From positions 1-42,965 of IMG/VR virus record IMGVR_UViG_3300035181_000792: a DNA stretch of 42,965 bases. One strand, given 5' to 3'. Shown here piece after piece: positions 1-42,965 of this stretch. The translations under genes were made by a program, and so were the position numbers. The notes beneath the pieces are model-generated. The model saw only the letters and a list, made by a program, of their open reading frames with translations, ran no database searches and was not told the DNA's origin. This stretch comes from a virus. Position 1 is the first letter of the stretch; the number at the start of each line of letters is the position of its first letter.

Positions 1-103
1 GGCCGGAGCATGGCCGGGAAGCCTCCCATGGGCCGGAGCGTGGCCGGGAAGCCTCCCATGGGCCGGAGCGTGGCCGGGAAGCCTCCCATGGGCCGGAGCG
101 TGG
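1..103. repeat. 30-bp tandem repeat at the left edge
   Basis: Three complete 30-bp units (1-30, 31-60, 61-90) are followed by a 13-base partial unit. Only one base differs between copies (A/G at unit position 10). Each unit contains GGCCGGGAAGCCTCCCATG and joins the next through CCCATGGG. The array is cut by the window edge, so its true length is unknown. The core GGCCGGGAA is also the stem of the hairpins at 135-166, 430-456 and 1192-1210. The plus strand is open through it, but no start or ribosome-binding site supports coding. Confidence 0.9.
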
Positions 104-134
104 GTAATTATTGCCTAACTAGCCATCTTGTACA

Positions 135-166
135 CACTACGGGCCGGGAATTCCCGGCCCGTAGTG
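135..166 (-). terminator. Perfect 32-bp palindrome (hairpin)
   Basis: CACTACGGGCCGGGAA is followed directly by its exact reverse complement, with an EcoRI-type GAATTC at the centre. It lies just downstream of the minus-strand gene ending at 182, the position expected of a terminator. No U-tract follows on the minus strand, so it is not a canonical intrinsic terminator. It may instead be a processing or mRNA-stabilising hairpin, or a protein-binding palindrome. Confidence 0.6.
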
Positions 167-181
167 CACGTGCTAGCTAGC

Positions 182-391
182 CTAGCGGTTGCGGAAGTAC
201 GCGTTGAGACCGAGTACCACCGGGTGGCCCTCGTACGTGGCGCCCGTTTCAATGTTGCCATGCGTCGAGGCAATGACGAGTGTTTTCCCGGTAGCGGACA
301 TGACCGGGACCGAGTTAATGGGCATATCGACGACGAGCCGCCCGTTCTTGATGGTGACGGAGATGGGAGCGGGAGCGGGAGTCTTGGCCAT
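182..391 (-). CDS. Hypothetical 69-aa protein
   Basis: I do not recognise this small protein. It starts MAKTPAPAP, a short Pro/Ala-rich leader like the one in its upstream neighbour (464-1153). A probably folded beta-rich stretch of about 55 residues follows (ISVTIKNGRLVVDMPIN ... VVLGLNAYF). The start at 391 is preceded by a weak AGG about 7 bases upstream. It is the last gene of the leftward series, and GC-rich hairpins lie upstream (430-456) and downstream (135-166). There are no membrane segments or cysteines. The gene is probably real because of its position and because the overlapping plus-strand frames are low-complexity shadows. Its function is unknown. Confidence 0.6.
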   Translation of the reverse strand: MAKTPAPAPISVTIKNGRLVVDMPINSVPVMSATGKTLVIASTHGNIETGATYEGHPVVLGLNAYFRNR

Positions 392-429
392 GACGTAACC
401 TCATGCGGTAGGTGGGAACGTGGAAGAAT

Positions 430-456
430 AGCGGGCCGGGACATTCCCGGCCCGCT
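430..456 (-). terminator. 12-bp-stem hairpin after the Lys/Ala repeat gene
   Basis: AGCGGGCCGGGA (430-441), a three-base loop and the exact complement TCCCGGCCCGCT (445-456) form a strong hairpin 8 bases past the stop at 464. There is no U-tract on the minus strand. The core GGCCGGGA is shared with the hairpins at 135-166 and 1192-1210. Confidence 0.6.
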
Positions 457-463
457 AGGTGAG

Positions 464-1153
464 CTATCGGCGGGCCGTCTTCTTGGCCTTGGCCTTGGCT
501 TCGGGGGCCGTCTTCTTGGCCTTGGCCTTGGCTTCGGGGGCCGTCTTCTTGGCCTTGGCTTCGGGGGCCGTCTTCTTGGCCTTGGCTTCGGGGGCCGTCT
601 TCTTGGCCTTGGCTTCGGGGGCCGTCTTCTTGGCCTTGGCTTCGGGGGCCGTCTTCTTGGCCTTGGCCTTGGCTTCGGGGGCCGTCTTCTTGGCCTTGGC
701 TTCGCCGGGATTCATGGTGAAACCGAGGTTGCGGAGGGTGACGAAAAATTCCCGATAATTGCGGAGGCCTTCACGCGTGAGCATCCTTTCCGGCACCTCG
801 TCATAAAGGTCCGTGAGGTCCATGATCTCGCCGCGCGCGGAAGCGAGTACTGAGTCAAGGTGGGTCCGGAGATACTTCATATCTTCGCGCGTCATGGGAA
901 CGGGCGCGGGCTTGGGGGCCTTGGCGGGCTTGGGGGCCTTGGCGGGCTTGGGGGCCTTGGCGGGCTTGGCCGTGGGCTTGGCCGTGGGCTTGGCCGTGAG
1001 CTTGGCCGTGGGCTTGGCGGGCTTGGCCGTGGGCTTGGCCGTGGCCTTGGCGGGCTTGGCCGTGGGCTTGGCCGTGGCCTTGGCGGGCTTGGCCGTGGGC
1101 CTCACGGGTGGCGCGACGGGCTTGCGGTTCGCGGGAGCGGTGATCGTACGCAT
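464..1153 (-). CDS. Histone-H1-like Lys/Ala/Pro repeat protein
   Basis: This 229-aa protein has three parts. Residues about 1-87 are a low-complexity basic tail built from TAKPAKA, TAKP and PKPAKA units. Residues about 88-148 are a normal, probably helical domain (MTREDMKYLRTHLDSVLAS ... NYREFFVTLRNLGF). Residues about 150-229 are a second basic tail of about eight copies of KAKKTAPEA, encoded by 27-bp or 33-bp DNA repeats at 480-700. The composition resembles eukaryotic H1 and bacterial AlgP/Hc-like proteins, which bind and condense DNA non-specifically. A DNA-condensing or host-nucleoid role is inferred from composition only. The start ATG has GGAGG seven bases upstream. The repeats may vary in copy number by slippage, and short-read assembly may have mis-sized them. 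Confidence 0.75.
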   Translation of the reverse strand: MRTITAPANRKPVAPPVRPTAKPAKATAKPTAKPAKATAKPTAKPAKPTAKLTAKPTAKPTAKPAKAPKPAKAPKPAKAPKPAPVPMTREDMKYLRTHLDSVLASARGEIMDLTDLYDEVPERMLTREGLRNYREFFVTLRNLGFTMNPGEAKAKKTAPEAKAKAKKTAPEAKAKKTAPEAKAKKTAPEAKAKKTAPEAKAKKTAPEAKAKAKKTAPEAKAKAKKTARR

Positions 1154-1191
1154 GGGTAAACCTCCAATGCCCGAAGGATGCCGGGCGCATG

Positions 1192-1210
1192 GGGCCGGGA
1201 AGTCCGGCCC
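1192..1210 (-). terminator. 7-bp-stem GGCCGG hairpin
   Basis: GGGCCGG, a five-base loop (GAAGT) and CCGGCCC lie between the stop of the gene ending at 1220 and the start of the next gene at 1153. It is the third member of the GGCCGGGA-core hairpin family of the left end. There is no U-tract. Confidence 0.5.
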
Positions 1211-1219
1211 GGTGATGGA

Positions 1220-1591
1220 CTAGTGGACCGTGGCGCTATGGTGTACGCGTGGGACGTACGACATGCACGAATTCATGGGCCGCCCCGTTACGGCGGAGTG
1301 GAGATAGGCAAGGCGCGAAAATACGTGGTCCAATAGCTCGGACCACGGGGCACCGTACCGCGCGGGCCGCTCCTCGTCGGCGCGTTCCATGGCCTCACGG
1401 ATCGCGAGTACCTCGTGCAATATGTCTTCGATGGATTCATCGGCACCGGGCAACTTGCGGGCTTCGTCGAGTGTGAATGCGAGGTCCGTCGCGTACGTGA
1501 GAACATGCGCGGGATCGCTATCTAGGGCCGAGTCTAAATCGGTCACGGTCGATACCGCAAGAGTTAATAGTGCCTCTAGTGTGTGCGCCAT
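1220..1591 (-). CDS. Hypothetical 123-aa acidic helical protein
   Basis: I do not recognise this protein. The chosen start (MAHTLEALL) has GGGAGG seven bases upstream. An in-frame ATG at 1615 has no such site. The sequence is largely helical and acidic through residue about 95 (TVTDLDSALDSDPAHVL, ESIEDILHEVLAIREAMERA), then turns to SELLDHVFSRLAYLHSAV and a His/Val-rich end. It has no signal peptide or membrane span. It is the first gene of the leftward three-gene series, immediately downstream of the AT-rich stretch at 1636-1755, so its promoter is probably there. Confidence 0.6.
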   Translation of the reverse strand: MAHTLEALLTLAVSTVTDLDSALDSDPAHVLTYATDLAFTLDEARKLPGADESIEDILHEVLAIREAMERADEERPARYGAPWSELLDHVFSRLAYLHSAVTGRPMNSCMSYVPRVHHSATVH

Positions 1592-1635
1592 ATTCGCGCC
1601 TCCCATCGGGTCCATCCCGTGGGTAACAACATAGC

Positions 1636-1755
1636 CAATTTATACGCTAGCGCAAGGATTTTTTTAATGCGCTAATTAGTAACATAGCGGCATAGTATAG
1701 TATAGTATGGTGCGGTATGTCTCTATGTCACTATATAGCTATCTAGCTAGAGTAT
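1636..1755 (-). promoter_or_regulatory. AT-rich segment upstream of the left-end genes
   Basis: This stretch is markedly AT-rich for the window. It holds an uninterrupted T-run near 1660 and the reiterated pentamer TAGTATAGTATAGTATGG around 1695. On the minus strand it reads ATACTATACTATAC, with several TATACT matches to a -10 box, and TATAAA lies nearer the gene start at 1591. I could not pair any of these with a convincing -35 box. It also directly abuts the 13-bp repeat array, so it could be a DNA-unwinding element rather than, or as well as, a promoter. Confidence 0.3.
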
Positions 1756-1985
1756 AAACCTACCGGCGAATCCTACCGGCGAATCCTACCGGCGCGATCA
1801 ATGGAGCCCATCGGCGAATCCTACCGGCGAATCCTACCGGCGCGATCAATGGAGCCCATCGGCGAATCCTACCGGCGAATCCTACCGGCGAATCCTACCG
1901 GCGAATCCTACCGGCGAATCCTACCGGCGAATCCTACCGGCGAATCCTACCGGCGAATCCTACCGGCGAATCCTACCGGCGAATC
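1756..1985. repeat. Iteron-like array of 13-bp direct repeats
   Basis: AATCCTACCGGCG is repeated in three blocks of 3, 2 and 9 head-to-tail copies. The first copy has one mismatch, and five bases of a further unit trail the last. The blocks are separated by two identical 22-bp spacers that begin CGATCAATGGAGCCC and end ATCGGCG (1795-1816, 1843-1864). The array sits in the 434-bp gene-free gap between the lysis genes and the left-end genes, next to an AT-rich stretch. Near-identical copies of 13 bp are not expected by chance and do not keep a codon phase. Possible roles are initiator- or partition-protein binding sites, or a replication or packaging locus. Confidence 0.9.
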
Positions 1986-1989
1986 CATG

Positions 1990-2022
1990 AAAAATCCGGG
2001 CCAATACGTGGCCCGGATTTTT
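1990..2022. terminator. Bidirectional intrinsic terminator
   Basis: AAAAATCCGGGCC (1990-2002), a seven-base loop and GGCCCGGATTTTT (2010-2022) give a 13-bp perfect stem that ends in U-tracts on both strands. It lies about 30 bases past the stop of the Rz-like gene at 2050 and is placed to end the long minus-strand late transcript. It is the best-formed terminator in the window. Confidence 0.85.
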
Positions 2023-2049
2023 ACTTATGACTAACTAGTTATGCGGAGA

Positions 2050-2667
2050 TTATTTCAAAAGCAATTTCGTGACGACCCAAATCGTACCCACAGCGCCACC
2101 ACCTTCTAGCCTGCCCTGCGTCCTGGCCTCCTTGACAGCACTCCTCCAGGCATCGGTCGCCGCCTGCTGTGCCAGTCTGGCCTTCTGCTCATGCTGGAAC
2201 GCCTGGTACATCTCCTGGTACTGGAGCGTCTTGTCAGAGAGCGCCACCTTGAGCGTGCCCACCTGTGAGGACAGATCCGCATTCGACACCTGTAGCGCCT
2301 CGATGACCTCTTTGTCTTTGGCGATCACGGCGTCGCGTGCGGCCACCTCATCGGCAGTGGCGGTGGAAGGCACGGGCTTAGCGGCGAGCTTGGCAAGTAA
2401 CTCGTCACGCTCACGAAGCAGGCGTGCGGCCTTGGCCTCAGAAGCCTTGGCCCTGTCCTCAGCAGCCTGTAGCTCCGCAACGTGATCGGGAATGGCCTGC
2501 GCTGCGGTGGCGTGGGAGTTGGCCGAGGCGTCCTCATTGTGCGATATGGTCTCCTGGCTTGACCCTTTGTGGGAATGATACGCGGCCATGCCCTTGACCA
2601 CGCCCCACCAGATCAGAAGACCCAGCACTGCCGCGCCGATGGCGTAGATAATCGTCTTACTGCCCAT
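2050..2667 (-). CDS. Rz-like i-spanin (membrane-anchored coiled coil)
   Basis: This 205-aa protein has one N-terminal transmembrane helix (about residues 5-27: IIYAIGAAVLGLLIWWGVVKG). A polar linker and a long charged coiled coil follow (about 60-185, with many EDRAKASEAKAARL-type heptads). That is the layout of phage inner-membrane spanins (Rz), which act with an outer-membrane lipoprotein partner to fuse the envelope membranes after endolysin action. The start has AGGAG six bases upstream and overlaps the end of the holin-like gene. It is the last gene of the late operon. I found no nested or adjacent Rz1 with a lipobox, so the partner is missing or unrecognised. A generic membrane coiled-coil protein remains possible. 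Confidence 0.6.
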   Translation of the reverse strand: MGSKTIIYAIGAAVLGLLIWWGVVKGMAAYHSHKGSSQETISHNEDASANSHATAAQAIPDHVAELQAAEDRAKASEAKAARLLRERDELLAKLAAKPVPSTATADEVAARDAVIAKDKEVIEALQVSNADLSSQVGTLKVALSDKTLQYQEMYQAFQHEQKARLAQQAATDAWRSAVKEARTQGRLEGGGAVGTIWVVTKLLLK

Positions 2668-2908
2668 CTTTGTCTCCTGTCTTGTTGATGGGACCTAGCT
2701 CTTCCATCACTTTTCCCGCTCCGAAGGCCCACTTGGCGAAGTCGAGGAATTTTTCTGTGCCCTGCTGGCAGTAGGCGGCTACGTCAGGTCGAAGCACACC
2801 GACAATCCACATGGACACAGCTATGATGAGCGCGATGAGTGAGGCAATGCGCGTGAATGACCAGTTTCCGCGCTTGTCCTTTAGCCAGCCTTCCGGTTGA
2901 GTGTTCAT
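2657..2908 (-). CDS. Small membrane protein, probable holin
   Basis: The 83-aa product starts MNTQPEGWLKDKRGNW at an ATG that overlaps the stop of the DUF5675 gene (ATGA). It has one strong hydrophobic helix (about residues 23-42: IASLIALIIAVSMWIVGVL) followed by a polar, partly amphipathic tail. Its place between the DUF5675 gene and the spanin-like gene suggests a holin or pinholin that lets the lytic enzyme reach the peptidoglycan. Single-span topology is compatible with class III holins, but the family is not recognised. The call therefore rests on context and topology. Confidence 0.5.
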   Translation of the reverse strand: MNTQPEGWLKDKRGNWSFTRIASLIALIIAVSMWIVGVLRPDVAAYCQQGTEKFLDFAKWAFGAGKVMEELGPINKTGDKDGQ

Positions 2909-3345
2909 GCCGCATCCTTGATGGTGAGCCAAACTTCGTCATGGCTTTCCAGCGCCTTCTTGACCATGGCGAAAAGCTGTGGAAGCACGACAGAGCCACC
3001 GTGGATGCGCGTGTCAGAGTCAGTTACTTGGCCCACCCCGATGCAGCCCAGTGTATCTTCTGCTGTGTTAAGGCTGTGGATGCGAATGCCGGTAAACCCA
3101 GGAACATCGTTCACCAGCAGCATGTCCTTCTGGAACTTCGGACTGAAGGTTATGGTGATCTTGTAGCGGCCCGCCGGTATGGCAGTCTTCCCGTACACCT
3201 TCTTGCCTTCGTCTTCCGGTGTGGAGGGGTCGTCCACACGCACCTGGTCTTCGAGCGTGTAACAGAAGTGGGCGCCACTTTCCAGAAACAGGTCGCCTAG
3301 TGTGGTGTCGTCTTTGCTCGGCTTGCGTTGAAGTAAAAGTTCCAT
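2905..3345 (-). CDS. DUF5675-family protein, lysis-associated
   Basis: This 146-aa protein has the DUF5675 pattern: TLGDLF near the N terminus, then CYTLEDQVRVDD, an AIPAGRYKITITFSP block, VPGFTGIRIHSLN and DTLGCIGVG. The IH-x(8)-GC arrangement (about residues 109-122) resembles the His/Cys pair of L,D-transpeptidase-like folds, so the family is often suspected of acting on cell-wall peptides. No activity is established. The start is preceded by AGGAGG. It lies immediately upstream of, and overlaps, the holin-like gene, which supports a lysis-module role. Confidence 0.7.
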   Translation of the reverse strand: MELLLQRKPSKDDTTLGDLFLESGAHFCYTLEDQVRVDDPSTPEDEGKKVYGKTAIPAGRYKITITFSPKFQKDMLLVNDVPGFTGIRIHSLNTAEDTLGCIGVGQVTDSDTRIHGGSVVLPQLFAMVKKALESHDEVWLTIKDAA

Positions 3346-3382
3346 ATCAAACCTCCTGTGCGGCGCAGTGCCGCGACTTGCG

Positions 3383-3817
3383 TTATGATACCGCCGCGAT
3401 CAAGGCAGCCTTGCCACCAAGTGCCTCTATCAATACCTGCGGCGTCCACCCTCGCGCCTCGTGGTCCAGGCCAAGGACCAGGGCCGCGAACTCGGCACAC
3501 TCCCAGCCCGCATGGTCCCCAGGATCTCCTAGGCCCGCCAGGATCGCGTCCTTGGCGGAGTAGTGGTCCCCGAGGTGCTGGAGGACCATGGGCACGTCAA
3601 CGGTTCGCCCGGTGTGGAAGACAGTGGGGGCGTCCTTCATGCGGTTGCGGAGGGCGTGGCAGGACACACCGCCGATGGCGCGGGCCTCAAGGACCAACGG
3701 CTCGCCATCTACCACCCAGAGCACCCCGCAGTGGTCCCAGGCGCTACGGGTCCACCAGCGAATGACGGCGGCTACGGGGCCTCGCCCTCGGAACATGACT
3801 AGATCGCCGGTCTGCAT
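3383..3817 (-). CDS. Permuted NlpC/P60 (YiiX-like) cysteine peptidase/amidase
   Basis: The 144-aa protein begins MQTGDLVMFRG, typical of this papain-like superfamily. Candidate catalytic elements appear in permuted order: His in WDHCGVLW (about residue 29), an acidic residue in LVLEARAIGGV (about 45), and Cys in WECAEFAALVLG (about 106). Members cleave peptidoglycan peptides or acyl bonds. The gene directly follows the unknown gene 3818-4279 and precedes DUF5675, so it is the best endolysin candidate in the window. Fold assignment is moderately sure. The substrate is inferred. Confidence 0.6.
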   Translation of the reverse strand: MQTGDLVMFRGRGPVAAVIRWWTRSAWDHCGVLWVVDGEPLVLEARAIGGVSCHALRNRMKDAPTVFHTGRTVDVPMVLQHLGDHYSAKDAILAGLGDPGDHAGWECAEFAALVLGLDHEARGWTPQVLIEALGGKAALIAAVS

Positions 3818-4279
3818 CTAGGCCCCCATGCTCACGGCCTTGTCCGTCGCCACGATCCAGGCCCGCTGGCTCTCCCAGGTGGTGTCGGGGATCATCCCGG
3901 CCTTGGCGAGGTTGGCGCGGTAGATCGCCGCGTAGTTCTCGGCGGGCACGATGAGGGCCTGGAGCCCAGTGGCCGCGATCCCAGCCGAGGCCCAGGCGGC
4001 GATGGCATCGGCCTCGGCGCAGGTCGGGTTGGCCTTGATGTAGTCCACACTCGCGGACTTTCCGGCGAACCGCTCCTGCCGAAGAAGCTGGTCCACACTG
4101 GAGAACTCTCCGATAGAGTCAAGCCCCTGGAGAGACGCCACAACGGGCACCTTTGTGTTGTAGTTCTCCACCTGGAGCTTGGCGATGGAGGCGGCGCACT
4201 GATCCACCAGAGCCTTGGCCTGGATAAGTGCAGCCTCCTTTCCGTTGAGAAGGGCGAGGGTTTGAAGGGCGTCAGCCAT
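3818..4279 (-). CDS. Hypothetical 153-aa protein after the tail-tip gene
   Basis: I do not recognise this protein. It starts MADALQTLALLNGKEAALIQAKALVDQCAA, with GGAGGAG six bases upstream, and is mainly helical. The first half may form a short coiled coil. The second half (IIAAWASAG-like Ala-rich helices, then LIVPAENYAAIYRANLAKAG) is globular. It sits between the J-like tail-tip gene and the lysis genes, where tail-fibre accessory or chaperone genes are common. That role is positional inference only. Confidence 0.6.
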   Translation of the reverse strand: MADALQTLALLNGKEAALIQAKALVDQCAASIAKLQVENYNTKVPVVASLQGLDSIGEFSSVDQLLRQERFAGKSASVDYIKANPTCAEADAIAAWASAGIAATGLQALIVPAENYAAIYRANLAKAGMIPDTTWESQRAWIVATDKAVSMGA

Positions 4280-4294
4280 GGTAGGCTCCTCCAG

Positions 4295-7200
4295 CTATTG
4301 TGGCTTCACATTGTGAGATACCACGCCAAGCGTGGTGTAAGTGTGGACGCGATTGACGGTGATCTTGACGACAGGCCCGTAAACGTCGGCCCGTGCGGAC
4401 TCTACAACTAGGCCGTTCGTCAGCACATCGCCGTGGACCAAGTGCTGTAGTTCTTGCCAGCGGCCATCGCCGAGTAGGAATCGGTGATTGGCAGCGAACC
4501 TGCCCGTGCGCCCGTTGGAAAGCACAAGCAGCCATCGGTGGTTTGTGCTCATGGATGCGTGTGTGACTTCCTCAACGCACACGCACCCTTCGGATTCGTC
4601 CCAGGCCACAACACGGTCGCCAACGCGGACAACACCCGATGGCTTCTCGGTGCCGTCGGCCATGAGCAAAGGCACATCAGGAGCAGGACAGTTACCTCCA
4701 CCACCCGTTCCGCCACCCGTTCCGCCACCCGATGCCCCCGTGATACCTGACGGCCAAGACGTGCCATTGTCCGTGAGCGCGGTGCCGACAGTCCACCCAG
4801 ACGCGGAGTAGAAGCAATGGGTGTCGCTCGATCCCGCCGCGCCGTAGAGTGTGACCTTGCACGCCGGGACTCCTGACAGAATCGCCTCAGCGATAACCTG
4901 TGTGGCATAGGACGCGTTCCCGGCATCTGAATCGCTCGTCGGGTTGTAGTAAATACGGTCCCCAAGCGGGCAGTAGTAGACGCCCCTTGCGGTCAGCGTG
5001 GCAGTTGTACCAGCGGCGGACTGGCTGAACAACTCGATCTTGGCGTAGGAGAGCCCATCCAAATTATCCGTGTATGAATTTGGCGCCAGCTTGAGATCGA
5101 TGCGCCCCATGTAGGGGCTGGCTACCTGGTAGAGCCTTGGCGTAACGGTTAGCTGAGAAATGTTGGGGCGTCCGCCATTGGTGCCAGGGTCATTACTGCC
5201 CCGATAAAAGCACCGGAATGACGTTCCAGCCTGCCCGTTGTCGCCGATGGCGCTCATGGCACGGGCGGTCAGACCAGACAACTTATAGCCTGCGAGATTG
5301 ACGCCGTAGCCTAGTTCCATTTGCGCGGTGAATGTTTCGCCGCCAAGTAAGGTTGAAGGAAAACCACCCGCGCTGATCCTGAAACCGATGGGCGCCGAGA
5401 TGGCCGTGCCCGCATGGTATCCGTTCTCGTCCGAACCGCTCCGCATGTCCAGCGAGTAAAGCAACGGCACCCGCGCCACGAGTGCCTGGAGCGTGCCGTC
5501 CACAATCATGGAGGCGTCGGCCATGCGGCGGGCGTATAGGTTGTCGAACCAGTACCACCCAGATGGCTGTGCATCGTTCACTTCGAGGTATATGACCATG
5601 AGCACCGCGCCCGCTGGCGCGGTGCCAATACATGAGGCTTTGGCATAAGAGGTTGAGCTAACTACAGTCGGCGAGCCCCAGCCAACTGTATTGTTTGCGG
5701 CGTCCCGGAAATAACAACCCATAGCCTGCATACCTGGGCCCTGAGACTTTGCCATGCACTCCATGTAATATTTGTCACCAGCAGCACAGGGGATGTGGGC
5801 CAAGTCTGTGCCGCTGTAAGTTCCGTTTGTGTGGTACACCGCGCGGGCGTAGTCCCCCGAGAAGGCGTTAGGCCCGGAGTGATCCAGCCACGCCGCTTCA
5901 AATGAGCCAGCAGGCCAGCCACCGGTAGGCGGAGTTTGATCGCTGGTCCCATTGGGGATCAGATTGTCGAGGTTCGTCACCGTCAATTGGCTAGAAATCA
6001 ACTGCCCGAATAGCCCCGTTGCCGCCACCAGCACATCAGTCCACGCCGTGCCTGCCGCGTTGACCTGCACCGTGCGGGCGTCCGTGGTGATGGCGTAGTA
6101 GCCTGCGGGATAGCTCGCATTCGGCAGCGCGGGCTTCGACGCATAGGCCCACGCGACCTGATGCGGCTGTGAAGCGAGTTGCACGGCGTTTGCCTTGTTC
6201 GTGGCATCCGTCGCCGCCATGCTGATCGCGTTCTGCGCCGTGCCCACCGCGATGGCGTTCCGAAGATCGGCGGCGGCATTCTTCACGGCGGTCCACTTCG
6301 GGTTCCACAGGGCCACGCGATTCCCGGTGCCGAGCGATGTGGTGCCGCTGAGTGAGTTCCAGGCCGTGGGGCTGGTGAGCGTGGAGAGGTAGGACATCAG
6401 CGCGGAATAGGCCGTGTCATAGGTGGAGTGGCTCACGCTGTAGGCATTGGCCTTCGCCACGAGGTCCGCGTTCTCGCCCGTGATCGCGTTGTAGTCGAGG
6501 ATGATCTGCGGCTTCTCGCCCGTGGTCAGGGTGTCGGGATCGTTGATCGTGTTGACGCCGGACTGTGCCGCATCCACGTCTGACTGTGACACGGTGCCAA
6601 ACGCACCAACGGATATCCAGTCAATGGCTACCGATGTTCCTAGATCATTGATGAAGTCGAATCGGAGGGCGAGAACATTCCCGCCGGTCATGTAGTCAGA
6701 CCCGCCCACAGTGAGTGTTCGCATGTCCGCGACGATGGTGGTCCAGACGCCTACGGTTGGGGCTGGAATCACTTTGCGGTAGCCAGAGTTCTCACCGTGA
6801 CCGGCATTACTTGGGTAGATGACACCTTCCCATGGGCCTGTAATGAGTTTGACCCGCATGGCGATTGCGTAGGATTTTGTTGGGTCCAGGTTCAGCCCAG
6901 TAAACCTTAGATTTTGGTCAGCAACCGTGTTGGTGATTGTCGTGGTCGTCCCATTGTCACTCGATGCGACGGTGCCTGGGAATGTGACACCGGCAGGAAG
7001 GCCACCGGAGAAATCTTTGAAGAGAATCGGCTTGATGGGTGAGCCAGCCAGATCGTTAGCCGCATCCGCAAGGGCCTTCGCCTTGGCATAGATCGCATTG
7101 AGAAGGGACTGCCTGTTGGAATACACATCGGCGAACTTCTGCCGGAAGGTGGTTCCCACGATGGGCACGTCTGAGCCGGGGATGACGTTCCAGCCGGGTA

Positions 7201-9886
7201 GTGTTCCGAGGTAGGTGGTCAGAACTGAGACGGCAACGTCGTAGGACGTGCGGCTCACTCCGTAGGCATCTGCCTGGGCATCAATTCCGGCTTGCTCATT
7301 CGTGATGTTGGTGTAGTCGAGTACTACGGCTGATTTTTCTCCAGAGCTGAGAATGTTGTCCGAGGCGATGCTAGCGAGTCCATCCAATGCGGACTTGATC
7401 CAATCAGGCTGTGTTGAGCTTGCCACCACGGTGTAGGAGCCGCTCGCCCATTCGGAGTTTCCAGACTTGTAAACACCACACACCCGCACGGAGTAGGTGC
7501 CCGGCTGCACGTCGTCGAGTAGCGCGGTAGGTCCTGTCACCACCATGTCAGTCCACGGACCAAAGTCACGCGATGCCTGAGCATGGTAGCTAGAGGCGCT
7601 GTCTTGGTCCCAAGAGGCCATGAGCACTTGCACATTGCGATCTTGAAGTGTGCGTGTAGTGGCGATGATGCTGAGGTTGGCGGGGACGGCGATGGCCGTG
7701 CTGGTGTCCTTCCGTGGGATCGTGTCGCCAGCAATCAAGCCGAGCATGGCGTACTTCGCCGGGTCATGCCGCAAAGCCGACACAGTGTATGTAAGGCCCG
7801 TGTCCTTTGTAACATCTGTCACCCTCCACAACGAATCCGTAGTGGGTGTGCTGAGCAACCACGAAGTGCCCGCAGCCGGTGCAGAAGAAAACGGAGATGA
7901 CACGCTCAAGGTAGAAGTCGTGCTTGCCGGTGTGCTCACTGGCTTGGTTTCAAGGCCAACAAGCGTTTGGCACGAGAGCGTGTAGGAGGTGCCGGGGGCG
8001 AGTGTGACTGGTGCGTCCAAAGTCACATTGCTTGCGTCGGAAGCAGAGATGATGCGCCCACCGATGCGTGCGTGCCCCGCGCGGAATTGATCACTGATGC
8101 TGATGATGTCGCCAGGGTAGACTACAGAGCCTTCCAGTCCAGAGGAAAACGACACCAGCTCTGAAGCAAGAAGCTCTGTGAGTATTGCCCACTTGCATAG
8201 GCGAAGCGCCTGTCCGTGCGAAGTGCACCCAATGGCGGACAGATTGAGGACATTGTAGCCATAGCGAGAAATGCCGTCCTGGTCCTCGTACACGGCAACG
8301 TCGGAATCATACCCTAGCTCTGGATTCAGGAACGTAGCAATCGCCACCGTGTGTCGTGCTTGCTTAGCTGTTCCTTCGTACCTGAACGCTCCGCCCTCTA
8401 CGTTGGCATTCGTGAACACCGCGGAAACCACATCGTCTGTGTCGGCCACCGCAGTGACAAGCCCACTCGCGTAGTACGTGACGCCCCAAAAGATCGAGGC
8501 CATGTCGGACAGAGCCTTGATAGCATTCTGCTGGCCTTGGATGTAGATGTTGGCACTCATGCGGGGCTCAAGGCCCATCTTGCCATCGTCCACCAATGTG
8601 TCGCACCACTGGCCGATGTTGTACAGGCTCCATTTGTCTAAGTTCGTTGCCTGTAGGAATGTGCCGCTGCCATAGCGGGTGGAAGTGGCCATGTCGTACC
8701 ACACCCACGCAGGATTGTTGCACCAAGCCATTTTGAACGACCCATCCCAAGCGCCAGCGGTAGTGCCGGGGCCGGTGGTGGCGTAGTTCGCAAGCCTGGT
8801 TATTGTGCGCCCTGGTGCCGAAGCCTCAGTTACCGGGGAGCCGCCCGTGGTGGTGAGCACAAGGTCAGAAACATTGGAGATCGTAAATGTGGAGTTGTTG
8901 GCCGCGTTTGTGAAGCCAGTCGTAGTAATCTGCTGACCAACCACAAAACCATCGTCAATAAAGCTGCCCACGTCTCGCGTGAATGTGTGCGCCGTACCGT
9001 CCACTGCTACCTTGTTGGGGCGGAACGGCTCACGAGGTGTGTAGTTCGCAGGCACTTTGATTTTGAGAAGTTTGGCAACGACCGTTACCTGCGGAATGGA
9101 CTTGAACTGTTTTGAATTGACGCGCATTGAAAGCACAGCGCTGTTTGGGTAGCGCAGTCTCACGTCAATGATTTCAGTAAACGCCTCCCACCATGTATCG
9201 CGTAGGTTGTACGCAGTAGAGTCAGGCGACAAGCGCGTGACGCGAATCTGCCATGTTCCGGTAGGAACCGGAAGATCAACATGATAGGTTTTAGTGAACT
9301 TCGTAGAGAACGGGCCGCCAGTGATTACGCCGTTGCCCTCAAGCACAACCGCCGTCCACGCCCCACCCATGTAGCCAGGATTCTGGATTTCGATTTTGAT
9401 CTGTACTGTGTTGCCGGAGGTGTTGCCGTTACTGGAGTCTATTACCTTGAACTGGTTCGGCATTGAGATGCGCACGCGCACTGCCGACGGGTTGGTGGAC
9501 GTGGAGCGTACTACTGGCGTTGCCTGGAACACCTGAACGCCAACGACAGTCTCAGACTCGGACCCCGCGATGCCTTTGATCGCGGGCTGTGTGTTCGTTC
9601 CGGCAACAAGGGCCATGGCGAAGCCCTTGAAGTTCTTTGTAACACCATCTCCAGATAGCACAGGGGTGCCATCCAGGTACACGCTCTTCAAACCTTCGTA
9701 GAGCCCCGCGATAGGTCCTTCGCCTAGAAGAATCTGGAGTGTTCCAGTCTCGTTTACCGTGGGGTCCAAGTAGGACGGGCGTCCTACCGGGCCGCTCCCG
9801 CCACCACCTCCTCCTGGTCCGCTTGGCCCGCTAAGCCAAGAGGAGCCGCCTCCGCCATCACTTGGATCTACAACGCTAGTGACCAT
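4295..9886 (-). CDS. J: Tail-tip attachment protein, lambda J-like, with C-terminal Hint domain
   Basis: The 1863-aa product matches the host-specificity (central tail fibre) class. It has a glycine-rich start (about 11-37), then the J core, in which YLDGTPVL (about residue 70) belongs to the tip-protein region. A domain at about 292-365 is shared with the tail tube. A fibronectin-III-like module lies at about 730-815. Two copies of a roughly 100-residue helical module follow (ILSSGEKSAVVLDY near 840 and TLTTGEKPQIILDY near 1120), with a beta-sandwich carbohydrate-binding-like segment between them. A glycine-rich linker and a 131-residue tail containing a Hint domain (1733-1863) end the protein. 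In lambda-like phages J binds the receptor and organises the tail tip. The start has AAGGA six bases upstream. It follows the gpI gene by nine bases. Confidence 0.9.
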   Translation of the reverse strand: MVTSVVDPSDGGGGSSWLSGPSGPGGGGGGSGPVGRPSYLDPTVNETGTLQILLGEGPIAGLYEGLKSVYLDGTPVLSGDGVTKNFKGFAMALVAGTNTQPAIKGIAGSESETVVGVQVFQATPVVRSTSTNPSAVRVRISMPNQFKVIDSSNGNTSGNTVQIKIEIQNPGYMGGAWTAVVLEGNGVITGGPFSTKFTKTYHVDLPVPTGTWQIRVTRLSPDSTAYNLRDTWWEAFTEIIDVRLRYPNSAVLSMRVNSKQFKSIPQVTVVAKLLKIKVPANYTPREPFRPNKVAVDGTAHTFTRDVGSFIDDGFVVGQQITTTGFTNAANNSTFTISNVSDLVLTTTGGSPVTEASAPGRTITRLANYATTGPGTTAGAWDGSFKMAWCNNPAWVWYDMATSTRYGSGTFLQATNLDKWSLYNIGQWCDTLVDDGKMGLEPRMSANIYIQGQQNAIKALSDMASIFWGVTYYASGLVTAVADTDDVVSAVFTNANVEGGAFRYEGTAKQARHTVAIATFLNPELGYDSDVAVYEDQDGISRYGYNVLNLSAIGCTSHGQALRLCKWAILTELLASELVSFSSGLEGSVVYPGDIISISDQFRAGHARIGGRIISASDASNVTLDAPVTLAPGTSYTLSCQTLVGLETKPVSTPASTTSTLSVSSPFSSAPAAGTSWLLSTPTTDSLWRVTDVTKDTGLTYTVSALRHDPAKYAMLGLIAGDTIPRKDTSTAIAVPANLSIIATTRTLQDRNVQVLMASWDQDSASSYHAQASRDFGPWTDMVVTGPTALLDDVQPGTYSVRVCGVYKSGNSEWASGSYTVVASSTQPDWIKSALDGLASIASDNILSSGEKSAVVLDYTNITNEQAGIDAQADAYGVSRTSYDVAVSVLTTYLGTLPGWNVIPGSDVPIVGTTFRQKFADVYSNRQSLLNAIYAKAKALADAANDLAGSPIKPILFKDFSGGLPAGVTFPGTVASSDNGTTTTITNTVADQNLRFTGLNLDPTKSYAIAMRVKLITGPWEGVIYPSNAGHGENSGYRKVIPAPTVGVWTTIVADMRTLTVGGSDYMTGGNVLALRFDFINDLGTSVAIDWISVGAFGTVSQSDVDAAQSGVNTINDPDTLTTGEKPQIILDYNAITGENADLVAKANAYSVSHSTYDTAYSALMSYLSTLTSPTAWNSLSGTTSLGTGNRVALWNPKWTAVKNAAADLRNAIAVGTAQNAISMAATDATNKANAVQLASQPHQVAWAYASKPALPNASYPAGYYAITTDARTVQVNAAGTAWTDVLVAATGLFGQLISSQLTVTNLDNLIPNGTSDQTPPTGGWPAGSFEAAWLDHSGPNAFSGDYARAVYHTNGTYSGTDLAHIPCAAGDKYYMECMAKSQGPGMQAMGCYFRDAANNTVGWGSPTVVSSTSYAKASCIGTAPAGAVLMVIYLEVNDAQPSGWYWFDNLYARRMADASMIVDGTLQALVARVPLLYSLDMRSGSDENGYHAGTAISAPIGFRISAGGFPSTLLGGETFTAQMELGYGVNLAGYKLSGLTARAMSAIGDNGQAGTSFRCFYRGSNDPGTNGGRPNISQLTVTPRLYQVASPYMGRIDLKLAPNSYTDNLDGLSYAKIELFSQSAAGTTATLTARGVYYCPLGDRIYYNPTSDSDAGNASYATQVIAEAILSGVPACKVTLYGAAGSSDTHCFYSASGWTVGTALTDNGTSWPSGITGASGGGTGGGTGGGGNCPAPDVPLLMADGTEKPSGVVRVGDRVVAWDESEGCVCVEEVTHASMSTNHRWLLVLSNGRTGRFAANHRFLLGDGRWQELQHLVHGDVLTNGLVVESARADVYGPVVKITVNRVHTYTTLGVVSHNVKPQ
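4298..4690 (-). other. C-terminal Hint (intein-like) domain of the tail-tip protein
   Basis: This segment encodes residues 1733-1863 of the J-like protein. It begins with Cys after a GGGTGGGTGGGGN linker. It continues with PLLMADGTEKP and VRVGDRVVAW (block A/N2-like), RTGRFAANHRFLL (block B with its His) and HTYTTLGVVSHN (blocks F and G), and ends VKPQ. The residue after the terminal His-Asn is Val rather than Cys, Ser or Thr, and only four residues follow. Ordinary splicing is therefore not expected, and self-cleavage or ligation as in bacterial intein-like (BIL) domains is more likely. At about 127 residues it has minimal Hint size with no endonuclease insert. Confidence 0.85.
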
Positions 9887-9895
9887 GACGAATCC

Positions 9896-10582
9896 TTACG
9901 GGGCAACTGCACAAACCCATGGAGTGGTGGAGCCATCGCCTCCGATGGTTCCGTTATTGTCCGGCGCTAGTCCGCCGAAGCCCTTGTCCTGAAATGCCAT
10001 GCTGTCAATACCGGCGCTGATTACGTTGCCGCCAATTTTCATCAGGCCGTAGCCCAGCGGAACTGGACCTCCCTGTCCCGTTGTGAGTGCGGGAGCGTTG
10101 AACGACCATGTTTCTGCGTCCTTGTTGTTCATGCCACTTCCCGTTGTCGGTGGCTTAGACAACATTGAGACAGCACCGGCCAACATGAGCGCATTGCCAG
10201 CTGCGTAGAAATAGTCACTGACGGCAAACGCCCACGACTGGAAGTAGAAGGCACCGGCCACGTAGAACGCGGCTGCAAGCGCATACATGATCAAGCCAGG
10301 TATGAAATTCTTCAGCCCTCCGTGTGCGCCTGAAACAAGCGGCACGATCTTGACCACCTCTGCACTGCCGATGGGATACATGACAGTTTCCGGAGACTGG
10401 TCAACTCCGTCCACAACTACTCTGTAGTCCGTGGTGTACTGTGTGTCTCGGATGTACTGCTTGAAGCCTGGAACAACACTGGCCAGCGCGTGCACGGCCT
10501 CTGCAACAGATTCCACTTCTAGCGTGAACTCGCGGCCAAACCTTTTCCGAAGTTCCCCGTACAGAATCACAACTTTCAGCAT
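9896..10582 (-). CDS. I: Tail assembly protein, lambda gpI-like
   Basis: The 228-aa protein starts with a ubiquitin-like beta-grasp region (about 1-82: MLKVVILYGELRKRFG ... YRVVVDGVDQSP). An Ala/Phe-rich hydrophobic middle follows (about 92-146, with segments FIPGLIMYALAAAFYVAGAF and AAGNALMLAGAVSML). The glycine-rich end carries LTTGQGGPVPLGYG. This is the layout of lambda gpI homologues, required for tail-tip assembly but not thought to be in the virion. The start overlaps the stop of the gpK gene by seven bases, and GAGG lies five bases upstream. The order M-L-K-I-J is conserved with lambda. Confidence 0.85.
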   Translation of the reverse strand: MLKVVILYGELRKRFGREFTLEVESVAEAVHALASVVPGFKQYIRDTQYTTDYRVVVDGVDQSPETVMYPIGSAEVVKIVPLVSGAHGGLKNFIPGLIMYALAAAFYVAGAFYFQSWAFAVSDYFYAAGNALMLAGAVSMLSKPPTTGSGMNNKDAETWSFNAPALTTGQGGPVPLGYGLMKIGGNVISAGIDSMAFQDKGFGGLAPDNNGTIGGDGSTTPWVCAVAP

Positions 10583-11247
10583 ACTGGCCTCGCAATGAAC
10601 GAAACACTTTCAACGAGTCGGCCCATGTTCTCGACCAATCCCAACTTTCCGAATGGCTGGTGTGCAATCATGCCGTTGCCGACGTATACGGCACAATGAT
10701 CGTTGTTGACTCCACGGATATTGAACACAATGAGATCACCGGGCTCCGGCTCGCCCGTACCAACCACTGTGGCGGCTCCGCTGCGCAGCCCATCAGTGAA
10801 CAAGTCTTCAGAGCGCCAAAACTCGGGCCTGCGCAAAAAGTCTGGAAGTTCCAGCATATCGGTGGCCACGGTGTAGCAATCCTGCACGCCCCAAACGAAG
10901 GCGTGGCCGAGTGGATTCCATGAAGCAGGAACAAGGCGCTTCCACGTACCGTCCATGGAGAACACCCACCACGGAACACTGCCTAGATCGCACTGTGCTT
11001 GGTCATGGCAGTACTGGTCACCACCTCCGTGCGTGTGCGAGTGCACCACGCCAAGAATGTCTCCCTTGTCTTCTGCGGCGACCCAATCGGAAGGATCGAT
11101 GGTGAAATAGTCGTGAGCACCTCCGATATTGTTGCAGGGAACATAAACAGGGAGCCTGTCTCCGCCCAACACGATGAGCCCGCACGACTCATCAGGGGCA
11201 CACGCACGGGCGTGGTCCATGATGGCAGTGTGTAGGTCAGGAGTCAT
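10576..11247 (-). CDS. K: Tail-tip peptidase, lambda gpK-like (JAMM + NlpC/P60)
   Basis: The 223-aa product has two enzymatic domains. The N-terminal JAB/MPN domain shows DESCGLIVLGG and the metal motif HSHTHGGGDQYCHD, which keeps H-x-H and the Asp of HxHx7SxxD but has Tyr in the Ser position. The C-terminal NlpC/P60 domain has the catalytic Cys in WGVQDCYTVATDML, His in NNDHCAVYVG and a later MIAHQP. Family members cleave peptidoglycan peptides during tail-tip assembly or entry. I chose the ATG at 11247 (MTPDLHTAIMDHA) because GAGGG lies upstream and it overlaps the gpL stop as ATGA. The longer reading frame back to 11340 lacks support. Confidence 0.88.
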   Translation of the reverse strand: MTPDLHTAIMDHARACAPDESCGLIVLGGDRLPVYVPCNNIGGAHDYFTIDPSDWVAAEDKGDILGVVHSHTHGGGDQYCHDQAQCDLGSVPWWVFSMDGTWKRLVPASWNPLGHAFVWGVQDCYTVATDMLELPDFLRRPEFWRSEDLFTDGLRSGAATVVGTGEPEPGDLIVFNIRGVNNDHCAVYVGNGMIAHQPFGKLGLVENMGRLVESVSFIARPVC

Positions 11248-11954
11248 CGAACCCTCGCTGCTCCAGGGAAGCCACCAAAAGGAAGCTCCGCATCTTTGCT
11301 TCCGAACCTGAGCTTGCAAGAAGTCAAGCGCTTGCCGCACACATCAAGGTCAGCGGTGGTGGGTGTGTCGTCAGCCTTGAAATACGAAGTGCCTGCGTAG
11401 CCGCACTCAGCACCACGGTACGCCCAAGGACACGCGTTGGCGACTATGACCCTCTTGGGAATCCTGGCAGACTGCACATCCAACGGCGTAACAAGCTCGA
11501 ACTCGATCACATCCTTGGACTCTGAAATCTTGCGCTCGATGAACCACGGCTCATCTGGCCAGCACTTGGTAGGGTCGGCGGTCGGGTTGACGCCGCCTGG
11601 AAAGTTCACGGCGTCGAGATACTTGGCGAAGCAGCGCTTCAGTGTGACGGACGCGCCTACAAGATCATCGAGCGAGTGGATCAGGGCACCTATGGTCCCA
11701 TCGAGCGCAGCTACGCTCAACCGTGGTCGTGGAAGCGTGCCCTTGCTGGACCACTTGAAGCCATCACTGCCAATTGGGAGGGCAACGTACTCGTAGCCCT
11801 GCCACACCACGTTTGTGCCTAGTTGGTTCGTGCCAGAGTGGAAGCGATAGATGGCGTTGCCGCTGCCAGGAATGGGCGAGGTGTCGAGAACGAATAGCTC
11901 AATCACCGCCGTTGGCGATAGGCTCTGGATCTCTGCAAACGGAGTGGTCGTCAC
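11244..11954 (-). CDS. L: Minor tail protein, lambda gpL-like
   Basis: The 236-aa protein matches the gpL family. It has IELFVLDTSPI near the N terminus, a long beta-rich domain, and a Cys-rich C-terminal segment with Cys in ANACPWAYRGAECGYAG followed by DVCGKRLTSCKLRFG. The four spaced Cys of that region coordinate an iron-sulfur cluster in lambda-like gpL, and all are present here. It belongs to the tail-tip complex between the tape measure end and gpK/gpI/J. Both ends overlap neighbours as ATGA. Confidence 0.9.
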   Translation of the reverse strand: MTTTPFAEIQSLSPTAVIELFVLDTSPIPGSGNAIYRFHSGTNQLGTNVVWQGYEYVALPIGSDGFKWSSKGTLPRPRLSVAALDGTIGALIHSLDDLVGASVTLKRCFAKYLDAVNFPGGVNPTADPTKCWPDEPWFIERKISESKDVIEFELVTPLDVQSARIPKRVIVANACPWAYRGAECGYAGTSYFKADDTPTTADLDVCGKRLTSCKLRFGSKDAELPFGGFPGAARVR

Positions 11955-12283
11955 ATCGGCACCTGCTGGAATTCTGCGGTAATGCTCGCAATGTTGTAGT
12001 CAACATCAGTGATCGTCCACTTCTTGCAAACATACTTGCGACTAATGTCGCCAGGGTGTGCGTAGTCGAACGAAAGTGTTCCTCCTTGCGCCTCAATGAA
12101 GCTCTTGATGGCCGCCATCTCGGCGGCTGACCTACCGGAGAACGCCAGACCGCGCAACCGCATGTCGCTGTTCAGCCCATCCGGTGCGCGTTGCTCGTAG
12201 CCATCACCGAATCCCACGGAACGCACACGCGGAGTCCTGGTTTCAGTGGCTCCAATGTCAGGCACCCATGTGAATGTGGACAT
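11951..12283 (-). CDS. M: Minor tail protein, lambda gpM-like
   Basis: The 110-aa product shows the gpM/phage-related-protein pattern: TRTPRVRSVGFGDGYEQRAP near the N terminus, a middle LRGLAFSGRSAAEMAAIKSFIEAQGG, and an aromatic beta C terminus (FDYAHPGDISRKYVCKKW ... ITAEFQQV). gpM joins the baseplate-like tail tip at the end of the tube. The gene starts right after the tape measure stop and overlaps gpL by four bases. Confidence 0.9.
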   Translation of the reverse strand: MSTFTWVPDIGATETRTPRVRSVGFGDGYEQRAPDGLNSDMRLRGLAFSGRSAAEMAAIKSFIEAQGGTLSFDYAHPGDISRKYVCKKWTITDVDYNIASITAEFQQVPM

Positions 12284-15200
12284 TTAAGACCTCGACAGCA
12301 ATCCGTTTTGACGTGACTCTTGGACAATTATTTCTCGCACCTTCGCACCGATGAGCTTGCCCAGCGCGAGAGCTTGGTCGGAGTTTCCAGATCCAGACGA
12401 AGAAGAATCCTGGCCGTTATTGGTGATGTGGATGGTTATGCTGGTGTGCGTGCCGCCAAGTTCATGGTTGGGCGTGATGCGCCCTCCCGTGCTGGGCGTA
12501 AAGATTTCAGGACCGCGCTCGCCCACAAGGTAGGACGTACCTCCACTAACACTGCCGCCGTCGGCTTTGCCGCCTCCAAACAGGCCCATGATTGAAGTGC
12601 CTAGTGTGCTCCAGTTGTTGCCATTGGATGCCCAGTCAATGATCGGCTTCATCAACTGTGTCTTGACTATGGCCTTCTCCATCTCGACCAGCATGTCGGC
12701 AACGACGCTCTTGATGGTGTCGCCAAGTGTACGCCAGCTACGCGCAACTCCGTTGGTACTATTCATCCACGCAACCATGCCATCAGTGGCCGCACCAGTG
12801 GACTGGGAGACAATGCCCCTGATCATGGGCCATGTTTCACCGGCATTGGCGCGAAGCTGATCCTGCGCAAGCGCGTTGTCTCTCAGTGCCCTGTTGGTTC
12901 GCTCGATGCCTATGGTGGCCGCGCCCTCGGCCAGTAGCGCCTTGCGCTCTGTTTCCAGCCTGTTCTGCTCCGCAATGTCGGTAAGCCCTACCACGATGTT
13001 CCTGTCCTTGAGTGTCTGTAGTCTGGCCTGCTCCTTGGGATCGGTGATGCCCTTTTCGATGTTCGCGGCTCGATACGCCGCGGCTTCTCCGTAGAGCGCA
13101 GTGGTTAGCTGCGTAGTCAGCGCCTTTTCTTCCTGCTTGAATGCGTTGAAGCCACGACCGGCCACTAACGCATCGCGCTCTTCTTTGTTGAGCAAGCCCG
13201 CTAGCTCAAGTTGCTTTGCGTACGCTGCGTTTTCTCCGTAGAGGATGGCAGTGAGATTCTCTGCCTGCGAAGCCTTTTCGGTAGCAAGGGCAATGTCAGC
13301 TTTGTCCTGAAGTCCCTTGTCGACCACTGCCTTCGGAACGGCGGGCAACACCTCTCCATGCTTGCCTATGCTCTTCTGAGACATCTCAAGCCTGTATGCG
13401 GCGGCCTCGCCGTTACGAATGCGCTCCAGCACAACGGCATTCTTCAGTGCCTCGGCGTTGCTGTCTTCAAGGACTTTCGTACGCGCAGCCTCGTCGATGT
13501 AGTTGGACTTTGCCAGAACTGTCCGTTTGATGTCCTCCTCCCGCATCTTGCCTGACAAACGTAGCTTCTGCTCATAGACCTCAAGCTCTGACTTCCCTAG
13601 TGCGGCGGTGTCTGCCTGTATCTTCCTGATCTCATCGTTGCTGGCAGCTAAAGATTTGCTAGCCACTAGCTCGTCTATGGTGGAAGTCGAGAAGTCGCCA
13701 GTCTGACTGAGCTTGCGAGAGTACACGTCAAGCTCGCCGTGTGTGGAGGCGTAGAGTGCGTCGCCAAGCGATTTCTTTTCTTTCAAGATAGCCACTTCTT
13801 GGCGCAGTCCATTCAGCGTACCAGCGGCGGCGGCGGTGTACTTTTTTATGGTCGTCTCACCAAACATGTACGCGGCATTCTCGCCTTGTAGAAGTTTGAT
13901 CTTCTCCTGCCTGAAATTATTGGTGTCAGACTCTACACCCTTGGCCTGCCTTTCCTCGTTCTCCGCCTCATCCGCACGAATCTTGGCCGCCGCTTTCTCA
14001 GCCGCTACCTTAGTCTTGTACAGTTCCCAGGTAGCAAGCTCGTCAGCCGTCCATCCGTTCGCCCTACGCTGTTCGTAGAGCCTCTTTTCCTCTGCGGCCA
14101 ATTTCGCCACCTCTGCGGCGGCCATGGCGTCTTTCGTGGACTTGCCGCCCGCTTTCGCATCCTCGTAGGCTTTGCGTTCAGCGGCTAACGTCTTCCAGAT
14201 GGCACGCTCATCCTCTAGCGGCTTGGCAACATTTCTCTGGTGCTCTTCCGCCTTGCGGTTGGCTTCTTCCAAGCGCTTGGTTTCGCCGACCACATCACCG
14301 GCGACCAATCGGAACCCCGCATACACTACGGCCAGACCTGCTGCCACGGCGGCGAGAGCCACCAACAAAGTACCCAGGGCCGTAGTGGTGAGGAACGTCA
14401 CAGATGCAGAGAGCGCATCGGTGGCAATTTTTGCAGCCGATGCGGTCATAAAATACCCGTCAAACGCGAACGCTGCCATACCAGTGGAGATGGCAAGTTT
14501 GGCCATGGACCAGCCAGCAGTGAGCGCCGCCACGCTAGAGGCGTAAAGCGGTGCCACCAACATGAGCGTGATTGAACCACCAACTGTGATGATCAGGCCC
14601 TTCCAGCTAATGGTAGCTTCTACCGCCTTGTTGACCCATCCGACGTACATTCCCAGCGCATGTATGACGCCTTCCACCGGGTTGACGATGTTGTCAATGA
14701 ACTTCCTCCCATCCGCAGATTCAACAAACTTTTTCGTTCCTTCGCTGGCGTCCTTGAGCCACGTCACCAACGGAAACATGACAAGGGAAGCAACTGGCTC
14801 TGCGATCTCGCCGATGGAAGTCGACAAGTCCTCGAAGTACCGAACAGACGAGTTCAATTGCTTGCCGAGCGTCTGCATGGACGCTTCGTACGCACCATGA
14901 ATGTCCTTGCCCTTCTCCATCACGGCATTCACGCGAGCCTGCATCTGTTCATCGACGGTTAGCTCCGCCACTGTCTTGTGCAGCTCGGCGGCCAGCTTGG
15001 TGTACGAAGTTTGCAGGTTCACGTTGATGCCGAGCGTGCGCAACATCCGCACCTGCCCAGTCTCAATGGCCCAGGTCATTCTCTGGAACGCTTCAGACGA
15101 ATTGATGTTTGCGATGACGGCGGCATCCTGAGCGATGCGCCCAAGTTTGGTCGCGCTGGCCAAGTCGATGTGCGCCTCTGCCATGCGAGTGAGCGACTGT

Positions 15201-15505
15201 CGAGACTCAAGCATGGAGATGCCCGTCTTCTCAAGGCTCTTTGTGAACCCTTCCATCTCTTGCGCTGTGTAGTATGCGTTCTTGCCTACTACACCCATGA
15301 CCACGCCGAGTGTCTCAAACCTTGCCGCGTTGAGCACAGCCTTCTCTGCGTAGTCGGCCAAGCTCGAAAATGCGTCCTCCATCTTGTGGAGCATGTCGAT
15401 GCCAAGCCCCAAACCGGCGCCAGTCTTCACCAGACTTGCCAAGCGCTGGTCTGCGAGGACTACCGGGTCTGAGTTAACTGCTATGGAGAGGTTTGCAACT
15501 TCCAT
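12284..15505 (-). CDS. H: Tail tape measure protein
   Basis: At 1073 residues this is the second-longest protein in the window. It has the usual tape-measure parts: an alpha-helical N terminus with regularly spaced long helices, two hydrophobic segments (about 300-330 and 375-397, LGTLLVALAAVAAGLAVVYAG), and a long Ala/Glu/Lys-rich coiled-coil middle with recurring GEAAAYR, GENAAYA and GEAAAYRA units. The C terminus is typical: FGGGKADGGSVSGG, then YLVGERGPEIFTPS. Tape measures set tail length and help DNA entry. The start has AGGAG seven bases upstream and lies four bases from the chaperone stop. The recurring G-E-(N/A)-A-A-Y block (at least five copies, spaced about 50-70 residues) looks like an internal repeat. 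Confidence 0.92.
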   Translation of the reverse strand: MEVANLSIAVNSDPVVLADQRLASLVKTGAGLGLGIDMLHKMEDAFSSLADYAEKAVLNAARFETLGVVMGVVGKNAYYTAQEMEGFTKSLEKTGISMLESRQSLTRMAEAHIDLASATKLGRIAQDAAVIANINSSEAFQRMTWAIETGQVRMLRTLGINVNLQTSYTKLAAELHKTVAELTVDEQMQARVNAVMEKGKDIHGAYEASMQTLGKQLNSSVRYFEDLSTSIGEIAEPVASLVMFPLVTWLKDASEGTKKFVESADGRKFIDNIVNPVEGVIHALGMYVGWVNKAVEATISWKGLIITVGGSITLMLVAPLYASSVAALTAGWSMAKLAISTGMAAFAFDGYFMTASAAKIATDALSASVTFLTTTALGTLLVALAAVAAGLAVVYAGFRLVAGDVVGETKRLEEANRKAEEHQRNVAKPLEDERAIWKTLAAERKAYEDAKAGGKSTKDAMAAAEVAKLAAEEKRLYEQRRANGWTADELATWELYKTKVAAEKAAAKIRADEAENEERQAKGVESDTNNFRQEKIKLLQGENAAYMFGETTIKKYTAAAAGTLNGLRQEVAILKEKKSLGDALYASTHGELDVYSRKLSQTGDFSTSTIDELVASKSLAASNDEIRKIQADTAALGKSELEVYEQKLRLSGKMREEDIKRTVLAKSNYIDEAARTKVLEDSNAEALKNAVVLERIRNGEAAAYRLEMSQKSIGKHGEVLPAVPKAVVDKGLQDKADIALATEKASQAENLTAILYGENAAYAKQLELAGLLNKEERDALVAGRGFNAFKQEEKALTTQLTTALYGEAAAYRAANIEKGITDPKEQARLQTLKDRNIVVGLTDIAEQNRLETERKALLAEGAATIGIERTNRALRDNALAQDQLRANAGETWPMIRGIVSQSTGAATDGMVAWMNSTNGVARSWRTLGDTIKSVVADMLVEMEKAIVKTQLMKPIIDWASNGNNWSTLGTSIMGLFGGGKADGGSVSGGTSYLVGERGPEIFTPSTGGRITPNHELGGTHTSITIHITNNGQDSSSSGSGNSDQALALGKLIGAKVREIIVQESRQNGLLSRS

Positions 15506-15506
15506 G

Positions 15507-15914
15507 TCACTTCTCCTGAGAGTTGGCCCGGCTCACATAGGCACTGTCTATGACCCGCACAAGTTCGAGATCCGTGTACGAAATTTCTTCGTGGCGCATG
15601 GCGCACCAAGCCTGCATGTCGAGCCACGATAGTCGAACGACTGCGTTTCCGTTCTGCGACCTGCCTGAGTGCAAGTCACTCCATATGTTCCAAGCTCCCC
15701 GTGCGGCGTCTGGCAGCTCGACATGATCGAGAGCCGGAGGACGTTTGCCAGTTGTGGCTTCAACATGCTCCAGCTTTTCTCTGAGACTAACGCCGTCTTC
15801 CCCCGGCACTTCCAGCAGGAAAACGGCGTCAGCGTAAGCACGGGTGCTCTCGATCAGGACTTGAAAGGACGAGCGGTGTCCCCGAGTCCGTCGATGAGCT
15901 GCGTCCGCACCCAA
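15507..15914 (-). CDS. Tail assembly chaperone, T part of a gpG/gpGT-like pair
   Basis: This frame overlaps the end of the 15854-16225 gene in the -1 frame and runs to the tape measure. That is the arrangement that makes the gpGT fusion in lambda by programmed -1 frameshifting. The useful sequence begins around SSFQVLIESTRAYADAVFLLEVPGEDG and includes an aromatic AARGAWNIWSDLHSGRSQN and LSWLDMQAWCAMRHEE. The frame contains no ATG near its beginning, only TTG at 15914, which argues for the fusion over independent initiation. A T5 run (AGTTTTTGG) lies in the overlap, but I see no canonical X-XXY-YYZ heptamer. The fusion product would span 15507-16225. Confidence 0.65.
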   Translation of the reverse strand: MGADAAHRRTRGHRSSFQVLIESTRAYADAVFLLEVPGEDGVSLREKLEHVEATTGKRPPALDHVELPDAARGAWNIWSDLHSGRSQNGNAVVRLSWLDMQAWCAMRHEEISYTDLELVRVIDSAYVSRANSQEK

Positions 15915-16225
15915 AAACTCTTCTTGTCTTTGAGGATGGCCATGCAGGCTTCGTCAGAGTACGGAACCTCTTCGCCTCCACTGGTGAGACCGCGCCACGA
16001 AAGAATGCGGGCCATGACCAGATCCAGTCCATCCTGCTCATCCTGGGAGGTGGTGGAAAACTTGCGCTTCTTGGATCGGTCGAGAATGGCGGCGACCTTG
16101 GCCTGTGCTCCAGCATGGTGCGGAGAGGCCAGCTCGAAAAACCACCCGCCCTCGCCCGTAGCGGGGTGGATGATCTCGACCTCGAAGCTGTCTTTGAGTG
16201 TTGCGGAGATGGCGCCAAAGTCCAT
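15854..16225 (-). CDS. Tail assembly chaperone, gpG-like
   Basis: The 123-aa protein begins MDFGAISATLKDSFEVEI, with AAGGGAG six bases upstream. The open frame continues upstream without a better site, into the HNH gene. Its fold is a small N-terminal domain with FELASPHHAGAQAKVAAI and a helical DGLDLVMARILSWRGLTSGG region, then CMAILKDKKSFWVRTQLIDGLGD. Length, position before the tape measure and the overlapping -1 frame fit the short tail chaperone that coats the tape measure during tail assembly. Confidence 0.75.
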   Translation of the reverse strand: MDFGAISATLKDSFEVEIIHPATGEGGWFFELASPHHAGAQAKVAAILDRSKKRKFSTTSQDEQDGLDLVMARILSWRGLTSGGEEVPYSDEACMAILKDKKSFWVRTQLIDGLGDTARPFKS

Positions 16226-16251
16226 GTGGTGCTCCCTTGATGAAGGTTTGA

Positions 16252-16809
16252 CTACTTTACAGGAACGGGATGTACGAAGTACCCGCGCGATTCGCGCATT
16301 TCTTTCGATTTTTCGCAGGCAGCTTTGAATGACTTGAAATAGCCACCAGATTTTTTCGAGCGTTTTCCGTCTTTCTCCCACACCATTTCAACGCTCCACA
16401 TACCAGCGTGCGTGCTCCAGTACACACCCGGGTAGCCGGAAGTGTTGGTTTTGTAGATGGGCAAATTATGTGCGTTCTCTGACACGGTGGCAATGCGAAG
16501 GTTGGCTGACCTGTTGTCGTGCCGAATGCGGTTAATGTGGTCAACGTGCATTCCAGGCTTCCAATTCTTGCACAGCAACCACGCCATTCCTATCGTCTTG
16601 CGCTTAAAAGCGCATTTAGCGTATCCGTAGTTCTCGCTCCAGTGGTGCATGGCTATCTTGTGCAGGTCACGTATGTCCACGATAAACTCGCACGAACTAT
16701 TGGAAGCCTTGACATACGCAAGCCCACGATAGAACCTCACCGAATTACGGCACTGAACTACCTCGCCAGTTGGCAGAGTTACCGGAGTGAAAACAACTGG
16801 CCAAGCCAT
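16252..16809 (-). CDS. Free-standing HNH homing endonuclease with AP2-like DNA-binding tail
   Basis: The 185-aa protein has an N-terminal beta region, then the HNH_3 core HVDHINRIRHDNRSANLRIA with SENAHNL (about residues 88-115). An AP2-like segment at about 122-170 follows (SGYPGVYWSTHAGMW, SKKSGGYFKSFKAACEKS). These proteins cut an allele lacking the insertion and promote their own copying. The gene sits between the tail tube gene, which it overlaps as ATGA, and the tail chaperone. It therefore interrupts an otherwise conserved pair without breaking either. The ribosome-binding site is poor (AGG about eight bases upstream), consistent with low expression or coupling to the tube gene. Confidence 0.92.
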   Translation of the reverse strand: MAWPVVFTPVTLPTGEVVQCRNSVRFYRGLAYVKASNSSCEFIVDIRDLHKIAMHHWSENYGYAKCAFKRKTIGMAWLLCKNWKPGMHVDHINRIRHDNRSANLRIATVSENAHNLPIYKTNTSGYPGVYWSTHAGMWSVEMVWEKDGKRSKKSGGYFKSFKAACEKSKEMRESRGYFVHPVPVK

Positions 16810-17969
16810 CAGGGCAGCCTAGTGATCATGAGCGAGGTATTCGTGCCGCTGTTCGGCGCAAACGACTCAAACTCGACCGAGGCGACCATGAGGCCGTCCT
16901 TGGGCTCGGCAGTCCACTTCTTGATACGCGCCTTGGTGATGTCGATCGTGTAGCTCGTGGTACCGCCGGGGCCGAGGTTGATCTGGAACGCCACGTCGGC
17001 GTCGTTTCGCATGGCGGTGTAGAGGGCGTAGTTGTCGAAGTAGAGCTGCAAGGAGCCAGTCACCTTGGTGGCCTTGGGTCGAATGTCGTAGAGCGCCGAA
17101 GACCCGCACACCTCGCCGATGTCAGAATTGCGGGCCAACTTGATGGACCAGTCAGTCACGTTGGCGATGGTTACGGTGTCCTTCTTGATAGACCCGTTCC
17201 ACGAAGTGATGAGGTTCGCAGTATTGATGGGAGTGAAGGAGGTGAAGATGGAGGTGGTGCTCTCGTTTCCCACTGCCTTGGAGAGTACGTCGAACTTCAC
17301 GGAGATGGAGTCGTTCACCTTGCCGGAAAGCTCCAGACCATCGACTACCACACCAGTGAACGGAAAGTTCATTCCATTCACGAGGTGCGACTTTTCCATC
17401 GAGAACGAAGGGCGATTGTTGCGAACGATCTCGACAGTCGCGGACGCCGACTCCGTGACCAGGGTGGCGGCGCTGGCGGTGAGCACCAACGCGGAGACAG
17501 CGGTAAGTACAAAGGTGCTGTTGTTACCGGCGTTGACGGCGCCCGACACATCGATGCGGTCGCCGACCACGAAGCCATCAGCGATGAAGCTGCCGCCATC
17601 GGCACGCGTCCATGTCTTGGCCGATGAGTCAATCGCAATCGTGGCCGCTGAGGAAACTACGACTGGAGCGATCTTGATGACGTTGGCGGTCCAGTCGAAG
17701 TTACCGAGCGCGGCAGCCAGCAACATGTCGTAGGTTCCGTACGAGAGACGGCCCGGAATCGAGCCCTTGCCTCGAAGCGCACCACCGACACCAGCGGCAA
17801 CCAAGCCGTCAAGCCGAAGCTCTGGATTGTCGATGTACTTCCTGTCCGCATCGAGATTGAACCCAGTGTGGCGAAGAATCTGGCCCACGGGCGACGCGGG
17901 CGTGGTGCCGAAAACAGCTTCTTGGATAAATGCGAGTCGTGCTAGATTGCCAGTTTCAACATTGGGCAT
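16809..17969 (-). CDS. V: Major tail tube protein
   Basis: The 386-aa protein begins with ETGNLARLAFIQEAVFGTTP, a common opening of siphovirus tail-tube proteins. It has a beta-rich tube domain split by an insert at about residues 108-182 (GSFIADGFVVG ... NAGNNSTF). The insert is closely similar to residues about 292-365 of the tail-tip protein. The C-terminal part has SGSLQLYFDNYALYTAMRN and VASVEFESFAP, also typical of the family. It assembles hexameric rings around the tape measure. It lies between the tail terminator and the chaperones, as expected. Confidence 0.85.
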   Translation of the reverse strand: MPNVETGNLARLAFIQEAVFGTTPASPVGQILRHTGFNLDADRKYIDNPELRLDGLVAAGVGGALRGKGSIPGRLSYGTYDMLLAAALGNFDWTANVIKIAPVVVSSAATIAIDSSAKTWTRADGGSFIADGFVVGDRIDVSGAVNAGNNSTFVLTAVSALVLTASAATLVTESASATVEIVRNNRPSFSMEKSHLVNGMNFPFTGVVVDGLELSGKVNDSISVKFDVLSKAVGNESTTSIFTSFTPINTANLITSWNGSIKKDTVTIANVTDWSIKLARNSDIGEVCGSSALYDIRPKATKVTGSLQLYFDNYALYTAMRNDADVAFQINLGPGGTTSYTIDITKARIKKWTAEPKDGLMVASVEFESFAPNSGTNTSLMITRLP

Positions 17970-17977
17970 GGTTCACC

Positions 17978-18355
17978 TCAGAGAACAGTGAAGGGTATGG
18001 AGACAGGAATGTGCCACCAATTCGGTTCTTGGATTGGAGCGGCGAGTCGCGGCACACCACAGAAAATGCCGTTCAGGTTTTGACGCTTGAAATGATCAAT
18101 CACGGCCTGTCCAGCGGTGACTGCGGGGCCTATGCCCTCACCAATGGGAACGAATACTGAAACTTGATAGATCCCCCTTTCGTGATCGCCACCGTATAGC
18201 TCTGGCTCCACTGTGGCCGGGATGAACGACACCTTGTAGTAGAGTGCGGTCTGCGTTTCCAGCTTCTCGTTGGGCCACCCAATGGCGGAAGTACCCAGCG
18301 ACGGCAAGGTGAGAAGTCGTGCGTCAAGCTCGGCGCGTGCAGCGTCCCAACTCAT
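17978..18355 (-). CDS. U: Tail terminator protein (DUF4128-like, gpU-type)
   Basis: The 125-aa product starts MSWDAARAELDARLLTLPSLG, with the middle ERGIYQVSVFVPIGEGIGPA and the end WWHIPVSIPFTVL. This pattern fits the DUF4128/tail-terminator family that caps the finished tail and joins it to the head. The ATG overlaps the preceding stop (ATGA), and the stop lies eight bases before the tail tube start. Position, size and pattern agree. Confidence 0.75.
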   Translation of the reverse strand: MSWDAARAELDARLLTLPSLGTSAIGWPNEKLETQTALYYKVSFIPATVEPELYGGDHERGIYQVSVFVPIGEGIGPAVTAGQAVIDHFKRQNLNGIFCGVPRLAAPIQEPNWWHIPVSIPFTVL

Positions 18356-18759
18356 TTACTCACCGCCCGTTTCTCGGCGTCTTCCCCGATCTGTTTCCAC
18401 TTGGCCTCAAGAACGCGGGCCATGCCTGCCGGTGCCTTCGTGGACGAGCCAAACTCAAGCTCAAGAATGTAGCCGACGTTGTTGTACATGTAGACTGTTT
18501 TCCCAGCCTTCACGGAAGCAGCAAAGGTGCGAGCACGATCCAGTGACGGCTGCCCGTCAACGGAGATTGAAGTAGAAGTCTCCTCGCCTACAGAATTGCC
18601 CCAAAAATAATTGCTCCTCGCGTTGCCAGTTTGCACCGGGGTGGCGGACACCATGGCGTCCGTAATGCCGATGACGCACTCCCCCAACACGCGATCAAAC
18701 TGCTTGACAGCGTATTCCCTGAACGCGGCCAGATCCTCGGCAAACTTGGTGGCACTCAT
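18352..18759 (-). CDS. Neck protein, HK97 gp10-like
   Basis: The 135-aa protein has an N-terminal helix with ITDAMVSATPVQTGNARSNY and a later VYMYNNVGYILELEFGSS, followed by a basic C-terminal helix. TPVxTGxxRSN and a YxxxLExG-like strand mark the HK97 gp10 head-tail joining family. It overlaps both neighbours as ATGA and lies in the standard neck position. Confidence 0.75.
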   Translation of the reverse strand: MSATKFAEDLAAFREYAVKQFDRVLGECVIGITDAMVSATPVQTGNARSNYFWGNSVGEETSTSISVDGQPSLDRARTFAASVKAGKTVYMYNNVGYILELEFGSSTKAPAGMARVLEAKWKQIGEDAEKRAVSK

Positions 18760-19124
18760 TTTCGCACCAGTAATGTGTATGCGATGGGCTCGATGCCTTC
18801 TGTGTAGATGGGATTGATGTTGATGATCTCGTGCGACACGTCAACACCATCGATGACCAGAACTAGCCTGTCGTCGGGGCGTGGGCGCGTTGCACAATCC
18901 TTGGCGGCTAAGAGCGCCGAAAGGTCGCCAGTCTGCACTAGGTTGCCGTTCAGCTTTTCAGTGGCGACAGAGAGGTTCACTTCGCACGGGTAGTCATCAT
19001 TCACGGAGCTTGTAGGAGCCCCGGTGGACGCACTGTGGGCACCAAGCACAACGCGGCGAAGAACCGCTGGCACGAGTGGCCCAGCTACTCGCATTGACTT
19101 GTAAACCAACTGTGCGTAGTCCAT
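18756..19124 (-). CDS. Neck/head-tail connector protein, family not recognised
   Basis: The 122-aa product starts MDYAQLVYKSMRVAGPLV (ATG 19124, with GGT about six bases upstream). An earlier in-frame start at 19187 would run back across the preceding gene and is less likely. It is beta-rich with DDYPCEVNLSVATEKLNG and RPRPDDRLVLVIDGVDVSHEI, resembling head-tail stopper proteins that carry a flexible loop. Its place between the DUF4054 adaptor and the gp10-like protein supports a neck role. The family itself is inferred from position. Confidence 0.6.
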   Translation of the reverse strand: MDYAQLVYKSMRVAGPLVPAVLRRVVLGAHSASTGAPTSSVNDDYPCEVNLSVATEKLNGNLVQTGDLSALLAAKDCATRPRPDDRLVLVIDGVDVSHEIININPIYTEGIEPIAYTLLVRK

Positions 19125-19132
19125 GTGGCTAC

Positions 19133-19513
19133 CTAGTCGTCGGGGGTTACAACAATGGCGTGCCTGTAGGGTGACATTAGTTGCCACGCCATCGCGCCGT
19201 ACTTGGTTTGGTCAAACCATGCCTTGGGACCGCTGGCCCTGAACTCGTACTCGGCAGTGGTGCTCACGGCGCCGGGAATGCTCACGGAACTGACGCGCCC
19301 CACCATCGGGGCAGACGCCAGTTCCGCAATGTGTGCCGTGAGCTGCATGAGGATGGTGGTGCGAATGGAAACATCCTTGATGCGCGAACTGTCTGTGTTG
19401 TTGCAGTGCGCACAAGCCTCCGCGAAGTAGAGCCCGAGCAGCGTGTTGTCCAGCCCCGCAAACTCGCTGAACCGGAGCTTGAAAAGGGTGGGGTCGAACA
19501 CCACGACAGCCAC
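19133..19513 (-). CDS. Head-tail adaptor, DUF4054 family
   Basis: The 126-aa protein has the DUF4054 opening FDPTLFKLRFSEFAGLD and the helical core YFAEACAHCNNTDSS ... TTILMQLTAHIAEL. Its C terminus is aromatic (AWFDQTKYGAMAWQLMSPYR). This small helical family sits on the portal and receives the tail. It begins with GTG at 19513, with GGGAG upstream, three bases after the preceding stop. Confidence 0.85.
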   Translation of the reverse strand: MAVVVFDPTLFKLRFSEFAGLDNTLLGLYFAEACAHCNNTDSSRIKDVSIRTTILMQLTAHIAELASAPMVGRVSSVSIPGAVSTTAEYEFRASGPKAWFDQTKYGAMAWQLMSPYRHAIVVTPDD

Positions 19514-19516
19514 GGC

Positions 19517-19906
19517 CTACGCTCCCTTCTTCGCGTTCTTGATGATCTTCTCCATTTCCTCGGTGCCCTCGATGCCGCGCACCGTGAGCGGGTCCAGCGG
19601 CTCCAGCCCAGTCGTGTTTTCCTTCGTGTCCTTCGCCTTTGCCACGGCGTTCTCACGGCCCGTGCTGGCGTAGACATGCCCGCTCTTCACAGGACCATAG
19701 TCCTTGTGATCCGCGACCCACCTGTCCCAGAAATTCTTGTCCACCACCGTCAGACCATCGCCTTCAACGACGTCGGTGTTGAGAACTGGGCGCTTGGGGT
19801 GCGGCATGTTGTAGCGGGCACTGCCATTGATGCGGATGGTCTGCCCACCAACTTGCAGAAGCAGTCCGTTGGGAAGTTTGCATCCGACGATAACACTTTC
19901 AGCCAT
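19517..19906 (-). CDS. Hypothetical head-associated protein
   Basis: The 129-aa product begins MAESVIVGCKLPNGLLLQVGG (ATG 19906, with GGAG six bases upstream). A GTG-type frame back to 19930 has no site. It has a beta-rich N terminus, an MPHPKRPVLNTDVVEGDG segment, NFWDRWVADHKDYGPVKSG, and a charged C-terminal helix (MEKIIKNAKKGA). It is a recurrent type of small protein just after the capsid gene in phages of this kind. I cannot assign a function. Confidence 0.65.
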   Translation of the reverse strand: MAESVIVGCKLPNGLLLQVGGQTIRINGSARYNMPHPKRPVLNTDVVEGDGLTVVDKNFWDRWVADHKDYGPVKSGHVYASTGRENAVAKAKDTKENTTGLEPLDPLTVRGIEGTEEMEKIIKNAKKGA

Positions 19907-19987
19907 GACATTCTCCGGGGTTTCTGACAAAGGTTGAACTACAAAATTGCGCGGGCCACACGATGCAGCCCGCGCAAGGTGGTGCGA

Positions 19988-21055
19988 CTAGATTCCGATC
20001 ATCTGCGCGATGGCGGCGGGGAGCTTGATGATCGCGCCCCAAGTGCCACCGCTCTTCTTCTGCACGGTGCTGGAGGTGTCACGCACAAGGCCGTGCGCAC
20101 GGTACTTCTCAGTGAAGGCGCAGAAGCCGAGCCGCTGTCCCTCGACCTGCTCCACGAACAACTGCGCAAGCTCACCAGCAGAAGTGGAGTACTCGGGCGC
20201 GGTCTTGATGGTCATGTTGGGGTACGCCTCGGCCAAGAACTGCTTCACGGAACCGGAGCCGTACACATTGCTCATGGGGGTGAGCAGGGTGGCCTGGACC
20301 AGGGTGGAGATGGCCAGGGTCATCGGAGTGTTCATGTCGACGAGCCCGCCAAGCTGGCTCTGCAACTGCTTGTAGAGGTTCTGAATGTCCAGAACAATCT
20401 CAGAACCAGTGCCCTTGGCCCAGGTGGTGCCGCCCGCAGCCTTGGTGCCGGGGACGATGGGGGCGTTGAGGGAGGGATCGTTGAGCCACCCATAGTTGTC
20501 CAAACCCTGGACACCGAGGAAGTACGAGGAGTTCTGGAACTTGTTGAAGATGAGCGCCGAAGCCAGGTTCTTCTCCGCAGCGGCGTCGATCTTCTGGAGC
20601 CCGGCCACTTCAAGCTCACGATCACCCCAGCGAGTGAAGGTCTGGTAGTGGTAGCTCTGGCGAGTCTCGTAGTTGATGTTGGCCTCGGTGGCGCCGCCGG
20701 AGTTGTAGTCTCCGTAAGGTGCCACAGAGCCGGACGACTCGACCATGGAGAAGGTGGCCGTCATGGTGGTCCAGTCGCCCTTCTTCTGTTCGCCGAAGAT
20801 TTCCACGGCACGAAGAGGCGTGGTGAGCACGCGGGTGAGTTCGGGGTCCAGGTAGTTGGACAGGTACGCGGGAATGGCGGCGTTGCCGACGGTCACGAGG
20901 TGCGACTGGAGGGGATTGGGAGGCGCGGCATCCATCGTGAGAAGTGCGTTTGCGGCGTCCATTCCGATCTGCGAGTTGCGGTAGTCCACGGCACCGGGGA
21001 ACACGATTCCGAAGGTGTCGGCAAGGAGTGAAATGTCTTTGTGCTGCATGGCCAT
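19988..21055 (-). CDS. Major capsid protein, DUF2184/HK97-fold type
   Basis: The 355-aa protein matches the DUF2184 major capsid family. It has LTVTVGNAAIPAYLSNYLDPEL-like segments near residue 60, LTTPLRAVEIFGEQKKGDW, then TRQSYHYQTFTRWGDRELE and NKFQNSSYFLGVQGLDNYGWL in the middle. Near the C terminus is FVEQVEGQRLGFCAFTEKYRAHG, with the last IIKLPAAIAQMI. The start has AGGAG eight bases upstream. It is flanked by a cement protein and a DUF2213 protease/scaffold, a normal capsid module. Confidence 0.9.
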   Translation of the reverse strand: MAMQHKDISLLADTFGIVFPGAVDYRNSQIGMDAANALLTMDAAPPNPLQSHLVTVGNAAIPAYLSNYLDPELTRVLTTPLRAVEIFGEQKKGDWTTMTATFSMVESSGSVAPYGDYNSGGATEANINYETRQSYHYQTFTRWGDRELEVAGLQKIDAAAEKNLASALIFNKFQNSSYFLGVQGLDNYGWLNDPSLNAPIVPGTKAAGGTTWAKGTGSEIVLDIQNLYKQLQSQLGGLVDMNTPMTLAISTLVQATLLTPMSNVYGSGSVKQFLAEAYPNMTIKTAPEYSTSAGELAQLFVEQVEGQRLGFCAFTEKYRAHGLVRDTSSTVQKKSGGTWGAIIKLPAAIAQMIGI

Positions 21056-21067
21056 GTCAGTGTCTCC

Positions 21068-22009
21068 TTAGTTCTTGATGCCGATGATGATCAGATCCCC
21101 GACATTCCCAGGAGTCTTCACATAGAAGGGAGTTTCCACCCAGGCGGTGGCAGAGACGGCCTGGGCAGTGATGGTGCCGGGCGAGGTGGAGAGGTTGTAG
21201 GTGCCGACTCCGCCCGTGCCGGTGCCGAGGCTGGTGATGTAGGTACCGGCGGCGACGCTGGCGGACGAAATCACGGAGCCCACGGCGAGCGAGCCAGCGG
21301 TGACAGCCGTGACGGTCATCACATTGGTGGCGAAGGAGGCGGTGCCAGTGAAGCCACCCTGCGAACCGTTGGCCGTGACGGTGATCGCGGAATTGGAACT
21401 GAGCGTGCCGGGATAAGTGGACAGCGAGTAGGTGGCGGAGGTGCAGGCGCCGGGGGTGCCGGTCAACTGAGCTTCGATGAAGGTGTTGGCGGGGATGCCA
21501 GTGCCGGACACCTTCATGCCGGGAGCGAGGTAGACACTGCCAGCGGTGGGCGTCATCACATTGGTGGCGAAGGAAGCGGTAATCACACCGCTCGTCCCAC
21601 CAGGATCAGTGTTGAAGGAACCGGCGGGGGCGGCGTTGACGGAGCCGTCGAACAAGTTGGCGAAAACCTTGTCGCCGACAGCGGCGTCACCGAAAGAAGA
21701 GCGAGCGAAGAAGTCGCCGCGATCAAAGATCGTGACGCGGTTCCCCTTCGGGATGACCATGGAGCTTTCGCCCTTCCACGCCGTGATCAGTGCATCCTGC
21801 GGGCCGCCGACGAAGCCAGCGGGAGCCACGAGACCAGTCTTGCAGAACGAGTTCACGAGCCCGCTGCTGGTAAGCCACGCGAACGAAGCGACGTTGACGC
21901 CGGAGACATCGGCGACGAAATTGCCGAGAACCGTGGAGCACGGATTGGTGGAAGCGATGTCGCCTTCGACACCGGGAGAGGGGTTTGCGTTCACCTGCTG
22001 CTGGAACAT
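21068..22009 (-). CDS. Capsid decoration (structural cement) protein with duplicated module
   Basis: The 313-aa product begins like structural cement proteins (MFQQQVNANPSPGVEGDIAS), with a beta-domain through about residue 125 (VPKG-like VIPKGNRVTIFDRGDFFA, and GDKVFANLFDGSV). Residues about 140-290 hold two copies of a Gly/Thr/Ser-rich module that begins ASFATNVMT and contains SGTGIPANTFI or ASVAAGTYI, then TYSLSTYPGT or TYNLSTSPGT. The C terminus returns to the cement domain (TPFYVKTPGNVGDLIIIG). It probably binds capsid three-fold positions and stabilises the head. The module is a known recombining unit in phage surface proteins. Confidence 0.75.
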   Translation of the reverse strand: MFQQQVNANPSPGVEGDIASTNPCSTVLGNFVADVSGVNVASFAWLTSSGLVNSFCKTGLVAPAGFVGGPQDALITAWKGESSMVIPKGNRVTIFDRGDFFARSSFGDAAVGDKVFANLFDGSVNAAPAGSFNTDPGGTSGVITASFATNVMTPTAGSVYLAPGMKVSGTGIPANTFIEAQLTGTPGACTSATYSLSTYPGTLSSNSAITVTANGSQGGFTGTASFATNVMTVTAVTAGSLAVGSVISSASVAAGTYITSLGTGTGGVGTYNLSTSPGTITAQAVSATAWVETPFYVKTPGNVGDLIIIGIKN

Positions 22010-22012
22010 GGG

Positions 22013-23680
22013 CTATCCTTTCACCATGGTTGCGGCGTGAGGGTATCGGGTGGCGAAGTCAGCGACGCTGGCAGCGTCAACGGTGAGGCTGTCGGCGGCG
22101 TGAGAGGGCTCGGCAACGGCGGGCAGAGCCTTCAGAAGAGCACGGTAGGCGGAGGGATGGACGCCGGAAGTGTCCACCTTCTTGCTGTCGAGGGCCAGCT
22201 TGTAGATGGCCTCGGCGGAGTCAGCCGCAAGGGCGTCAACATCGCCGATGATCGGCTGCACGTCCTTGGCGGCCTGGAAGCGGGCGGCCAGTTCGGCAGT
22301 GGTGGCCTTCTTGATCTCGGCGAGCGCGGCATCCATGGCGGACTGGGTAACGCCAGGATCTTTCTTCGCCTCTTCGGAGATTTTCGTTGCATCGGCAACG
22401 AGCTTTTCAGCGGCAAGCTGGGCGTCGGACACGATCTTGTCGGCGGACAGCTTGGCGTCGGCCACGATCTTGTCGGCGGACAGCTTGGCGTCTGCCACCA
22501 GCTTCTCGGCTTCGGCTTTGAGGTCTTCGGGGGTCGGCATTGCGTCTCCTGTTACGGTGTTGCGGTTTATGAGGGCGGTTACGAGTCGATTGATTTCGAT
22601 GATTCCATCTTCTGGAATTTTGTAACTCGAAATTTTGTTCATCAACTCGGAAACCAGGGACTCGTCACTAGCACTTGGACGCCCGCCCTGCGTGGATGTG
22701 TCTGGATTGTCTGGATTGAGCAGCTTGTCTAGCTCAGCCTGCTCCTCCAGTTCGTCGAGCTTGTCAAGCTCGTCCATGAGTGATGCGTCGTAGGTTAGCT
22801 CGCCCTCCATGCTTGAAAGTAGTGCGTTGAGATCGTCGCAAGCAAAGGTGCCTGCAAGACGATCCTTGAAGGTTTCAGACACAGCGCCCACCAAGCCATC
22901 GACCTGCCTGCCGTATCGTGCAGGTGCGATGTTCTTGACAAGTTTGCTGATTTCACCGGGCACGATCTTGGCGTCGGCTGCCATGTGGCCGGAAAGGTAG
23001 GTGTACAACGCGCCCCGCACCATCTGTCCAACTGGAGTGAGCGCCCGAGCCTTTTGCTTCATAGACTTCCCCCCATCGTGAGCCGCGTCTGCAACAACCA
23101 CGTCGTGACCCGCACGGCCAGTCTCAACAAGCGCGACGTGGTTTCCAACTATGTCGGACATCACGCCATCGTACGCCACGCCCTCGTAGACACCAGGCGT
23201 TGGCACGAACGTGTAGCGATACCCGCAAGAAAGCTCGTAGCGCGTTTTGTCATTCACTCCGTTGATGGCGTCGGCTGTCCAAAGGACGATTGAGTTTTTG
23301 AGATACGGAGCCTCAAACACTGCATCCGTGCCCGTGGCACCCACGATGTAGTTTTTGAGTGCGGGGTCTTCGAGGTCCATCGCGCCAACCGGCCGGTGGG
23401 CGTCGAGAAGTGGGAGGCTGTTGAATGTCGGCGCGGCCTTGGCAAGCTCTTCCGCTGGCCGCAGCACATGGTAGACGCGATCAGCGACAAGGCCGTGCGC
23501 TCTCCAGTTCGGGATCTCGTGCCCGAAATACGGATTCACGGCAGACTTGGAAATGTTGCAGCCGTCAACGTGCATGAAGCCTTGTGCGTCAATGTGCCTA
23601 GCGCTAGCTCTGTCCAGTGCCAGCTTGTCCAGCGCCAGCTTGTCGAACGCGAGCAGCTTCTCGTCAAGTACGCTAGGCAC
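22013..23680 (-). CDS. Prohead protease/scaffold, DUF2213 family
   Basis: The protein is about 555 aa from GTG 23680, where GAAGG lies nine bases upstream (a GTG at 23689 is less well placed). The N-terminal DUF2213 domain shows FMHVDGCNISKSAVNPYFG, FNSLPLLDAHRPV, VIVGATGTD-like segments and SCGYRYTFVPTPG, with HVALVETGRAGHDV near 195. These are marks of the phage prohead protease/head-maturation family. The C-terminal half is a scaffold-like coiled coil: LKAEAEKLVADAKLSADKIVADAK-type heptads at about 395-440, followed by a helical delta domain. The combination of protease and scaffold in one product just upstream of the capsid gene is common. Confidence 0.75.
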   Translation of the reverse strand: MPSVLDEKLLAFDKLALDKLALDRASARHIDAQGFMHVDGCNISKSAVNPYFGHEIPNWRAHGLVADRVYHVLRPAEELAKAAPTFNSLPLLDAHRPVGAMDLEDPALKNYIVGATGTDAVFEAPYLKNSIVLWTADAINGVNDKTRYELSCGYRYTFVPTPGVYEGVAYDGVMSDIVGNHVALVETGRAGHDVVVADAAHDGGKSMKQKARALTPVGQMVRGALYTYLSGHMAADAKIVPGEISKLVKNIAPARYGRQVDGLVGAVSETFKDRLAGTFACDDLNALLSSMEGELTYDASLMDELDKLDELEEQAELDKLLNPDNPDTSTQGGRPSASDESLVSELMNKISSYKIPEDGIIEINRLVTALINRNTVTGDAMPTPEDLKAEAEKLVADAKLSADKIVADAKLSADKIVSDAQLAAEKLVADATKISEEAKKDPGVTQSAMDAALAEIKKATTAELAARFQAAKDVQPIIGDVDALAADSAEAIYKLALDSKKVDTSGVHPSAYRALLKALPAVAEPSHAADSLTVDAASVADFATRYPHAATMVKG

Positions 23681-23981
23681 GGTACCCACCCTTCACAATG
23701 GCTTGCGTGTTGGAAAGCATGAGCGAACGGCCTGCGCTCGTGGTGGCTAGGCAATAGTGCGTGTATGTTTCGCCAAGTGTGCCAGCAATCACAATCTGCT
23801 TAACTAGCGAAGTGTCCACAGTCGGAGCACCCGAGACAATCGCGGAAGTGGCGCTAACTCCGTCTGAGTCTTCGGCAGTCCACACGGCGCTAGAAATGGT
23901 TTCGCCCGCGCCCAAGAGCCGCGAGTAGTCGAAACCAAGGATGACAACTTCTCTGGGATCTTTGGCAGGGAAGGGCTTCAC
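23673..23981 (-). CDS. Small beta-rich structural protein, fibre-adaptor-like
   Basis: The 102-aa product has VVILGFDYSRLLGAGETISS, then WTAEDSDGVSATSAIVSG and IVIAGTLGETYTHYCLATTS. This resembles the small phage fibre-tail adaptor domain with an Ig-like beta-sandwich, which often accompanies repeat-containing surface proteins. It starts with GTG, overlaps its neighbours by a few bases and has a weak ribosome-binding site, so it is probably translated by coupling to the repeat protein upstream. Confidence 0.55.
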   Translation of the reverse strand: MKPFPAKDPREVVILGFDYSRLLGAGETISSAVWTAEDSDGVSATSAIVSGAPTVDTSLVKQIVIAGTLGETYTHYCLATTSAGRSLMLSNTQAIVKGGYRA

Positions 23982-25441
23982 GCTTTCACCGTGTAGTTAC
24001 GCATGTCTGCTCCCGGCGTGTAGTTTCTTGCCAGCCCTACGGTCACATCCACTCCATTGGTACAAGTGTAACCCCCGGAGAGATAATATCTAGTGCTGGC
24101 CCCAAATAAGTAGAATCTGTCGTCCGCCTGTGCTATGAGCGTCCGAGCGTGAAGTAGGTCTATGTTCAGACCGACAACTGAGAGTGCCGGAATATAACAA
24201 GTGAACGACGAGATAGCTGTTGGAACATTGAGCCCTACACCTAGATCTGGCGCGGGTTTGCCAAGCACCAGTCCAGTAGGCGATGGGCATTGGGCGTTGG
24301 TGCTAAGCGAAGGCAGTCCACCTTGAAGCGCCAGATTTGCAGAAGAAGGCACCAAAAAGTTCTTGACAAGATTTGGAGCCAAAGTCCCGGTACTGACGAC
24401 GGCGGCGCCGGGAACCTGGAGAACCCTGGCAACGGCAAGACTGGGCGCGGCGGAGGAGGCCGTCACTCCGGTTGCGCTGGAAACTCCTAGCAAGAAATCG
24501 AGCTTTGGTGGATTCTTGGCTAAGTTTGTAGTTGCAGGGCCAGGGACCGCAAGGTTCACCTGCGCCGTGGGAGCTAGGGCGGTGAGCCCCACGCTCGTGG
24601 GCGTTGGGCAGAGGAGCGAGATGCCCTGTGTCAGTGACGGTGCGTTGCTCGCAGACGTAATGGCGGTGGGCGTCGGCGATTGCAGTACAATTTGACTGCT
24701 CAGCGCAGGAGCGTTGCTAGCTAGCGAGATGGTAGCCGCAGGGGCCTGTAATGACGCCGATAATGTAGGCGCATTGCTAGCTAGAGACACCGTGGCTGCG
24801 GGAACTTGTAGCGACGCGCTTACAGACAACGATGGTGCAAGCGTGGAAACGACTAGCGACGCGGCGAGCGCAAGTAGGCTAGAAACGAGCGCGGGAGGAT
24901 TGGTGCTCGTTTGTAGCGCTACGGGCGTAGGACACGAAATAGACGTGCCAGCGGTCAGCGACGGGGCATTCGTGGCGGTCGCTAGAGCGGTCGTTGGCGC
25001 TTGGAGCGTGAACTGGGCCGTTGGCGACGGACTGGAGCTTGTGATGGCCGCAGGAGCCGGGCAGTTCAGGACAATGTTCTGCGTCAGTGTCGGCGAAGGG
25101 CTCGCCGTGACAATCGCAACGGGGGCCGGAGCCTGTAGGCTAGTACCTTGAGAAAGGGTGGGCGAGGGGCTCGCCGTGGCAATCGCAACGGGGTCGGGGC
25201 AATTAAGAACGATACTCTGCACCAGGGTTGGTGCGGGCGCAGCCGTTGCCATTGCCACGGGCGCAGGAGCCTGTAGTACGAGTTGGACAGTTGGCGCTGT
25301 CGTGGCTGTGGCGATGTTGGTCGGCGCAGGGCAACTGAGAACCGTACCAGGAGCCGCTTCCCAAAACTCCGAACCGGTCACGGCTCCAAGGACGCCTTCG
25401 TCTCGGAGGTTCTGAGCCGTGGCGCGGGTGGTCCACAGCAT
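23978..25441 (-). CDS. Surface protein made of ~22-residue degenerate repeats
   Basis: Of 487 residues, about 30-370 consist of roughly sixteen degenerate repeats of 21-23 residues. Two representative units are LQAPAPVAIVTASPSPTL plus TQNIV, and LNCPAPAAITSSSPSPT. Alternate units carry Cys (LNCP/ISCP/LLCP) or Ala (LQAP). The N-terminal 30 residues and the C-terminal 110 (YYLSGGYTCTNGVDVTVG ... YTPGADMRNYTV) are non-repetitive. The period suits a beta-solenoid or extended fibre. Position in the capsid gene block suggests a head fibre or decoration, which is inference. The chosen ATG at 25441 lies next to a GTG at 25444, with GGAG upstream. Confidence 0.65.
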   Translation of the reverse strand: MLWTTRATAQNLRDEGVLGAVTGSEFWEAAPGTVLSCPAPTNIATATTAPTVQLVLQAPAPVAMATAAPAPTLVQSIVLNCPDPVAIATASPSPTLSQGTSLQAPAPVAIVTASPSPTLTQNIVLNCPAPAAITSSSPSPTAQFTLQAPTTALATATNAPSLTAGTSISCPTPVALQTSTNPPALVSSLLALAASLVVSTLAPSLSVSASLQVPAATVSLASNAPTLSASLQAPAATISLASNAPALSSQIVLQSPTPTAITSASNAPSLTQGISLLCPTPTSVGLTALAPTAQVNLAVPGPATTNLAKNPPKLDFLLGVSSATGVTASSAAPSLAVARVLQVPGAAVVSTGTLAPNLVKNFLVPSSANLALQGGLPSLSTNAQCPSPTGLVLGKPAPDLGVGLNVPTAISSFTCYIPALSVVGLNIDLLHARTLIAQADDRFYLFGASTRYYLSGGYTCTNGVDVTVGLARNYTPGADMRNYTVKA

Positions 25442-26274
25442 CACTTGGCTCCGATGGCGAAGGAGCCGACGCTTGTGCCGGTGCTGGTCGTGGTCGTCCA
25501 GTACATCGCGTTGATGCAGGCGTTGGCCCCGACCTTGGGCTCACTGAGCGCCGCGAAGTCAGCGATGTAGAAACCGTTAGAGATGAGGCTAACGAACGAC
25601 GACAGCCGCTTGACCGCCGTGACACCGAAACTACCCGCCGTTCCAGTGCTCGCGCTGAGGGTCACGGAATCAACCGTCTTGATCCACTTGCCCACGGTGC
25701 CGGCTGGAGGCTGGATCGGGAGCATACGGTATGCGGGCAGGGAGGCCGCGATGGTAACGGTCGTGGTCCCGGTGGAGGCATCGTTATAGGTCACGGCGCA
25801 GGTTGCCGTGACGCCGGTGGAGCCCGTAGCCGTATACCATTCCAGATACCACTCCACGTCTGAGTAGTCCGATGAGCAACGGCCATCGGTGACGGGTGAG
25901 GTCATCACCGCGCCGGTGGACTGCGCCGTGGTCACGGTACCGCTTAGGCCGCCCATGTGGCCCAGGCGGTCGATCAGCCACTTTCCCTGACCGGCGTTGG
26001 ACTGGGCGATAGAGCCCCAGATCAGTCGGCAGGTTGCGCTTCCGGGATTTACGTAGTTGGGGTTGTACGCCCCGAGCGTAGTGTTAGTCGGGTTCGCCCA
26101 CGCTCCGGGAGTCGCTCCCGCCGCAGGTGCACCGCCCTCCTGCCACCCGGAGTACCAATTTCCGGCCACGGCGGTCAGACTTGTTTTGTAGATGTTGAAT
26201 CGACCACCTGCGCCGGAGTTACCGGCAGCGGCGAGTGCAGAGACTACATCTGAGGTACTCGCAAAATCGGTCAC
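25441..26274 (-). CDS. Structural protein, 277 aa, family not recognised
   Basis: The protein begins with GTG, with GGAGG seven bases upstream, and overlaps the preceding small gene as GTGA. After a Ser/Ala-rich leader comes FNIYKTSLTAVAGNWYSGWQEGGAP, then GKWLIDRLGHMGGLSGTV, CSSDYSDVEWYLEWYTATG, and a beta-sandwich-like end with YRMLPIQPPAGTVGKWIKTVDS. Such Gly/Thr-rich beta-proteins with W/Y-rich turns occur in phage head or fibre modules. No function can be named. Confidence 0.65.
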   Translation of the reverse strand: MTDFASTSDVVSALAAAGNSGAGGRFNIYKTSLTAVAGNWYSGWQEGGAPAAGATPGAWANPTNTTLGAYNPNYVNPGSATCRLIWGSIAQSNAGQGKWLIDRLGHMGGLSGTVTTAQSTGAVMTSPVTDGRCSSDYSDVEWYLEWYTATGSTGVTATCAVTYNDASTGTTTVTIAASLPAYRMLPIQPPAGTVGKWIKTVDSVTLSASTGTAGSFGVTAVKRLSSFVSLISNGFYIADFAALSEPKVGANACINAMYWTTTTSTGTSVGSFAIGAK

Positions 26275-26435
26275 GGTGCGGCCTCCAGATACATCGGCGC
26301 GAAGGCCGACTCGATGCCCTCAAGATAGATCACCGTTTGCCCGTCATCGGCGGTGCCTACGGAGGCCACGGTGTGCACACCAGGGAAGGCGTCCGCAAAG
26401 GGTGTGAGGACTACGACGAGATCACCGGGATTCAT
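26271..26435 (-). CDS. Small 54-aa protein between structural genes
   Basis: This short frame starts MNPGDLVVVLTPFADAFPG, with GGAGG five bases before the ATG. It ends MYLEAAP, and its TGA overlaps the GTG start of the next gene. The 54 residues look like a single small beta-barrel with the middle VHTVASVGTADDGQT. The perfect ribosome-binding site and coupled overlap argue that it is real, although it is short. Its function is unknown. Confidence 0.7.
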   Translation of the reverse strand: MNPGDLVVVLTPFADAFPGVHTVASVGTADDGQTVIYLEGIESAFAPMYLEAAP

Positions 26436-26447
26436 TCGAGCCTCCTA

Positions 26448-26900
26448 CTAGGTGAGCGTGAACCAGCCAGCGGCGTTCTGCGTGAGCGTCACCGTGTTGC
26501 CCGCGGCGAAGGACACATCGGCGGGAGCGGAATCAAGAAGTCCGTAGCCGACCAGCGGATTCACCTTGCCGTTCAAGGTGCCATTCGCACGGAGGACATA
26601 GTAGCGGGCCGTGAAGCCAGAGCCGGAGCCGGTCCACGAAGGATTGTTGCCCGTCTTGAATGCCGCCGTGCCGGAAGTCTGATTGAACGTGGGAGAGGTG
26701 AGCGCGAAGCCGCCCGTGGTGTAGCCGTTTCCATTGGCTACTTCGTTCGTGAGGTCGGCGGAAACAGCCATCGTAAGCGCCGGGGTGAAAGACGAAGTGT
26801 GGAGTGTGACCACGAACGAGCTGCCGTCCATGTCGAACGTCCCGTTCCCGATGTCGGCCTTGAACGAGTTGAAGAGCGTCAGTGCAGATGGGGCGGCCAT
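26448..26900 (-). CDS. Structural protein, ~150 aa beta-rich
   Basis: The protein begins MAAPSALTLFNSFKADIGNG. It has the features of a recurrent phage head or fibre protein: FNSFKADIGNGTFDMDGSSF, an LHTSSFTPAL block, TNEVANGNGYTTGG, TGNNPSWTGSGSGFTARYYV and VNPLVGYGLLDSAP. The ATG is preceded by AAAAGGAG-type bases about six upstream. Length and pattern match proteins annotated in many dsDNA phages as structural, but I do not know the exact location in the particle. Confidence 0.65.
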   Translation of the reverse strand: MAAPSALTLFNSFKADIGNGTFDMDGSSFVVTLHTSSFTPALTMAVSADLTNEVANGNGYTTGGFALTSPTFNQTSGTAAFKTGNNPSWTGSGSGFTARYYVLRANGTLNGKVNPLVGYGLLDSAPADVSFAAGNTVTLTQNAAGWFTLT

Positions 26901-26912
26901 GGTGTTCTCCTT

Positions 26913-27227
26913 TTAGGTGGAAGGTGTATTGCGAGGGTTGCGGTGACTGGCCCTAACAGAGTCAATGCCACCATGGTGTTCGTTGTTGATGTGGTTCCAG
27001 AAGTCTTCCTTCAACTCTTCAAAATTTCGCTGTGCGTGACCTGCATCGTTCTTGATGAGCAGGAGCGTTGACTGGATGCTTGCCAATTGTGCGAATATCT
27101 CCGCAAGCTGAACTGGGATGGATTTCTGGTCGGAGCCCACCACCCTATTCCAAACTAGCTGTACCACCAGCACACAGCCGCCTCCGACCAGGCCGGTGGT
27201 CACTGGATTTGTGAAAGCATCACTCAT
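26913..27227 (-). CDS. Single-span membrane protein with coiled coil (1 of 2)
   Basis: The 104-aa protein starts at ATG 27227, which overlaps the previous stop (TGATG). A GTG codon one place upstream is less likely. The N terminus holds one hydrophobic helix (GLVGGGCVLVVQLVWNRVV, about 12-31), then a helical stretch (VQLAEIFAQLASIQSTLLLI) and a His-rich, charged tail (EDFWNHINNEHHGG). Together with the next gene it forms a pair of small membrane proteins in the middle of the head genes. Such pairs can be anti-holin/holin or exclusion proteins. The role is not determined. Confidence 0.6.
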   Translation of the reverse strand: MSDAFTNPVTTGLVGGGCVLVVQLVWNRVVGSDQKSIPVQLAEIFAQLASIQSTLLLIKNDAGHAQRNFEELKEDFWNHINNEHHGGIDSVRASHRNPRNTPST

Positions 27228-27526
27228 CACTTCCTCGCTCTCGTGGCTTCTCGTGAAGCAGCGCTTTCGTCATGGATGGAGGACTGTATGCTGTTGAGGA
27301 TGGTGTCCTGGTGCTCTATCGCTGGAACGACGGCGGTCGCGGATTTGTCAAGATGCCTGAGCACTCGCCACATATCAAACACAAGCGCGAGCACAGCGAT
27401 GGAAGCACTGACGATAAAATACTGCACGACGGGTCCAATGAGCGTGTCGTGCAATACCCACGCACGCGAGCGAACGCATGGCAGTCTGTCCATCGCCCGC
27501 CTCAGTTGCGAACTTTCTGAGGTCAC
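27227..27526 (-). CDS. Single-span membrane protein (2 of 2)
   Basis: The 99-aa product begins at GTG 27526, with GGAGG six bases upstream, and overlaps the portal stop as GTGA. It has one strong membrane helix (about 34-52: VVQYFIVSASIAVLALVF) after a basic N terminus with two Arg-rich turns. A helical tail follows (AVVPAIEHQDTILNSIQSS), ending with an Arg/Lys-rich C terminus. It is translationally coupled to the portal and to 26913-27227. A role at the membrane during infection is inferred only from topology. Confidence 0.6.
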   Translation of the reverse strand: MTSESSQLRRAMDRLPCVRSRAWVLHDTLIGPVVQYFIVSASIAVLALVFDMWRVLRHLDKSATAVVPAIEHQDTILNSIQSSIHDESAASREATRARK

Positions 27527-29430
27527 TTGTCACCTCCACCGGCGTCGGTATTCGCCTGTAGCTTTGCCGCAGCGTCTTCGTGCAGTTTGACGTAGGCGGC
27601 GTGTGTTTGGATGTAGGTTTTGAAAACATCGTTCAGTGCGTTGGTACTCGGGTCGTTCAGCGCCGCCGTGTGTGCGTCCAATGCACGCTGGTTCGCCGCC
27701 GCCGCCCTTTCGTGGCTTCGCTTAGTACCATCGCGCACTGCCTTGGCTGTGGCGTTTGCGGCCACGGCGGACGACTTTGTGGCTACGGCGTACGGCCCGT
27801 CCTCTGCGGCGTTGATGACGCCCGTGTGCTGGTTGCCGAAGAACTCGTCCGTGCCGATAGCTTCGTCACCAACTTTCTGCGCAGGCGCGGGCAGACTTGG
27901 AGACTTCGGCTCCGCCTTCCCGACACCAGACGGAGCAGCCTTCGGGGCAGGCGGCGTGATCTTCTTGCCTAGATCCAGATTGTCGTATCCAGAGTCGGGA
28001 TTCTTGGCAATGCGTACGCGCTCTTCTTGTGCGTCGATGACACCTGCGTTGATAAGAGCCACGCCCGCCGTGACATCGGATGCGCGGATGGCTGCCTGCT
28101 GCTCGGAATCGAGCGCGAAGAGTGACACGAACTCGAAATCAATGTCGTCATACACCTCGCCAAAGAGGTTCAACTGGATGACCTTGAGCAAGATTTCAAG
28201 ATTGGGGCGGAAGAGCTTTTCCTGCTGGTCTGCGATGTAGTCGTAGTAGACGCGGATCTCGCCGTCGGAGTTGGCATTCAAGCCAGATGGCGTCACACCT
28301 AGCAGCACCACAAGCGGCGTCTTTGCCACGGCGGCCATGTGCTCTTGCGCCTGTGCCTGAAGCTGGGACAGCCCGGTGATGGGTGTCGAGAATTGCGCAA
28401 AGTCCTCGTCCTTGTTGTCCAGGAGGAAGATGTTCTGGTTGTTCGCCAGTTGCGTGTAGAGCTTGGCCCTGGCCAACACCTCATCACCATCGCCACCTGA
28501 CAGAACATCTTGCATGTTGGTCTTGAGAATTTTGGTGGAGAAATTCTTGAGAAGTTTGCCTACGGAATCACGCGTGGAGAACCAGTAGTCAACATACGGC
28601 TGGGCCAATTGGCTCATGCTCATGCCAGAGAAGTTGTAGGCTGGCTTGAGCATGTCCGGAACGGGACGTGACACGAAAGTGAGAAGCCGCGAAGAATGGA
28701 CCTCCTGCCCATAGACGTACCACGAACTTGGTGTGTAGTAGTCGGCGGCCAGTGGATTGATGGAGTTGTAGTCCTTCGGGTACGTGGTAACGGGCTCGAC
28801 CATCTTCAGATTGCGAAGTTTGCCTCGCCCGATTTTGAGTTTGTTGAGTACGAGCGGCTTGGCAAGCTCGGGGCCGCGATCTTCGCCCAGGTCAATGAAG
28901 ATTTGCGCGCGCCCAAATTTTCCGTCCATCTCCGCGGCCTTGCGAAAAAGTTCTCGTAGGCGCAGGCGCTTCATTTCTGCGTCCAGCTTCTTGATCACGT
29001 CTGACCTGTCATCTTCGCCAGTGGAACGTAGCTTGATCCACTTGCGCGTCATCTCGGAGGCAGTCCTTTCGCTCATGTCGCGGTATTCGGTGTACTGGTC
29101 CAGCTCACTCAAGTACGCAAAGCCTGGGAAGCCCATGCCCGTGAACGCCGCGGACAGCGATGCGTAGTTAGTCGCGCTATCCATGGCCAGCACATGCTTG
29201 GCGGGGCACACATTCTTGGGCGGAGTGTACGGCACCACATCCCACTGCGTGCGCTTGGGCAGCTTGGGCTGGCCGGGATTGAACGCTGGCCCCATGGCGT
29301 TGGCCTTGGCACGCACCGCCTCTGAAATCTTGAACCTTCGTTCGTCCAATTCACGCTCTGCCAACGCCTCGGCCACGGCCTCAACTGGCTTCTTGAAGAA
29401 TGAGAACTCGTGACCGAAGATTTTCATCAT
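27523..29430 (-). CDS. Portal protein, DUF1073 family
   Basis: The 635-aa protein has the DUF1073 portal signature. It shows AAFTGMGFPGFAYLSELDQYTEYRDMSERTASEM-type segments near residue 95-130, FRKAAEMDGKFGRAQIFIDLG near 185, the SSRLLTFVSRPVPDML region, and TPLVVLLGVTPSGLNANSDGE near 375 with IADQQEKLFRPNLE. DUF1073 proteins form the dodecameric DNA gate. Databases sometimes label this family by the anti-CBASS protein Acb1, because Acb1 domains are fused to some members. Here the last ~140 residues are Ala-rich and coiled-coil-like, and I see no clear Acb1 phosphodiesterase motif. Two ATGs start the frame, with AGGAG just upstream. The second, at 29427, has the better spacing. Confidence 0.85.
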   Translation of the reverse strand: MMKIFGHEFSFFKKPVEAVAEALAERELDERRFKISEAVRAKANAMGPAFNPGQPKLPKRTQWDVVPYTPPKNVCPAKHVLAMDSATNYASLSAAFTGMGFPGFAYLSELDQYTEYRDMSERTASEMTRKWIKLRSTGEDDRSDVIKKLDAEMKRLRLRELFRKAAEMDGKFGRAQIFIDLGEDRGPELAKPLVLNKLKIGRGKLRNLKMVEPVTTYPKDYNSINPLAADYYTPSSWYVYGQEVHSSRLLTFVSRPVPDMLKPAYNFSGMSMSQLAQPYVDYWFSTRDSVGKLLKNFSTKILKTNMQDVLSGGDGDEVLARAKLYTQLANNQNIFLLDNKDEDFAQFSTPITGLSQLQAQAQEHMAAVAKTPLVVLLGVTPSGLNANSDGEIRVYYDYIADQQEKLFRPNLEILLKVIQLNLFGEVYDDIDFEFVSLFALDSEQQAAIRASDVTAGVALINAGVIDAQEERVRIAKNPDSGYDNLDLGKKITPPAPKAAPSGVGKAEPKSPSLPAPAQKVGDEAIGTDEFFGNQHTGVINAAEDGPYAVATKSSAVAANATAKAVRDGTKRSHERAAAANQRALDAHTAALNDPSTNALNDVFKTYIQTHAAYVKLHEDAAAKLQANTDAGGGDK

Positions 29431-29442
29431 TGCTCCTGTGGT

Positions 29443-31785
29443 CTACCCGCCTACTGAGGCAAGAAGTGACTTGGAAATCTTGAGCGGTGCACGGCGCATG
29501 GTGACAAGCTCAAGCGCTCCCATGAACGCGTCCACATCATCGTCTTTCGCTGCGTTGGGGAAGATGGCACAGCTCTCGACGAAATCATGCGCCCACTTGG
29601 TGCCCTTCAGGATGCGCACCAGACCTGCCTCCTGGATAGGCGACACCACATTGGCACGAAGCACCTTGTCTGTGGAGTGCACCACCTCCACAAACGGGAT
29701 GCGCGTGAGGCGCGATAACGCCTGTATGACCGCCTTGCCCGTGGCAGAGCCGCCACCTTCGATGCCCACCTGCGACGGTCGCCATTTGTCGTACAGTTGC
29801 TCGACCTTGCGCTCCAACTCAGGGAACTCGATCTTCTCGCAGAACAGATCGAGCATGACGTAGCCGTCCTTGGCTATGCCCATGGTGACGCAGGCCGCGT
29901 TGTCGTTGCTCTGCTTGCCGCCTGCCGCCGTGTCCCAGTACTGAATGATCTGCTCCAATTGGAAGAAGACTTTCAGCCTCTCCACCTCATCGCCACCAAT
30001 GCGTACATCGGCGGGTGGCCCAGAGACATATTTCCAATTGTCGCGCAAGAAGATGACACCCTCTGCGGCAGACGGCCTCTGCTGATAGAGACTGGCCCAC
30101 ACACGAGAGCCCGTGCCTACTTCGTCGATGTCACCAGACCCGTAGCGTATGCGGTTCAGCGCTTCGATGGGATAGCGTGCGGGGTGCAGCGCCTCACCTT
30201 TGCGGCGATACTTTTCGTCCTCTTCCGCAATGGCCGGGTACTTGGCAACCTCCCATTTCTCGCCGCCCTTGCCCATGGCCGTGAGCAACCGACCAGCTAG
30301 ATCGTCGGCGTGCCATCGAGTGTTGTGTGCCACCAAGCCGTTTGCGATGAAATTCTCTGTGCCCTCTACCTCAATATCGAAGACCTCTTGCTCACCAACG
30401 GGCTCGATGGCGCAAATTTCATCTTCGGTGAAGTCGTAGATATTCGGCGGCAGCGCTGAGAATTCGTGAAGTCTTTCCGTAGCCAACTGCGAGGTTGCAG
30501 TCGTTGCACAAGAGTCCTCGCGTCTTACCGGTTCGGTGGTCGTGGTCAACGCATAGCTTGGCGTCCCAATGAGCCCTTGTGTTTTGACTGGTAGGTGGCT
30601 TCCGGCAAATGGCGCACTTTCCTCCCTGCTGTTTAAGAAGCGCGTCGAACTCTTCCGCAGTAATGCCGTAGCGATATTTGAGACGCGACGCCCTGCGCGA
30701 TTCAGGATTGACTGAAGGCGGTCGCACACCATTCGCCCAGCGGGTTTTGTTGTAGTGAGATTTGCAGAGTCCTTTGCAACTGACTGGCTCCGTACACCCA
30801 TCGACAGAGCACTCAACTCCGCGCCAGTGGCCGTAACTGACACTAGCTTGTCGCCCACTTTGAGATTTCTTAGCCTTGTCCATACAAGCGCCTCGCTCCT
30901 GCGAACGAGGAAAGGGTGGCGTTCGTTCGCTTTCACAAGCCTACCTGAACTCGTTCTGATTTCATAGCAGAAATCAGAACCTTGGCTCTTCCAATGTTTT
31001 ACGAACGACGTTGACAGCGCACCCTTATTGAACGTTGCAATCTCATCGCCAGCACGAACATCAAGCATGGGCTTCTCTGTGCCATCGGCCATCAACACCG
31101 GAGTGTCGCCAGTGACACACATGATCAACAGAATGCCGCCTCCGGGCTCTGCGCGAGTCTTGAGTGTAGTCTCGTACCAGTCCCAAATACTTTGACGCGT
31201 AGTGACAGAGTACGCCTCCTGCGCGTCCTTAACAGGATCATCGATCATCAACACGCGTGCTCCACGGCCCGTGACGCCCGTTCCCACGCCCGCGCTCTTG
31301 TACGCACCCTTGTGGCCCACAATCTCGAACTGTTCAGAATTGCGCAAGAACGAGCCCTTGGACGTAACAGTGCGCACTGACGAACTGCTCAAGGTGGTGT
31401 CGGGGAACAACTGCGCGTACTCTTCCTGATCAATAATCTTCTGCACGTCACGATTCATCATGGACGCGAGATCATTCGAGTAGCTGGTTGCGATGAACGT
31501 CAGGTCAGGGTAGCGCCCTAGCGCATACGCGGGAAACCGCCTGGACACCATCTCAGACTTGCCCGAGCGAGGCGGGGCCATGATCATCAAGCGCGGAGAC
31601 TTGCGATCAATGACATCTTGAAGGAATTGGTCTAGCTTTGCCGCCAACTCGTAATGAAACCAGCCAGCGTTGTAGTCGCTCTTCGTCCAGAGGATGAACG
31701 CCAGTAGATCGCGCTTCGCCTTGGCGCGTATGGCGTCAATCATGCTCAACTTTTCGGCGCGGCTTAGCGTCTCCAGTTCAAGCAC
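29443..31785 (-). CDS. terL: Terminase large subunit interrupted by an intein
   Basis: The 780-aa precursor is a terminase large subunit (514 residues without the intein). ATPase motifs precede the intein: Walker A-like APPRSGKSE (about 70-78) and Walker B RVLMIDDP (about 177-184). The intein occupies residues 223-488. The C-extein resumes with TRWHADDLAGRL, the conserved segment after Walker B. Nuclease motifs follow: QYWDTA, VGIEGGG and the acidic KDDDVDAF near the C terminus. TerL packages DNA through the portal and cuts concatemers. The start is GTG with GGGGAG five bases upstream, and the TerS stop lies just before it. Splicing out the intein should restore a contiguous ATPase with the junction LLIM-TRWH. 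Confidence 0.95.
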   Translation of the reverse strand: MLELETLSRAEKLSMIDAIRAKAKRDLLAFILWTKSDYNAGWFHYELAAKLDQFLQDVIDRKSPRLMIMAPPRSGKSEMVSRRFPAYALGRYPDLTFIATSYSNDLASMMNRDVQKIIDQEEYAQLFPDTTLSSSSVRTVTSKGSFLRNSEQFEIVGHKGAYKSAGVGTGVTGRGARVLMIDDPVKDAQEAYSVTTRQSIWDWYETTLKTRAEPGGGILLIMCVTGDTPVLMADGTEKPMLDVRAGDEIATFNKGALSTSFVKHWKSQGSDFCYEIRTSSGRLVKANERHPFLVRRSEALVWTRLRNLKVGDKLVSVTATGAELSALSMGVRSQSVAKDSANLTTTKPAGRMVCDRLQSILNRAGRRVSNIATALLRKSSTRFLNSREESAPFAGSHLPVKTQGLIGTPSYALTTTTEPVRREDSCATTATSQLATERLHEFSALPPNIYDFTEDEICAIEPVGEQEVFDIEVEGTENFIANGLVAHNTRWHADDLAGRLLTAMGKGGEKWEVAKYPAIAEEDEKYRRKGEALHPARYPIEALNRIRYGSGDIDEVGTGSRVWASLYQQRPSAAEGVIFLRDNWKYVSGPPADVRIGGDEVERLKVFFQLEQIIQYWDTAAGGKQSNDNAACVTMGIAKDGYVMLDLFCEKIEFPELERKVEQLYDKWRPSQVGIEGGGSATGKAVIQALSRLTRIPFVEVVHSTDKVLRANVVSPIQEAGLVRILKGTKWAHDFVESCAIFPNAAKDDDVDAFMGALELVTMRRAPLKISKSLLASVGG
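30322..31119 (-). mobile_element. Intein in TerL, 266 residues
   Basis: The intein begins with Cys (CVTGDTPVLMADGTEKP, splice block A) and contains VRAGDEIATF and block B (GRLVKANERHPFLV with its His). Another conserved Hint stretch, VWTRLRNLKVGDKLV, follows. It ends with blocks F (EVFDIEVEGTENFIANG) and G (LVAHN). The next extein residue is Thr, so all splicing nucleophiles are present. It interrupts LLIM-TRWHADD, a highly conserved TerL position. Between residues about 100 and 226 the in-frame translation has no recognisable fold. That stretch coincides with the endonuclease gene encoded in another frame (30419-30883). A minimal intein would be about 140 residues. Confidence 0.93.
30419..30883 (-). 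CDS. Endonuclease VII-type HNH nuclease nested out of frame in the intein
   Basis: This complete 154-aa protein is encoded in a different frame from TerL. Residues 25-44 form a zinc-knuckle-like CSVDGCTEPVSCKGLCKSHY. Then comes the recombination endonuclease VII/HNH core: YGITAEEFDALLKQQGGKC (72-90), CAIC (90-93), DHDHRTGKTRGLLCNDCN (113-130) with its four-Cys zinc site and catalytic Asp-His residues, and LAVGYG. The ATG at 30883 has an AGGAGCGAGG region 7-12 bases upstream, so it can be made on its own. It lies wholly inside the intein, where in-frame homing endonucleases normally sit. The first ~16 codons overlap the conserved intein VWTRLRNLKVGDKLV. It probably cuts intein-less terL alleles. 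Confidence 0.93.
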   Translation of the reverse strand: MDKAKKSQSGRQASVSYGHWRGVECSVDGCTEPVSCKGLCKSHYNKTRWANGVRPPSVNPESRRASRLKYRYGITAEEFDALLKQQGGKCAICRKPPTSQNTRAHWDAKLCVDHDHRTGKTRGLLCNDCNLAVGYGKTSRILSAAAEYLRLHRR

Positions 31786-31787
31786 GG

Positions 31788-32339
31788 CTACTCCCCATCG
31801 ATTGGCGTAGGTTTCTTCAGTCCTTCAAGCCGTGAGTAGAGGAACGCATCGATTTCCTCGGTAGGCTTGCTGTCGAACGGATTCTTGCGTGGATCGACCA
31901 CCTCAAGGCGCTCGGAGGCAATGCCGAGCAGGTGGTCCATGCGATCCATGATTGCAAGGAGCGTGGCGGCGCGTCGCGGGTCGTTGCGCCCAGCCCACTG
32001 CGCAAGCAACATGTCGTTGAGCCGCTCAAGCTGAAGCTGACGATGGCTGCTGGCCTGCTCCTGAATGTGCGCGTAAACGCGGTCCATCTCACGACGCACG
32101 ATGGCGGCGGCCTCTCTCTCCGAGCAGCCGAGCGAGTGCGCGATGCTGGCGTAGGAGGCCCCGCCCTTGCGCAGCAACATGACTTGGTAGACGCGCTTGG
32201 TGTACTCAGGATCGTGTGACCTGTGCTTGGAAGAGACGGTATCGGGAACGTCCGTGCGAAAATCCACGGGCACCTTCCTAGCGAGAACAGACTTGATCTT
32301 TCGCCTCGGAAGTATGTCTCTCTTTTTGACAGTGGCCAT
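31788..32339 (-). CDS. terS: Terminase small subunit (putative)
   Basis: The 183-aa protein has a basic N terminus with KKRDILPRRKIKSVLARKV and a helix-turn-helix (about 55-82: QVMLLRKGGASYASIAHSLG plus CSEREAAAIVRREM). A long helical region for oligomerisation follows (SHRQLQLERLNDMLLAQWAG). The C terminus probably contacts TerL. It lies immediately before terL, its stop abutting the terL ribosome-binding site. HTH, size and position fit a TerS that binds pac/cos DNA. The family is too diverse for a firmer call. Confidence 0.75.
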   Translation of the reverse strand: MATVKKRDILPRRKIKSVLARKVPVDFRTDVPDTVSSKHRSHDPEYTKRVYQVMLLRKGGASYASIAHSLGCSEREAAAIVRREMDRVYAHIQEQASSHRQLQLERLNDMLLAQWAGRNDPRRAATLLAIMDRMDHLLGIASERLEVVDPRKNPFDSKPTEEIDAFLYSRLEGLKKPTPIDGE

Positions 32340-32371
32340 GTGCGATCCCAGCGTTGCGCGATTGGTTGGTG

Positions 32372-32641
32372 TTACTCAGCAGGCGAGAAGTCGACGTACA
32401 TCTTGTCGCCCTGTTTGAACTTTCCCCACAGAGCGGGATTGTTGACGAGCAACGTGATGCTGCCACTCGGCGTCCACATTGCGAAAGAATTGTCTTCGTC
32501 GCTGCCGTCTTGCGGGTAGGCGCCGTTCTTGCACACAGGCGCCATGGTCAGCGTCTCACCGCACTTGTCCATATTTGTGTGGTCAGCGAAATGTTCCTGC
32601 ACTCCGTTGACCATGACCTTTGCTCTCATCTGTGCGCTCAT
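32372..32641 (-). CDS. Small conserved phage protein upstream of terminase
   Basis: The 89-aa product begins MSAQMRAKVMVNGVQEHFAD and includes TNMDKCGETLTMAPVCKNGAYPQ, then SFAMWTPSGSITLLVNNPALWGKF and the end KMYVDFSPAE. The pattern (a VNGVQ turn, then WTPSG and YVDFSPAE) resembles small uncharacterised phage proteins near terminase genes. It is beta-rich with two Cys and no membrane span. Function unknown. Confidence 0.65.
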   Translation of the reverse strand: MSAQMRAKVMVNGVQEHFADHTNMDKCGETLTMAPVCKNGAYPQDGSDEDNSFAMWTPSGSITLLVNNPALWGKFKQGDKMYVDFSPAE

Positions 32642-32753
32642 CTCTGTTTCCTATAGAAAGGCCCTGGCGGGCGTTGTGCTTTGTGTGGTTGTACGCGTGA
32701 CTCCGGCACGCCTATTTGTTCAATCGCCCGCCAGGACGAGGGTGGTGCGTGTC

Positions 32754-32948
32754 CTACTTGCCCTTCTTGCCGCCCTTCTTCTTGGGGCCGCCGGGGAGGA
32801 AGCCAGTGTTCGCAGAGGCGCCAGGGAAGCCCGAACCCGTCTTGCTCGACGTGAAGGTGAAGTTGCCGGGCGCAACGCGCCCGACCTTCGTTGCCTTGGG
32901 ACGACCGACAGTCGCCTTGGCCGCGCCCTTGCCAGCAGAATTGCCCAT
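32754..32948 (-). CDS. Small basic protein A (paralogue of 33026-33184)
   Basis: The 64-aa protein starts MGNSAGKGAAKAT and has the block VGRPKATKVGRVAPGNF, then Gly/Ser-rich GSGFPGASANTGFLPGG and a basic end KKKGGKKGK. The neighbouring gene upstream has the same first 20 residues. It is highly basic and probably unstructured at the ends, so nucleic-acid binding is likely by charge only. The ATG is preceded by AGGAG about seven bases upstream. A duplication of the 5' end is the likely origin of the pair. Confidence 0.65.
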   Translation of the reverse strand: MGNSAGKGAAKATVGRPKATKVGRVAPGNFTFTSSKTGSGFPGASANTGFLPGGPKKKGGKKGK

Positions 32949-33025
32949 GGTGTTTCTCCTTGTTTTTTGCGCCGGTGTGGGGCGCGTGGTTGAACTGGCG
33001 TACCAGTCCGGGTTAAAGGAACCTA

Positions 33026-33184
33026 CTACTTGCCTTTCTTGTTGCGGCCCGTCTTCACGGTCTTCGTGCGGCCAGCGGTGCCGGTGATGCCTGTGACGTT
33101 CTGTCGGCTCACACGCCCGACCGTGGTCGCCTTGGGACGGCCCACAGTCGCCTTTGCCGCGCCCTTGCCAGCAGAATTGCCCAT
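33026..33184 (-). CDS. Small basic protein B, paralogue of the previous gene
   Basis: The 52-aa product begins MGNSAGKGAAKAT and continues VGRPKATTVGRVSRQNV, then TGTAGRTKTVKTGRNKKGK. The first 20 residues are identical to protein A (32754-32948). The rest differs but is also basic. The ATG has GGAGGGC about six bases upstream. It lies between protein A and the ParB-DUF4417 gene. Function unknown, perhaps DNA or RNA binding by charge. Confidence 0.7.
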   Translation of the reverse strand: MGNSAGKGAAKATVGRPKATTVGRVSRQNVTGITGTAGRTKTVKTGRNKKGK

Positions 33185-33237
33185 CTTGCCCTCCTACGTC
33201 TTTGCGCCGGTAGGCGCGGGTTAAAGGAATGCAGCGA

Positions 33238-34617
33238 TCATTTCTCGGACCCTTTGAGCCGAGCCATGTTCGCGGCCTTTTTCGCTGCCTTCATCTTCTG
33301 CCCGTTGATGAACCACGCATCAGAGAACGGAATGCAGCGGATGTACTTCGGCCCCTTGGGTAGATGGGGCACGGTGAGATCGAAAGTCTTCTCCGTGGAG
33401 TAGACCATGATCTGGTCGATCTTGGAGTGCGAGAGGTAGTGATCGACAGCATCGCGTCGTGCTTGCACGTGCTGTTTCGAGTTGCCGTCAGACCTGAACT
33501 GCACACTAGCGACGGGAATGTGCTTGGGCAGGCCGTGGGTGACGAACTCGAAGCACTCGGGGAAGAACGAGAACGCGATGCTAGGAATGATCGGAATACC
33601 GGCCTCCTGCCAGTAGCGCGAAATCCAGCGAGCGCGATAGAGGTTGTAGAGCTGCACCGCAAGCGGGTCAGTGCCCCATAGAGAGAAGTCCGGCTGACAC
33701 GCGGCCAGCGGCTTCAGCGGAACGATGGTGCGAATGGTGTCCACGCTCTCTGACCAGATTTTCTCGAAGCGCCAATCGTCCGTGTAGAACGCGAAGATCT
33801 TGCCCGTGACGCGCTCGTCCATGCCGCCTTCGCCGAAGATGTAGAGCTGTGGGTCCTTCTTGTCCTTTTCGTCGTACGGCCACGTTGAGGTGGGGACAGG
33901 GCCCGAATAGAGCATGTCTGGGTTGAGGTCAGGGATGCCCCACTTCGACGTGCTGGGAAAGAACACCTCCGTCGTGTACTCGAGGATCTTCGTGCTGGTC
34001 TCCAGCGTGCCACCATCGAATGGAGAGTCTTTCAGTTCCGTCTGCCTCGTGAGCTTTTCCAGCGTGTCTTTCATCTCTTCATCAGCGCTAGATAGCGTCT
34101 TCAGAAGTTCGCCGAACATCGCGTCATCGCGCGTTGCCATCTCCGTGATCGGATCGAGGAGCGCCAGCGCTTTGTTCTCTTCCTCCGGCGACAGATCCAC
34201 GTACTCGACCGGAACAGTGCGTTCCTTGCGCCGGATCGCTTCCTCGTAGCGTGCGTGGCCGTCGAGGATAGTTCCCGTCCGCTTCGAGACGAGAATGGAC
34301 TTCACCCAGCCGAGATCGTTCAGCGAACCACTGAGCGCGGCAACCTGGGCAGCCCCATGCTTCCTGTAGTTCATCTTGTGCGGGTGGATGTGGCCAAGCG
34401 GCACATCTGCGTGGCCGACGATGCGTGAGCGCAACGTTTTCCCGAGTCGCTTCGCTTCCTTCTCACGCTGCTTCGCCGTTTCCGTGGCGTCGTGCCCAAC
34501 GACACTGCTCGCGTTCTCGCGGACTTTCTCTCCTGTCTTCTTGTGCTTCTTTTTGGGCAGAGGCGGTGTCGGGTCTTTTTCGCTCCCTTTTTTCCCGGCC
34601 TTCACCGCTACGCCCAT
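33238..34617 (-). CDS. ParB-like nuclease/DUF4417 fusion at the head of the late operon
   Basis: The 459-aa protein (ATG 34617, with GGAGGAG four bases upstream; a longer start at 34641 is possible) has a Lys-rich leader. A ParB/Srx-like domain follows at about 60-155: HIHPHKMNYRKHGAAQVAAL, SILVSKRTGTILDGHARYEE and PVEYVDLSPEEENKALAL. A DUF4417-type domain at about 270-440 shows FAFYTDDWRFEKIWSES, QPDFSLWGTDPLAVQLYNL, RWISRYWQEAGIPIIPSIAF and THGLPKHIPVASVQFRSDG. ParB-like phage proteins can bind or nick DNA, often upstream of terminase. DUF4417 has no known activity. It is the first gene transcribed in the late direction, so it may prepare DNA for packaging, which is inference. Confidence 0.8.
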   Translation of the reverse strand: MGVAVKAGKKGSEKDPTPPLPKKKHKKTGEKVRENASSVVGHDATETAKQREKEAKRLGKTLRSRIVGHADVPLGHIHPHKMNYRKHGAAQVAALSGSLNDLGWVKSILVSKRTGTILDGHARYEEAIRRKERTVPVEYVDLSPEEENKALALLDPITEMATRDDAMFGELLKTLSSADEEMKDTLEKLTRQTELKDSPFDGGTLETSTKILEYTTEVFFPSTSKWGIPDLNPDMLYSGPVPTSTWPYDEKDKKDPQLYIFGEGGMDERVTGKIFAFYTDDWRFEKIWSESVDTIRTIVPLKPLAACQPDFSLWGTDPLAVQLYNLYRARWISRYWQEAGIPIIPSIAFSFFPECFEFVTHGLPKHIPVASVQFRSDGNSKQHVQARRDAVDHYLSHSKIDQIMVYSTEKTFDLTVPHLPKGPKYIRCIPFSDAWFINGQKMKAAKKAANMARLKGSEK

Positions 34618-34653
34618 GTCGCTCCTCCAATGCCCCGCCATCGCTCCTGGTAC

Positions 34654-34681
34654 AGCCTAGAACCCACGGAGCCGGTGTCAA
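34654..34681 (-). promoter_or_regulatory. Candidate late promoter
   Basis: On the minus strand TTGACA, a perfect -35 box, is followed after 16 bases by TAGGCT, a weak -10 box. The predicted start of transcription is near 34647, between the two candidate ATG codons of the ParB-DUF4417 gene. That favours the inner start at 34617. The weak -10 would fit a promoter needing an activator. Confidence 0.35.
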
Positions 34682-34721
34682 GCCTACCTTGTGGCTATGG
34701 AGTGCCTCCCGGCGTTTTTAG

Positions 34722-34744
34722 CGCCATTTGCGGCGCAAATGGCG
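34722..34744. promoter_or_regulatory. Hairpin/operator-like inverted repeat
   Basis: CGCCATTTGC, a three-base GGC loop and GCAAATGGCG form a perfect 10-bp inverted repeat 40 bases upstream of the candidate late promoter. It could be a regulator-binding site or an RNA hairpin in a longer transcript. Confidence 0.5.
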
Positions 34745-34886
34745 TCGGCTATTCAGTTCCGAGCCGGTCCGCCGGAGTCACAATGACTATCTAGCCGTAT
34801 AACAAGCCTACTGTCAGCTACTTGTGGGCGCAAATTTCAGCAGAAAATTTCCCTATTCAATGCGGGAGCGAAAATTTTGGAGTCCG

Positions 34887-34945
34887 TGAATAATTGAATT
34901 TCCCAATAACTACGCGGGTCTGCGCCGGTTCTATTCAATTATTCA
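34887..34945. repeat. 13-bp inverted repeat in the control region
   Basis: TGAATAATTGAAT (34887-34899) and ATTCAATTATTCA (34933-34945) are exact complements separated by 33 bases. They are AT-rich and lie in the middle of the divergent region, a suitable place for dimer-binding regulators or an origin element. Confidence 0.6.
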
Positions 34946-35017
34946 TTCTATTTTTTAATTAAGGGGGGAGAGAGAAAGAGAGAGAAGGTACAGTACAATG
35001 TACAAGAGAGTTAAAAC

Positions 35018-35078
35018 AAAGTGAATATCGAATAAGTGCATAAACCCGCGCCACCATTACGTTTCAAATATTCACTTT
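35018..35078. repeat. 11-bp inverted repeat in the control region
   Basis: AAAGTGAATAT (35018-35028) and ATATTCACTTT (35068-35078) are exact complements separated by 39 bases. They flank an unremarkable GC-rich segment. Possible operator or origin element. Confidence 0.5.
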
Positions 35079-35333
35079 CCGCATGTCTCGCTAACTAGCC
35101 GCTCACGAAGGACAATTTCGTGTAACTAGCGGTATAACTCCACTGGATAGCGCTACTTCCAAACAAGCCACTTGTAACAAACGTTCGGCATAGAAACTAA
35201 AAAGGGTGTCAATGTGATGTATGCTACGTTACAGGGTGTGAAAAAATTGTCTCAATTTCCGGAGAATGCGTGTTGCCACGCCAAAACGTGCATAAGTAGT
35301 GACATGGCGGTGCTAATAATTTTTAGAAAATGG

Positions 35334-35342
35334 TGCTATACT
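35334..35342 (+). promoter_or_regulatory. Candidate extended -10 promoter for the early genes
   Basis: TGCTATACT matches the extended -10 pattern TGN-TATAAT with one difference. A run of TTTTTAGAAAA lies just upstream. There is no clear -35 box, as is common for extended -10 promoters. The first early gene starts about 300 bases downstream, so a leader or another promoter nearer the gene is also possible. Confidence 0.3.
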
Positions 35343-35489
35343 AGGTCCACGCGAGCCGGAAACCGCCGGATCGTGACAAATGCCCACCACCACTACGTTA
35401 CAGCGTGTCTCAAAATCCCACAATTATTTTTGAGGCTAACTAGCGATGAACCGCGAAAATATAAATAATTCTGGGAAAGAGTGCGTTCC

Positions 35490-35580
35490 AAAAAAATCCG
35501 ATTTTTGCGTGTTTTTGGCCATTTTTGGACGGTTTTGGAGAATTCCTATATTTTGAAATATAAAAAAAATATAAAAAAAT
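35490..35580. promoter_or_regulatory. Phased A/T-tracts (predicted bent DNA)
   Basis: T-tracts start at 35502, 35512, 35522 and 35533, one helical turn apart, preceded by a seven-base A-run at 35490-35496. They are followed by an AT palindrome (TATATTT-TG-AAATATA, 35547-35562) and two A-runs at 35562-35569 and 35573-35579. Phased tracts bend DNA and often mark strong promoters or origins. The segment ends about 58 bases before the first early start codon. Confidence 0.6.
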
Positions 35581-35637
35581 CTAGCCTCAAACCCAGCCCG
35601 GCATTGACTCTAGGGCACGTCTCCCACAGGAGGTATC

Positions 35638-36762
35638 TTGACAAACGCGCGTGAAACAAGGAACCTTGGGCCATCCGGTCCCGGCTGCCCGCGTGGTGGC
35701 GGGCAAGGCAAGGCGGCTTCTCAGGCAGGGGGCGCAACGATGCCGGGACCGGATCACGGACGCCCCGCCACGGCCTCGAAGATGGACCCTCCGCGTCCCG
35801 GAACGTACTGGTGGAAGCGCGTTGGAGACACCTGGACTTCCGTGTTGGTGTCAGTGGTCGCCAATGTAGCGAATGCAGCGAGTGGCGGTGAAGGCTCGTT
35901 CGACTACACGCCGCAGGTGATCTACACGCCACAAGTGGTCTACGAGGACACGCGGCACAGAGAGGTCTGCTGGGCACATCCTCTCGAAACGTGGCACCGC
36001 GACTTCATTTCCGACGAAGCCCACAAGAAGCAACTTGCGGCGTATGACGCAGTGGAAGAGAAGACGGAGCCGGAGGCTCCAAGGAAGACGGCGCTTCCCA
36101 TCGAAAGCGACCGTCCCATCACCATCCTTGGTGTGTACCGCGCAGCCGACAAGGTGCACGTGACCGTCACTACGGAGCACGCCGAGGATCTCGTCGAGAA
36201 GCTCGTAGGGAAGCTCATCGACCAGCTTCTCAAAGACAAAGCAGACTCACCTACTTCGCTACGGAAGACAGAGGACGTACCTACGGGCCTCGTCGGTACC
36301 GAGAGCGACCCCGCCAAGGCACAGCGCCAGCCGACGAAGGAGGATCTGGAGCGAGCCCGTGAGCACGCCACGCTTGCCTTCTCGCGCGGCAAGGCATTGG
36401 TGATCACGGCACCGCCCGACTTCGATGTGGTTACGCTCGCCACCGAGACCGCGAAGCACTTCGCGGGCAGCGCCGACGTGCTGCGTGTGGGAATGGTCAC
36501 GACGGGCGTGGAGTTCTCCACAAATACTGAGTCGAGCCGCGGTGTGCTGATTATCGTCGGCCAGCCGACCAACGCAAAGCAGCTAGACGCCATAAGCGGC
36601 CTTGTCATGGCAAGGTCCGTCTACACACGCACCGGCATCAGCGTTGCCAAGATGGCGCCGCCACCTCACGTCATCGTCGCCGACAACACAGACGGAATGA
36701 TGGAGTACTTCCCCGAGGAAACCAGGAACTTCATGCGCATCACCTTGGGCGAGGAGGTGTGA
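35638..36762 (+). CDS. First early protein, unknown, with possible degenerate SF3-like C terminus
   Basis: The 374-aa protein starts with TTG, but a perfect AGGAGG lies four bases upstream, so this start is favoured over ATG codons 34 and 48 residues later. Residues 1-50 are Gly/Pro-rich and disordered. The next part has an aromatic WKRVGDTWTSVLVS and beta strands (DYTPQVIYTPQVVYED). A helical ITILGVYRAADKVHV segment follows. The last 130 residues (KALVITAPPDFDVVTLATE, RGVLIIVGQPTNAKQLDA, ARSVYTRTGISVAKMAPPPH, VIVADNTDGMMEYFPEETRN) recall the core of SF3 helicases. The Walker A lysine is absent. It precedes the true primase-helicase, so a regulatory or partner subunit is possible. The family is unknown. 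Confidence 0.65.
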   Translation: MTNARETRNLGPSGPGCPRGGGQGKAASQAGGATMPGPDHGRPATASKMDPPRPGTYWWKRVGDTWTSVLVSVVANVANAASGGEGSFDYTPQVIYTPQVVYEDTRHREVCWAHPLETWHRDFISDEAHKKQLAAYDAVEEKTEPEAPRKTALPIESDRPITILGVYRAADKVHVTVTTEHAEDLVEKLVGKLIDQLLKDKADSPTSLRKTEDVPTGLVGTESDPAKAQRQPTKEDLERAREHATLAFSRGKALVITAPPDFDVVTLATETAKHFAGSADVLRVGMVTTGVEFSTNTESSRGVLIIVGQPTNAKQLDAISGLVMARSVYTRTGISVAKMAPPPHVIVADNTDGMMEYFPEETRNFMRITLGEEV

Positions 36763-36763
36763 C

Positions 36764-37033
36764 GTGGACGGACTTCGCCGGAAAGAAATGGAGAGCGATC
36801 CCGCGTACAGGAGGATGAAGGAAAATCAGTGCTGGGAGATGGCGGGTCTCGCTAGGCAGGACGGAGACTTTGCCGAAGAGAAGCGCTATGTCGACGAGGC
36901 GAGGAAGTGGGCGAGCGGCGAAAACGGTAGCCGTGGCAGCACTGAAAAAGTGACTTCGCCCGCCACCACCACTCACGAAGACACAACCGCCGCCACATAC
37001 AAACAGGGCAATCCCAATCCTCCAAGGTGCTAG
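36764..37033 (+). CDS. Hypothetical 89-aa early protein
   Basis: The product begins at GTG 36764, with GAGGAGG upstream at the end of the preceding gene. The N-terminal half is helical and charged (RRKEMESDPAYRRMKENQ, then GDFAEEKRYVDEARKWA). The C-terminal half is Thr/Ser/Gly-rich and probably disordered. No family is recognised. It overlaps nothing but runs up to the primase-helicase start, so it is probably coupled with it. Confidence 0.5.
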   Translation: MDGLRRKEMESDPAYRRMKENQCWEMAGLARQDGDFAEEKRYVDEARKWASGENGSRGSTEKVTSPATTTHEDTTAATYKQGNPNPPRC

Positions 37034-37035
37034 GC

Positions 37036-39099
37036 ATGTCGAAGCAACGTACCGGCAAGGACGAAGTAGAGTCCCTGATGCTAGAGAAGCTGGCAGCAAG
37101 CGGACTCGACAAGAAGGACGCCCGCAAGCTGAAGATGCAGCCCATGGACGAGGCTGAAGCGGGCGAGGCGACGAACTTTGACGAGGCAGGGTTCAAGATT
37201 CCCTACTTTTCCGTCAACGGCGAAGAGCTGCCATTCTGGCGATTCCGCTTCCTTACCAACCGCAAGAAGGGCAAGTATTTCCAGCCGAAGGGCACCGGCG
37301 TGGCGGTGTACTTTCCTCCTCTCATAGACTGGGCAACGCGCATCGAGGACGCCAAGAAGTCCATCATCGTTACGGAAGGGGAGTTGAAGGCAGCGTGTGC
37401 AACGAAGCTAGGCTACCCAACCATCGGGCTCGGTGGCGTCTGGTCATTCAAAAGCAAGAAGAAGGAAAGAGACTTCATCGAGGACCTTGAACAGATCGAA
37501 TGGCAGGGGAGGAGCACGTTCCTTTGCTTCGACTCGGACGCCACGACGAACCCCAAGGTCATGCAGGCCGAATGCGCGTTGGCAAGGGAGCTTGATCGCC
37601 GTGGCGCGAAGGTCTACATCGCACGACTACCGGCGCTCTCCAAGGGAGGGAAGACAGGGATCGACGATTACCTGATGTCCAGGCGCGGAGGCGTCAAGCG
37701 CTTCATGCGCCTTCTAGGCAAGGCAGAGGAGTGGAGCAAGAGTGCGGCGCTTCGGGAGTTCAACAACGAAGTCATCTTGATACGCGATCCGGGCGTGTGC
37801 GTGATACGGGCTACGGGCCAGCGCGTGGACACCAACACACTCGTCCACACCCTCTACGCCAACCGCGTCTACTGGAAGGCGTCGCCTACGGAGAAGGACC
37901 CGCTACGCCGCGTGGAAGCGTCGGTTCCCGCCGACTGGATCAAGTGGGAAGGCCGCGCCGAAGCAGAGAAGATGACGTACAGGCCGGGAGAGGGCGAAAT
38001 CACCTCATCCAAAGAGTACAATATGTGGAAAGGATGGGGCACGAACCCAGTGAAGGGAGACGTCGAGCCGTGGACGAAGCTCCTTGACTACGCGTTCAAG
38101 GACGCGGACCCACGTGATCGCAAGTGGTTTGAGCAGTGGTGTGCGTACCCAATCCAACACCCCGGCACCAAGCTCTACACGGCCTGCGTCCTATGGTCCG
38201 TCAAGCAAGGAACGGGCAAGTCACTCATCGGCTACACGCTAGGCAGGATCTACGGTGACAACTACATCGAGATCAAGGACCACGACATCGAGTCCACGTT
38301 CAACTCGTTCATGGTGAACAAACAGTTCATCCTCGGTGACGAGATCACGGGCACCGACGGCCTCATGCGACGCAAGCTCGCCAACAAGCTGAAGGGCATG
38401 ATCACACAGCTAAAGGCGACGGTGAACCAGAAGTACGTGTCCACGTACGAGATTCCCGATTGCGTCAACTACCTTTTCACGTCGCAGCATTGCGATGCGT
38501 TCTTCATCGAGAATGCCGATAGGCGGTTCTTTGTGAACGAAATCCGCGGAATGCCGCTGCCGCTCGGGTGGTATCGCAAGACGTACGATCCTTGGTACAA
38601 GAGCAAGGCGGGGATCGAGGCGTTGCACTACCACCTACTCCACCTCGACTGTAGGGGTTTCGATCCACACGCTCCCGCGCCCATGACGGATTCCAAGCGT
38701 ACGATGATCGAGGAAGGGCGCAGCGATCTTATGGATTGGATCGAGAGCGTGAGCCAGTACAACGGAGCCAAGAAGCTGATGACTTCGGAGGAGGTGCTTG
38801 TGCTTGCGCTAGGACAGGGCAAGACGATGTGGAGCAAGAACGGCATCACACGCGCCCTTCACTCGGCGGGATACATGCGACCGCTCGGGAATCAGCAGCA
38901 GCTAGTCCTACCGGATGGCCGACAGGTTAGGCCGTGGCTCATCGACCGACAAATGCCGGTACCGCCCAGGTCGGAGGTGACGCAAAAATGGGTACGCGAT
39001 CTTTGGTTCTCGGATCGACCAATGGGCAGTCGCAAATTCAAGGAAGTACGGGCCGAAGCAACCAAGCGTTACGAGGACGAGGAGGAGGAGGAGTCATGA
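37036..39099 (+). CDS. Primase-helicase: DUF3854 Toprim-like + SF3 helicase
   Basis: The 687-aa protein (ATG 37036, with AAGG eight bases upstream; a GTG at 37027 is less likely) combines two modules. Residues about 95-215 are a DUF3854 Toprim-like primase region with IIVTEGELKAACATKLG (Glu in TEGE, 113-116), FLCFDSDAT (DSD, 166-168) and GKTGIDDYL. Residues about 385-520 are an SF3 helicase. Its Walker A is SVKQGTGKSLIGY (about 389-401), Walker B ILGDEI (about 432-437), a B'-like stretch with KLKGMITQLKATVNQKY, and the sensor/finger region NYLFTSQHCDAFF and ENADRRFFVNE. Such proteins unwind and prime phage DNA. It is the main replication protein here. I see no DNA polymerase gene. Confidence 0.9.
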   Translation: MSKQRTGKDEVESLMLEKLAASGLDKKDARKLKMQPMDEAEAGEATNFDEAGFKIPYFSVNGEELPFWRFRFLTNRKKGKYFQPKGTGVAVYFPPLIDWATRIEDAKKSIIVTEGELKAACATKLGYPTIGLGGVWSFKSKKKERDFIEDLEQIEWQGRSTFLCFDSDATTNPKVMQAECALARELDRRGAKVYIARLPALSKGGKTGIDDYLMSRRGGVKRFMRLLGKAEEWSKSAALREFNNEVILIRDPGVCVIRATGQRVDTNTLVHTLYANRVYWKASPTEKDPLRRVEASVPADWIKWEGRAEAEKMTYRPGEGEITSSKEYNMWKGWGTNPVKGDVEPWTKLLDYAFKDADPRDRKWFEQWCAYPIQHPGTKLYTACVLWSVKQGTGKSLIGYTLGRIYGDNYIEIKDHDIESTFNSFMVNKQFILGDEITGTDGLMRRKLANKLKGMITQLKATVNQKYVSTYEIPDCVNYLFTSQHCDAFFIENADRRFFVNEIRGMPLPLGWYRKTYDPWYKSKAGIEALHYHLLHLDCRGFDPHAPAPMTDSKRTMIEEGRSDLMDWIESVSQYNGAKKLMTSEEVLVLALGQGKTMWSKNGITRALHSAGYMRPLGNQQQLVLPDGRQVRPWLIDRQMPVPPRSEVTQKWVRDLWFSDRPMGSRKFKEVRAEATKRYEDEEEEES

Positions 39100-39320
39100 T
39101 GAAAACTACCAAGTCAGCCCTCCTGGCGATGTCGGAACAAGAGGAAGACACCATCGACACGAAGGGCGGTGCACGTGACCCAAGGTGTTCTGTGTGCTGG
39201 CTACCGGCAACTACGCGGGTTGCGTGTGAGGTAGGAGGTGCCATGGTGCGAGGCTGGTACTGTGCAAGATGCCGACGATACATCATGCCCACGCGATGCA
39301 AGGAGCGCAGCCATGGGTGA
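39096..39320 (+). CDS. Small zinc-ribbon protein
   Basis: The 74-aa protein starts at ATG 39096, overlapping the previous stop (ATGA), with GGAGGAGGAG two bases upstream. A second ATG one codon on is also possible. Four Cys in CSVC (near 30) and CARC (near 57), with a further Cys at the end, could form a zinc ribbon around CEVGGAMVRGWYCARCRR. Small zinc-ribbon proteins of phages often touch nucleic acid or RNA polymerase, but nothing more can be said. The longer open frame upstream of this start lies inside the helicase gene and is a shadow. Confidence 0.6.
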   Translation: MMKTTKSALLAMSEQEEDTIDTKGGARDPRCSVCWLPATTRVACEVGGAMVRGWYCARCRRYIMPTRCKERSHG

Positions 39321-39603
39321 GGTTTCTATGGACATTACGATAAAGCTGTCCCTATCGCGCAAGGAGTTTCGGCTAGTCGGACTTGCGTTGGCGTCAAAGC
39401 CATTGCGGGCCGAGGAGGTGGAGGAGGCCAAGATGCTGAACGCCCGCTTGCAGCGACAAGTAGCGGCGGCCACCCATGAGATCGCAAGCGTGTACGGAGG
39501 CGCGGCGGAAGCAGCGGAGTCCTCCACAACCACTCCAGCCCCGCCAGCGAGCGCGGTGCGGAGAACCCCAAGGAAGAAGTCCGACGACGGAGGTGTTCTA
39601 TGA
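39313..39603 (+). CDS. Hypothetical 96-aa early protein
   Basis: The product starts MGEVSMDITIKLSLSRKEFR, at ATG 39313 with AGGAG seven bases upstream. It has a helical core (VGLALASKPLRAEEVEEAKML, then NARLQRQVAAATHEI) followed by an Ala/Ser/Pro/Thr-rich disordered tail (ESSTTTPAPPASAVRR) and a basic end. It overlaps the preceding gene by eight bases and the MazG-like gene by four. No family is recognised. Confidence 0.55.
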   Translation: MGEVSMDITIKLSLSRKEFRLVGLALASKPLRAEEVEEAKMLNARLQRQVAAATHEIASVYGGAAEAAESSTTTPAPPASAVRRTPRKKSDDGGVL

Positions 39604-39914
39604 TGACGCGTGCACAATTCCTTCTAGTGAAGCTGGCCGAGGAGGCGGCTGAGGTGTCGCAGATAGCGCTGAAGTCAGCGCAGTTCGGCTTGTCCGAGGT
39701 GTACGACACCGGCGGCAAAACGCCAGCGACAAACTTGGAACGGATACACCGAGAACTCGATGACTTGATGGGTGTGCTGCAAATGCTCAACACCGAGTTT
39801 GGGTTTGGGTATCCGGACCGCGTGAACAGCGCAGCGTGCATCGAGAAAAAGATACGCAAGGTGGAGTTCTGGTACCAATACTCCGTCGATCTTGGTGCCG
39901 CGGAACCTGTGTGA
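39600..39914 (+). CDS. MazG-like nucleotide pyrophosphohydrolase
   Basis: The 104-aa all-helical protein carries the all-alpha NTP-pyrophosphatase pattern: KLAEEAAEVSQIALK (about 11-25), which gives the metal-binding EExxE, and HRELDDLMGVLQML (about 50-63), which gives ExxD. The helical pair then continues with RVNSAACIEKKIRKV. MazG-like phage enzymes hydrolyse NTPs, dNTPs or the alarmone ppGpp, and may help nucleotide pools or override stress responses. Substrate cannot be told from sequence. The ATG overlaps the previous stop, with GGAGG upstream. Confidence 0.8.
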   Translation: MMTRAQFLLVKLAEEAAEVSQIALKSAQFGLSEVYDTGGKTPATNLERIHRELDDLMGVLQMLNTEFGFGYPDRVNSAACIEKKIRKVEFWYQYSVDLGAAEPV

Positions 39915-39926
39915 GAGGAGGGTGCG

Positions 39927-40322
39927 ATGACAATCAAGCTCATGGACGAAAAGCCCAACTACCAGGAGTTCCTGATGGGCTATCTGGAATGTGCCGCGTG
40001 GTGTGGCATCAGCGAAGACGATCCCAACAAGAACAAGTGCAGAGACGGACACCCCTCAGTGTACGACTTCACGGTTCACGAAATCTTCCGCGCCGAAAAG
40101 GAGTGCCGAGACTTTGTGGACTCCAATATACAGGATCTTCGCGGACTCGACATGAAGCGGTGCGGGTACGACTTTTGGTTCACGCGCAACGGTCACGGAA
40201 CAGGCTTCTGGGACCGCGGGCTTGGTGAAGTCGGCGACCGTCTCACTGAGGCAGCAGAAGGCTGCGGCACGATGTACGTCTACGTTTCCCGCCGTGGAAA
40301 ACTTCACATGAAAGTGGGGTAG
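39927..40322 (+). CDS. Conserved phage protein (RNGHGTGFWDRG family)
   Basis: The 131-aa protein contains FWFTRNGHGTGFWDRGLGEV (about 83-102). This motif recurs in small early proteins of unrelated tailed phages and is probably metal- or ligand-binding, although no function is known. The N terminus is acidic with two Cys (YLECAAWCGISEDDP), followed by a helix (EIFRAEKECRDFVDSN). The C terminus is a short beta-hairpin with YVYVSRRGKLHMKV. The ATG has GAGGAGG upstream. Confidence 0.7.
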   Translation: MTIKLMDEKPNYQEFLMGYLECAAWCGISEDDPNKNKCRDGHPSVYDFTVHEIFRAEKECRDFVDSNIQDLRGLDMKRCGYDFWFTRNGHGTGFWDRGLGEVGDRLTEAAEGCGTMYVYVSRRGKLHMKVG

Positions 40323-40374
40323 CGTGCAGACCAGGAAACACAGTTTGTCTGAATCCGTGGGACAAGGAGGCGAG

Positions 40375-40587
40375 ATGCACAAGTCCAGCCACGAAGTCGG
40401 CAAAGTGAAGTTTCGATCCAAGCCCAAGGACGTGGTAGTGCTCCTGCCCGTTAGGATCTGGCATCAGGTCGAGATCTTAGAGGACGGGACCGAGCGCCAC
40501 TCAATCGAGCATCCTTTGCACGGCGTTTTCGTTGGTGAGACGTGGACAGAAGCACTACGCAACATGAAGCAGGCGCTACAGCCGTAG
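40375..40587 (+). CDS. Hypothetical 70-aa protein
   Basis: The product starts MHKSSHEVGKVKF at ATG 40375, with AAGGAGG four bases upstream. An upstream GTG at 40324 (extending by 17 residues) lacks a site. It has a beta-rich middle (VVLLPVRIWHQVEILEDG) and a helical end (GETWTEALRNMKQAL). The strand-strand-helix pattern recalls small HicB-like folds, but I do not claim that family. Immediately after the stop lies a GCCTAAC element (40589-40627). Confidence 0.5.
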   Translation: MHKSSHEVGKVKFRSKPKDVVVLLPVRIWHQVEILEDGTERHSIEHPLHGVFVGETWTEALRNMKQALQP

Positions 40588-40588
40588 C

Positions 40589-40627
40589 GCCTAACGACAC
40601 AAGCTCACCAGCCCATCTGGAGGAGAC
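40589..40627 (+). repeat. GCCYAAC intergenic element (a)
   Basis: It starts GCCTAAC one base after the stop of the 70-aa gene. ACACAAGCTCACCAGCCC follows, up to the ribosome-binding site of the next gene. It aligns with the element at 41693-41728 over GCCTAAC ... CAAGCT-ACC-GCCC. It resembles the left half of an integron attC site (R'' core RYYYAAC), but no right half is visible. Confidence 0.5.
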
Positions 40628-40735
40628 ATGAACCACCACACTAGTCCGATATGGGCAGCGATCGGAGCAATCCTGTTCTTTGGATTGTTCTGGACCGTGC
40701 TCGATCTAATCACCGGGAAATTCAAGCGCAAGTGA
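40628..40735 (+). CDS. 35-aa single-span membrane peptide
   Basis: The short frame encodes MNHHTSPIWAAIGAILFF, continuing GLFWTVLDLITG and a basic KFKRK end. GGAGGAG stands one base before ATG. It is a typical one-helix micropeptide with positive-inside polarity after the helix. Such peptides in phages can be exclusion factors, pinholins or modulators of a host membrane enzyme. The strong ribosome-binding site and hydrophobic content support expression. The exact role is unknown. Confidence 0.6.
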   Translation: MNHHTSPIWAAIGAILFFGLFWTVLDLITGKFKRK

Positions 40736-40756
40736 TACCTGACGGGGACACAATCT

Positions 40757-41074
40757 ATGGACGCACACATGATGCCTTTCACAGCAGGACCGAAGACGGT
40801 TGGGGCGTGTTCCGAGTTGAGCGACGATGTGGGCGAGGAACTGAAGCTCTACGCATGGCAGCCCAAAGGGCACGGCGAACTTTCATGGTTTGTCGTCGCC
40901 GAGACAGAGGCCGAGGCCAAAGATGCGGTTGATCGAGAGATTGCACGTAGGCTGTCGCTTCCTTGGGACGAACCAGATCACATTGGAGATTACGATGTGG
41001 AGGGATGGGGCTCTGACTATTACACGCTGACGGTTGCGAAACGTGGACAGCCAGTGAGCAACGACAACGAGTAG
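40757..41074 (+). CDS. Hypothetical protein with leader shared with 41742-42059
   Basis: The 105-aa product starts MDAHMMPFTAGPKTVGACSE. The gene at 41742 starts MDEHTMPFTEVPKTVGAGSE, and the DNA is correspondingly similar for about 70 bases. The remainder differs (ELKLYAWQPKGHGELSWFVV ... GSDYYTLTVAKRG). The ribosome-binding site is weak (GGGGAC). The shared leader suggests recombination at a conserved 5' segment. Function unknown. The stop is followed by a CGCCCGACCG element variant. Confidence 0.55.
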   Translation: MDAHMMPFTAGPKTVGACSELSDDVGEELKLYAWQPKGHGELSWFVVAETEAEAKDAVDREIARRLSLPWDEPDHIGDYDVEGWGSDYYTLTVAKRGQPVSNDNE

Positions 41075-41103
41075 CGCCCGACCGCTACCAACAGGAGAAC
41101 GAC

Positions 41104-41412
41104 ATGACAGATAGAGAACTGCTGGAAGCCGCCGCGAAGGCTGCGGGGATTGACGGAGAGTACCGAACCGAGCGCTTGTGCGTTGACGGCGACTGGACGA
41201 ACGTGACCGCGATTTTTATGACTGACGGCGCGGGCTGGTGGTGGAACTCCCTCGAAGACGACGGAGCCGCCTTGCGTCTGGCGGTGAGGTTGGGTCTGCT
41301 GTTTGATCCGGATGCGTCGCGCCTGTACAGCGAAGAACTTGCGGACGGCAGGGGGCCGGAAGAAGCAGCACGCCGCGCCTTCACCCGCGCAGCCGCCGCG
41401 CTTGCGGAGTGA
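41104..41412 (+). CDS. Small phage protein of the 'WN-L-DDG-ALRLAV' type
   Basis: The 102-aa product starts MTDRELLEAAAKAAGI. It contains GWWWNSLEDDGAALRLAVRLGL and ends with an Ala-rich helical tail. The pattern is common in small early proteins of many phages that infect Gram-negative bacteria (N-terminal ELLExAAKAAG helix, then WNPLxDDGxALRLAV), but their activity is unknown. The ATG has AGGAG six bases upstream. Confidence 0.65.
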   Translation: MTDRELLEAAAKAAGIDGEYRTERLCVDGDWTNVTAIFMTDGAGWWWNSLEDDGAALRLAVRLGLLFDPDASRLYSEELADGRGPEEAARRAFTRAAAALAE

Positions 41413-41506
41413 GGGCGTTGGTGCTTCCCAACAACAGAGTGCAGCGCCCAGCGGGGTCCTCTGAAACGAGCAGTTGAGCGGATGGAAAAACAACAAAGGA
41501 GAAGCG

Positions 41507-41698
41507 ATGGAAACCGAAAGCCAGACCATTTTGCGAAGGGCCAAGGAAGCCCTTGATTACTACCGAGAAAGAGAGAAGCAAGCAATCGAGACGCTGGCTA
41601 GTGCAAGAGAAGATGTTCGGAAAGCGCGAGAGAAATATGAGCAGCTTTTCTTGGCGGAAGAAATGCGAGAAGCGGAACGGCGTAGAAATCGCGCCTAA
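41507..41698 (+). CDS. Small coiled-coil protein
   Basis: The 63-aa protein starts METESQTILRRAKEAL at ATG 41507, with AAGGAG five bases upstream. An earlier ATG at 41474 lacks a good site. It is one long charged helix with heptads through DVRKAREKYEQLFLAEEM and an Arg-rich end. Its stop TAA lies within the next GCCTAAC element, which suggests that the element arrived at or formed the gene end. Confidence 0.55.
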   Translation: METESQTILRRAKEALDYYREREKQAIETLASAREDVRKAREKYEQLFLAEEMREAERRRNRA

Positions 41699-41728
41699 CT
41701 TTCAAGCTGACCGGCCCCGCTGTGGGCC
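41693..41728 (+). repeat. GCCYAAC intergenic element (e), contains a stop codon
   Basis: GCCTAAC (41693-41699) supplies the TAA stop of the coiled-coil gene. TTTCAAGCTGACCGG follows, then a small hairpin (GGCCC, loop CGCTGT, GGGCC). The left part matches 40589-40627. It has the order R''-like GCCTAAC, a CAAGC spacer word and a hairpin, as in the left half of an attC site. Confidence 0.5.
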
Positions 41729-41741
41729 AAGGAGGAACGAC

Positions 41742-42059
41742 ATGGACGAACACACTATGCCTTTCACAGAAGTGCCAAAGACGGTTGGGGCGGGGTCTGA
41801 GTCGAGCCGCAATGACCAGCTTTTGAGGCTGGCGCGCCTCGGTCTCTGGTGCCTCAACGCATCCTACAGGGATTCCATCGGAGACGTTGACGGTGACGGT
41901 ATCAAGGACAAGGCACTTGAGCTGGGGATTCTTGTCACTCACGAAGTATCTGAGCCCTGCGGTGAGCACTGTGCCTGCGCGGAGTACGGGTTCCCGGCTA
42001 CTTGTCTCAGAGAGGCGGAATGGCTGCACCCGTTTGAAATCCAGTTTGGAATGCGGTGA
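41742..42059 (+). CDS. Hypothetical protein with the MDEHTMPFT leader
   Basis: The 105-aa product starts MDEHTMPFTEVPKTVGAGSE, nearly the same leader as at 40757. It then has a DNDQLL-like helix (NDQLLRLARLGLWCLNASY), an acidic VDGDGIKDKALELG turn, and Cys in CGEHCACAEYG and ATCLREAEW. Four Cys might bind a metal or form a redox pair. ATG 41742 has AAGGAGG upstream. The longer frame starting at 41553 crosses the coiled-coil gene and is rejected. Confidence 0.55.
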   Translation: MDEHTMPFTEVPKTVGAGSESSRNDQLLRLARLGLWCLNASYRDSIGDVDGDGIKDKALELGILVTHEVSEPCGEHCACAEYGFPATCLREAEWLHPFEIQFGMR

Positions 42060-42061
42060 GA

Positions 42062-42131
42062 GCCCAACGACCGGCAGCTCGATTGAAACCAAGCGCCGGA
42101 TGCGGGGGTCCGGTTGACCGCCCGGTTGGGC
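42062..42131 (+). repeat. Complete attC-like element (f)
   Basis: A 70-bp imperfect palindrome begins GCCCAAC (42062-42068) and ends GTTGGGC (42125-42131). These match the RYYYAAC and GTTRRRY core sites of integron attC. CCGG next to each end can pair with a bulge (cGa) between, and further CCGG/CGCC pairs lie inside. It lies right after the stop at 42059 and before the next ribosome-binding site. No integron integrase is seen in the window, so recombination activity is not shown. Confidence 0.55.
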
Positions 42132-42146
42132 GCAGGAGCAGATAGA

Positions 42147-42473
42147 ATGTGTGAATTCGGGTTCTATGAAGGGCTCCCAGGCGTAGCGGGTAGGATCACG
42201 GGCACGTTTGCCGACAGCGTAGCGTCGGTAATGCGCAAACTAAGGACCTACCGGATCGTATCCTGCAATGGCTCAATGGGCAGCGTCTCGGTGTGGATCG
42301 ACGACGAAGGCGGCCTATGGTGTGAGTTCTACCAATACGGGCGGACCATGGCTAGCGCCCGGCCTACCAGCAATGCCGAGGTGAGGAAGTGGCTCGAAGA
42401 GTGGCTTCCGAAAACACGGCTAACAGCCCAACGACCGGCTAACCGGCACTGCCGGAGAAAGGAACCGAGATGA
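42147..42473 (+). CDS. Hypothetical 108-aa protein whose end reads through an element
   Basis: The product begins MCEFGFYEGLPGVAG, at ATG 42147 with AGGAG eight bases upstream. A TTG at 42114 lies inside the element upstream. The middle is beta-rich with SVASVMRKLRTYRIVSCNGS and SVSVWIDDEGGLWCEFYQYG, then a helix with NAEVRKWLEEWL. The last 18 residues (LTAQRPANRHCRRKEPR) are the translation of the GCCCAAC element at 42426-42460. The real domain therefore probably ends near residue 90, and the tail may be acquired. Confidence 0.55.
   Translation: MCEFGFYEGLPGVAGRITGTFADSVASVMRKLRTYRIVSCNGSMGSVSVWIDDEGGLWCEFYQYGRTMASARPTSNAEVRKWLEEWLPKTRLTAQRPANRHCRRKEPR
42426..42460 (+). repeat. GCCYAAC element (g), inside the end of a CDS
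   Basis: GCCCAACGACCGGC is identical to the start of the element at 42062. It continues TAACCGGCACTGCCGGAG, giving overlapping CCGGC pairs. It encodes the basic C-terminal tail of the 42147-42473 product and precedes the ribosome-binding site of the next gene. Confidence 0.5.
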
Positions 42474-42769
42474 CGAACCAGAACGCCGAGGCACGGTCCG
42501 AGTCGAGCGCATGGCTTGGCGCATGGTTGCCGATTGACACAGCCCCACGAGACGGCACGGAGGTGCTGGTGTTGTCGTACCACGCGGGCGTGGCCGTAGT
42601 GCGTCCCGCGTGGTACAGGAGCCGCAAGGAATGGGAAGACTTCGGGCAGTACTTTTTTGGCTGGGACCGCCTGGAAGAGTGGGAGGGCTGGTGGTCCTAC
42701 GCCAGCAACGGTGTGGGCCAGGAAAAGCTGGAGGGGGCGCAACTTCCGACGCACTGGTATCCCATGTAG
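42470..42769 (+). CDS. DUF551-like small phage protein
   Basis: The 99-aa product has the DUF551 pattern: AWLPIDTAPRDGTEVLVLSY near the N terminus, a WYRSRKEWEDF helix, and PTHWYPM at the end. The domain occurs in many phages and mobile elements and is probably a small beta-rich fold. Function unknown. The N-terminal part includes ARSESSAWLGA, similar to the SESS part of its neighbours' leaders. The ATG overlaps the preceding stop, with GGAGAAAGGA upstream. Confidence 0.75.
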   Translation: MTNQNAEARSESSAWLGAWLPIDTAPRDGTEVLVLSYHAGVAVVRPAWYRSRKEWEDFGQYFFGWDRLEEWEGWWSYASNGVGQEKLEGAQLPTHWYPM

Positions 42770-42821
42770 GCACCGCCATGGGACATGGAGGACGAGCCAC
42801 GAACCAAAAAGAGGAGGGGCC

Positions 42822-42965
42822 TTGATCGCGGCTTTGTATGTTGAGAAAAACGGATGCTACTTCGGCCTGCCGGGAGTGGACCCGTGGGACATCGAACGGG
42901 ACGCCAGGCGATACCAGGGGCCTTACCCGGTTGTTGCACACCCACCCTGTGAGCGATGGGGACGG
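42822..42965 (+). CDS. Partial conserved phage protein at the window end
   Basis: The first 48 residues follow TTG 42822, with GAGGAGG four bases upstream. They read (Met)-IAALYVEKNGCYFGLPG, then VDPWDIERDARRYQGPYPVVA and HPPCERWGR. This is the start of a widespread phage family with the pattern CYFGLxxVDPWDxxRDARxYxGPxPVVAHPPCxRWG. The PPC element recalls cytosine methyltransferases, but activity is unproven. The gene is cut by the window edge, so length and stop are unknown. Confidence 0.75.
   Translation, partial: MIAALYVEKNGCYFGLPGVDPWDIERDARRYQGPYPVVAHPPCERWGR

Follow-up and report, generated by a model that had tools for sequence, protein, structure and literature searches.

An EndoVII/HNH gene nested out of frame in a phage terminase intein: a candidate mobile element with more than one hundred relatives

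Introduction

The closest described relatives of the element reported here are the TerL6-f inteins of cluster B3/B4 mycobacteriophages, such as that of Chandler gp6 (Kelley et al. 2016, PMC5050341). In the available portions of that study splicing only is reported for TerL6-f, endonuclease activity is assayed for TerL1-b and TerL1-c, with an identifiable HEN domain noted, and we found no mention of a nested gene in TerL6-f. The nearest analogue in print is ShiLan, in which an HNH sequence lies out of frame in a phage methylase gene whose host frame remains open (2025, PMC11855218).

Our search of the accessible papers returned no account of an intein that contains an endonuclease out of frame. 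Split inteins accompanied by free-standing endonuclease genes were reportedly described as 'fractured genes' by Dassa et al. in 2009. A 2025 preprint by Gosselin, Arsenault and Gogarten is said to deal with actinobacteriophage inteins of non-canonical architecture and is reportedly cited for overlapping frames; going by its title and citations, it may already cover some actinophage members of the family presented below. The distribution, fixed offset and start-codon logic of inteins with a nested HNH are apparently undescribed in the accessible literature.

Here we examine a window of 42,965 nucleotides, comprising positions 1 to 42,965 of the IMG/VR virus record IMGVR_UViG_3300035181_000792, in which the terminase large subunit gene carries an intein and the intein carries a second gene. 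We consider it very probable that this is a mobile element in which a complete EndoVII/HNH homing endonuclease, translated on its own from the -1 frame, overprints the central loop of a class-1 mini-intein.

Results

A mini-intein interrupts the terminase

The product of terL (Table 1) matched the Pfam families Terminase_6N (1.3e-14) and Terminase_6C (6.1e-16) as well as phrog_38 (2e-94). Its intein bears a class-1 signature (Cys1, a C-terminal His-Asn and a +1 Thr), and Cys1, the block-B region N65xxH68, VFDIEV...TENFIANGLVAHN and the +1 Thr were invariant across 51-59 diverse members of the family. The initial annotation had placed an intein at exactly these coordinates and had predicted the junction LLIM-TRWH, which is indeed what is left once residues 223-488 are taken out; the spliced TerL is predicted to have 514 aa. 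An intein-free allele at the same TerL site (L003) reads LITMTRWH.

We modelled the intein with AlphaFold from an alignment that omitted rows from annotated phage records. The pLDDT was mostly 93-98 over residues 1-100 (84 for residues 91-100) and 93-97 for residues 231-266, while in the inner linker it was mostly 41-51 (below 50 for most of residues 103-221, and 65 in the block 221-230). The model matched the Hint fold of the Ssp and Npu DnaB mini-inteins (E 1e-9). As modelled, the window intein is a confidently predicted mini-intein fold with a disordered loop. The homologous TerL6-f intein of Chandler gp6 splices in E. coli, according to the available portions of Kelley et al. (2016, PMC5050341).

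Elsewhere in the window, a tail protein of 1863 aa (4295-9886, minus strand) has a Hint/intein-like C-terminal domain at about 4415-4693 (CPAPDVPLLMADGTEKP...VHTYTTLGVVSHN), with 35% identity to the N block of the TerL intein (E 6.5e-8); the 301-aa end of this tail protein had no Pfam match. Separately, positions 464-1153 (minus strand) encode a repeat protein rich in lysine, alanine and proline (AKKTAPEAKAK units).

Table 1. Features of the terL locus, in window coordinates.
Feature	Position	Strand	Details
terL, terminase large subunit precursor with intein inside	29443..31785	-	780 aa, GTG start
Intein, 266 aa (C1...N266)	30322..31119	-	TerL residues 223-488; Pfam Intein_splicing PF14890 1.8e-16
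N-terminal splicing half, intein residues 1-101	30817..31119	-	AlphaFold pLDDT; DnaB mini-intein profile match
Inner linker in intein frame, residues about 102-227	30440..30816	-	Unconserved, predicted disordered
C-terminal splicing half (blocks F and G), residues about 228-266	30322..30439	-	TIGR01443 1.9e-8; pLDDT
Nested HNH/EndoVII-type homing endonuclease gene (putative)	30419..30883	-	154 aa; offset +2 (= -1) relative to terL
HNH start codon ATG	30881..30883	-	Wobble base of intein codon 79 plus TG of conserved Trp80 (TGG)
Shine-Dalgarno-like sequence AGGAGCGAGG	30891..30900	-	GAGG 7 nt upstream of HNH ATG

A complete endonuclease gene lies in another frame of the intein

The nested reading frame matched Pfam Endonuclease_7 (PF02945, 1.9e-20) and T4 endonuclease VII (9.8e-8). 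The claims that a complete EndoVII/HNH gene sits out of frame in the intein, that it has its own start codon and ribosome-binding site, and that a single stretch of DNA here encodes parts of two conserved proteins were all borne out: the HNH start falls within intein residues 79-80, and its stop codon lies at intein residue 233, barely within the C-terminal splicing half. The beta-beta-alpha-metal motif, with catalytic D113, H114 and N130 and the zinc ligands Cys90, Cys93, Cys126 and Cys129, was kept in 114/114 nested HNHs from related loci. Foldseek gave only weak matches of the HNH monomer to T4 EndoVII (E 0.03), probably because EndoVII is an intertwined dimer. The HNH frame was open from its start in 112/114 relatives and broken near the start in the other two, which indicates that the nuclease is dispensable.

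In L006, L042 and other inteins of about 300 aa, the nested HNH has an N-terminal extension with an extra Cys/His motif that resembles a second DNA-binding finger. The window also encodes an HNH_3 endonuclease of 185 aa (16252-16809, minus strand; 1.2e-8) with a weak AP2-like C terminus, which is probably a free-standing homing endonuclease among the tail genes.

The same offset recurs in phages, a plasmid and bacterial genomes

A tblastn search of isolate phages placed HNH matches within annotated terminase genes of the Gordonia phages Affeca, Angelicage, Vivi2 and others and of the Mycobacterium phages Phlyer, Chandler, Nozo, AlanGrant and phi1_186018, with an HNH offset of +2 wherever both gene starts were compared. 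A terminase on a Streptomyces anulatus plasmid also contains a nested HNH. The isolate-phage records that we examined list a terminase or an intein only and leave the nested nuclease unannotated; annotation pipelines have evidently missed it. From IMG/VR we analysed the best 80 of 466 intein relatives and the best 80 of 558 HNH relatives, and a search of species genomes added 26 relatives. Host or bin names in these records were Bradyrhizobium, Nonomuraea, Gallionellaceae, Geobacteraceae, Endozoicomonas, Mycolicibacterium, Chloroflexi and Berkelbacteria. All sampled rows had the same insertion site in TerL, (I/V)(M/Q)-C...N-TRW.

In the fetched loci a profile scan paired N with C splicing blocks 172 times. 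An HNH lay between the blocks at offset +2 in 169 of these pairs; two of the remaining three lacked an HNH and one was frameshifted. An in-frame HNH within an intact intein frame occurred in 0/172 of these pairs. Removal of copies left 115 distinct intein DNAs, 114 of them with an HNH, a set that excludes two loci with TWW at the junction and one chance match in another gene. A scan for divergent HNHs gave 6 loci. No nested arrangement outside terL emerged among 60 EndoVII matches down the phage ranking, which were mostly annotated as endonuclease or hypothetical, the terminase entries being two TerL cases.

IntN and IntC lie in one open frame in all members analysed except one. In this metagenomic locus (L145:1942-2755) a 1-nt shift puts the HNH into the frame of the intein N block and the C block out of frame, which means either that terL is broken or that the assembly is wrong. 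That shift could be a sequencing error, and the initial annotation had named a sequencing error as something that would undo its reading of the window itself. An error of sequencing or assembly, or a misread single-frame gene, has a negligible probability as an account of the window, given that the identical architecture and offset are found in independently sequenced Gordonia and Mycobacterium isolate phages, the Streptomyces plasmid, bacterial genomes and many metagenomes. Since the same double coding recurs in more than 100 related phage genes, the element is a stable mobile element and not a sequencing error or an accident.

Selection acts on the endonuclease frame

The initial annotation had suggested a Ka/Ks comparison of the two frames. 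Across 17 pairs, dN/dS of the inner DNA was 0.105 in the HNH frame vs 1.61 in the terL/intein frame, with values of 0.131 for the N splicing block and 0.116 for the exteins. In 34 independent pairs, substitutions at codon positions 1/2/3 were 0.155/0.098/0.374 for the inner region in the HNH frame and 0.144/0.113/0.362 for the N splicing block in the terL frame, two almost equal patterns. In the inner region the second codon position of the terL frame evolves fastest, because substitutions there follow the HNH codon.

The intein frame nonetheless had no stop across the HNH in any of 114/114 members, where synonymous recoding of the HNH predicts a mean of 2.7; for the window alone, the open intein frame had P = 0.034 against such recoding. 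The third frame contained a mean of 12.0 stops, with 11.3 predicted from recoding. From the dN/dS values and the absence of stops together we conclude that the inner terL-frame residues are free to vary as protein and yet are kept open, much as the initial annotation had supposed when it called this segment meaningless but open. Of the alternative frames, -1 alone has few stops by nature, and this may explain why the +2 offset became fixed.

These data are the reverse of a situation, also foreseen in that annotation, in which relatives would conserve the inner segment as intein protein and carry stops in the HNH frame. They bear in the same way on the idea that only the intein frame is of consequence, the HNH being a relic in decay. 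Three loci with broken HNHs beside intact inteins (L167, L163 and L190) are what a relic would look like, but the low dN/dS of the HNH frame, its openness in nearly all members and the universal retention of the catalytic residues make this reading very improbable for the family.

A silent position of the intein is under selection as a start codon

The nested gene starts with ATG in 97, GTG in 16 and TTG in 1 of the 114 relatives. An A thus precedes the conserved Trp codon in 97/114, where codon usage predicts 47. When compared with other tryptophan codons, A preceded TGG in 97/115 cases here vs 376/1820 in the exteins (Fisher p 1e-44, uncorrected for kinship; family members share ancestry, and the test counts overstate independence). 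With E/K/Q codons only, in 70 diverse members, the ratio was A49:G8 vs A95:G140 (p = 3e-10). Selection on this silent intein position makes sense only if the position serves as a start codon.

A core Shine-Dalgarno 4-mer was found upstream in 42/70 relatives vs 93/1115 control Trp codons. Its energy was -6.8 kcal/mol vs -6.4 kcal/mol when the same intein residues were recoded synonymously. We therefore rejected selection on the Shine-Dalgarno sequence; because it is no stronger than recoding gives, selection is evident for the start codon only.

A second way to express the HNH would be programmed -1 ribosomal frameshifting, which would yield a TerL-N/IntN-HNH fusion instead of an internally initiated protein. 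Programmed frameshifts most commonly go in the -1 direction, which is also the invariable offset here, and a canonical slippery heptamer lies near the junction in 25/70 members. However, the heptamers vary in position and most members have none, in the HNH frame of the 70 members a stop precedes the conserved start by 0-30 codons (often by no more than 4), and a frameshift would have no need of a start codon selected at a synonymous position. Frameshifting is accordingly improbable, and internal initiation is favoured by the selected start, the upstream HNH-frame stops and the unconserved heptamers.

The element moves between terminases, and its endonuclease can be lost

The nested HNHs formed one clade, apart from eight free-standing EndoVII proteins, with a support of 96.8. 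L093 and L047 are 89% identical in the HNH and 87% in the N splicing block vs 32% in the exteins; conversely, the window and L001 are 93% identical in the exteins and about 51-53% in the inteins. The histories of intein and TerL, as read from these sequences, disagree in both directions, as homing predicts, and demonstrate horizontal movement.

Following the suggestion of the initial annotation to look for homologues that lack the inner segment, we found mini-inteins without an HNH at the same TerL site in L172 and L191. At this site, too, the HNH carries stops in L167 and L163, with an intact intein, and is internally deleted, with its start retained, in L190; a classical intein with an in-frame LAGLIDADG endonuclease occupies it in L204 (1756-2898). 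In the broken cases the loss falls on the HNH and not on the intein frame. The decayed HNHs, the HNH-free mini-inteins and the LAGLIDADG intein are stages of a homing cycle, in which the nuclease is here a separate overlapping gene.

Two origins had been put forward: capture of a free-standing endonuclease by a mini-intein, and a classical bifunctional intein whose fused HNH domain slipped out of frame, presumably by compensating indels. Slippage would account for an insertion between blocks B and F, the usual position of intein endonucleases, and a classical in-frame intein does exist at the same site in L204. The nuclease of L204, however, belongs to an unrelated family, the HNH has its own start and a complete N terminus, and one offset and one clade are common to all members. 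Slippage is thus an unlikely origin. A mini-intein that captured a free-standing EndoVII-type gene appears to fit better, because about 190 loci yielded no in-frame EndoVII fusion, the HNHs form a single clade and they nearly always begin with their own ATG or GTG. The best reading of the comparisons would be that a homing endonuclease with its own translation overprinted a mini-intein on a single occasion and that the arrangement has been stable since. A further proposal, that the locus is an intermediate on the way to split inteins, found no support: L145 apart, no member analysed has a split intein frame, and the nested form is both stable and widely distributed.

Discussion

We propose the following course of events for the overprinted mini-intein. 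A ribosome on terL would read the whole intein frame and the two splicing halves would fold, leaving about 125 inner residues as a disordered loop; the intein would then excise itself and restore TerL. We infer that a second ribosome would start at the ATG on the conserved Trp codon and produce a free, zinc-binding nuclease of 154 aa. This nuclease would cut terL genes that lack the intein, at the site encoding TRWH, and repair of the cut would copy the intein and its nested gene together. At the original capture, the N terminus of the HNH would have run back into the coding sequence of the intein itself.

If so, an intein and its endonuclease need not share one protein, nor even one reading frame, and translation of the nuclease is placed under a start codon hidden in a splicing domain. 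The overlap would also protect the nuclease gene, because most frame-shifting indels that kill the nuclease also kill an essential packaging gene. On balance we favour, with some reserve, a broader view: that these loci represent an old and widely distributed class of mobile elements in phages, in which the HNH of the intein is always in the -1 frame and always started on the conserved Trp codon, so that splicing and homing are separate proteins of one DNA segment, each lost or kept alone, and that the class has spread after a single origin across the TerLs of phages of many bacterial phyla. With more than 100 natural replicates, including states with a dead nuclease and with none, the family offers a test of the origin of overlapping genes and of homing cycles.

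The element shares with classical bifunctional inteins, which hold a LAGLIDADG or HNH endonuclease in frame, the position of the endonuclease between blocks B and F and the logic of homing; it differs in that its endonuclease is in another frame and forms a separate protein. With T4 endonuclease VII and the free-standing EndoVII-HNH proteins of phages the nested HNHs have the catalytic domain and zinc ligands in common, but the former are encoded by free-standing genes and the latter form their separate clade. As in split inteins with a free-standing endonuclease, the endonuclease gene lies between IntN and IntC; in those systems IntN and IntC are on separate genes, whereas here they form one open reading frame. 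ShiLan and the present family are alike in having an HNH hidden out of frame in an uninterrupted phage ORF and a scattered distribution that suggests homing. The ShiLan sequence has no detectable splicing domains or ribosome-binding site and is thought to stay in the host protein, in contrast to the window, which encodes a complete, self-removing intein. The TerL6-f inteins occupy the same insertion site in the TerL C-motif and have homologous splicing blocks, and the Chandler TerL6-f intein carries a nested HNH in the same frame as that of the window.

Follow-up and report, generated by a model that had tools for sequence, protein, structure and literature searches.

A partly decayed array of phage gene cassettes whose attC sites appear to supply the start codon of the next cassette

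Introduction

Two questions about mobile genes meet at the locus described here. How are integron cassettes expressed when the integron promoter is a long way off? And by what means do phages trade small accessory genes so rapidly? Integron integrases cut at the R' box of a site. Clusters of attC sites that lack an integrase and flank small genes (CALINs) have been described in phages, and five of the six phage sites tested recombined with attI1 through IntI1 (Qi et al. 2023, PMC9892861). Start codons within attC, or translation of it, go unmentioned in the text of that paper.

The DNA analysed here, called the window throughout, comprises the 42,965 bp of a virus record in IMG/VR and has genes for a terminase, a portal, a head protease, a tape measure and a J-type tail fibre. 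A contig of 63,115 bp (L002) is a longer copy of the same phage, 99.99% identical to the window. On the 3' side of the primase gene lies a run of small ORFs, and a sequence-only reading of this region had likened the elements between them to attC sites, in an array or the remnants of one. Are these elements attC sites? If so, where does translation of the genes between them begin?

Here we report that positions 40589-42520 very probably form a short, partly decayed cassette array, a CALIN, with starts borne by attC. Comparison with related phages and bacteria points to a leader peptide that is encoded by the attC site of one cassette and joined in frame to the ORF of the next.

Results

The words named in the sequence-only reading are all present: GCCTAAC at 40589 and 41693, GCCCAAC at 42062 and 42426, and GTTGGGC at 42125, with a GACCGGC word after three of the four elements. 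Bare heptamers are not rare in the window and are no commoner there than chance would have them (14 observed, 11.4 expected), so the words by themselves are no proof of attC. More can be learned from their context. A position-specific block model, trained on bacterial attC sites only, places its three best R''-L'' halves of the whole window, both strands included, at 41693 (28.2 bits), 42426 (21.8 bits) and 40589 (21.2 bits), with 0.03 expected at 20 bits or more. Its three best L'-R' halves are at 42495, 40809 and 42106. A PSSM trained on bacterial sites only scores 42426-42520 at 46.8; 60 shuffled windows reach 16.2 at most.

We also built a covariance model of our own, separate from that of IntegronFinder, using 47 attC sites that come from other phages and from Acidobacteriota and leaving out the sites of the window. 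The stem stated in the model consists of a 7-bp R stem and an L stem with three extrahelical bases. This stem covaries, scoring 0.253 versus 0.095 when shuffled and at most 0.085 when slid. Only three matches are found in the window: 42426-42520 (45.8 bits, E 1.7e-9), 41706-41807 (28.7 bits, E 2.9e-5) and 42062-42131 (17.3 bits, E 0.021). The same search of 262 kb from 16 control phages that share the primase returned 0 matches, and in the whole 63-kb contig both the model matches and the attC halves are confined to this one cluster. The proposed identity is thus borne out by the covariance model, apart from two weaker variants suspected after 41074 and near 41440, for which the model gives no support. 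Five sites or parts of sites can be delimited:

40589..40611, + strand: attC site A, reduced to its 5' half; R'' GCCTAAC, a spacer and L'' AGCTCACCAG
40809..40834, + strand: attC site B, 3' half; L' and a degenerate R' TGTGGGC; second best of the window's 3' halves at 14.7 bits
41693..41807, + strand: attC site C; R'' 41693-41699, L'' from 41706, L' ending at 41807; R' lost
42062..42131, + strand: attC site D; keeps R'' GCCCAAC, L' and R' GTTGGGC unchanged but has no L'' arm
42426..42520, + strand: attC site E; R'' GCCCAAC, L'', VTS, L', and R' mutated to GCTTGGC from GTTGGGC

Sites E and C (the latter from 41706) align to the stem of the covariance model, and a site in the relative L133 folds canonically as attC. 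Folded alone, sites C and E do no better than their own shuffles, so their membership in the attC class rests on the covariance model and on homology. These results support the view that the window elements are integron attC sites. The three model matches lie within 0.9 kb, with single short ORFs between them and no intI gene, as in a CALIN whose sites have decayed.

The damage takes a different form at each site. A complementary R''/R' pair (RYYYAAC / GTTRRRY) is complete only at site D. Site A has no covariance-model match and no recognisable 3' half; its R'' lies directly 3' of the stop of ORF 40324-40587. Site B, which has no R'' and no recognisable 5' half, is translated within ORF 40757. 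Site C, the top 5' half of the window, lacks R', as does site A. Site D had been taken for a short attC. Its R'' and R' are indeed intact, but comparison with L119:3646-3732 reveals that the L'' arm is lost; because L'' is missing, the predicted fold is a three-way junction, and we rejected site D as a standard attC hairpin. The best-preserved site is E, complete except for its R', where the close relative L311 retains GTTGGGC. It aligns end to end with a near-identical bacterial site (L133:4617-4716), and both loops hold AAGGA and ATG. Neither site E as a whole nor the starts borne by attC had been noticed in the sequence-only reading. Of the two options which that reading offered, an array or its remnants, the second is the right one. 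Since every attC of the window is damaged, the array is probably frozen and present-day mobility is unlikely; the starts borne by its sites are probably still used.

Intact relatives of these elements occur elsewhere. In the contigs L026 and L027, small genes are separated by textbook attC sites, such as GCCTAAC-GCCTGAG-TTCAGCGG-loop-CCGCTGGAA-TGAATG-GTTAGCC. A search pattern made from the L'-R' half as found in L027 matches 119 bacterial genome stretches and 38 viral stretches. The bacterial matches belong mainly to Geothrix and other Holophagaceae and come several sites to a contig. An integron integrase above the curated cut-off is encoded in six of the eight genomes searched, the six all Geothrix, at 460-472 bits. 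Judged by sequence, the attC type of the window is that of the chromosomal integrons of Geothrix and other Holophagaceae, which have a bona fide IntI, and of many uncultivated phages. The elements are neither terminators nor plain coding tails, two other identities that had been raised for them.

On the phage side there is no sign of an integrase of this kind. No protein matching TIGR02249 or PF00589 is encoded in the window, its 63-kb twin or the nearest relatives, so that a complete integron, with intI and attI, is absent there. No integron integrase scored above the cut-off in a further 33 viral contigs. A phage-encoded IntI was accordingly rejected as a candidate, with 0 above the cut-off among 40 viral contigs; weak matches at five places in four viral contigs (23-42 bits) resemble generic tyrosine recombinases. 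When the terminase was compared with 77 Holophagaceae genomes, matches were found in 4 only, at 30-41% identity. With the region as query, the sole match in a phage DNA database is a conserved gene near 40160-40250, and the elements themselves have none. As DNA queries, two start-carrying attC sites matched nothing among 50,697 phage records. An Rfam match to sR53 was dismissed as chance (18 bits, gathering score 49). A scan of the published attC-bearing phage TJE1 with a strict home-made rule returned no comparable sites.

How, then, are the genes between these sites started? The sequence-only reading had described them as single ORFs with ribosome-binding sites of their own. The ORFs of the region are as follows:

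40628..40735, + strand: ORF of 35 aa, a hydrophobic peptide; SD GGAGGAG upstream
40757..41074, + strand: cassette ORF with attC-derived N-terminus MDAHMMPFTAGPKTVGACSELSDDVG, a leader common to L026
41104..41412, + strand: ORF of 102 aa, phrog_5086 family (PHROGs, 1.1e-19)
41507..41698, + strand: ORF of 63 aa; stop TAA inside the R'' of site C (GCC TAA C)
41742..42059, + strand: cassette ORF with leader MDEHTMPFTEVPKTVGAGSESS from site C; body from about residue 23
42147..42473, + strand: cassette ORF of the conventional type, 108 aa; has an SD (AGGAG) and an ATG of its own, 3' of the R' of site D
42470..42769, + strand: cassette ORF with leader MTNQNAEARSESSAWLG from site E; DUF551-like body from 42521

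For ORFs 41742 and 42470 the earlier description is wrong, the ribosome-binding site and the ATG both lying within attC. The VTS of site C holds the SD AGGAGG (41730-41735) and the ATG at 41742; that of site E holds the SD AAGGA (42459-42463) and the ATG at 42470. Translation of the L'-R' half yields AGSESSxxLG, a peptide found at the N-termini of both proteins and, in altered form, in that of ORF 40757. The first 73 nt of ORF 40757 are 81% identical to the start of ORF 41742, and its link to attC is limited to start and leader because the 5' half of its site is gone. The N-terminus of ORF 40628, MNHHTSPIWAAIG, weakly resembles a translated attC 3' half and may be a degenerate form of one. As for the elements lying at or just after stop codons, three of the four follow or contain the stop of the preceding ORF, but the one at 42426 lies inside ORF 42147-42473, whose C-terminus enters site E and whose stop overlaps the following start.

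This arrangement recurs in other viral sites. An SD and an ATG occur in the loop of 33 of 75 distinct viral attC sites, versus a mean of 3.7 and a maximum of 10 in 300 shuffles, counts that are not independent trials because the sites were fetched with patterns demanding an intact L'-R' half, the contigs may be related and the shuffles are first-order Markov samples. On the bottom strand of the viral sites the count is 0. Bacterial sites give 35 of 189 versus a shuffled mean of 30, and we therefore set aside the idea that starts are a feature of the bacterial Geothrix attC as well, there being no excess over shuffles.

Where the viral SD and ATG lie in a single usable frame, that frame is open for at least 40 codons beyond R' in 30 of 39 sites; the alternative frame is open as far in 13. 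Two reading phases are used, TTR-GGC with a leader ending in LSxGLG and RGG with a leader ending in VERGVR. Bodies of 40 residues or more were found in 35 ORFs. In 31 of these, a second start with an SD before it is absent from the first 40 codons, and 18 lack any in-frame ATG up to codon 30. The ORF is complete in 19 viral cases, of which 15 have their stop within the following R'' or next to it.

Leaders and bodies are also shuffled, as an analysis of 59 leader/body proteins showed. The leader type MTNQNAPEAGSESSARLG and its variants, which include that of ORF 42470, precede eight different bodies, and the type MRDDAAGPDGSALSEGLG precedes nine; conversely, each of seven body types is found behind two or three kinds of leader. 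Within one MAG, a body that is present in two contigs (L045 and L133) has a different leader in each. Exchange across the elements, anticipated in the sequence-only reading, is also seen for the window itself: only residues 17-105 of ORF 41742 match L021/L022, where the N-terminus is another, and only residues 1-19 match L026, where the body is another. The body has a homologue in an L169 cassette (44% identity, 9e-20); neither this homologue nor the ORF 41742 protein has a match among cultured phages. The joints between leader and body coincide with R', and this signature of exchange assigns the start to the attC of the upstream cassette.

Known domains respect the same boundary. A Lar restriction-alleviation domain (Pfam, 1.9e-11) spans residues 16-64 of an L159 protein whose junction is at 18; in L144 an HNH family match begins at residue 18 (2.2e-35). 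Both domains have their start at the junction and share the reading frame of the attC leader. Homologues of the 42470 body outside cassettes have a Met of their own exactly at the junction: M-TWLPIETAPKDG in L312, MSK-WQPIESAPKDG in CUB19 gp79 and MMTKKPE-WNPIETAPKDG in L313. The homologue in L311, by comparison, has a related attC leader and an intact R'.

Discussion

We hold with considerable confidence, as part of the explanation that fits these results best, that attC sites of this family supply the SD and start codon for the ORF of the next cassette. An integron integrase of the Geothrix type, supplied in trans by the host, would insert and remove cassettes at R', acting on the folded bottom strand, perhaps while the phage replicates. 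Recombination by such an enzyme has indirect support in the shuffling of leaders and bodies at R'. The loop of the single-stranded hairpin also contains the Shine-Dalgarno sequence and the start codon. Ribosomes would begin in this exposed loop and melt the L'-R' arm during elongation. Translation would begin in the attC at the end of one cassette, keep a fixed frame across both L' and R', and enter the following cassette's ORF, which would need no start of its own and whose stop usually lies inside its own R''. The attC of the upstream neighbour would thus give an inserted cassette a leader of about 16-26 residues at its N-terminus. With a start in attC and read-through of R', a cassette inserted in phase would be translated at once. 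It is likely, in our judgement, that the attC hairpin serves a widespread phage group as a portable translation start: ORFs without starts would be expressed wherever the host's IntI inserts them in phase, an exon-like shuffling of accessory genes that dispenses with an integron promoter, attI and an integrase of the phage's own.

Could the sites be genuine and the starts incidental? In an ordinary decayed array, the start of the next gene might have drifted into attC as a by-product of compact genomes. The decay of the window sites would fit, as would the conventional starts found after R' in some cassettes (ORF 42147; L027 at 3157) and the lack of SD and ATG enrichment in bacterial sites. 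Drift is nonetheless an unlikely account, because the leader moves with attC and not with the body (8 and 9 bodies per leader type, bodies with 2-3 leaders), the non-cassette homologues have their own Met at the junction, and SD with ATG is enriched nine-fold over shuffles in viral sites. A different precedent comes from class 1 integrons, in which ORF-11 of attI1, with its stop in GTTAG, and short ORFs in attC aid translation by termination and re-initiation (review, PMC8876359). Coupling of this kind, with an ORF that ends near R' and a ribosome that re-initiates on the cassette gene, is very improbable here. The attC frame avoids the TAG of GTTAG and crosses R' without a stop into the cassette ORF, staying open as described above; nearly all of the ORFs lack a second SD start at which to re-initiate, and it is this frame that encodes the Lar and HNH domains from the junction onwards.

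It might also be argued that the elements are not attC at all, and are instead conserved phage linkers or start-associated repeats through which modules undergo homologous recombination. Phages do have module boundaries of this sort, and two ORFs of the window do have 73 nt in common at their starts. We give this reading almost no credence in view of the covariance-model matches, the covarying attC stem with its extrahelical bases, the identical class of site in Geothrix arrays with IntI, and the joints at R'. The preferred explanation, attC sites that carry starts, accounts for these features and for the exchange of leaders.

How does such an array compare with known systems? It is a decayed CALIN, a known kind, whose attC sites seem to form a new variant. 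It shares with the phage CALINs already described (PMC9892861) the integrase-less clusters of attC flanking small genes; those come from other hosts, whereas the sites of the window are decayed and of the Holophagaceae/phage type. The sedentary chromosomal integrons of Geothrix and other Holophagaceae have the same attC boxes and L arms and share the class of start-carrying leaders (L133, L144, L138, L073). They differ in that the dominant 124-bp attC of Geothrix is not enriched in SD and ATG and in that the bacteria have an IntI, which the phage does not. In attI1 too, a recombination site holds translation signals, and these enhance expression of the cassette that follows, but ORF-11 stops in GTTAG, whereas an ORF of the window type continues past R' and makes up the N-terminal part of the protein encoded by the cassette. 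A chimeric N-terminus at a cassette junction is known from gcuF1-blaOXA-28, an in-frame cassette fusion (PMC8876359). That fusion is a single harmful accident; those of the window type recur, keep to fixed phases and have leaders that are part of attC. We found no description in openly licensed papers of an attC site that provides a cassette gene's own start codon.

An attC-borne ribosome-binding site and ATG would let one device both swap cassettes and ensure their translation, and this would benefit the phage. The recombination site itself would solve the problem of expression, with the reading frame fixed across the crossover point. Such a device would also explain phage protein families in which unrelated bodies have the same N-terminal peptide (...AGSESSARLG or ...GPDGSALSEGLG). 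Gene callers and homology searches can misread N-termini of this sort. As a short signature, the peptide could be used to find phage genes carried on cassettes, among them genes of counter-restriction like Lar. In the tailed phage studied here, the attC cluster sits in the early region.

Possible reach of the cassette region and putative starts carried by attC sites

Two genes of the window, one at its 3' end and one upstream of the attC array, are considered here:
42822-42965, last ORF, truncated (MIAALYVEKNGCYFGLP...)
39927-40322, phrog_1915 family protein

The truncated final ORF is homologous to a gene at 3347-3955 of the compared contig L026, where attC sites flank it. Because this homologue lies between attC sites, the sequence comparison suggests that the cassette region may continue beyond the last recognisable attC in the window.

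How often would an attC site supply the start of the next cassette ORF? In many viral attC sites that lack a recognised Shine-Dalgarno sequence and ATG in the loop, the RGG frame, one of two reading phases through R', stays open for 50-177 codons beyond R' (contigs L027, L170, L197, L199, L211, L214, L216, L223, L234, L243, L245, L249, L252, L254, L256, L262, L273, L282 and L286). Some of these loops contain GTG, or ATG with a weak Shine-Dalgarno sequence, for example GGCAGCAGATGAAGCATGAAC. Such starts may therefore have been undercounted, and could be commoner than the tally of recognised loops shows; other sites of this class have conventional starts downstream of R'.

The body of the cassette ORF at 41742 also occurs in contig L021 (3825-4276), where an upstream gene (MKARCCPRCL...) is fused to it in frame. 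A GTTGAGT box forms the joint, and the upstream gene is an ORF on its own in L027, from 4280.

Related arrays and other phage genes

Geothrix genomes carry long arrays of 124-bp attC sites spread over several scaffolds (loci such as L087, L107 and L147); a search of openly available literature found no mention of Geothrix together with attC. Geothrix-type arrays are also present in L122 and L126, from a MAG labelled Puia sp. (Bacteroidota), and are probably mis-binned Holophagaceae DNA.

Downstream of the window, the longer contig of the same phage (L002, 14586-15398) has an ORF with a very long Glu/Asp repeat run (GAGGACGAGGAC...) and an Ala/Lys/Pro-rich tail. In the phrog_1915 gene, 66-87 nt align at ~80% identity with genes of large Erwinia, Caulobacter, Serratia, Klebsiella and Acinetobacter phages.
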